From a virus: a stretch of 26,863 nucleotides of DNA. Position numbers and translations under genes: made by a program. Every line of letters starts with the position of its first letter. The first letter of the stretch is position 1. Positions 1 to 26,863 of the stretch are shown piece after piece. The stretch lies in IMG/VR virus record IMGVR_UViG_3300043464_000932, positions 1 through 26,863 of that record; one strand, written 5' to 3'. The notes under the pieces are model-generated. The model saw only the letters and a program-made list of their open reading frames with translations. It made no database searches and was not told where the DNA came from.

Positions 1-223
1 CGGCCCGCCGCTGGGCGAAGTGCCGCTCACGGCACTCCCGCGCCCGCTCTGCGATCTCGTCGGGCGTCGGGTCCACGATCCGCTTGCGGTACTTGCATAC
101 CCGATCCGGTATACCGTGCTCGCGGCGCAGTTCGTGCAGCCGTTGCCGCCGGATGCCGAGGTGCGCTGCGATCACGTCAGCAGGCACCCCGGCATCCCAC
201 ATCTGGCGAAGCGTCTCGACCAT
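1..223 (-). CDS. Partial gene: small helix-turn-helix protein, 3' end beyond the window
   Basis: The reading frame opens with ATG at 221-223 and stays open for 74 codons to the window edge, so the C-terminus is missing. Its ATG overlaps the TGA of the sliding-clamp gene by one base (TGATG), which supports this start and indicates translational coupling. Residues 7-37 (MWDAGVPADVIAAHLGIRR and the following basic helix) look like a homeodomain-like or GcrA-type helix-turn-helix: a Trp-containing helix, an Ile-Ala-X-X-Leu-Gly turn, then a basic recognition helix. A second charged segment beginning TPDEIAERARECRERH follows. DNA binding is inferred; the target is unknown. It is the last member visible of the replication operon and could regulate it. 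Confidence 0.6.
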   Translation of the reverse strand, partial: MVETLRQMWDAGVPADVIAAHLGIRRQRLHELRREHGIPDRVCKYRKRIVDPTPDEIAERARECRERHFAQRRA

Positions 224-1332
224 CAGTCCTTCGCCAACGGCATGACCACGCCGGTGCAGTCGCCGCACCGGAACACCACCGCGCTCTGAGCGTCCACCGC
301 CTCGACCTCGACGGGCTCGGCCTCATCCACGCCACGCAGGAACTCGACCACGAAGCCGGGGTCGAGCGCCACGCTCGCCGTCTGGCCCGCTTCGAGCAGC
401 CCGCACGTCACGCTCGACTGCCCCGCCTCGGCACTCTGCGCCGTCAGGTGGATGCCGTTCTCCACGAACGCGAACGTCACGCCCTTCGACTGCTCACTCG
501 TCACGATGGCCGCCTGCCGCGTCGCCGCCAGGAGCTCGGCCCCGTTCACGAGCGTGGCCTTCGCGTCCCGCTCGGGGATCACGTCACGCCACCGGGGGAA
601 GCGTCCCTCGACGAGCCGGGCCGTGACCACCGTGCCGTCGATGGTCGCCACCACCTCGCTCGAGGTGGCCTCCAACTGCACCGCCCCCTCGCTGTGCGAG
701 GCGATGCTGCTGATGGTCAGGATCGCACGCGCCGGGATCAGCGTCGTGGAGTCGTCCACGGCCTGGTCCACTTCGATGCCGTAGGACGAGAGCCGCCGCC
801 CGTCCGTGCCCACAAGCGTTACCGTGCCATCCTTCACCTCGACGAGCACCGCCCCAAGGGCGAACCGGCTGCTCTCGTTGTCCGTGGCGTAGGCCACCGC
901 CTTCACGGCCCGCACGAACTGGTCGGCCGGGATGCGGCAGATCGGCTTCACGGTGGGAGTTTCCCACTGTGGGAATTCCGCCGCGTCCTCGGTGGGTAGC
1001 GTCCACGTCCCACCGCCCACGCTCACGGTGCAAGAGTTGCCGCTGGGGGCCAGCGTCACCTCGTCGCCCGACGCGGCCCCAAGGATCGCCTGAAGCCTGG
1101 CGAACGGGAGCAGCAGGGGCGCGTCGGTGTACGGCACCTCGGCCGACACCTGGAGCTCGAGATCACTCGCCGTGATCCCGCCGTTTGCCAGCAAAACGTT
1201 CAACAGGATCGGCTTCGGGCTTCGGTTGGCGACGGCCGCACGGACCGTTGCCATTGCACTTCGGAGCGTTGCGATCGGCAGGGAGATGCCAGTAGTTCGA
1301 GTCTTTCGTCGTTCCTTCGTTGCTGTTGTCAT
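223..1332 (-). CDS. dnaN: DNA polymerase III beta subunit-like sliding clamp
   Basis: A 369-residue protein of normal bacterial beta-clamp length. After a short basic leader the first clamp domain begins near residue 16 (ISLPIATLRSAMATVRAAV), followed by a core resembling the clamp pattern of a conserved strand ending in leucines (KPILLNVLL) and ASDLELQV. Mid-domain SSRFALGAVLVEV and LVGTDGRRLS match the conserved clamp segment that in bacterial DnaN reads roughly as R-x-x-L-x-G-V...ATDGHRL. The C-terminus VVMPL is the usual clamp ending. Clamps form head-to-tail rings that tether polymerase to DNA. The start is set by AAAGGA about nine bases upstream. It sits at the end of the replication gene run, so it probably serves phage DNA synthesis or diverts host polymerase. 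No clamp loader or polymerase is seen in the window. Confidence 0.9.
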   Translation of the reverse strand: MTTATKERRKTRTTGISLPIATLRSAMATVRAAVANRSPKPILLNVLLANGGITASDLELQVSAEVPYTDAPLLLPFARLQAILGAASGDEVTLAPSGNSCTVSVGGGTWTLPTEDAAEFPQWETPTVKPICRIPADQFVRAVKAVAYATDNESSRFALGAVLVEVKDGTVTLVGTDGRRLSSYGIEVDQAVDDSTTLIPARAILTISSIASHSEGAVQLEATSSEVVATIDGTVVTARLVEGRFPRWRDVIPERDAKATLVNGAELLAATRQAAIVTSEQSKGVTFAFVENGIHLTAQSAEAGQSSVTCGLLEAGQTASVALDPGFVVEFLRGVDEAEPVEVEAVDAQSAVVFRCGDCTGVVMPLAKD

Positions 1333-1444
1333 TTCTCAAGTCCTTTCGAGATTGAAGAGCCACACCAACACACACGCCAAGAACGAACGTCATGGCGTTG
1401 AGAGAAAAACCGGCGCACACAAGGGCCAACTGCGAAGCGGTCAT
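1163..1444 (-). CDS. Possible small membrane protein overlapping the clamp gene
   Basis: A 93-codon frame whose ATG overlaps the stop of the upstream 63-residue gene as ATGA, matching the coupling used across this operon. Residues 3-30 are hydrophobic and begin TASQLALVCAGFSLNAMTFV, consistent with one membrane-spanning segment followed by a charged tail with a Cys-containing stretch (APKCNGNGPCGRR). The last 56 or so codons overlap the start of the sliding-clamp gene in another frame, which is an unusually long overlap. The N-terminal part looks like real protein. The C-terminal part could be fortuitous open frame in GC-rich DNA, or the clamp could start downstream. Function unknown; a phage inner-membrane protein or spanin-like role cannot be decided. 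Confidence 0.45.
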   Translation of the reverse strand: MTASQLALVCAGFSLNAMTFVLGVCVGVALQSRKDLRNDNSNEGTTKDSNYWHLPADRNAPKCNGNGPCGRRQPKPEADPVERFAGKRRDHGE

Positions 1445-1632
1445 GCCTTGGCCTCCGTGTGCTCAATCGTTCGGGCCAGCACGATCGTGCGATCAGACAG
1501 GCGGCGAATCAGACGGGCCGCCACCATCAAGACCCACGCCGCTTCGGGCGTGGTGTCCTCACGCATCGCGTATTGCTCGCACATCACAGCCACGTCTTCA
1601 GACGCGGGATACCGGAAGTTGTCGCCTTTCAT
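1441..1632 (-). CDS. Small hypothetical protein, 63 aa
   Basis: Starts at the ATG at 1630-1632, which overlaps the stop of the replication gene (ATGA) and follows a very strong ribosome binding site, AAGGAGGAGGATTT. Longer in-frame extensions upstream would run into the replication gene and lack such a site. The product begins MKGDNFRYPASEDVAVM and is mostly helical, with a central hydrophobic stretch (AAWVLMVAARLIRRL) that is probably amphipathic and not membrane-spanning. No family recognised. Its strong translation signal, between a replication initiator and a clamp gene, suggests an abundant accessory of replication. That is inference only. Confidence 0.65.
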   Translation of the reverse strand: MKGDNFRYPASEDVAVMCEQYAMREDTTPEAAWVLMVAARLIRRLSDRTIVLARTIEHTEAKA

Positions 1633-2468
1633 AAATCCTCCTCCTTGAGTTTGATTCCTTGGGCAAGCGCGACGGCCTCCCGTGGCCGCCGGTAGGGTGC
1701 TTGCTGGTACTGATCCTTCCACGCCTTCGCAGGTGGCTTGTCATCCGGCCTGACGCCGGGCGTGCGGACGGTGCCGCCCTTGTCCTGGCAACGCTGGAGC
1801 CAGCCCACGATGAAGCGTCGCCAGTTGCGTCGGCCCGCCCGCTTCGGGTTGGCCCGCAGCCAGGCCGTGGCCTTGGCGAACTCCTGCTCGAGTACGGCAC
1901 CGGGGTACGCGGCTGCCCACTCCTGCCGGTCTGCGTCCGTGATGCCGCCCCAGCCTGCGTCAGCAGACCACGACACGGCAGGCTTCGACGGCGAGCGAGC
2001 CGCTTGCGGCTTGCTCGTCGGAACCGGCGCAGCCGGTTGTATTTCTTCTCTCTTGTCCTCTCCTCTCCTCTCCTGTGGTGACGGTGGTGCGTCACACCCC
2101 TGTGACGGTGCAGCGTCACGCGAGCGCACCCGGTAGGAATCCTGCCTGCGGGCGTGCATGGCCCGAGCCTTGGCGGCCCCCGAAAACCGGCGATCCCAGC
2201 CCTGGATGACGATGGTGCCGTTCAAAAACGACACCCAGCCGACCCGCTCAACAGCGAGCCAGAAAGCCTCGTCACCCCCGGCGACAGCCGCCACGCGCCG
2301 GGGCGTTGCCCGAATCGTGCCGTCTGACGAGTTCAGGGCAGCCCACGACCACAACTGGATGAGACGCCAGCAGACAACCTCAATAGGCAGCCCGGTTTCG
2401 TCCACCAGCTCTAGCACCTCGGGCTTCGTGCCCAGGTTGCAGTCAACGGGAATCCATTCACCAGCCAT
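1629..2468 (-). CDS. Phage replication-initiation-like protein with N-terminal winged-helix domain
   Basis: A 279-residue protein. Residues 1-95 (beginning AGEWIPVDCNLGTKPEVLEL, then a helical VVCWRLIQLWSWA and GTIVIQGWDRRF) match the N-terminal domain common in phage replication proteins related to DnaD/lambda-O type initiators: a decision helix for low-copy targets followed by a winged helix. A low-complexity linker rich in Pro, Arg and Ser covers about 100-165. A second folded part follows (ADRQEWAAAYPGAVLEQEF, then NWRRFIVGWLQRCQDK), typical of the C-terminal helicase-loader region. The stop of the upstream nuclease gene lies 11 bases inside this frame, and AAGGAG sits seven bases before its ATG. 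It probably melts or marks the origin and recruits helicase. The initiator role is inferred from the domain pattern and operon. Confidence 0.7.
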   Translation of the reverse strand: MAGEWIPVDCNLGTKPEVLELVDETGLPIEVVCWRLIQLWSWAALNSSDGTIRATPRRVAAVAGGDEAFWLAVERVGWVSFLNGTIVIQGWDRRFSGAAKARAMHARRQDSYRVRSRDAAPSQGCDAPPSPQERRGEDKREEIQPAAPVPTSKPQAARSPSKPAVSWSADAGWGGITDADRQEWAAAYPGAVLEQEFAKATAWLRANPKRAGRRNWRRFIVGWLQRCQDKGGTVRTPGVRPDDKPPAKAWKDQYQQAPYRRPREAVALAQGIKLKEEDL

Positions 2469-3093
2469 TCCGCAGCTCCTTCATCTTTCGGATCGTGCTG
2501 CACCTGGCCGACCAGCCGCGCATGCTGGGCATGTCTTCGCGGCCAGACAGTTCTCGGCCCCAGAGCCAACCAGCCAGCAGCACGACCTTCGGAACTTGAT
2601 ACGAGTCCATATGCCGCTTCGTGTGGCACTGCACATATGCCACGTCCTCGAGCGTCTTGGTGCGGCACTGCGTCAGGTGGTAGTTCAGGGCACCTTGCAC
2701 CGTGAGCACGCCACGGCACTCACTGCCCTTTACGTCCACTCGCGTGCCGTCAGCGAGCACGCAATCCACGCCGCCGTCGCCAGCCCACTTATTTGCGTTT
2801 CGCAGGGATCGCTGAGCCTTCCACGCCTTGATCCCACCACTGCCCAGCTGCTCAGACCACTTGAAAAATGCAGCCTCGCATGCAAAGCCCACCAAGTTGT
2901 TCTCGCCTAGTTCGGAGCCCCTTACTGCACGATCCAGATGAACGTCCGACCAGCCGCCGATCATGGCTTGCTGCGCGTACGGGAGAATCTCCGCACGCTC
3001 GTAGTCTGTCAGCACAACACGCTCGACGCCGTGGCCGCCTTGCCACAACGCATGCACGTCTTCGTTTGTCATCCGTAACGACTCCACGTCCAT
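2458..3093 (-). CDS. PD-(D/E)XK-type nuclease, possibly a Holliday-junction or recombination nuclease
   Basis: A 211-residue protein with a candidate PD-(D/E)XK core: an acidic residue in an early helix (E73 in LVGFACEAAFFKW), then GDGGVDCVL with D110, a short beta-turn, and RVDVKG giving D120-x-K122. Spacing and hydrophobic strands fit the restriction-endonuclease fold used by archaeal-type resolvases and phage recombination nucleases. The C-terminal half holds several Cys and a His (TQCRTKTL, YVQCHTKRHM) that may bind metal or DNA. A good site, AAGGA, precedes the ATG by eight bases. It lies between a tyrosine recombinase and the replication initiator, in the same transcription direction as the RecT-like gene. 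A role in resolving or processing recombination intermediates is therefore plausible. The exact substrate cannot be told. Confidence 0.65.
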   Translation of the reverse strand: MDVESLRMTNEDVHALWQGGHGVERVVLTDYERAEILPYAQQAMIGGWSDVHLDRAVRGSELGENNLVGFACEAAFFKWSEQLGSGGIKAWKAQRSLRNANKWAGDGGVDCVLADGTRVDVKGSECRGVLTVQGALNYHLTQCRTKTLEDVAYVQCHTKRHMDSYQVPKVVLLAGWLWGRELSGREDMPSMRGWSARCSTIRKMKELRNGW

Positions 3094-3118
3094 AGTGCGA
3101 TCCTTCGCAACTCTTGAA

Positions 3119-3940
3119 TCAGGTCAGGGCCGGTGTCCTCGGCGTGTTCTTTCGCAACTGGCTCCAATCGCAATACGCCTGCTCAAACAACGCCGGGCTG
3201 CGGTGGCCAAGGTGCAGCCTCCCCGCGCCGGGTTTCTCCATTTCGCAATGCGTGGCACCTGAGCGGCGCAGCCACTTGGAACTGCCGCCGAGCCCCTGCT
3301 TGTCGAGCAGATCCCGCATCAATCTGTGGGCTCGCCGCCGCTTGCAGGCCCAGCCGAGGATCAACCCGTTCGGGCTTTTCGCCAGCATGGCGTCGATGGC
3401 GTCCAAGCACGCGGGCGTGAGCGGCCTGGTCAGCGGGTCGCCCGTCTTGCTCTGAGTCCACGCGAGCGTGTCGCCGTCGATGTTGTCACGGCCGAACGCC
3501 ATGACATCGCCAAACCGGGCACCGCACTCGTAGGCCAGCAATATCCAGCACCGCAGGAACTGTCCGAGATCGGCCCCGCTGCGGAGCCGCTTGCCGTTGT
3601 AGTCGGCCGTGGCCTTCAGGAGTTGCTGAAGTTGGGCAACCGTCCACGCCTTCGTGGGCTTTTTGCGGGCCTTCACCGTCATCACGCCACGCGGGGCCAC
3701 GTCCACAAGTTCGGCCTCGTAGGCAAACCGCCACAGCGTCAAGAGGATCGTGCGTTCGGCACGCACGGTGGTGCTCTGCAATTGCGATGAACGCACACGC
3801 AGGTAGCGATTCACGGCATCGCTAGATATTTCGCCGCACTTGGCCGCGATCCGCTTGACGTTCGCGGCGTAATGCACCGACACAATCCGCTCGGATAGGT
3901 AGCGTTCGGCCACCTGCTGAAAAGTCTTCTTGGCTTTCAT
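3119..3940 (-). CDS. Tyrosine recombinase, altered box II (second recombinase of the window)
   Basis: A 273-residue phage-integrase-family protein. An N-terminal SAM-like core-binding domain (about 1-90) is followed by the catalytic domain. Catalytic candidates are R142 in ECGARFGDV, K165 in the beta-hairpin TQSKTGDPL, R225 in SKWLRRSGAT, H246 in LGHRS, and the nucleophile Y256 in FEQAYCDW. The usual His of the H-x-x-R box II appears to be Lys (K222), a noticeable deviation. It is short, with no extra arm-binding N-terminal domain obvious. AAAGGA and AAAGG precede the ATG. The gene lies inside the early operon, minus strand, between a hypothetical gene and the nuclease, and not beside the lysogeny control region. 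It may act in dimer resolution, circularisation or inversion, or be a second integrase. Confidence 0.85.
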   Translation of the reverse strand: MKAKKTFQQVAERYLSERIVSVHYAANVKRIAAKCGEISSDAVNRYLRVRSSQLQSTTVRAERTILLTLWRFAYEAELVDVAPRGVMTVKARKKPTKAWTVAQLQQLLKATADYNGKRLRSGADLGQFLRCWILLAYECGARFGDVMAFGRDNIDGDTLAWTQSKTGDPLTRPLTPACLDAIDAMLAKSPNGLILGWACKRRRAHRLMRDLLDKQGLGGSSKWLRRSGATHCEMEKPGAGRLHLGHRSPALFEQAYCDWSQLRKNTPRTPALT

Positions 3941-4040
3941 GCCTTTGCGTCCTTTGTGTATTGGCCCCGTGAGGTGGGGCGGCCCGCTGGTTCACTCGCC
4001 GGGAGTTTTTTTGTTTGGGCGAGCCCCAGCTGCGGTGGAT
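3941..4040 (-). other. Intergenic gap with an imperfect hairpin and a T/A run
   Basis: Hundred-base gap between the 141-residue gene and the second recombinase. It carries CTCGCC and GGCGAG arms (about 4008-4036 in plus-strand numbering, loop about 17 bases) with a seven-base A/T homopolymer in the loop. The T-run is inside the loop and does not follow the stem, so it does not meet the form of an intrinsic terminator. It may be only chance pairing. Confidence 0.2.
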
Positions 4041-4466
4041 TTACGCCTCGCCCGCTTGGCTGCCGCTCCCGTCTGCCGGGTTGCCCCCTGCGGCTGGGGC
4101 TGTTTCTTCTGCTTGATGCCCTTCCACGAGTCGTGCCACGCCATCGGCGTCTTCCTTCCAGGTTGCTGCGTCTTCCACCGTGTTCCTGGCCGCGAGCCAC
4201 GCGCTCATCAGCCTGTTGGTCCATCTGCCGTCCCACTCCTCGCCATCCAAGGCGTCGATCAACAGCACGAGGCGGGCGTGTATCCACTTCGCTTTCCTGG
4301 CGATCTGCGCGTCGGTGAGCATGGGCAGCGGGTCCGGGCCTCGACGGCCCGTAGGCTTCGGGGCGGCGCGTCGCCGCCGCTCGAAGACCTCGGGCTGCCG
4401 GGCCTCAAACTCGTTCCACTCGCGCGTTGTCGGCGGGTGGCCCTCGTTGATGCCACGTTCGCTCAT
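4041..4466 (-). CDS. Hypothetical protein, 141 aa, in recombination operon
   Basis: The ATG at 4464-4466 overlaps the TGA of the RecT-like gene (ATGA), so the two are likely co-translated. The product begins MSERGINEGHPPTTREWNEF and has a basic segment (ERRRRAAPKPTGRRG, about 29-43), a helical core with Trp residues and aliphatics (AKWIHARLVLLIDALDGEEW then WTNRLMSAWLAA), and an acidic, low-complexity tail rich in Gly, Ala, Glu and Asp. No family is recognised. A basic N-terminus plus an acidic tail is often seen in DNA- or SSB-associated proteins, and the position directly after an annealing protein suggests a recombination partner. This is inference only. Confidence 0.7.
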   Translation of the reverse strand: MSERGINEGHPPTTREWNEFEARQPEVFERRRRAAPKPTGRRGPDPLPMLTDAQIARKAKWIHARLVLLIDALDGEEWDGRWTNRLMSAWLAARNTVEDAATWKEDADGVARLVEGHQAEETAPAAGGNPADGSGSQAGEA

Positions 4467-5122
4467 CGGGCGTGTGCCTCCGCGTCGATCTCCTGGGCGT
4501 CGAAGTGCTCCACACCGTTGTCTTCGGGCTCGGCGTGCTCGAGCCGCTGCACGGCGGCTCTGGCCTGCGTCACGCGAACGGTCTGCTGCGGCCGGGCCGT
4601 TTGGTAGTCCTGTGCCTCCTCGGCAGTCACGAGGCCACGCAGGATGTCGGGGAACGCATCGCGGAGAGCGAAGCCCCTGGCCCGCAGTTGCAGCATCCGC
4701 TTCGGGTACTGCGTCCACGGTCCCGACTTGCCCCACAGGCTGGCCCGCTTGGCGTCCTCCACGGAGAACTCGACACGCACCGGGGCGTGGCCCCTCCGCT
4801 TGGCGATGCAGACCGCCTTCGGGTTGGGCGTGCCCTCGCCCTCAATCGTCTCCTCGATGCCCTCGCAGACCGGCGAGGCAAGGCAGAGAGCCTTCGCGGA
4901 GTCGCCCCAAATGCTGGGGCGGCCGTTGATGTTGGCGATGCACTGCAACGCCTGCATCGGGGCAAGGCCCAGCTCGGCACCGAAGGCGATCGCCCCGGCA
5001 CACTTCTCGGGCTGGCCCTGGTAATCCTTAGGCACAAGGCCGCTCGCGGCGGCAATCTTGCCCAGCGTCATCAAGTCGCCCACGGAAGAAACCCGCAGGC
5101 CGGTGGTCAGGTCAGTGCTCAT
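4463..5122 (-). CDS. recT: RecT-family single-strand annealing protein
   Basis: A 219-residue protein. The segment from ASGLVPKDYQGQPEKCAGAI through FGAELGLAPMQALQCIANIN, then GRPSIWGDSAKALCL, matches a recognised family of phage RecT-type recombinases: a Gly-rich ELGL...P-x-Q motif followed by ING-[RK]P-x-x-x-GD. WGKSGPWTQYPKRMLQLRAR and GFALRDAFPDILRGLV (about 130-165) are further hallmarks. RecT proteins coat single strands and anneal complementary DNA, usually with a partner exonuclease. No obvious RecE or lambda-type exonuclease is seen here; the PD-(D/E)XK protein at 2458-3093 could be the partner. The C-terminal 45 residues are acidic (AEPEDNGVEHFDAQEIDAEA), possibly an SSB- or partner-contact tail. 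A GAAAGGA site precedes the ATG. Confidence 0.78.
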   Translation of the reverse strand: MSTDLTTGLRVSSVGDLMTLGKIAAASGLVPKDYQGQPEKCAGAIAFGAELGLAPMQALQCIANINGRPSIWGDSAKALCLASPVCEGIEETIEGEGTPNPKAVCIAKRRGHAPVRVEFSVEDAKRASLWGKSGPWTQYPKRMLQLRARGFALRDAFPDILRGLVTAEEAQDYQTARPQQTVRVTQARAAVQRLEHAEPEDNGVEHFDAQEIDAEAHAR

Positions 5123-5201
5123 TCGACATTCCTTTCGTTTCTTCGTCCTTTGAAAAGCCGCTCGCCGGTCCGTCGGTCTGCGGCACGAATCGCCTCCTGC
5201 A

Positions 5202-5218
5202 CCCGGCGTCCTGCCGGG
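5202..5218. other. GC-rich hairpin between two operon genes
   Basis: Perfect six-base arms CCCGGC and GCCGGG with loop GTCCT, lying between the end of the 73-residue gene and the RecT-like gene. It is not followed by a T-run in either direction, so it does not look like a simple terminator. It may affect mRNA stability or initiation of the RecT-like gene. Confidence 0.35.
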
Positions 5219-5225
5219 GGTTTCC

Positions 5226-5447
5226 CTAATGCGTGATGTCGCTGACGGGGACGTAGAGCCACGCCCCGCCGACGTTCAGGCACATCAGCGGGCCGTCCAC
5301 CCACTCGACGTGGCCCGACCAGTGCTTGCCAGCGGTGTTGCCGCTGACGAAATCGCCATCGGCGGGCACCTGCCGGTTCACCAGACGACCGGCCGCCTCG
5401 AGCATCCCAGCCACCGCACCCGCGTACTCCCGTTCGTGAGCGTCCAT
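5226..5447 (-). CDS. Small hypothetical early protein, 73 aa
   Basis: The ATG at 5445-5447 is preceded by AGGGAGACTGAA, a good ribosome binding site. An in-frame upstream start would begin inside the promoter/operator DNA and is less likely. The first 24 residues (MDAHEREYAGAVAGMLEAAG) form an amphipathic helix. The rest is beta-rich (VSGNTAGKHWSGHVEWVDGP, then LYVPVSDI), as in a small SH3-like barrel. It is driven by its own operator-bearing promoter and begins the early operon that runs through the RecT-like gene. The small size and tight control resemble phage takeover proteins. No family is recognised. Confidence 0.65.
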   Translation of the reverse strand: MDAHEREYAGAVAGMLEAAGRLVNRQVPADGDFVSGNTAGKHWSGHVEWVDGPLMCLNVGGAWLYVPVSDITH

Positions 5448-5461
5448 TTCAGTCTCCCTTG

Positions 5462-5479
5462 TGTGCCAAGTTCGGTAGT
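5462..5479 (-). promoter_or_regulatory. Degenerate operator repeat at the transcription start of the early operon
   Basis: One of four copies of the 18-bp inverted repeat ACTACC-N6-GGTAGT; this copy reads TGTGCC-AAGTTC-GGTAGT. It keeps one perfect arm and lies just downstream of the -10 box of the promoter at 5480-5507, so a bound protein would block start or early elongation. Confidence 0.6.
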
Positions 5480-5507
5480 TCTGTACCAAAGTCGGTAGTT
5501 CGGTCAA
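5480..5507 (-). promoter_or_regulatory. Operator-containing promoter for the 73-aa gene and the recombination operon
   Basis: Read on the minus strand: -35 TTGACC (complement of 5502-5507), spacer of 16 bases, -10 TACAGA (complement of 5480-5485). The spacer holds the 18-bp inverted repeat TGTACC-AAAGTC-GGTAGT at 5482-5499, close in sequence to the perfect copy at 5671-5688. The -35 box overlaps the stop codon of the 47-residue upstream gene. With the half-degenerate copy at 5462-5479 this gives two adjacent operators. The -10 box is weak (three of six consensus bases), which fits a promoter that is off unless activated or derepressed. Confidence 0.6.
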
Positions 5508-5647
5508 CGGCAAAGTAATCCGATCACCGAAACCGCCAACTCAATTGCGTCGTGAACGGCCTTCGATGCCGGGGAATACGTTCCCAGGTCCTGGCCGATG
5601 CGGATCAGCACGAGAGCGTGCAGAGCGTTGTCCCAAGTCGGTTTCAC
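5504..5647 (-). CDS. Very small protein, 47 aa, GTG start
   Basis: GTG at 5645-5647 is placed five bases after a full AAAGGAG site. An in-frame ATG at 5660-5662 exists but lies at the predicted transcription start and before the binding site. The product begins MKPTWDNALHALVLIRIGQD, followed by GTYSPASKAVHDAIELAV. It is an amphipathic, helix-rich peptide ending in VIGLLCR. Its TGA overlaps the -35 box of the next promoter. It is driven by an operator-bearing promoter like its neighbours. Function unknown; an early switch or takeover peptide is possible. Confidence 0.55.
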   Translation of the reverse strand: MKPTWDNALHALVLIRIGQDLGTYSPASKAVHDAIELAVSVIGLLCR

Positions 5648-5668
5648 AATGACTCCTTTCATGTGGGG

Positions 5669-5696
5669 ATACTACCAAGTTCGGTAGTTCGGTCAA
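5669..5696 (-). promoter_or_regulatory. Operator-containing promoter for the 47-aa gene
   Basis: On the minus strand: -35 TTGACC (complement of 5691-5696), 16-base spacer, -10 TAGTAT (complement of 5669-5674). The spacer and the -10 are overlapped by a perfect 18-bp inverted repeat, ACTACC-AAGTTC-GGTAGT, at 5671-5688. This is the best conserved of the four copies and the likely strongest binding site. Confidence 0.7.
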
Positions 5697-5707
5697 CAGG
5701 AATTAAG

Positions 5708-5735
5708 AAAAAAATCTTTTCGGGCGTTTTCCCCG
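5708..5735 (-). terminator. Weak intrinsic-terminator-like signal after the HTH gene
   Basis: On the minus strand, a short CGGG/CCCG stem (complement of 5721-5724 and 5732-5735) is followed within a few bases by a seven-base T-run (complement of 5708-5714). It lies immediately after the stop of the 84-residue HTH gene, before the next promoter. The stem is only four base pairs, so termination would be inefficient. Confidence 0.35.
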
Positions 5736-5737
5736 TG

Positions 5738-5992
5738 CTATGCGCTCTTACGGCGGCGCTTCGGGGCGGGCTTCGAGGGCTTGTCCTTGGCCGCGTTGGA
5801 GCGGCTGGACAAGTTCTTGCGTAGGGCGACGGCCTCGGCCCGATCCACCATCCAAGTCCACTCGTTCACTTGGAAGCCGCCGAGTTTGCCCTCTCGCAGC
5901 AGGTGGCGAATCCAGCCGTCTGTGCAGCCAGCCAGATCGCAAGCCTCTGAAACGGAAACCCACTTGTTGTCGGGGGATGCCACGGTGCTCAT
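5738..5992 (-). CDS. Small helix-turn-helix DNA-binding protein (excisionase-like; candidate regulator of the operators)
   Basis: An 84-residue protein. Residues 9-60 (NKWVSVSEACDLAGCTDGWI, then RHLLREGKLGGFQV, then TWMVDRAEAVALR) match the HTH_17/MerR-like excisionase fold: a specifying helix-turn-helix, then a wing ending in a conserved hydrophobic pair. The tail is highly basic (KDKPSKPAPKRRRKS). It is transcribed opposite to the integrase, from a promoter holding one of the 18-bp repeats, so it may bind them and repress itself, or act as recombination directionality factor for the integrase, or both. The ATG falls at or within a base or two of the predicted transcription start, so its mRNA may be leaderless; GGAGG sits just before it. 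Confidence 0.75.
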   Translation of the reverse strand: MSTVASPDNKWVSVSEACDLAGCTDGWIRHLLREGKLGGFQVNEWTWMVDRAEAVALRKNLSSRSNAAKDKPSKPAPKRRRKSA

Positions 5993-5998
5993 GCCTCC

Positions 5999-6026
5999 AT
6001 ACTACCGAGTGCGGTAGGAAGTTCAA
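5999..6026 (-). promoter_or_regulatory. Operator-containing promoter for the HTH gene
   Basis: On the minus strand: -35 TTGAAC (complement of 6021-6026), 16-base spacer, -10 TAGTAT (complement of 5999-6004). The 18-bp inverted repeat ACTACC-GAGTGC-GGTAGG at 6001-6018 overlaps the -10 and spacer, as in the other two promoters. The predicted start is close to position 5992, the first base of the coding frame. Confidence 0.65.
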
Positions 6027-6198
6027 ACGCCCACGCAGGCGCTTGCCTTTGGGCAGCGACATCCGTAGCGTTGAAGTACGAATGCCGCTTGCCAATGGAG
6101 CGGAGTCCACTTGATAGGTCTGAGGCGGAAAACACCGACTTCAGGAAATTAGCAGACACGGACGCCGCGCGCCGATTCGCGGGCTAGATACAGGAGGC
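6027..6198. other. Gap between the HTH promoter and the integrase leader; no gene seen
   Basis: About 170 bases with no convincing gene on either strand and no clear plus-strand promoter for the integrase; a TTGAAG and a TTGATA occur but lack a matching -10. As the region next to an integrase gene it is where attP or integrase arm sites could lie, yet no core site can be identified without the host junction. Confidence 0.3.
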
Positions 6199-6228
6199 AT
6201 GAGGCCCCCAGGTAGGAGTACCACCTAA
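6199..6228 (+). CDS. Possible nine-residue leader peptide coupled to the integrase
   Basis: ATG at 6199 follows ACAGGAGGC, a strong binding site, and opens a nine-codon frame (MRPPGRSTT) whose TAA at 6226-6228 overlaps the integrase ATG by one base. The integrase's own TAGGAG site lies inside the leader, in GGTAGGAGTACC, a small inverted repeat. Translation of the leader could open or occlude it. May be chance; no family. Confidence 0.35.
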   Translation: MRPPGRSTT

Positions 6229-7118
6229 TGATGCTGTCAGAGCTTTTTTCCCGTGAATATGCCCCTCTTCGACGCCTGGGGCAGAAGAGCATCAACTGCT
6301 ACATGGTCAGCCTGCGGCACTTCGACAGACACTTGGGCGAGTCGGCACGGTTGGACCATTTGACGGACTTAACGGTGGCGCGGTTCCTAGCCGCCCGCGA
6401 GCGGGAAACCTGCCGGGCCACGGCGGCACGCGACCGCGTGCAGCTGCTGGCCCTGTGGCGGTACGCCGCCCGCAAGCGGATGAAGGCCAGCGATGGCACC
6501 CTGCTCGACTTCCCCGAGGTGCCGATCATGCGAGCCCCGGCCCGCGTCCCGGTGGCCTACACGTCGGATGACGTGGCACTGCTGATCCGCGAGGCCAGGA
6601 GGTTCACTGGCACCGTGGCAGGGATTCCCGAGGCTGATTGGTGGTCAAGTTTGTTGCTTTGCCTGTGGGAGTCGGGCGAGCGTATCAATGCCGTGATGCA
6701 CACCAAGTGGCGGGAGGTCGATACGGCAGGCCGCCGCATCACATTTCGGGCGGAAACGCGGAAAAACCAGACCCGCGACATAGACCGCCAGATTTCGCCC
6801 ACGCTGGCCGCTTGGCTGTCGGGGCGTATCCAGAGCCCAAATGCCCTTGTGTGGCCCTGGGACCGCAACGCATGCCTTCTGTGGAAGCGTATGCAGGGGA
6901 TAGCCGCCAGGGCACGGGTACAGTACCGTGGATTCCACGGGATACGCCGTGCCGCCGTGTCGTATGCGGAGGCAGCGTGCCCCGGAGCAGGTCAGAAGTT
7001 GGCGGATCACTCGAGCCCGTCGATCACCCAGAAGAGCTACCTCGATCCCCGGATTGTGCCGCAAGGTCCATCCGCACCGGATCTGCTGCCCAAACTGGAT
7101 TTGACGCCGCCGACGTAA
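6228..7118 (+). CDS. int: Phage integrase, tyrosine recombinase family
   Basis: A 296-residue protein with the complete catalytic set: R152 in ESGERINAV, K179 in ETRKNQTRD, H237-x-x-R240 in FHGIRRAAVS, H261 in LADHSSPS, and nucleophile Y271 in QKSYLDP. Residues 1-90 form the core-binding SAM-like domain; the catalytic domain starts near 110. It is the only convincing plus-strand gene and diverges from the HTH regulator, the classic arrangement of a lysogeny region. A double ATG (ATGATG) is present. Role: integration and excision of the prophage. It differs strongly from the recombinase at 3119-3940, so the two are not recent duplicates. Confidence 0.9.
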   Translation: MMLSELFSREYAPLRRLGQKSINCYMVSLRHFDRHLGESARLDHLTDLTVARFLAARERETCRATAARDRVQLLALWRYAARKRMKASDGTLLDFPEVPIMRAPARVPVAYTSDDVALLIREARRFTGTVAGIPEADWWSSLLLCLWESGERINAVMHTKWREVDTAGRRITFRAETRKNQTRDIDRQISPTLAAWLSGRIQSPNALVWPWDRNACLLWKRMQGIAARARVQYRGFHGIRRAAVSYAEAACPGAGQKLADHSSPSITQKSYLDPRIVPQGPSAPDLLPKLDLTPPT

Positions 7119-7228
7119 AGCCTCCTCCGCGTTGGTCTATGACCTGCGCGGCATAACCGGAAGCCGGGCAAGCGGGGAGATGTTGAGTAAAGGAAGGAAA
7201 CCTCAACACCTACAACCCGCCGCCCGGC
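7119..7228. other. Convergent intergenic gap with an inverted repeat (7181-7208)
   Basis: Between the ends of the plus-strand integrase and the minus-strand 65-residue gene. Perfect seven-base arms TGTTGAG and CTCAACA flank a purine-rich 14-base loop. No T-run follows, so it is not a classical terminator; it could be a weak bidirectional stop or a protein-binding site. No gene is seen in the gap. Confidence 0.35.
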
Positions 7229-7426
7229 TCACTGTTCCGCTGGCCGTGCGATGTTCTCTCGTGCCGCCAGCATCGCCAGCAGCCGCTCGCGTTCCTCGAG
7301 CAGCCGCCCGATCATCCTGGCCGCCGTGCCGTTCGTGGCCGTCCACGAATTGCTCGGCCCGTGGCGGCCCACCCAGAGCCACGCCTCTCGGGCCTCGTCT
7401 TCGCTGTACGGCACGCGGGGATTCAC
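7229..7426 (-). CDS. Small hypothetical protein, 65 aa, GTG start
   Basis: The GTG at 7424-7426 overlaps the TGA of the upstream gene as GTGA, the coupling type used widely here. Begins VNPRVPYSEDEAREAWLWVG. The second half is strongly helical (AARMIGRLLEERERLLAMLA, then ARENIA), a probable coiled coil of about 30 residues. It is the last gene of the long late operon, ending opposite the integrase. No family recognised. Confidence 0.6.
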   Translation of the reverse strand: MNPRVPYSEDEAREAWLWVGRHGPSNSWTATNGTAARMIGRLLEERERLLAMLAARENIARPAEQ

Positions 7427-7773
7427 TCGACGCTCTCCCGGTACAGCACCAGGGCAATGATCGAATACGCCGCAAGGTCGAGCAGCGTGTCTTCCACGCC
7501 GTCGAATTCCACCTCGCCCCGGCGAAAGAACGACCGCAGCCGGTGCATCTTGTCGCTCATTCGCAGCACGCACCCAGCGTAGGCGGGCACGTTGATCACG
7601 TCGGCCGAGTTTCGGATGTTGCTCAGGGCGTCATCGTCCTGGCCATAGTCTTTTGTCTTCCTCAAGTGAAGCGTGCGGATCTCGTCAAGGATGTCGAGAA
7701 ACTCACGCGAGCCGGGCCGCAGGCCCTCACGCATCACGCCATCGCCATTGAGTCGGTCGGCCACGGTAATCAT
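7423..7773 (-). CDS. DUF1599-like (nucleotide-modification-associated) phage protein, 116 aa
   Basis: The ATG at 7771-7773 overlaps the stop of the metallophosphoesterase gene (ATGA), so the shorter frame is preferred over an upstream start. The core (FLDILDEIRTLHLRKTKDYG, then DDALSNIRNSADV, then VLRMSDKMHRLRSFFRRGEV, then DTLLDLAAYSIIALVLYRE) resembles the all-alpha phage family annotated DUF1599 or Nmad1: a Lys-x-x-DYG motif, a DK-x-x-R motif and a final helix with D-x-x-x-Y. That fold is related to all-alpha NTP pyrophosphatases and occurs near DNA- or nucleotide-modification genes. Family placement is from pattern memory and is moderate; activity is unknown. Confidence 0.6.
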   Translation of the reverse strand: MITVADRLNGDGVMREGLRPGSREFLDILDEIRTLHLRKTKDYGQDDDALSNIRNSADVINVPAYAGCVLRMSDKMHRLRSFFRRGEVEFDGVEDTLLDLAAYSIIALVLYRESVE

Positions 7774-8945
7774 CCCTTTCTGGTCCCTTCGCTGACGTGC
7801 ATTGATCGCAGCCCGCCATCGGGGCTGTAGAGGAATGTTTCGCACGCTTGTCTAGCGCCGAGGAATCCGTTGGCTGAGTGCCAATCATCCGGCGGGCAGA
7901 TCGTCGGGGCCGTCCGCACGATCACGCCGTCGAGCGTGTCCAGCGGCTTGTTGTGCTCGGCCGCCTGGTGGTGCAGATGCCCCGTGTGCCACTCGCGGTA
8001 GGTGCTGCGGCTCCACGCCTCGCGTTGCTCCAGGGCCATGATCTGCGGGAGTTTCCGCTTCGCCTTGTGCCCGTGCGTGAACCCGAGCAGGTTGCGCCCG
8101 TGCGTGAGGTATTGCCGCGAGAGGAAGTCGGGCTTGATCGTCACCGCCTTCGAGCCACGGAACCGCTCCACGAGAATCCGCTGAAAGGCCCACGTCAGCA
8201 CCTCGTCGTGGTTGCCGTTCACGATCACCACGTCGGTGGGGGCCGAGGCCGCCGACCGCTCGACGATGCCGAGCAGCGAGTCGCAACCCACCTGAATCAT
8301 CTTCTGCAATCGGCCGTCACGCTCGAGCGGCGTGCCGCCGGTTGTCGTGCCGCTGGGCGTGTCGTAGTGGAAGAGGTCGCCCAGGAACGCGATCGTGCGG
8401 CGCGTGGGCTTGTGGGCATCTCCCGCCGCCACCAGTTCGGCCCCGGCTTTGCCCACGAGCTGCTCGGCCAGGTCGAGGTCGTAGTCGCTGCCGCCCGTGG
8501 TCTTGCTCCACGAGTAAGCCCCGAAGTGCGTGTCGCTGATGACGAGCACCTGCCATAGACCGTCTGCCTTGGGTGCCTTGACAGTTTTGGTCAAGGGCTT
8601 GCGGAGCGTCTTCTTCGCGGCGTCGATCATCGCCTCGACCACTTCGATGGTCGTCGGCCCGCCCTTCGGCTTGAGTCGCACGAAGACGCGGTGCAGTTCA
8701 ATGGTGCCGCCGTCGCCATCACCGCACTCCCACTTGGTCGCCTCGCTGGCTGCGACCTCGAAGCGGGTCATGTCGGCTTCGATGTGGCGAAGCAGATCCT
8801 CCACCGTCTTGATGCGGCGGCTCGTCGAGCGGGCCTCCAGCGAATCGCCGTCCTGCCGCTGCGTCACCTGCTCGGCATCGGCGGCAGGCTTCGCGGGCGG
8901 GAGCTTCGACGCCACGGAAGCCGCTAGCGTTTTCCGTTTAGCCAC
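7770..8945 (-). CDS. Metallophosphoesterase (calcineurin-like phosphoesterase)
   Basis: Starts at GTG 8943-8945, seven bases after AAGGAG, giving 391 residues; an upstream frame extension overlaps the preceding genes. About 125 residues of a charged N-terminal region (Lys, Ala, Arg rich) precede the catalytic domain. Motifs follow in order: VISDTHFG (D138-x-H140), FLGDLFHY (GD at 189-190), VNGNHDE (GNHD at 244-247), FTHGHK (about 290-293) and WHTGHLHH (about 322-326). All are complete for a two-metal active site. Relatives include SbcD-type nucleases, phosphodiesterases and phage phosphatases; substrate cannot be read from sequence. It is in the last block of the late operon with the DUF1599-like protein. 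Confidence 0.88.
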   Translation of the reverse strand: MAKRKTLAASVASKLPPAKPAADAEQVTQRQDGDSLEARSTSRRIKTVEDLLRHIEADMTRFEVAASEATKWECGDGDGGTIELHRVFVRLKPKGGPTTIEVVEAMIDAAKKTLRKPLTKTVKAPKADGLWQVLVISDTHFGAYSWSKTTGGSDYDLDLAEQLVGKAGAELVAAGDAHKPTRRTIAFLGDLFHYDTPSGTTTGGTPLERDGRLQKMIQVGCDSLLGIVERSAASAPTDVVIVNGNHDEVLTWAFQRILVERFRGSKAVTIKPDFLSRQYLTHGRNLLGFTHGHKAKRKLPQIMALEQREAWSRSTYREWHTGHLHHQAAEHNKPLDTLDGVIVRTAPTICPPDDWHSANGFLGARQACETFLYSPDGGLRSMHVSEGTRKG

Positions 8946-9178
8946 TGGATCACTCCTTGCAGGCCGCTTGTTTTCCAGCCCCGCTCTCGTGCGGCTTCGA
9001 TGATCGCACGAGCGAAGGCCGTCTTCTGGTGTGCGGCGTGGTCGAACGAAGCCCGCACCGCTTCCAGTTCCGCCTGGGCCTCGGCGGGCAGCCGCTCGAA
9101 CCACGTCCCGAATCCAGGGCTGCGGTTCCGCGTCCGAGCCAGCACGTCATCGAGCAGGCTTGTCGGCTTTCTTGCCAC
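8924..9178 (-). CDS. Small hypothetical protein, 84 aa, GTG start
   Basis: Uses GTG at 9176-9178 with AAAGGG about eight bases before. The stop lies inside the start of the metallophosphoesterase gene (overlap about 22 bases). The product is soluble, with a helical first half (WFERLPAEAQAELEAVRASF) and a helix-turn-helix-like end (AFARAIIEAARERGWKTSGL, then QGVIQWLNGKR). The closing segment suggests DNA binding, but no family is recognised. Confidence 0.6.
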   Translation of the reverse strand: MARKPTSLLDDVLARTRNRSPGFGTWFERLPAEAQAELEAVRASFDHAAHQKTAFARAIIEAARERGWKTSGLQGVIQWLNGKR

Positions 9179-9326
9179 GGGGCTTCCCTTTCGGCTTGGG
9201 CTTCGCAGAACGCCGCAGGACCATGTTCCCGTCGTCGTCCAAGGTGAACGGCGGCGAGGCGTCGTCGTCCTCGTAGTCGAGCTCGGCGAGGTTAGGCTTC
9301 GCTGCCTTGGGCGGCTTGCGGGGCAT
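9147..9326 (-). CDS. Small basic/acidic protein, 59 aa
   Basis: ATG at 9324-9326 follows AAAGGGACGCCG. Its end overlaps the next gene by 32 bases. The product begins MPRKPPKAAKPNLAELDYED and contains an acidic patch (DDDAS and TLDDDGN), then a Lys-rich tail (AKPKPKGKPRGKKADKPAR). Compositionally a linker-like or nucleic-acid-binding protein. The neat coupling with both neighbours supports it as real. No family. Confidence 0.55.
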   Translation of the reverse strand: MPRKPPKAAKPNLAELDYEDDDASPPFTLDDDGNMVLRRSAKPKPKGKPRGKKADKPAR

Positions 9327-9368
9327 CGGCGTCCCTTTCGCTGCTCACCCTAGCGGGGGCGTCAAGCG

Positions 9369-11126
9369 TCAGAAGTCGGGGAGCGGTGCCGTTGGCGGCG
9401 TGAAGTTGGCCGTGTAGCGGGCCACACCCTTTGTTACTCGCAGTTCGTCAATCATTCCGACAAAAAAAGCATCATTGCCGCCAGACCCAGGCCCGCCCCT
9501 AAAGAGAGACAGCTTGCCGTCTGTTGCGAACACCTGCGACGCGCTGACGCTAGCGGAAGGCCCTTGAGCAACGCCATCGACGTAGATCTGAACCGACGTT
9601 CCGCTGCGGCAGGCCGCGACGTGGCACCACTGGTTTGCTGGCACGGACGCCGACAGTAGCGGATACGAGCCAACGCCGGTCGCCACCCGCAAGGCGACCG
9701 TGTTAACGGAATCTCCGCAATCAATTCGCCAAGCGTCTGCAACGAAACGCCACTCAGACCAATTACCGGAGTCAGAGGCAGACGTGATTATCCCCTGGCG
9801 TCCGAACTGGCTGCCGTCTTGGTACAAGAAAAACTCTACAGTCCAATTGCCGGTCCCAAACGCAAGCGGCCCAGAAGTCGCGGATGCTGTGTAGGTAATA
9901 AATCCTCCAGCCGTAGCGGACCGAGCAGAAGCGCTTCCAAACTTCTTGTTTGACGTTTGCGTGGTAACTCCGCTTGGTGAATAAGGCAGCGCGTTCACGC
10001 TTGAGTCTGGAAACAGCGTGCCGCCGTCTGCTCCGTCCATATGCAGAAGCAGCGAGACATTGGCAAAATACGGATCGCCAGCGGGCCAAGACTGAAAAGG
10101 CAGCAACTTCCAAGTGTTTGCGGCGACGCACACATACAAGTTGCTTGAGTCGTAAGCCATTGCCCCTGCGGTGCCGCTCGAACTTGGCGACACGGGCGCG
10201 CTAGCCCACGACATTCCGCCCGCTCCGGCGTCGCCGCGAGGTATGACAAGGTTGAGCGTCTGGCTGGGGGCCGTCCCGGTGATGGTCGCGCTTGCAGACG
10301 AGCCCGCCGCGCCGGTGGTCACCGTGCCGATAGAGAGACTGTTTGCTGGACCAGCCGCGCCGGTGGCTCCTGTCTCGCCGGTGTTTCCGCGCGGGATCGT
10401 CAGCGAAAGAATCTGATTCGGTGCAGTGCCGGTAATGGTCGCGGCTGCGTTGCTTCCGGCCGCCCCCGTCGTCACCGTGCCGACGCTCAGTGAGTTCGCA
10501 GGACCGGCTGGCCCCGTGGCACCAGCCGCGCCGGTGGCCCCAGCCGCACCCGTGTCACCTCGCGGGATCGCGAGCGAGAGCGTTTGATTGGGTGCGCTAC
10601 CCGTGATCGTGGCTGATGCCGACGAGCCAGCGGCACCAGTGGTCACCGTGCCAACCGTCAGGCTATTCGCAGGCCCGGCCGGGCCGACGCTGCCCGCCGT
10701 GCCCGTGCTGCCCGTGGCACCTGTCTGGCCGGTATCGCCACGCGGAATGACCAGCGAGAGCGTTTGATTAGGGGCCGTCCCGGTCAGCGTCGCGGATGCG
10801 TTCGAGCCCGCCGCGCCGGTGGTCACTGTGCCAATGGCAAGCGTGGTCGCAGGCCCAGCGTCACCCTGCGGCCCACGGTCGCCGCCCATCTGCGTTACAG
10901 TTACGCTCGCCGTCGCACCGCTAGCCACCACGTCGCCCAGCGACGACGCACCGGCCACAGAAACCTCAACGCTACCGAGCGGCGTCACGGTGACGCTTGC
11001 CGTTGAACCAGAGACGGCGACGGGCGGAGAATCGCCGCCGCTGACAACGGACGTAGCCTCGCCAGCACCGCTCACGCTCACGGAAACGGCGCTGCCGCCC
11101 GCAACGCTTACGGTGATTTCGCTCAT
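9369..11126 (-). CDS. Tail fibre with collagen-like repeats and C-terminal lectin-type domain
   Basis: A 585-residue protein. Residues 1-90 are a Ser/Val/Gly-rich beta-repeat region (VSVAGGSAVSVSVSG, then further V-x-V-x-V strands). Residues 96-304 hold four imperfect modules, each about 52-60 residues: a beta unit (GTVTTGAAGSNASATLTG, then PNQTLSLVIPRG) followed by Gly-x-y collagen triplets (RGDTGQTGATGSTG and GPAGPAN). Residues 355-585 look like a concanavalin-A/LamG-like beta-sandwich (FGTGNWTVEFFLYQDG, IDELRVTKGVARY), suited to glycan or surface binding. Collagen triplets suggest a trimeric shaft. It is the end of the tail cluster, with ATGA coupling to the upstream gene. Role: host receptor recognition. 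Confidence 0.88.
   Translation of the reverse strand: MSEITVSVAGGSAVSVSVSGAGEATSVVSGGDSPPVAVSGSTASVTVTPLGSVEVSVAGASSLGDVVASGATASVTVTQMGGDRGPQGDAGPATTLAIGTVTTGAAGSNASATLTGTAPNQTLSLVIPRGDTGQTGATGSTGTAGSVGPAGPANSLTVGTVTTGAAGSSASATITGSAPNQTLSLAIPRGDTGAAGATGAAGATGPAGPANSLSVGTVTTGAAGSNAAATITGTAPNQILSLTIPRGNTGETGATGAAGPANSLSIGTVTTGAAGSSASATITGTAPSQTLNLVIPRGDAGAGGMSWASAPVSPSSSGTAGAMAYDSSNLYVCVAANTWKLLPFQSWPAGDPYFANVSLLLHMDGADGGTLFPDSSVNALPYSPSGVTTQTSNKKFGSASARSATAGGFITYTASATSGPLAFGTGNWTVEFFLYQDGSQFGRQGIITSASDSGNWSEWRFVADAWRIDCGDSVNTVALRVATGVGSYPLLSASVPANQWCHVAACRSGTSVQIYVDGVAQGPSASVSASQVFATDGKLSLFRGGPGSGGNDAFFVGMIDELRVTKGVARYTANFTPPTAPLPDF
10215..10841 (-). repeat. Four imperfect in-frame tandem repeats of about 156-180 bp within the fibre gene
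   Basis: Repeats encode the module LxxGTVTTGAAGSxAxATxTG, PNQ, IPRG plus collagen triplets (residue starts about 96, 156, 213 and 265; spacings 60, 57, 52). Differences between units are mostly at third codon positions and in the number of Gly-x-y triplets. Strong candidate for slippage or recombination changing fibre length. Confidence 0.8.
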
Positions 11127-11482
11127 GGCGTGGTCGGCGTCACGGTGCCCGAGAGATAGGTGCGAGTCACGCCGCCGGGCGAAACGCCGCGAAAGAACCA
11201 GCGGTAACTCTTGGACGGGAGCAGGGCCGCCGTCTGCGTTTCAGTCAGCGAAAGGATCATTTGCCCGTTGGCCGCACTTACCGTTTCAATGGCGAACGTC
11301 GCGGCGGTTGAGCCTTGGCCTGGCACCGGCGAACCGTTCAGAAACGCAGTCGCCACTTCGTAAATAATGGCCGTCCATGTGTAGCCGGTGCCGTCAAAAG
11401 ACAGATCGACGTTCATGTTGAACTCGTCGCCGCGAACGAAGGCGAGATCCAACTGGGCCGGTAAGACGCTGTATTGGCTCAT
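11123..11482 (-). CDS. Small tail/baseplate-type protein, possibly BppU-N-like
   Basis: A 119-residue protein ending in an ATGA overlap with the fibre gene. Beta-rich throughout: LDLAFVRGDEFNMNVDL, YTWTAIIYEVATAF, NGQMILSLTETQTAALL, YRWFFRGVSPGGVTRTYLSG. The pattern of strands and a Trp-Arg-x-Phe-Arg-Gly segment resembles small beta-sandwich tail proteins that link fibres to the baseplate, such as the N-terminal domain of BppU-type proteins. The link is by pattern only. It likely anchors the collagen-like fibre to the tail tip, since the two genes are coupled. Confidence 0.6.
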   Translation of the reverse strand: MSQYSVLPAQLDLAFVRGDEFNMNVDLSFDGTGYTWTAIIYEVATAFLNGSPVPGQGSTAATFAIETVSAANGQMILSLTETQTAALLPSKSYRWFFRGVSPGGVTRTYLSGTVTPTTP

Positions 11483-11501
11483 GTTTTCAGCCTACAGATG
11501 G

Positions 11502-11933
11502 TTACGAGAGGCTTGCAGATGAGGCCCGCCGGGCATTTGCGATGGCCCGCTTCACAAGCACCCGCCCGGCAGCGTCGAGGAACGGCAGGCCGCGCGCCTT
11601 GGCCTCCTCACGCATGACGGCCACCACCTCTTCAATCCGCTCGGGCTTCGAGCACTCGTCTGGCCCCCAAGCGTCCATCTCGGCGGCCTTGGCCCGGCAG
11701 GCGCAAGTAGGCGTCGGCTCAATGCCAAAACGCTTGAGGAGCTTGGAGAGTTCGGTGCCGGGGCCGGAGGCTTGTGCGTCTGAGAGTTTTTTCTGTGGAA
11801 AAGACTCTAGCGCTTTCGCAACTAAGTCGGCATAACCGGCGGCGGCAGTGCAATTCGACCTAGCGTTTCTAGCACACGACTGTTTTCCGCAGCGCGGGCA
11901 CGTCACGGCATCGTTGTCAAAATCGCAATACAT
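11502..11933 (-). CDS. Zinc-ribbon protein with C-terminal WGPDEC motif
   Basis: A 143-residue protein. The N-terminus has C3, C12, C15, C20 and C28 (YCDFDNDAVTCPRCGKQSC), a zinc-ribbon-like cluster. Residues 66-115 read as a second conserved unit with CACRAKAAEMDAWGPDEC, then a helical ERIEEVVAVMREEAKARGLP. This paired arrangement is one I recall from phage/prophage proteins in planctomycetes, often lying among tail genes, with no known function. Start is the ATG at 11931-11933 without a clear ribosome site; the upstream gene ends nine bases earlier. Confidence 0.75.
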   Translation of the reverse strand: MYCDFDNDAVTCPRCGKQSCARNARSNCTAAAGYADLVAKALESFPQKKLSDAQASGPGTELSKLLKRFGIEPTPTCACRAKAAEMDAWGPDECSKPERIEEVVAVMREEAKARGLPFLDAAGRVLVKRAIANARRASSASLS

Positions 11934-11942
11934 TCAATCACA

Positions 11943-12575
11943 CTAAAAACTATATGCTGCAGACCCGACCGGAATGTTCGGGCCAGGAACTTCGCCAACC
12001 AGCTGGACCGTTCCAGAAAACGAACCCTGCTGTCCATCGCAAAAAAACTGCAATGGAACCTCAGCCGTGCGAACGTCGGTCGCATAAAACCAGCCAGGAA
12101 ATGTTTGCCCGACAGCAACCACAAGTCCCGCCGTGTCGAGATACATTGCGATCTGTGGCGCAAGAGGGTCTTCAATGCCGTCTTTGTTCTGAAGGTATTG
12201 GTAAGTGAAACTGCAAGGTCCGCTGATACCTGAGAGCATGAGCAGGTTCAGCGTGAACGCACCGCTCGCCGCCTGCATGGCATTTTCAAAATACTGCCGG
12301 TACGGCTCCTCGCCGCCATATGTGAAATTGATGGTCACATTTATTTGAGACTTGAGCCTGCATCCGCACGGGGATGGCTTTCTGATGCAATCACACGGGC
12401 CGCAAAGATCGACCTGCGTACATAACTGCCCAGGGCAGCAGCATATGTCGGCCTGCTGGCACGTCCGCCCCGCCTTAAACGTCCCGCCGTTCTGCTGGCA
12501 CTGGCATGAACCGACGCTCGTGCAGGTCGTGCCTTGGCAGCAAACGCCCGGCCCATCGCAGCAACAACAGCCCAT
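11943..12575 (-). CDS. Cysteine-rich structural protein (19 Cys in the first 72 residues)
   Basis: The ATG at 12573-12575 lies two bases after the stop of the preceding gene; an earlier in-frame start would overlap it. 210 residues. The first 75 residues hold 19 cysteines, including runs MGCCCC and ICCCP, with a loosely repeating pattern C-C-x-G-x-x-C-x-x-V, then GG-x-F-x-x-G-x-x-C. The remainder (about 78-210) is a beta-rich, virion-like domain (INVTINFTYGGEEPYRQYF, FTYQYLQNKDG, FPGWFYATDVRTAEV). Cys-rich modules of this style are common in secreted planctomycete proteins. In a virion the disulfides would form after release or in an oxidising environment. Likely a tail-tip or decoration protein. 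Confidence 0.7.
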   Translation of the reverse strand: MGCCCCDGPGVCCQGTTCTSVGSCQCQQNGGTFKAGRTCQQADICCCPGQLCTQVDLCGPCDCIRKPSPCGCRLKSQINVTINFTYGGEEPYRQYFENAMQAASGAFTLNLLMLSGISGPCSFTYQYLQNKDGIEDPLAPQIAMYLDTAGLVVAVGQTFPGWFYATDVRTAEVPLQFFCDGQQGSFSGTVQLVGEVPGPNIPVGSAAYSF

Positions 12576-12577
12576 CG

Positions 12578-13066
12578 CTACACCCCGTAAACAACAACGC
12601 TCGCTGTCGCCGTGGTCAGCGTGCGGGCGATGGATATAGAGCAATTGGCCGTATTCAGGCTGCCACTAACGGCGATGTCCGTGACGACAGTAACCGCAGC
12701 GGTGGAAACCTGCACCCCAACCAAGTGCCATGCCGTCCCGTCCTTTGCGATCGCGCACGATCGGTCGCCGGTCGCCGTGTTCGTGACGGGAAAAAACAAA
12801 TTCATGGCCGACACCGTATTCGGCGTCGCCGTGACCCCGCGAAACGTCACCGTCTTCTCGGCGTTGATCGACCACGCGCCGGTGAAGGTCGCCACGCGGA
12901 AGACCTTGCCCGCAACGCCGCCCGGTGCCGAGCCGTAGGTGATACCCGGCTGATCCCGGTCGCCGCCCTCGACGGTTCGCACCACCTTGGCGATCCGCTC
13001 CGCAGCGGGCCGCGTGAAGGTCACGCGCTCAGTCTTCGCCGGTTTGCCGTCTGGCTTTTGTGCCAT
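12578..13066 (-). CDS. Hypothetical tail-region protein, 162 aa
   Basis: Start ATG 13064-13066 is preceded by AAGGTG. N-terminal 30 residues are basic (MAQKPDGKPAKTERVTFTRP) with a helix (AAERIAKVVRTVEGGDR). The rest (from about 60) is Val/Thr/Ala-rich beta sequence (KTVTFRGVTATPNTV, VQVSTAAVTVVTDIAVSG). It follows the 297-residue protein by nine bases and is in the distal tail set. The helix-plus-beta form suggests a tail spike base or adaptor. No family recognised. Confidence 0.65.
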   Translation of the reverse strand: MAQKPDGKPAKTERVTFTRPAAERIAKVVRTVEGGDRDQPGITYGSAPGGVAGKVFRVATFTGAWSINAEKTVTFRGVTATPNTVSAMNLFFPVTNTATGDRSCAIAKDGTAWHLVGVQVSTAAVTVVTDIAVSGSLNTANCSISIARTLTTATASVVVYGV

Positions 13067-13074
13067 GCGTCACC

Positions 13075-13968
13075 TTAGAAGGGCGGCGTGCCGAAATATG
13101 TGGCGAACGCCACGGCGGGATTCACGCGACGCTCAAGGATCGTGGGAGCACCGGAGCCAGTGAAGTCGGTGTTGAACCTGATGCTGCCGTCGTCATTCAG
13201 CGCCATCACGCTGGCGGACGCCACCTTTTCGTTGTCCACGAATACGTAGCACCGCTCCTTTTTCCTGTCGGAGCCGCTACCGCTGATGTAGTTCCAGCCG
13301 ACGTTTGGCAGGAAGAGCTTGTAGCCGCTGGCCTTGTACGAGAGCTCGGCGGTGACTTGCCAGTAGTTCACCTGCGCCCCGTTCACCACCTCGGTCGCCT
13401 GCTGGCCGCTGATGCCGTGGCACATCCACTGATGAGCACCGGCCCCCAGGAACGAATCAGAGTTCACGGCCCCCGTAACGGCCACAGCATTGGCAATCGG
13501 GAACGCCGAGCGGTTGCCAGAGATCGACAGCCGAAGTTCGCCCTCGATGCCGGTGGCCCCTTCGATGATGTCGCCCGCTGTGTTGATGAGCGGTTTGATG
13601 TCGTTGTTGCCGTTCCCGTTGTAGAAGCGGAAGACGGGGATGGAGATGCCGCTCGTGGAGAACGACCAGACATCGGCACGCGAGAGCGGGCTGGCGTTGT
13701 ATTCCTGCGTGCCGCGCTGCGGCGTCTCAAAGCTGTACGTCGCCTCCGCGTGGAAGCGGTCGGTTTCCGTCACCTGCCCGTTGTGGCAGAGCAGGTAGGC
13801 ATACTCGGGATGGGCAGCCCCGTGAAAGATGCCGATTGCCCCGAGGATGTCCTGCGTGTTCGTCGGGCCGTCGAGCGTGAGGGCGTACTTGATCTCGGCC
13901 GTGGGGCTTTCGCCGAACTTGTGCGAGAACGTGCGCGGCAGGATTTCGCGGTAGGAGAGAACGGCCAT
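13075..13968 (-). CDS. Distal tail / baseplate-like structural protein, 297 aa
   Basis: Directly follows the tape measure with a one-base gap, which is the usual position of the distal tail protein or a tip protein in siphoviruses. Begins MAVLSYREILPRTFSHKFGE. Contains beta strands (AEIKYALTLDG, YAYLLCHNGQV) and a central Gly/Asn segment (RFYNGNGNNDIKPLIN). No strong family match. Aromatic-rich sequences (VNYWQVTAELSYKASGYKL) suit a beta-barrel. It may be a hub or distal tail protein, but that rests on position. Confidence 0.65.
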   Translation of the reverse strand: MAVLSYREILPRTFSHKFGESPTAEIKYALTLDGPTNTQDILGAIGIFHGAAHPEYAYLLCHNGQVTETDRFHAEATYSFETPQRGTQEYNASPLSRADVWSFSTSGISIPVFRFYNGNGNNDIKPLINTAGDIIEGATGIEGELRLSISGNRSAFPIANAVAVTGAVNSDSFLGAGAHQWMCHGISGQQATEVVNGAQVNYWQVTAELSYKASGYKLFLPNVGWNYISGSGSDRKKERCYVFVDNEKVASASVMALNDDGSIRFNTDFTGSGAPTILERRVNPAVAFATYFGTPPF

Positions 13969-13969
13969 G

Positions 13970-16162
13970 CTACGCCCCCAGGATTTCTACGGGGCTCGCC
14001 CCGGTGGCGGCGATCGCCTTGCGGATTTCTTCGAGCTTCGCCAACTGGGCGCGCCGCTGCTCCAGGGCCGGGTCTTGGCGGCCGGTGGCCATCGCCAGCA
14101 GTTGCGATGCGCCTTCCTGCGTGCGGATGTCTGACACCTGCAAGGCGTTCGCAGACGGCCGGGCCAACTCGGCGGCGATCTCCTTGCGGATGGAAATGCC
14201 CTCAGCGGCCAGATTGCGGAGGGCGTTGCGGGCCTCGCCGCCGTCGATCAGCCGCTTGTTGAAAGCCTCACGCACCGACTTGAACTGGTCGGCAATGGAC
14301 GTGGCGGGCTTCAGGATATTCGCATCCACGCCGAGGGCTTGCAGCTGCCGCTCGCGATCCTGAGCCCTCGCCTGCTTCGTGGCCTCGCCCGCGAGCCGTA
14401 GACGTTCGTTGGCGGCAGCGATGCTCTTGGCGTCGTTGGCTTGCTTCGCCTGGGCCAACGCATCTTCTGCCGCCCGCAGTTCCTGGCCAATCGCCAGCAA
14501 GTCCCGGTTGAGTTGCAGGCGGCTCGTCTCGGCGTCGGTGAGCCCGGCGTTCGCCAAGTCGGCCACTCGCCGCCGGGCCTCTTGGGCGGTGCGAGCGGCA
14601 GCGTCGGCCGCAGCCCTGGCCGCATCCGCGTCGGCCCGCCTCGCGTCTGCCTGCTGCCGCAGCGTGTCGGTGAACGTGCGGGACGCACGGTCCACCTGCT
14701 GAATCGCATACTTCTGGTAGATCGTCTCGGCGTTGGCATCGCGGGCCAACTCGGTCAGCCGGTCAAACTGCTGGAGCACCTCGACGGGCACCTGGCCCAG
14801 GCCGCCGAGTTCCTGCGCCAGTTGCTTGATTGCCGACTCGGCCTGGGAAAGCGAGTTCTGGGCGAACTCGGTCACGTTGAGATCGGGCACCTTCAGGGCA
14901 TCCTTCGCCCGCTGGCCAAACTCCTGCGTGCTCGCGGTCGCCGCCCGCATCTGCTCTTGGTATTTCTTGATCGCGTCCTGTGGGTCTTCGACGGCAATCG
15001 TCACTTCCGCCCCGGCCTGCTTGCTGGCCAACGCCCACTCAAGCGCGGCCCCAGCCAACAGCCCCAAGCCCACCACGAGCACCCCGATGCCCGTGCTGGC
15101 GAGCGCCGAACGGATCGACACGCCAAGGGCCACCGTGGCCGTCGCCGCCGTGCCAGCCGCAGCCGAGTAGCCGAAGGCCGAAGCGGTCGCCGCTGCGAAG
15201 AACCGCGCAAGGTTGGCAATGCCAGCCGTCACGACTTGGCGATTGATGAACGCCAGATACCCGCCGATGGCCGGGAGGATGTTGCCAGCCAGCGGCAGGG
15301 CCGCCGTGGCCACAAGTTGGAACGCAGCCGCGAGGTCAGAGATGGCGGCCGACACTGCCGAGGCCACGGCCTTCACGTCGATGGCGGCGATGAACGAGGC
15401 GGCATCCTCGGCCGCCTTGGTGAGAGATGGGGCCAGTTCCGATAGCACGCGAGCGGAGAACGCCTGGAGCGTGAGTTGGGCTTTCTGGAGCGAGTCATCC
15501 AGCGTGGCGATCCCGGCCGTCTGCTGCGGGCTCAACACGATCCCGAGCCGCCGCGCCTCGGCCGTCATCTGCTGAAGGTAGCCAGCCCCCTCTTGGAAGA
15601 TGGGCACGAGTTCCACGCCGCTCTTGCCGAACAGACTGACCGCCGCCGCCGCCTGCTGGGCGGGGTTGGGTAGTTTGCTGATTGCAGCCACGACCGCATC
15701 GAAAGCCTGCTCGGGCCGCAACTGCGACAGGTCCGTGATCGACAGGCCGAGTTCCGCGAAAGACTTGATTGCCGTGGCGTTGCCGGTCTGTGCCTCTCCC
15801 AAGTTCACGGTGAGTTTCTGCACCGCCTTGCCGAACGTCTCCAGAGAAACGCCCGACTGATTCGCCGCCAGCGAATAGCCTTGGATGATGTCGGCAGAGA
15901 TGCCGGTGCGCTTCGAGAGATCGTCGATGCTGGCCACCGCACCGGCCGTGCCGCCAATGAACTGCTGAAACGCCCCGGCCGCCGTCCGCACCGTGGCGAT
16001 GAACGCTCTCGACAGTTCAATTGTCTTGAGTGTCGAAACGTCCTGCTGCGTCTTCTTGGCGGCGTAACCCAACTTCTGTAACTCGACCACCCCGGCATTG
16101 ATGCCAGCCGACATTTGCGTGGCCGATGCCGACAGTTGAAAGCCAAGGCCGATGGTTGCCAT
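13970..16162 (-). CDS. Tail tape measure protein
   Basis: A 730-residue protein, the longest of the window. Begins MATIGLGFQLSASATQMSAG. Helical with repeats of small residues; a phage tail tape-measure core at 60-250 (TRTGIS-type segment near SKRTGISADIIQGY, and SLFGKSGVELVPIFQEG), hydrophobic segments at about 283-305 and 335-380 (VLVVGLGLLAGAALEWALAS), and a long helical coil near 500-610 (DADAARAAADAAARTAQEAR). It sits after the G/T chaperone pair, as in most siphoviruses. At about 0.15 nm per residue this would give a tail near 110 nm, a rough estimate. TAATG overlap with the chaperone T gene. Confidence 0.93.
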   Translation of the reverse strand: MATIGLGFQLSASATQMSAGINAGVVELQKLGYAAKKTQQDVSTLKTIELSRAFIATVRTAAGAFQQFIGGTAGAVASIDDLSKRTGISADIIQGYSLAANQSGVSLETFGKAVQKLTVNLGEAQTGNATAIKSFAELGLSITDLSQLRPEQAFDAVVAAISKLPNPAQQAAAAVSLFGKSGVELVPIFQEGAGYLQQMTAEARRLGIVLSPQQTAGIATLDDSLQKAQLTLQAFSARVLSELAPSLTKAAEDAASFIAAIDVKAVASAVSAAISDLAAAFQLVATAALPLAGNILPAIGGYLAFINRQVVTAGIANLARFFAAATASAFGYSAAAGTAATATVALGVSIRSALASTGIGVLVVGLGLLAGAALEWALASKQAGAEVTIAVEDPQDAIKKYQEQMRAATASTQEFGQRAKDALKVPDLNVTEFAQNSLSQAESAIKQLAQELGGLGQVPVEVLQQFDRLTELARDANAETIYQKYAIQQVDRASRTFTDTLRQQADARRADADAARAAADAAARTAQEARRRVADLANAGLTDAETSRLQLNRDLLAIGQELRAAEDALAQAKQANDAKSIAAANERLRLAGEATKQARAQDRERQLQALGVDANILKPATSIADQFKSVREAFNKRLIDGGEARNALRNLAAEGISIRKEIAAELARPSANALQVSDIRTQEGASQLLAMATGRQDPALEQRRAQLAKLEEIRKAIAATGASPVEILGA

Positions 16163-16473
16163 TACTGCTCAAACTTCTTGAGGTCTTCCGCCATGCGGCG
16201 GATGGTGTCGCGGACCTGTGAGGGATGCTTGGGGGCTCGGTCTTCGATCGGGATAAACGCTTCCGGGTCTGGTGTCTGCTTCGAGTACGGGGCCAGCACC
16301 GACGAGACGATCATGCCGGTCTGTTGCCAAGGGTTGTCGAGCGGGCGAAACCATCGCGTGTAGGCGATCCACTGCGAGAACTCACGCGAGTCCATCGCGT
16401 CGATCTCTTCGATGGTTTTCTTGAGGTGTGAAGCCAGGGCGAACTTGAACTGCAAGGTCGGCCTGGCGTTCAT
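16162..16473 (-). CDS. Tail assembly chaperone, T-like frame
   Basis: A 103-residue protein (MNARPTLQFKFALASHLKKT, then EEIDAMDSREFSQWIAYTRW). It lies between the first chaperone and the tape measure, overlapping the former by ATGA and the latter by one base. By position and by its frame (-1 relative to the first gene) it corresponds to the T part of the lambda gpG/gpGT pair, though it may also be translated independently from its ATG. Residues 20-55 contain two Trp and a Pro-Leu-Asp-Asn-Pro-Trp segment similar to short phage proteins annotated as tail assembly chaperones. Confidence 0.75.
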   Translation of the reverse strand: MNARPTLQFKFALASHLKKTIEEIDAMDSREFSQWIAYTRWFRPLDNPWQQTGMIVSSVLAPYSKQTPDPEAFIPIEDRAPKHPSQVRDTIRRMAEDLKKFEQ

Positions 16474-16823
16474 TCCCCCGCGAGCTTTTTGATTTCCTCC
16501 TCAGTCAGTGCGTTGTGCTTGAGGGCCGCGTGCCACAGGCGGTGCATCACGTCGGCGCTGCGGGACTTCAGGGCAGCCACGCCTTCGTCGCCGGGATAGA
16601 GCAGGTTGCCAGCGGCGTCGCAGAGCGTGCGGCTCAAGAGCTCCGAGCGAAAGTCGGGGATGGCCTTGCCGTCGCCTTCGAGCAGCTTGATCTCGTAGGA
16701 ATCGCGGTCCCCCACGCTCATCAGTCGGATACACACCTTGCCGTCGCCGCCGAGTTCGGGGGCTTCCACGGTGATGATCTTGGCATCGGTTGCGGCGTCG
16801 ATCTGTTCTCTGGTCAGCGGCAT
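16470..16823 (-). CDS. Tail assembly chaperone, G-like frame
   Basis: A 117-residue protein (PLTREQIDAATDAKIITVEA, ELGGDGKVCIRLMSVGDRDS, then YEIKLLEGDGKAIPDFRSEL, ending EEEIKKLAGE). Start ATG 16821-16823, with AGGTG six bases before. Upstream lie two small tail-tube-like genes; downstream lie the T-like frame and the tape measure, the standard order. Gene order carries most of the assignment. The sequence has the acidic/hydrophobic pattern of gpG-type chaperones. Confidence 0.8.
   Translation of the reverse strand: MPLTREQIDAATDAKIITVEAPELGGDGKVCIRLMSVGDRDSYEIKLLEGDGKAIPDFRSELLSRTLCDAAGNLLYPGDEGVAALKSRSADVMHRLWHAALKHNALTEEEIKKLAGE
16474..16490 (-). other. Candidate -1 ribosomal frameshift site of the G/T chaperone pair
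   Basis: On the minus strand the last codons read ATC AAA AAG CTC GCG GGG GAA TGA. A run of five G (complement of 16475-16479) and one of five A (complement of 16486-16490) precede the stop. A -1 slip at GGG leads directly into the T-like frame, giving a fusion of about 220 residues. No strict X-XXY-YYZ heptamer is present, so the exact site is uncertain. Confidence 0.45.
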
Positions 16824-16830
16824 GGTTCAC

Positions 16831-17145
16831 CTAGTAGGAAAGTTTGAGCGTGACGCTGTAACGGGTCACCCCGTTCACTTCGCTGGCCACGCTCACGGAC
16901 TCCCATACTGCCGAGGCCGTCAAGGATTGGCCGCCGCCAGAGATCGCCACCTCGGCGCGCGTGTTCCAAAGCGCGGTGGAGGTGTTGGCCGCGCCGAGGC
17001 ACTCCACGGTTACGGAGCCTGGCGAGTCGGTCCAGGCGACGTTGCGCCCCTTGCTGTCGCCACCATAGGACCACGACAGGCCCGTGACCTCTTGGAAGGC
17101 CGTGCCGTTCCACGTCACGCTGATGCCTGTGCTGTAACTCGCCAC
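16831..17145 (-). CDS. Small beta-rich tail protein (tail-tube-like), 104 aa
   Basis: GTG start at 17143-17145 with AAGGGGG upstream. Begins VASYSTGISVTWNGTAFQEV; further VTGLSWSYGGDSKG, VAWTDSPGSVTVECLG and YSVTLKLSY strands. Beta-sandwich composition and position between the tail terminator cluster and chaperones suggest a tail-tube or tube-related protein. Similar short proteins occur beside tail genes in prophages of planctomycetes by my recall. Two tube-like genes in a row is somewhat unusual. Confidence 0.7.
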   Translation of the reverse strand: MASYSTGISVTWNGTAFQEVTGLSWSYGGDSKGRNVAWTDSPGSVTVECLGAANTSTALWNTRAEVAISGGGQSLTASAVWESVSVASEVNGVTRYSVTLKLSY

Positions 17146-17163
17146 GGGAAGCCCCCTTGGCGG

Positions 17164-17544
17164 TTAGGCAACCTGGAACGATGCCGAGCCCTTGATGGCG
17201 TCGTTCGTGGCAAGCGTGATGGTGGACGACTTGCAGGTGGCACCGGCCGAGAGCGTGATGCCTCCAGCGATCACCAGCGTGCCGGTCGAGCCCTGCGCGA
17301 TCGGCGTGGCCCCAGCGTTGGCGAGGTAGTCGATGGTGACTTCCTTGCCCGTGTCGCCCGCCGAACCCTTCAGGGGACGCGACATCGTAGCGACGGTCGC
17401 GCCGGTCGTCTGCCCGAGGTGCGACACGTCGATGTTGTCAGTCGCGTTGTTGTCCGCAATCGTGTAGGTGATGTTCGTGACGGTGTAGCCCACGCCTGCA
17501 AACGTGAACGTAGAACCGGAACCATCGTGCGGAGTGGCGGGCAT
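17164..17544 (-). CDS. Major tail (tube) protein candidate, 126 aa
   Basis: ATG at 17542-17544 with AGGAGACATAAAGC before it. MPATPHDGSGSTFTFAGVGY, then TNITYTIADNNATDNIDVSH, LKGSAGDTGKEVTIDYLANA, and a final ITLSAGATCKSSTITLA. Small, beta-rich and Thr/Ser/Gly-rich, as expected for a tube subunit. Situated after the DUF3168-like tail terminator, where the major tail protein normally lies. No family was identified by sequence alone. Confidence 0.75.
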   Translation of the reverse strand: MPATPHDGSGSTFTFAGVGYTVTNITYTIADNNATDNIDVSHLGQTTGATVATMSRPLKGSAGDTGKEVTIDYLANAGATPIAQGSTGTLVIAGGITLSAGATCKSSTITLATNDAIKGSASFQVA

Positions 17545-17556
17545 GCTTTATGTCTC

Positions 17557-17967
17557 CTAGCTTTCGATCCAGAACGTGTCGTACTGCTGGGTGATCTGAT
17601 AGGCAGGCGGGAGTTCCGCACCCGCCAGCGTCACAAAGTCGTCGGACTCCTGTTCGAGCGACGTTTGCTTCACTTCCGTATTGTTGGAAGTTCCGCCGTA
17701 CCCATCCAGAACCGACCGCATCGCATCCGCCACTTCGCGGGCCTGCTCGTAGGTCGCCCCGTAGATGCTGTATTCCACGCTCGTCACGGGCATGCCCATC
17801 GGGGCACCAAGCGTCTGCTGCCGCCGGATCGCCACGCGCCGCCACGTCACGAACGGCAGAGCCGCCGAGGCTGGGGCCACCACCGGATACACGCGGCTGC
17901 CCACAAGCCCGGCCACGGTGGCATTGGCAATGAGCGCCGAACGCAGGACGGCTTCGGGGGATTTCAT
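17557..17967 (-). CDS. Tail terminator / tail completion protein, DUF3168-like
   Basis: ATG at 17965-17967 forms TGATG with the upstream stop, giving 136 residues. MKSPEAVLRSALIANATVAG, LVGSRVYPVVAPASAALPFV, TWRRVAIRRQQTL, then VEYSIYGATYEQAREVADAM and a beta-rich end. The pattern (L-x-A-x-x-x-V-x-x-L-G-x-R-V-Y-P, then a beta strand, then a helix with Ala-x-x-x-A-D-A-x-R) matches DUF3168 tail terminators. These cap the tail tube and set its length with the tape measure. Confidence 0.8.
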   Translation of the reverse strand: MKSPEAVLRSALIANATVAGLVGSRVYPVVAPASAALPFVTWRRVAIRRQQTLGAPMGMPVTSVEYSIYGATYEQAREVADAMRSVLDGYGGTSNNTEVKQTSLEQESDDFVTLAGAELPPAYQITQQYDTFWIES

Positions 17968-18737
17968 CACTGGCCTCCTAAGTCGCCGTATTTCCGCTCG
18001 TACTCTTTCACGGCCCGCGTGAGTGCCTTCCGCATCTCCACGTCGAGGATGCTCTGCATCTGTGCCCGCGACTGATTGAACGCCTTCCGCAGCGGATGCC
18101 GGGCGGGCGAGCCTGCGACGGTGCCGCTGGCGATGAAGTCCACTGGGTAAAGACCACGCCCCGTGAAATCGCCGCGCGTCTTCCACGATGACAGCACGCC
18201 ACGGCCTGCGGCTGGCTTCTTCTCGCGCTCCACGATTGTCTGAATCCTGCCGCCGAGGATGACCTTGCGCCTGCGGCTCACCTTGCTCTTGCCAGCCATC
18301 CTGGGCCTGGTGCCAAACTCCACCAGATGCGAGTGGTAGGCCCGGTTCGGCCCCTTCAGCACAGTGCCGCCCACAAAGGCCGGGGTGGCACCCTTCTGGC
18401 TCTTTGCGTTCGTGGGCCGCCGAAAGCCGATCACGATCACGCCCACGGGGATCTGCTGCTTGTTGTTCGTGTACTTCCGCTCGGCCTTCGACACGCTCGC
18501 CAGCAGGTTGCCCGTCACCTGCCCGAGGGCGGCCGTCTGTTGCCGCAGCGCCTCCTGGCCGGGCTTCGCCGCCTTGCGGAGTGCCTGAGCCTGGTACTTC
18601 AGGCTGATCTCGCGGGGCAGTGCCTTCAGGCTCTTAATCACGTCGTCGAGCGTGGTCAGGCCGTACTGCTGCTTCGCAAACTTGCCTTTGCCAACGGCAA
18701 GCCGCAGCAGCGACGGCCCTTCAGCAAAGACACTCAC
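17967..18737 (-). CDS. HK97 gp10-like head-tail connector/neck protein
   Basis: GTG at 18735-18737 overlaps the upstream TGA as GTGA. 256 residues, longer than the usual 130-160 of gp10-like proteins. VSVFAEGPSLLRLAVGKGKF starts the chain; the core is LKALPREISLKYQAQALRKA, then YHSHLVEFGTRPRMAG (the H-x-x-x-x-E-F-G-T motif) and the C-terminal SPARHPLRKAFNQSRAQ (the H-P-x-x-R-x-A-F motif). A basic insertion (SKVSRRRKVILGGR, about 160-175) accounts for part of the extra length. Works between the head connector and the tail. Confidence 0.82.
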   Translation of the reverse strand: MSVFAEGPSLLRLAVGKGKFAKQQYGLTTLDDVIKSLKALPREISLKYQAQALRKAAKPGQEALRQQTAALGQVTGNLLASVSKAERKYTNNKQQIPVGVIVIGFRRPTNAKSQKGATPAFVGGTVLKGPNRAYHSHLVEFGTRPRMAGKSKVSRRRKVILGGRIQTIVEREKKPAAGRGVLSSWKTRGDFTGRGLYPVDFIASGTVAGSPARHPLRKAFNQSRAQMQSILDVEMRKALTRAVKEYERKYGDLGGQ

Positions 18738-19054
18738 GAGACGGTCTCCTGGCAAATAGCCTCGTGCTCGCTGCGGTTGCCGTGTTCGAGCAGGCTGACG
18801 ATCTCCAGCGTGCGAGAGCGCCACGAAAACCGCATGCTTTGCGTCAGGCCCGGCAGGTAACGCAGCCGCACCTTGTGCGTGATCGTCGTGTCCTGCTGGC
18901 CTGCCGCCAGAGCTTCGCGGGCACTCACGCCTTCCACGCTGGCCCAGACGGCCGAGGAATTGCTCCACGCCAGCACCGTCTCGCCAAGGGCATTGGTCGT
19001 GCCGCTGGCGATCTGGACGGTGATGCGTTCGCGGAGCTTGCCGGGGTCGATCAT
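18734..19054 (-). CDS. Head closure / head-tail adaptor protein
   Basis: ATG at 19052-19054 overlaps the gp6-like gene stop (ATGA), giving 106 residues. MIDPGKLRERITVQIASGTT, NALGETVLAWSNSSAVWASV, then THKVRLRYLPGLTQSMRFSW and TLEIVSLLEH. The beginning (GKLRERITVQ) and the VWASVE and THKVRLRY strands match the phage head-tail joining/adaptor family (SPP1 gp16/HK97 gp7-type), which bridge the portal-connector ring to the tail. Confidence 0.85.
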   Translation of the reverse strand: MIDPGKLRERITVQIASGTTNALGETVLAWSNSSAVWASVEGVSAREALAAGQQDTTITHKVRLRYLPGLTQSMRFSWRSRTLEIVSLLEHGNRSEHEAICQETVS

Positions 19055-19656
19055 CGGTAGGAGCCCCATCGCTGCGAGTCGAGAAGCGACTTCACGCCGA
19101 ACGGGATTTCGTCGCCGCTCATGGAGTCGGCCGCCATGCGGCGCTCGAACCACATGCCCACGAGCATCAAGATGGCGTGGCGGATCGCGGCGGGTACAGC
19201 CGTGCCGCTGGCCCCGTAGCCAGCCCACCACGTCACGGCATGCGCCCCGGCGTCGATCCGGTGCGGCGGCCATGTGCCCGCATAGATGGGCAGCACGGTG
19301 CCCGGCGTCGATTGGCGATCTACGCGGAACTGCTCCACGGCATAGGTGCCGGTCGTGCCGCCGTCTGCCGTGAACGTGAGCGACACAGCCGTGGCCGTGC
19401 CCGCGACGGCCATCGGCGGGCGGGGCAGCTCCATAGCCTCGATGCCCGAGGTGGGGAATCGGTCGAAACGCATGACCCACTGCGTGTAGACCAACGTGCG
19501 GTCGAGGTACTGCTCGCACCACTCACGCGCTGAAGTCACGAGGGATTGGACGTAGGCATCGTCTGCGTTGCCGTCGATGCGGCAGTGGGCCTTCGCCTCG
19601 GAGAGCGTCACGGGCTCCACGGCAGGGCCGGTCTGGCGTGTCAGGCTGCGGTACAT
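19051..19656 (-). CDS. HK97 gp6-like head-tail connector
   Basis: ATG at 19654-19656 forms TGATG with the upstream stop; GTG three bases earlier is an alternative. About 201 residues. The N-terminus (EPVTLSEAKAHCRIDGNADD, then YVQSLVTSAREWCEQYLDR) is the recognised gp6/phage_connect motif: an EPVTL-x-E-A-K motif, D-D, and a helix ending W-x-E-x-x. The C-terminal helix (ILMLVGMWFERR) is also typical. Forms the ring below the portal. Confidence 0.88.
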   Translation of the reverse strand: MYRSLTRQTGPAVEPVTLSEAKAHCRIDGNADDAYVQSLVTSAREWCEQYLDRTLVYTQWVMRFDRFPTSGIEAMELPRPPMAVAGTATAVSLTFTADGGTTGTYAVEQFRVDRQSTPGTVLPIYAGTWPPHRIDAGAHAVTWWAGYGASGTAVPAAIRHAILMLVGMWFERRMAADSMSGDEIPFGVKSLLDSQRWGSYR

Positions 19657-19856
19657 CACTTCTTGCGTCTCCGCTTGGGCGTGGCGTCGGCCGTCTCCAC
19701 GTCGTGCTCGACGGCCGCCGTCTCAATCAACTCCTGCTGCCGGTCCTCCACCGCGAACCGCTTGGCAATCAACTCTTGGGCGAGCCCGCCGGGGATCTCC
19801 ACCACCTGCCCGGCGCGGTAGCTTCGGAACGAACGCAGCATCCTTAGTTTCTTCAT
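19656..19856 (-). CDS. Small basic protein, 66 aa, in the head-connector cluster
   Basis: ATG at 19854-19856 overlaps the upstream stop (ATGA). MKKLRMLRSFRSYRAGQVVE, IPGGLAQELIAKRFAVEDRQ, then an Asp/Glu patch and a PKRRRKK tail. This YRAGQV-x-E...A-x-x-L-I-x-x-x-x-A pattern occurs in short phage proteins near head-tail connectors. Function is unproven; it could be a head-fibre or virion accessory. Confidence 0.65.
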   Translation of the reverse strand: MKKLRMLRSFRSYRAGQVVEIPGGLAQELIAKRFAVEDRQQELIETAAVEHDVETADATPKRRRKK

Positions 19857-20587
19857 TGGGGCACGCTCCATGCAGTTTCGGGCTTCTTTCCGTTGGTCGT
19901 GAACTCGGTGGTCCACTGAAACACGGGCTTGCCGAGGTTCTGTCCCGGCCACGTCACGACATACTCACCGTGGCCCAGGACGACGCGCGGTGTGATGAAG
20001 ACGCGGTTACCGCTCTCCCGCCAGTTCCGCCAGAACCAGATGTCGTCGTCCACGCGGCCGTCGTTCCACGAGCCATCCGGTCCGGGCTTCGACCAGAACC
20101 AGGGTTTCTTGCACCGCTTCAGGGCGGCCGTGCTGATGACCGTGAGGCCGAAGTGCGCGCTATCCACTTCCTGCACCGGCTCCGAAAACCACGACATCGG
20201 CAGGCTCGTCTTCCCGTCCTCGGGCGGGTTGTCGAGCGTGTCCTTCAGCGTCAGCATCGGGCGGCCGTCTTCCCGCTTCGTCTGCAATCCGGTCAGCGCG
20301 TCGCACTGGAACGTCATCGCCATCGCGAAGAGGTGCTCCACGTCTTCCTTCGTGAAGAACGTGTCGTAATCAATCGTCAGCAGATACTCGGCCTTGTCGA
20401 TGAACTGCTCCATCACGCGGGTGTTCACCTGCGACCAGAACGCACCCGTGCCCATCGTGGGGCGAATCCCCAGCGGCATGAGTGCCTGAGCCCACGCGAA
20501 GTGGTTGGCCGTGAACGACAGCCTGGGCATCGACAGGATGGCCTCCACCCGAACGTCGGCCTCAGTGCCCCCAACCTTGACGATCAT
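19853..20587 (-). CDS. Glycosyltransferase-like protein (GT-A fold candidate)
   Basis: ATG at 20585-20587 is preceded by GAGG. An upstream extension would read through the terminator hairpin, so the shorter start is favoured. 244 residues. Strands and a probable D-x-D at YLLTIDYDTFFTK (D73, D75), then DALTGLQTKRED, a beta/loop FGLTVISTAALK, and VDDDIWFWRNWRESGNRVFI, which is like GT-A proteins (a late acidic pair followed by aromatics). The domain pattern suggests a family-2-like transferase for phage or host glycans. No acceptor can be predicted. It is placed between the capsid and the connector genes, which is unusual. Confidence 0.6.
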   Translation of the reverse strand: MIVKVGGTEADVRVEAILSMPRLSFTANHFAWAQALMPLGIRPTMGTGAFWSQVNTRVMEQFIDKAEYLLTIDYDTFFTKEDVEHLFAMAMTFQCDALTGLQTKREDGRPMLTLKDTLDNPPEDGKTSLPMSWFSEPVQEVDSAHFGLTVISTAALKRCKKPWFWSKPGPDGSWNDGRVDDDIWFWRNWRESGNRVFITPRVVLGHGEYVVTWPGQNLGKPVFQWTTEFTTNGKKPETAWSVPQ

Positions 20588-20599
20588 GCAGACCTCGCA

Positions 20600-20639
20600 A
20601 AAAGAGAGCGGGCGGCCCCCATTCGGAAGCCGCCCGCTC
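20600..20639 (-). terminator. Strong intrinsic terminator after the major capsid gene
   Basis: Perfect 11-bp arms GAGCGGGCGGC / GCCGCCCGCTC at 20606-20616 and 20629-20639 with a 12-base loop. On the minus strand the stem is followed by TCTTTTTGC. It lies between the capsid gene stop (20669) and the glycosyltransferase start. It should reduce read-through and separate abundant capsid mRNA from downstream genes. Confidence 0.85.
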
Positions 20640-20668
20640 AGAATCACAACTGTGTCAAGCCGCCAGAC

Positions 20669-21988
20669 TTAGGCAGCACCGACGAGGCCGATGACCGGCC
20701 CGGCGACGGTCGAGGATCCGAGGCTGTGGTGCGTGATCGCCACGCGAGCCGAAGCCTTGATCACCGTCTGCTCGCTCAGGAAGTTCACCTGATCGCTGGA
20801 CGCGATCTCGATGCCCTGACGGATGCCGTACATCGAGCTGTTGGCGAGGTTGCCGTACAGCGCCATGATCGCACCCGAGGAGTCCGCACCGCTCGGGAGC
20901 CGGTCGGTGAGAACCACCGGCGAGCCGAGGAAGGTGAGGCCCATGCCAGCCGACAGGCCAACCGAACCGCCCTGGTTCAGATCGAGAGCCTGCATGCAGG
21001 TCGCGAAGAAGAACGGGCTGCAATACCACTTGCTCCCCGCCCTCGAATGCTGCGGAACCGCAGCCATCATCGCGAGCAAGTTCGCCTTGGTCACTTCGTC
21101 GGGCGTGTCACCGGCAGCCGTCACGAGCGACGCCGCATAGGTGGCAGCCGAGGAGGCCAAGAGACCGCCCGTGTGGCTGGTCACGAGTCCCGCCACGCCG
21201 GGGGCGTTGGACGGGTTGCCCGAGAACGCAGCCGACTCGATGGCGTTGGCGAGCGACAGGCCGAGCTCGGCCGCCACCCAGTCACCGATCGAGATGACCG
21301 AATCGGCCAGAAGCTCGTTCGCCACAATCGTGGCGGCCGTCACCTTCTTGGCCGTCAGCGTCACCTGGCTGATCGTAGGATCGGCGGCGGTGATCGCCAC
21401 GTTCTCGTCCTGCCACTGGCTCGTCGCACCGCCCGTGCGGCGGGGGAACAGCAGCACGTCGCTCGGCATCTGCACGTTCTGGGCGTTCTGGACGAAAGCC
21501 GAGTACTGGTCCACGAGCCGGATCACGGTCGAGGAGAGAACGTCGGCCACGGTCGCGGCACCGGTGGTCGAACCGGTCGAACCGAGAGCGCGGGTATCGA
21601 TGCCCGCATCGTCGCACCACCGCTTGGCCTCGGCATCGCCCCGGCGGGCCTTGATGAACATGCCGAACCGGTAGGCGTCCTCGGCCTTCTCGAACGCACG
21701 CAGGCGGCCCGCGAACGGGACGGCCTCGATGCGGACGGCCTTCTCCTCGGCACGGACCTCGGGGGCCGGGGTGCAGCGATCCACCACCGACCGCAGGTTC
21801 TTGGCCGACTCGACGACCGACTTCTCGAAGTCGATCTTCTTGGCGAGATCACCGGCCCGCTTGTTCAGCGTTTCCAGTTCGAGGTCGCGCTCGGCAATCT
21901 TGTCGTCGTCGCCTTCGATGGCGCGAACTGCGTCGATCCGGTTGGCGAGGGTAACCGCCTCGTCCTGAAGCTTCTTGAGGTTGTCCAC
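20669..21988 (-). CDS. Major capsid protein, HK97 fold
   Basis: GTG at 21986-21988 with AGGAG about ten bases before gives 439 residues. An upstream frame extension to 22111 overlaps the zinc-ribbon gene and lacks features. Residues 1-95 (VDNLKKLQDEAVTLANRIDA, LEKAEDAYRFGMFIK downstream) form a coiled-coil-rich delta/scaffold domain expected to be removed by the protease. The rest contains the capsid fold: RTGGATSQWQDENVAITAAD, VTLTAKKVTAATIVANELLA, IGDWVAAELGLSLANAIESA, and LGSPVVLTDRL. Forms the icosahedral head. Confidence 0.93.
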   Translation of the reverse strand: MDNLKKLQDEAVTLANRIDAVRAIEGDDDKIAERDLELETLNKRAGDLAKKIDFEKSVVESAKNLRSVVDRCTPAPEVRAEEKAVRIEAVPFAGRLRAFEKAEDAYRFGMFIKARRGDAEAKRWCDDAGIDTRALGSTGSTTGAATVADVLSSTVIRLVDQYSAFVQNAQNVQMPSDVLLFPRRTGGATSQWQDENVAITAADPTISQVTLTAKKVTAATIVANELLADSVISIGDWVAAELGLSLANAIESAAFSGNPSNAPGVAGLVTSHTGGLLASSAATYAASLVTAAGDTPDEVTKANLLAMMAAVPQHSRAGSKWYCSPFFFATCMQALDLNQGGSVGLSAGMGLTFLGSPVVLTDRLPSGADSSGAIMALYGNLANSSMYGIRQGIEIASSDQVNFLSEQTVIKASARVAITHHSLGSSTVAGPVIGLVGAA

Positions 21989-22035
21989 TGTGGTGAATCT
22001 CCTGCGGCGGTATTGCCGTGGAGTCCACAGTGCCA

Positions 22036-22206
22036 CTAGCGGGCGGGTCTCTTGCAGAACCGCACTTCGGAAAGTGTTGTTTTCACAAACGCCACCGCCC
22101 GAGCCCCGCACCGGGGGCAGCGCAGATACCGCTGCCGCTCGTCACCGCAGGGACGGCTGGAACGGCAGCGGAGTTTCTCGCCGCAGGTGCAGCGGGCTTC
22201 AGACAT
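22036..22206 (-). CDS. Small zinc-ribbon-like protein, 56 aa, between protease and capsid genes
   Basis: ATG at 22204-22206 overlaps the end of the protease gene by eight bases. MSEARCTCGEKLRCRSSRPC then RYLRCPRCGARAVAFVKTTL. Cys pairs C6-x-C8, C14, C20 and C30-x-x-C33 form a zinc ribbon/rubredoxin-like arrangement. Small zinc proteins like this can bind nucleic acid or protein. Its tight coupling to protease and capsid genes hints at a virion-assembly role. No family recognised. Confidence 0.6.
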   Translation of the reverse strand: MSEARCTCGEKLRCRSSRPCGDERQRYLRCPRCGARAVAFVKTTLSEVRFCKRPAR

Positions 22207-22870
22207 TGCGGAGCCTCAGAGTCCACGCCGCAGCGGCGTCACGGACCAGGGAACGCACGGCCCTCTTCACTTCGGGCTCGGCATCGGCGTCGGCTTCGAC
22301 GGCCGCAGCCTGCTCTGCCAGCCACGCTTCATAGGACCGCCGGGACACCACCGCAGTCGTCGCACTGCCGTAGGCGGGCACGTTCACGGGGCCGACCTCG
22401 TAAAGGCCGGAAGCCTCCACGATCTCGCGAATCGCCTTGCCGCCCTCGTCCGTCGTGTAGCGCTCACCCTTCTGGCTCACGGTGAAGGCGAAGGAGCTCC
22501 CCGTCAGCAGGCGAGCCCGCACCAGGGCAAGAACGTCACGGCCCGCCGAGGTATCCGGCGGCTCGACGACATACGAGATGCCACGCTCGTCGGCGATGAT
22601 CTCAAGCGTTCCGGCCGACTCGCGGCCCAGCAGCATGTCGCTGTTGTGGTTGTAGTACGAAAGGATCTCGCCCTTGCCCCGCTGGCGGTTCAGCACCTTG
22701 TCGAAGGCACCGGGCAGGATTCGCTCCCGAAAGCCGCCGAGGTCGAGCGAGAGCCGGTTATAGGGCACCGCCAGGCCACGGATCGCCTCGCGCCCGCTGG
22801 TGCGCGTCTCGATTTGCAGTTCGCACTCGGGTGCTTCGTCTACGGTCAGGCAGCGGCGTTCAATTTCCAT
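22199..22870 (-). CDS. Prohead protease (HK97 gp4 / U35 family)
   Basis: ATG at 22868-22870 with AGGAGG upstream; overlaps portal end by 11 bases. 223 residues. MEIERRCLTVDEAPECELQI, then GLAVPYNRLSLDLGGFRERI and LPGAFDKVL (the S-x-x-x-G-x-F-x-E-x-x-x-P-G-A-F motif). Catalytic His candidate at H75 (SYYNHNSDMLLGR), Ser at S125-S126 (LLTGSSFAFT), and a C-terminal acidic residue (E152 region, IVEASGLYEVGPVN). Cleaves the capsid delta domain during head maturation. Confidence 0.92.
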   Translation of the reverse strand: MEIERRCLTVDEAPECELQIETRTSGREAIRGLAVPYNRLSLDLGGFRERILPGAFDKVLNRQRGKGEILSYYNHNSDMLLGRESAGTLEIIADERGISYVVEPPDTSAGRDVLALVRARLLTGSSFAFTVSQKGERYTTDEGGKAIREIVEASGLYEVGPVNVPAYGSATTAVVSRRSYEAWLAEQAAAVEADADAEPEVKRAVRSLVRDAAAAWTLRLRNV

Positions 22871-24149
22871 CGGTGGAATCCTCCTGTTCGGCCTGGTCCT
22901 CGGCGTCGTCGGCCGGGCTGTCGTCTTCCTCGACGGGCGGCGCTGGCATCGGCTCCGGTGCCGGTGCGTCCTGGCCAACCTTGTCGAGCGTGGTCATGTT
23001 GAGTTGCACGAAGTGCTTGTCGCCGTCTGGCCCAATCGGGTTCAGGTTCTCGGCCTCTCGGATTTCGTTGATCGTCATCCAGCCGTTTTGCAGGGCCGAC
23101 ACATAAAACGCCGCCCGGCTTGTGTGGTCACCCCGCAGCAGGCCGTTGACGTTGTGCTCCGCGAAATAGGTCTCGTCGTCCACGATGAGGTCGCGAGAGA
23201 TCGCCGCCTCCCACCGCTTCAGATGAGGCAATAAGCAGTGCTGTACGAATTCTGTCCCTTGAACTTCGATATTTGAATATGTACTGCGGGTGAGATCCTG
23301 AATCATGTGGGGCGGCACGCGGAACGCACGGCAGATTTCGATGACTTGGTACTGCCGCGTTTCGAGGAACTGGGCCGCCTCGTTCGAGCCGCTCAACTCG
23401 TGGGCCTTCACGCCGTTCGGCAGGACCGCCGTGCGGAACGCACGATCTGCGCCCCGGTGCATCCGCTCCCACTGCTCGCGTAGCCGCTCGGCGGCTTCCA
23501 CCGGAATCGGGTTATCAGACTCCAGCACGATGCCCGGCCGGGCACCGTTGCCGAAGTAGGTGCTGCCGTGGGCTTCGAGAGCCTGGGCCAGCCCGATCGC
23601 GTTCTGAAAGATCTTGTAGGTGGGGATCGCCCGAATCCCGTCTTCCGTCGTGAACCGCAGGGCGAAGATCTGCTCCTGCGAGTAGGTCGTCTGCCGCCCG
23701 TTCGGCTCGCGGTAGATGTACCGCAGGCGGCCGTTCTCCAGCCGCTCCACTTCCATCCGCGACGAGTGCAGCGGCCACAGCTCCGAGACGGCACCGCGAG
23801 CACCGGGGCGGATCTCGGCGTAGCTCGCACCGTAGTGCAGGTACATGCCGGTCATCCAATCGCGGAACTCCTGCGCCGTCTGCCAGGGGTTCGGCTGCTG
23901 GTGGAGCAGGCGATACACGGGGTGGGCCGTGGCCTTCGCCTTGCCACCATTCGCCATTCGCTCGTAAACGTGGAGCGGCAGGGCGGAGACGGCATCCGAG
24001 ATGACGCGGATGCAGGCGGTGTAGGCCGAGCAGGCCATGCTGTTGTCGGCGTTGACGCGGATGCCAGAAGGCGTGCGGCTCGACGAAACCTCGGGCCAGT
24101 CGATGCCACGCAGGTCGAACATCCTGAAGTCGGCGGCGTTTTCGCTCAT
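22860..24149 (-). CDS. Portal protein (HK97 gp3 type)
   Basis: ATGA overlap with the large terminase gene. 429 residues. RTPSGIRVNADNSMACSAYT, VISDAVSALPLHVYER, then PNPWQTAQEFRDWMTGMYLH and AHGSTYFGNGARPGIVLES, with RVPPHMIQDLTRSTYSNIEV, which is a recognised portal signature (P-P-x-x-[IL]-x-D-x-x-R-x-x-x-x-N-x-E). Acidic/Pro-rich C-terminal tail (PEPMPAPPVEEDDSPADDAE). Twelve copies form the DNA gate. Confidence 0.95.
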   Translation of the reverse strand: MSENAADFRMFDLRGIDWPEVSSSRTPSGIRVNADNSMACSAYTACIRVISDAVSALPLHVYERMANGGKAKATAHPVYRLLHQQPNPWQTAQEFRDWMTGMYLHYGASYAEIRPGARGAVSELWPLHSSRMEVERLENGRLRYIYREPNGRQTTYSQEQIFALRFTTEDGIRAIPTYKIFQNAIGLAQALEAHGSTYFGNGARPGIVLESDNPIPVEAAERLREQWERMHRGADRAFRTAVLPNGVKAHELSGSNEAAQFLETRQYQVIEICRAFRVPPHMIQDLTRSTYSNIEVQGTEFVQHCLLPHLKRWEAAISRDLIVDDETYFAEHNVNGLLRGDHTSRAAFYVSALQNGWMTINEIREAENLNPIGPDGDKHFVQLNMTTLDKVGQDAPAPEPMPAPPVEEDDSPADDAEDQAEQEDSTDGN

Positions 24150-25747
24150 ATGCTGATGATGTCCCAGGATTGTTCGGGTGGCGGGGCCGTGGCCGTCGCG
24201 TGCAGCCCGAGGGCCATGACCAGCGACACGATGCCGTCGATGCGTTCCGTGCTCTTCGCCTTACTCGGTTTGATGTTGCCCTGGTGGTCGCTTTGCACAG
24301 CCACGTTGCCAGCCATCCACGAGAGCACCGGATGATTCGCGTGGCGGATTTTCTCCGACAGCACGAGGTTCTCCAGCAGCTTCGCGGGGCTGCTCATGGA
24401 GCCGTAGCCCTGCCCGAAGCCTGTCACATTCACCCCCTCGCCTTGCAGTTGCGTGGCCAATTGGGTGGCGTTCCAGCGGTCGATTCCCACCTGCCGGATG
24501 TTGAACCGCTGCGAGAGTTCCACGATGTCCCGGCGGATCACGTCGTAGTCGGTGACGTTGCCATCGGTGGCCCTGATGTACCCGTCGCGAATCCAGCCGA
24601 TGTAGTCCACCTTATCCCGCTGCGTCCGCTCGGCCGCGTTCTCCTGCGGCACCCAGAAGAAGGGCATCACGTCGAAGGTGCCGTCTTCCGCCTGGCTCAC
24701 CATCACGAAGGCCGACAAGTCGTAGGTGGTCGCAAGATCGAGGCCCGCATACCACTCCCGCTTTTCCAATTCGTCCCGCAGCGGGCCGCCGCACTTGGCC
24801 CAAGTATCTGGGCTGATCCAGCGGACATCCTGGGTTGTCCAAACATTGAGCCGGTATCGCAGAAACGAATTCAGCTTCGAGGGCGACTGCTCGGCCTCGC
24901 GGGCGTCGGCGGCGAACGACTCCACCGTGATCGTCTCGCCCAGCGAAGGGTTCGCCTTGTGCCACGTCTTTGGGTCTTTCCAATCGTCCTCGGGCGACGC
25001 AGCATAGACGCACCCGAAGAAGGCCGGGTCCACCGTGGGGTCGGCGATACACCGCTCCGCGTAGGCATGCTGCTCCCAGCAGATGCTCTTGCGGTCGTAG
25101 CCCGCCGTCGTGATGGAGAGAATGAGCGGCTGCCGACGCGCGGCACCGCCGTACCGCAGGGCATCCCACAGCCGCCGGTCCCGCTGGGCGTGGAGCTCGT
25201 CGAAGAGCAGGGCGTGGATGTTGAGCCCCTCCGCACGGAACGCATCTGCCGAGAGCACCCGATAGAACGAGTTGCTTGCCTTATGCACGATCGTCTTGCG
25301 GCTGTCGATGACCTCTAGGTGGCGGGACAACGCAGGCGAGGCCCGCACCATTGACGCCGCTTCCCGGTAGATGATGCCAGCCTGCTCACGGTCGCAGGCC
25401 GCACCGTAGATTTCGGCCCCCGGCTCCGAGTCGAAGGCCGTCATGTAGAGGGCGATCCCGGCAAGTGTGGTGCTCTTGCCTTGCTTCTTCGGGAGTTCGA
25501 TGTACCCAACGCGATGCTGCCGCGTGCCGTCTGGGTTCAGCCGCCCGAAGATCTCACGCATCACCTGATGCTGCCACGGCAGAAGCGTGAACGCCTTGCC
25601 CGCGTTCTGCCCCTTGCTGTGCCGCAGGATCTTCTCAAAGAAGTGAACGACGCGCTGGTACTTCGCCTCGCCCTCGGGCGTGAGATCATGCCCCGTGGAC
25701 TTTGAAGAACTCTTCAACTTCGTCGGTTGGCTTTTCTTCCTTGGCAC
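24146..25747 (-). CDS. terL: Terminase large subunit
   Basis: GTG start at 25745-25747 (TAGGA site upstream) overlaps the small terminase by 62 bases. 533 residues. ATPase: Walker A ELPKKQGKSTT (about 84-94) and Walker B HALLFDELHAQ (about 178-188). Nuclease: GLDLATTYDLSAF with D337, and VGIDRWNATQLATQLQ further along. Phage terminase_1/HK97 gp2-like. Packages DNA through the portal and cuts it. A helical beginning (FEKILRHSKGQNAG) is typical. Confidence 0.95.
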   Translation of the reverse strand: MPRKKSQPTKLKSSSKSTGHDLTPEGEAKYQRVVHFFEKILRHSKGQNAGKAFTLLPWQHQVMREIFGRLNPDGTRQHRVGYIELPKKQGKSTTLAGIALYMTAFDSEPGAEIYGAACDREQAGIIYREAASMVRASPALSRHLEVIDSRKTIVHKASNSFYRVLSADAFRAEGLNIHALLFDELHAQRDRRLWDALRYGGAARRQPLILSITTAGYDRKSICWEQHAYAERCIADPTVDPAFFGCVYAASPEDDWKDPKTWHKANPSLGETITVESFAADAREAEQSPSKLNSFLRYRLNVWTTQDVRWISPDTWAKCGGPLRDELEKREWYAGLDLATTYDLSAFVMVSQAEDGTFDVMPFFWVPQENAAERTQRDKVDYIGWIRDGYIRATDGNVTDYDVIRRDIVELSQRFNIRQVGIDRWNATQLATQLQGEGVNVTGFGQGYGSMSSPAKLLENLVLSEKIRHANHPVLSWMAGNVAVQSDHQGNIKPSKAKSTERIDGIVSLVMALGLHATATAPPPEQSWDIISI

Positions 25748-26159
25748 CGAGCCGTGTCCTACTGGTCGGGGTCAATCCAAACTCGCCCATTAGCGACGCC
25801 TGGAGCGCCACTAAACTTCGATATAACGGGCCTGCCGGGTTGGGCTTCACGCCCCCGAGGTCCGTCCGCATCACCGGGCCGGTCGCCCGCAACTCCAAAA
25901 GGCACGCCTGCGTTGCAGCGTACACCTCGCATAAAGTCGCCAGGGCTTCGCCATCGGCCTGGGTGAGCGTGCCGAGTTCGAGCAGGAGCGGCACGAACTC
26001 GTTCCACTTGGCCACGGCCTGGGGCTCGACCATCAGACGCTGCGGCATCGGCGGCGCACCGGACGGGGCCGGGAGGTCGGGCCGGATCGCACGCTTGCCG
26101 GGGTTGCCCTCCAGCAGCTTCTGGGCGGCCGTCTTTGGTTTGCGTCCGACGCGGGCCAT
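25686..26159 (-). CDS. terS: Terminase small subunit, P27 family
   Basis: ATG at 26157-26159 gives 157 residues; an upstream extension is basic and atypical. MARVGRKPKTAAQKLLEGNP, GKRAIRPDLPAPSG, then MVEPQAVAKWNEFVPLLLEL, GTLTQADGEALATLCEVYAA. GRKP-x-x-x-x-x-x-L-x-G-N-P-G-K-R is the characteristic P27-type opening. The start lacks a clear ribosome site. Recognises the packaging start site. Confidence 0.85.
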   Translation of the reverse strand: MARVGRKPKTAAQKLLEGNPGKRAIRPDLPAPSGAPPMPQRLMVEPQAVAKWNEFVPLLLELGTLTQADGEALATLCEVYAATQACLLELRATGPVMRTDLGGVKPNPAGPLYRSLVALQASLMGEFGLTPTSRTRLGAKEEKPTDEVEEFFKVHGA

Positions 26160-26377
26160 AGGTTGAAAAATGCTCGGCCTGTTTTTTGGATCAACGCTCG
26201 CAGACGCTACAGGATCGCCTGAGAGGTGCCGTTTTTTGTGGCTTTGGTCTGCGGACGATCTGCCAGCCAATCGGCCGCCGGGGAAAACGCTGCGGAGTTT
26301 TGCGGGCACGCTCGCGTGCCTAAACCGTGGGGTTTGGTATAGCGCAGGTCGGTATGATCCGAGGGCCTAGGGGGTGG
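26160..26377 (-). other. Gene-free stretch between HNH and small terminase; possible cos region
   Basis: About 218 bases with no convincing gene. It includes an almost perfect hairpin GGCACGC-TC-GCGTGCC (26305-26320) directly followed by AAACC-GTGG-GGTTT (26322-26335), plus several T-rich runs. HNH plus HK97-type terminase phages are commonly cos-packagers, and cos usually lies next to these genes. A TTGATC...CATTTT pair just before the small terminase is a weak promoter candidate. Confidence 0.35.
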
Positions 26378-26692
26378 TCAAACCTTCTGCCGCTGCTCAT
26401 GCCGTGTCTTCCTGCCGTGGCATGCCAAGCATCTGGCCTCGCCATTTCCCACGTCGTACCGTTCGCCACCTTGGCTGATGGGCACGACGTGATCGGCGTG
26501 CATGCTTCGACCGTGGGCCACGCGCCCACAGTCCACGCATTGCCAGTTGCACTTATTCAGCACAGCCTGACGCCACGCCTTGTGTGCCTTCGAGCAGTAG
26601 CCCCTAGCAGCTGCGTTGGGCCTGGCTGAGTCGTCACGCCTGGGCTGTGTTCTCAGCCTGGGCGGCCTGTGGCTTGGAATCCTTGCTGGCAT
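26378..26692 (-). CDS. HNH endonuclease
   Basis: A 104-residue protein. About 30 N-terminal residues are basic and Arg/Pro-rich. HNH core: CNWQCVDCGRVAHGRSMHAD, then HVVPISQGGERYDVGN, CLACHGRKT. Cys pairs C-x-x-C and C-x-x-C coordinate a structural zinc; HADHV...N...H is the catalytic box. In HK97-like phages an HNH protein beside the terminase assists cos cleavage and packaging. The start lacks a strong ribosome binding site; translation may be coupled upstream. Confidence 0.9.
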   Translation of the reverse strand: MPARIPSHRPPRLRTQPRRDDSARPNAAARGYCSKAHKAWRQAVLNKCNWQCVDCGRVAHGRSMHADHVVPISQGGERYDVGNGEARCLACHGRKTRHEQRQKV

Positions 26693-26753
26693 GGCTTCAG
26701 CCTATGCCTAGCGTCCAGTTGGCTTGCAGCCTTATGTCGCCGCGATAGCGCAC

Positions 26754-26863
26754 TTAGGCGGGCGGCTCGGGGAGCGGCATCCAGTGAGTTACGAACGCCG
26801 AAGCCCAGCCCTTTTCGCTCGCTTGGCAATACTCCCAGACATCGAACACTTTCAGGTATTCGC
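26754..26863 (-). CDS. Partial gene: C-terminal end of a DUF551-like protein
   Basis: An open frame entering from the right edge ends at TAA (26754-26756). The final 35 residues (EYLKVFDVWEYCQASEKGWA, then SAFVTHWMPLPEPPA) contain the VTHWMPLPEPP ending typical of DUF551 proteins, common small phage/prophage proteins of unknown function. The 5' end is outside the window. The gene is on the same strand as the packaging genes, followed by a 61-base gap to HNH. Confidence 0.72.
   Translation of the reverse strand, partial: EYLKVFDVWEYCQASEKGWASAFVTHWMPLPEPPA

Follow-up and report, generated by a model that had tools for sequence, protein, structure and literature searches.

Covariation between a small winged-helix protein and inverted repeats at early promoters suggests a repressor–operator system in a group of uncultured phages

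The window analysed here, meaning the whole stretch of DNA, is a 26,863-base environmental virus record (IMG/VR IMGVR_UViG_3300043464_000932, positions 1 to 26,863) with genes for terminase, portal, head and tail proteins, an exonuclease, RecT and an integrase; these make it a siphovirus-like and probably temperate phage. The tyrosine integrase gene (6228..7118, plus strand) was recognized by its PHROG integrase match (E 3.3e-20), the Pfam score of 23.4 bits being below the cut-off. On the minus strand, divergent from the integrase, lie a small helix-turn-helix (HTH) gene (5738..5992), a small ORF (5504..5662), a 74-residue ORF without a Pfam match (5226..5448) and, as the next gene of the early region, recT (4463..5122; Pfam RecT 30.1 bits, cut-off 24). 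The HTH gene is annotated as a regulator of the excisionase/BldC fold on the basis of Pfam HTH_17, an AlphaFold2 model, fold matches and covariation, as described below. The small ORF likely starts at GTG 5645-5647 behind AAAGGAG and would encode 47 amino acids, and a homologue of this protein is found downstream of the HTH gene in 78 of 114 relatives. Further along the early region there is a second tyrosine-recombinase-like gene (3119-3940, minus strand; PHROG integrase E 1e-22), and a homologue of the DNA polymerase III beta clamp (223-1332, minus strand) lies near the gene for a replication initiation protein (1629-2468).

Relatives of the HTH protein were collected from IMG/VR, three of the sets being limited to the best 80 of 404, 108 and 151 matches. 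This gave 213 ORF matches, 126 distinct protein-plus-upstream records and 114 distinct proteins, which were reduced to 62 representatives at 88% identity. An integrase domain was present in all 20 related records, 18 of them over the cut-off, and in seven of eight records compared the divergent integrase lies about 0.5-1 kb from the promoters P1/P2 described below; in the eighth (G001), the search showed the second recombinase only. Among isolate phage records there was no clear homologue of the HTH protein, the one match being partial with an E of 0.04. Searching a genome collection with the HTH alignment returned one weak match, on a Melainabacteria bin contig, and the terminase and RecT matches in isolate phages were all below 60% identity with diverse hosts, so that neither route found the host. 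An early suspicion of a planctomycete host was dropped, as no search result stood behind it.

Three minus-strand promoters of the form TTGAnC-16-TAnnnn can be read from the sequence, as the first-pass annotation had claimed. P1 (5999..6026, TTGAAC-16-TAGTAT) lies upstream of the HTH gene, P2 (5669..5696, TTGACC-16-TAGTAT) upstream of the small ORF and P3 (5480..5507, TTGACC-16-TACAGA) upstream of the 74-residue ORF. Each carries an 18-bp dyad on the same strand with the consensus ACTACCR-N4-YGGTAGT, which is perfect to a varying degree and extends across the spacer into the -10 box, taking up its first four bases. Operator O1 (6001..6018, CCTACCG-N4-CGGTAGT) has one mismatch, O2 (5671..5688, ACTACCG-N4-TGGTAGT) has none and O3a (5482..5499, ACTACCG-N4-TGGTACA) has two. 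The dyads had initially been placed inside the spacer, which is correct for part of their length; the right arm runs on and supplies the TAGT of the -10 box. Positions 5462..5479, taken at first for a half copy, turned out to hold a whole, degenerate second dyad on the minus strand (O3b, three mismatches), 20 bp downstream of O3a, and tandem copies also occur in two related records, G006 and G007. Between the HTH gene and P2 there is a terminator-like stretch (5708..5735, minus strand; CGGG-GAAAACG-CCCG, then AAAAGA and T7), which a stricter scan of the window did not flag. A hairpin with a T tract is found at this place in 38 of 85 distinct intervals in relatives, against 3.6 in shuffles, and the HTH gene would thus be a transcription unit of its own.

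The window was scanned for ACTACC-N6-GGTAGT with up to three mismatches, which gave nine places compared to 3.57 (sd 1.85) expected; two of 100 shuffles reach nine, so the excess within the window alone is moderate. Four of the nine are O1, O2, O3a and O3b, and the best of the other five (2667-2684) has two mismatches. All four dyads are kept in eight of eight near relatives (L003-L010), whose HTH proteins are 88-100% identical and which are therefore not independent of one another. This recurrence shows that the dyads are more than chance, and it bears out the expectation that the repeats would be conserved in relatives, although wider relatives carry other dyads. An additional dyad-like site, with one or two mismatches depending on the strand, occurs in L007 (11659), L008 (10558) and L009 (10837), about 4.6-5.7 kb past the start of the HTH gene.

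Beyond the near relatives, eight related records were scanned with patterns fitted by eye to each, three of them whole and five over 38,000 or 40,000 bases of 38,272-43,658. In G003, G006 and G014 all matches of the informative patterns fall within the early region, the symmetric pattern giving no match in G014. The best dyad matches of G001, G002 and G007 are also in the early region; outside it there are dyad-like sites in G002 (10,151, one mismatch) and G001 (30,819, two mismatches), and these three records have three-mismatch sites in numbers near those of shuffled sequence. The symmetric pattern did not exceed shuffled sequence, or stayed within twofold of it, in G011 and G013, where a left-half pattern picks the P2- and P3-like sites (two of three and two of two matches, respectively). 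Across the whole collection, the bare pattern ACTACCGNNNTTGGTAGT was found in 87 stretches, eight of which are contigs of the near relatives. The HTH profile at E 1e-3 finds no HTH relative in the other 79, showing that the bare pattern is not specific.

The promoter layout is mostly kept in the wider family, while the dyads differ between groups. Among the 62 representatives, 54 have a TTG..-TA...T promoter upstream of the HTH start, 46 a P2-type promoter just past the HTH stop and 51 a promoter further downstream (P3+, a class that includes the P4 promoters described at the end), and the spacer is 16 bp in most members. Half-sites were read by the rule ..T..CG at set offsets, which left out 25 of the 114 proteins for lack of a P2 by this rule. 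In the remaining 89, the P2 half-sites are ACTAACG (22), ACTACCG (16), ACTGACG (16), AGTAACG (15), TTTACCG (7), AGTGACG (4), TCTAACG (3), GGTTCCG (2) and four singles; the family has at least six operator types. At gap 4, the arms of P2 in the clade of the window (14 distinct) agree as inverted repeats far better than as direct repeats (5.64 versus 1.57 of 7), whereas the dyads of the second large clade are poor (3.44 inverted versus 1.17 direct of 7 at gap 5). Within one phage, P2 and P3 share their core in 16 of 19 cases, compared to 6.3 expected. Even and odd dyad spacings also separate the two clades at P1 and P2, with even:odd ratios of 16:1 versus 1:10 (two ties) and 19:0 versus 0:3, respectively; at P3+ the ratios are 16:0 (one tie) versus 8:7, and we therefore take spacing as a clade marker to be minor support. 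The clade labels behind these ratios were assigned by a text pattern under which some members of the second clade fell into 'other'; a wider pattern was used for the residue–base counts given below.

The HTH gene had been described as encoding 84 residues. Its length is probably 81 codons, starting at GTG 5981-5983. In all 99 distinct gene starts whose P1 could be read, a second start codon (ATG, GTG or TTG) is present at codon 3 or 4, i.e. 6 or 9 nt after the first (5981-5992 in the window, and likewise in relatives). At this second position, valine is always encoded by GTG (32 of 32) and leucine by TTG (12 of 12), compared to 199 of 573 and 64 of 942 elsewhere in the HTH genes. The first ATG lies 6-7 nt beyond the -10 box in 117 of 120 cases; it probably marks the transcription start of the HTH gene, the transcript of which would be leaderless or nearly so.

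The window protein scores 18.7 bits against Pfam HTH_17 (PF12728), short of the cut-off of 27 (E 0.0021). Its AlphaFold2 model is a winged HTH with a mean pLDDT of 76, in which residues 25-34 form the recognition helix, with W27, H30 and R33 in the window protein. The model has no helix beyond residue 60; the tail, up to the end of the protein at residue 84, has a pLDDT of 63-67, at which a short helix is possible. In fold it comes closest to BldC, Pukovnik Xis and proteins of the MerR type, with middling Z scores of 6-6.5, and Foldseek gave no match at E <= 0.001. A phmmer search with the single protein against the PDB found no match, and in a profile search Pukovnik Xis (PDB 4J2N) was the sole solved structure found (E 4.5e-5; model comparison Z 6.2, 54 residues, rmsd 3.2). 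Against BldC (Z 6.5 and 6.3), residues 10-60 superpose on residues 10-60 without offset (51 of 51 aligned), so that residue 30 aligns with BldC residue 30, and residue 33 lies about one turn further. According to an excerpt of PMC5859096, Arg30 of BldC contacts a guanine; for our model, the natural reading is that Arg33 would face the G opposite C5 of the half-site.

To relate protein to operator, the mutual information between each column of the HTH alignment and each half-site base was calculated. Base 5 of P2 is tied to residue 33, which accounts for 0.88 of the base-5 entropy compared to 0.60 for the next column. In the 89 of 114 proteins with a readable P2, Arg33 is accompanied by C5 in 26 of 26 cases and a non-Arg residue by a non-C base in 62 of 63; restricted to the two large clades, outside which lie six of these proteins, the counts are 25 of 25 and 58 of 58. 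P3 gives 14 of 15 and 29 of 30, respectively, and the link is weaker at P1, where Arg33 occurs with C in 29 of 34 and non-Arg with non-C in 45 of 54 (with C in 9 of 54). Because the HTH gene and its operators are physically linked, common descent inflates all of these raw counts. For bases 2 and 4, the top-ranking columns include residues 27 and 30. At P2 in the window's clade, W27 occurs with C2 (20 of 20), Y27 with G2 (15 of 16) and L27 with T2 (7 of 7). W27 is uninformative in the second clade, where it is found with C in 35 cases, G in 4 and A in 1. The mutual information makes the pairing of W27 with base 2 and of H/T30 with base 4 suggestive.

Three analyses address the effect of linkage and descent on the pairing at position 33. 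The linked 47-aa protein does not match it: the best phi to base 5 is 0.97 for Arg33 (89 phages), compared to 0.49 for residues of that protein (65 phages). When columns 25, 27, 30 and 33 are left out of the tree, R33 changes six times and C5 seven times; five changes coincide in branch and direction (hypergeometric 9e-8), which ranks first among 192 residue traits. An independent-pairs test found three supported contrasts only, with a median p of 0.25 and none opposed. In addition, the prediction that Arg33 goes with C5 was recorded before three new sets were fetched, which contained 72 new proteins; P2 could be read in 48 of them and not in the other 24. All 31 new Arg33 proteins have C, and all 17 non-Arg proteins, one of which has a gap at position 33, lack it; with one count per helix segment the numbers are 20 of 20 and 16 of 16. 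These new proteins are relatives of known subclades and hence not fully independent.

From these data we infer direct binding by the HTH protein as a dimer and repression rather than activation. The HTH protein very probably binds the dyads and represses P1-P3, and it is favoured as the binder because the dyad sequence follows its recognition helix; the earlier proposal that one protein controls three units through the repeat thus most likely holds, with the adjacent HTH protein in that role. A small winged-helix protein with the excisionase/BldC fold, it would bind the 18-bp dyad as a symmetric pair in which each half-site receives one recognition helix and is read by residues 27, 30 and 33. 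The symmetric pair is suggested because the arms are inverted repeats, unlike the sites of BldC and Apl. Since the dyad overlaps the -10 box as well as the spacer, binding would exclude RNA polymerase, and repression would occur by occlusion. The protein would in this way repress its own gene from P1 together with the two promoters behind it, P2 and P3, which would open the early region with recT and the replication genes.

We considered whether the repeats need such a regulator at all. Chance repeats in a GC-rich phage might account for the three-mismatch matches elsewhere in the window and for the bare pattern in the 79 viral stretches where no HTH relative was detected, but the repeats are conserved at the same promoters in eight of eight near relatives and are found again, as different sequences, in the wider family; conservation refutes this explanation, and we give it almost no weight. 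It is very unlikely that the repeats are a conserved promoter type whose spacer motif is read by RNA polymerase: the dyad does sit at the promoter, with its right arm part of the -10 box, yet the motif varies by phage group and follows the HTH protein, and O3b is outside the -35/-10 frame. That the dyad is bound by some other protein, of the host or of the phage, with the HTH protein a mere bystander, is unlikely, if less so. Linked HTH genes and operators would correlate by descent under this explanation too; however, a single helix position outperforms every other HTH column as well as the linked 47-aa protein, and residue 33 predicted the new cases. Moreover, the P4 promoters keep one motif across differing dyads, as a shared host site would, although the right half of that motif was fixed by the search pattern.

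The role of the protein in the phage life cycle is less certain. Our preferred reading, held tentatively and at somewhat under an even chance, is that it is the immunity (lysogeny) repressor in place of a CI-type protein. A serious alternative, which we also put below even, keeps the same binder and operators and casts the protein as an early regulator of the Cro/Cox/Apl kind or as an excisionase, which in lytic growth would hold down its own synthesis and early transcription; the lysogeny repressor would then be another, unrecognized gene. An Apl-like double role is favoured by the excisionase fold and the place beside int: the fold is closest to excisionases and BldC, and the gene adjoins the divergent int and is transcribed in the early direction. 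There are precedents, since Apl of phage 186 is both an excisionase and a transcriptional regulator (excerpt of PMC7498355), and XisF4 of Pf4 has a transcriptional role (excerpt of PMC7379572). On the other hand, Apl and other recombination directionality factors use direct repeats, and Apl monomers have low sequence specificity, as described in an excerpt of PMC7498355, whereas here the repeats are inverted and the residue–base links sharp. In addition, O1 is the sole dyad near the integrase at up to three mismatches, the position of attP not being fixed.

The lysogeny repressor is in turn favoured because there is an integrase, a seemingly isolated transcription unit, a diversity of operators and no CI-type domain over the cut-off, and because operator types differ by phage group, as immunity groups would. 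HTH_3 was over the cut-off in none of 21 related records, whose completeness is uncertified (20 with an HTH relative and G019, found by RecT only), with weak matches below it in six (E 0.0015-0.0097), so that a CI gene could be missed; the S24 peptidase domain was in none of 20. By Pfam, the window HTH protein has neither domain. No CI-like repressor was over the Pfam cut-off among 15 distinct window proteins and 13 left-arm ORFs of one near relative, a subset picked by eye in which a ribbon-helix-helix or unfamiliar fold could escape. With the same tentativeness as the lysogeny role itself, one could then picture a widespread group of environmental temperate phages with an excisionase-fold immunity repressor rather than a CI-type one, in which helix changes at 27, 30 and 33, including the Arg/non-Arg switch at 33, would repeatedly have made new operator specificities and hence new immunity groups.

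Compared with known systems, the HTH protein resembles Pukovnik Xis (PDB 4J2N), Apl and RdfS in fold (by way of the 4J2N match), in small size and in a gene beside the integrase; the winged HTH fold of the Xis type and a gene next to a tyrosine integrase, which characterize the winged-helix excisionases, are both found here. Excerpts of PMC7498355 and PMC11963761 describe Apl and RdfS as regulators of transcription as well. The direct repeats of Apl lie one turn apart (excerpt of PMC7498355), while those of the HTH family are 18/19-bp inverted repeats at promoters. BldC of Streptomyces is likewise a regulator consisting of a winged HTH only, with the same fold, and a recognition-helix arginine that reads guanine (excerpt of PMC5859096). 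It forms head-to-tail multimers on direct repeats, in contrast to the dyads found here, which are clearest in the clade of the window.

The MerR family, which acts by an untwisting mechanism on promoters with a long spacer, also places a dyad between -35 and -10; in our phages the right arm enters the -10 box, and the 16-bp spacer of most members points to occlusion rather than untwisting. The HTH protein differs from this family in being without an effector-binding domain behind a long dimerisation helix. Correlations of recognition-helix residues with bases were computed for the MerR family before (excerpt of PMC5045206), so the method is not new. Lambdoid Cro and CI are also phage repressors with co-varying operators, and a recognition code was suggested for Cro (excerpt of PMC5045206); in contrast to that system, HTH_3 over the cut-off and S24 were undetected in the related records, and the HTH gene shares its orientation with the early genes, its proposed targets. 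The stoperator repressors of mycobacteriophages are similar in being non-CI proteins with differing immunity specificities, yet an excerpt of PMC9283540 describes a monomer on asymmetric sites that are numerous genome-wide, compared to about four dyads in one early region here.

No matching repressor/operator system was found among the literature matches listed, and the initial impression of an unfamiliar pair holds as far as searched, in agreement with the domain and isolate-phage searches above. The fold is known; its dyad-linked, sharply specific phage version and the operator series look new. A probable early regulator can thus be identified by sequence alone for uncultured temperate phages without a recognized CI-type domain, together with a natural series of operators, six types or more, and the recognition helices that match them. 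Of this fold, the relatives that have been studied, Apl and BldC, use direct repeats. If the lysogeny reading is true, immunity groups could be predicted from metagenomes.

Two other features recur around these operators in the relatives. A perfect stem of 5-6 bp is present in 39 of 82 distinct P2 leaders, compared to 4.6 in shuffles, about 70-110 nt past the HTH stop (e.g. L018, L024, L238 and L289), so that these P2 transcripts would start with a hairpin. The stems vary (GCGAG/CTCGC, GTCAGG/CCTGAC, GCGGG/CCCGC), and the loop mostly ends in TGAGA; the P2 leader of the window has no such hairpin, and ten sources compared with Rfam gave no match. A further promoter pattern, P4, occurs in 70 of 114 relatives about 0.5-1.8 kb past the HTH start (e.g. 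L045 and L238), some of its matches (e.g. L210 and L217) being P2 itself. Its motif, TGAAC-N4-GTACA over the -10 box, is the same across HTH operator types; since the right half was largely prescribed by the search itself, the evidence lies in the left half (T 52, G 48 and C 58 of 62). The P4 motif is possibly a host site, perhaps a LexA-like one.
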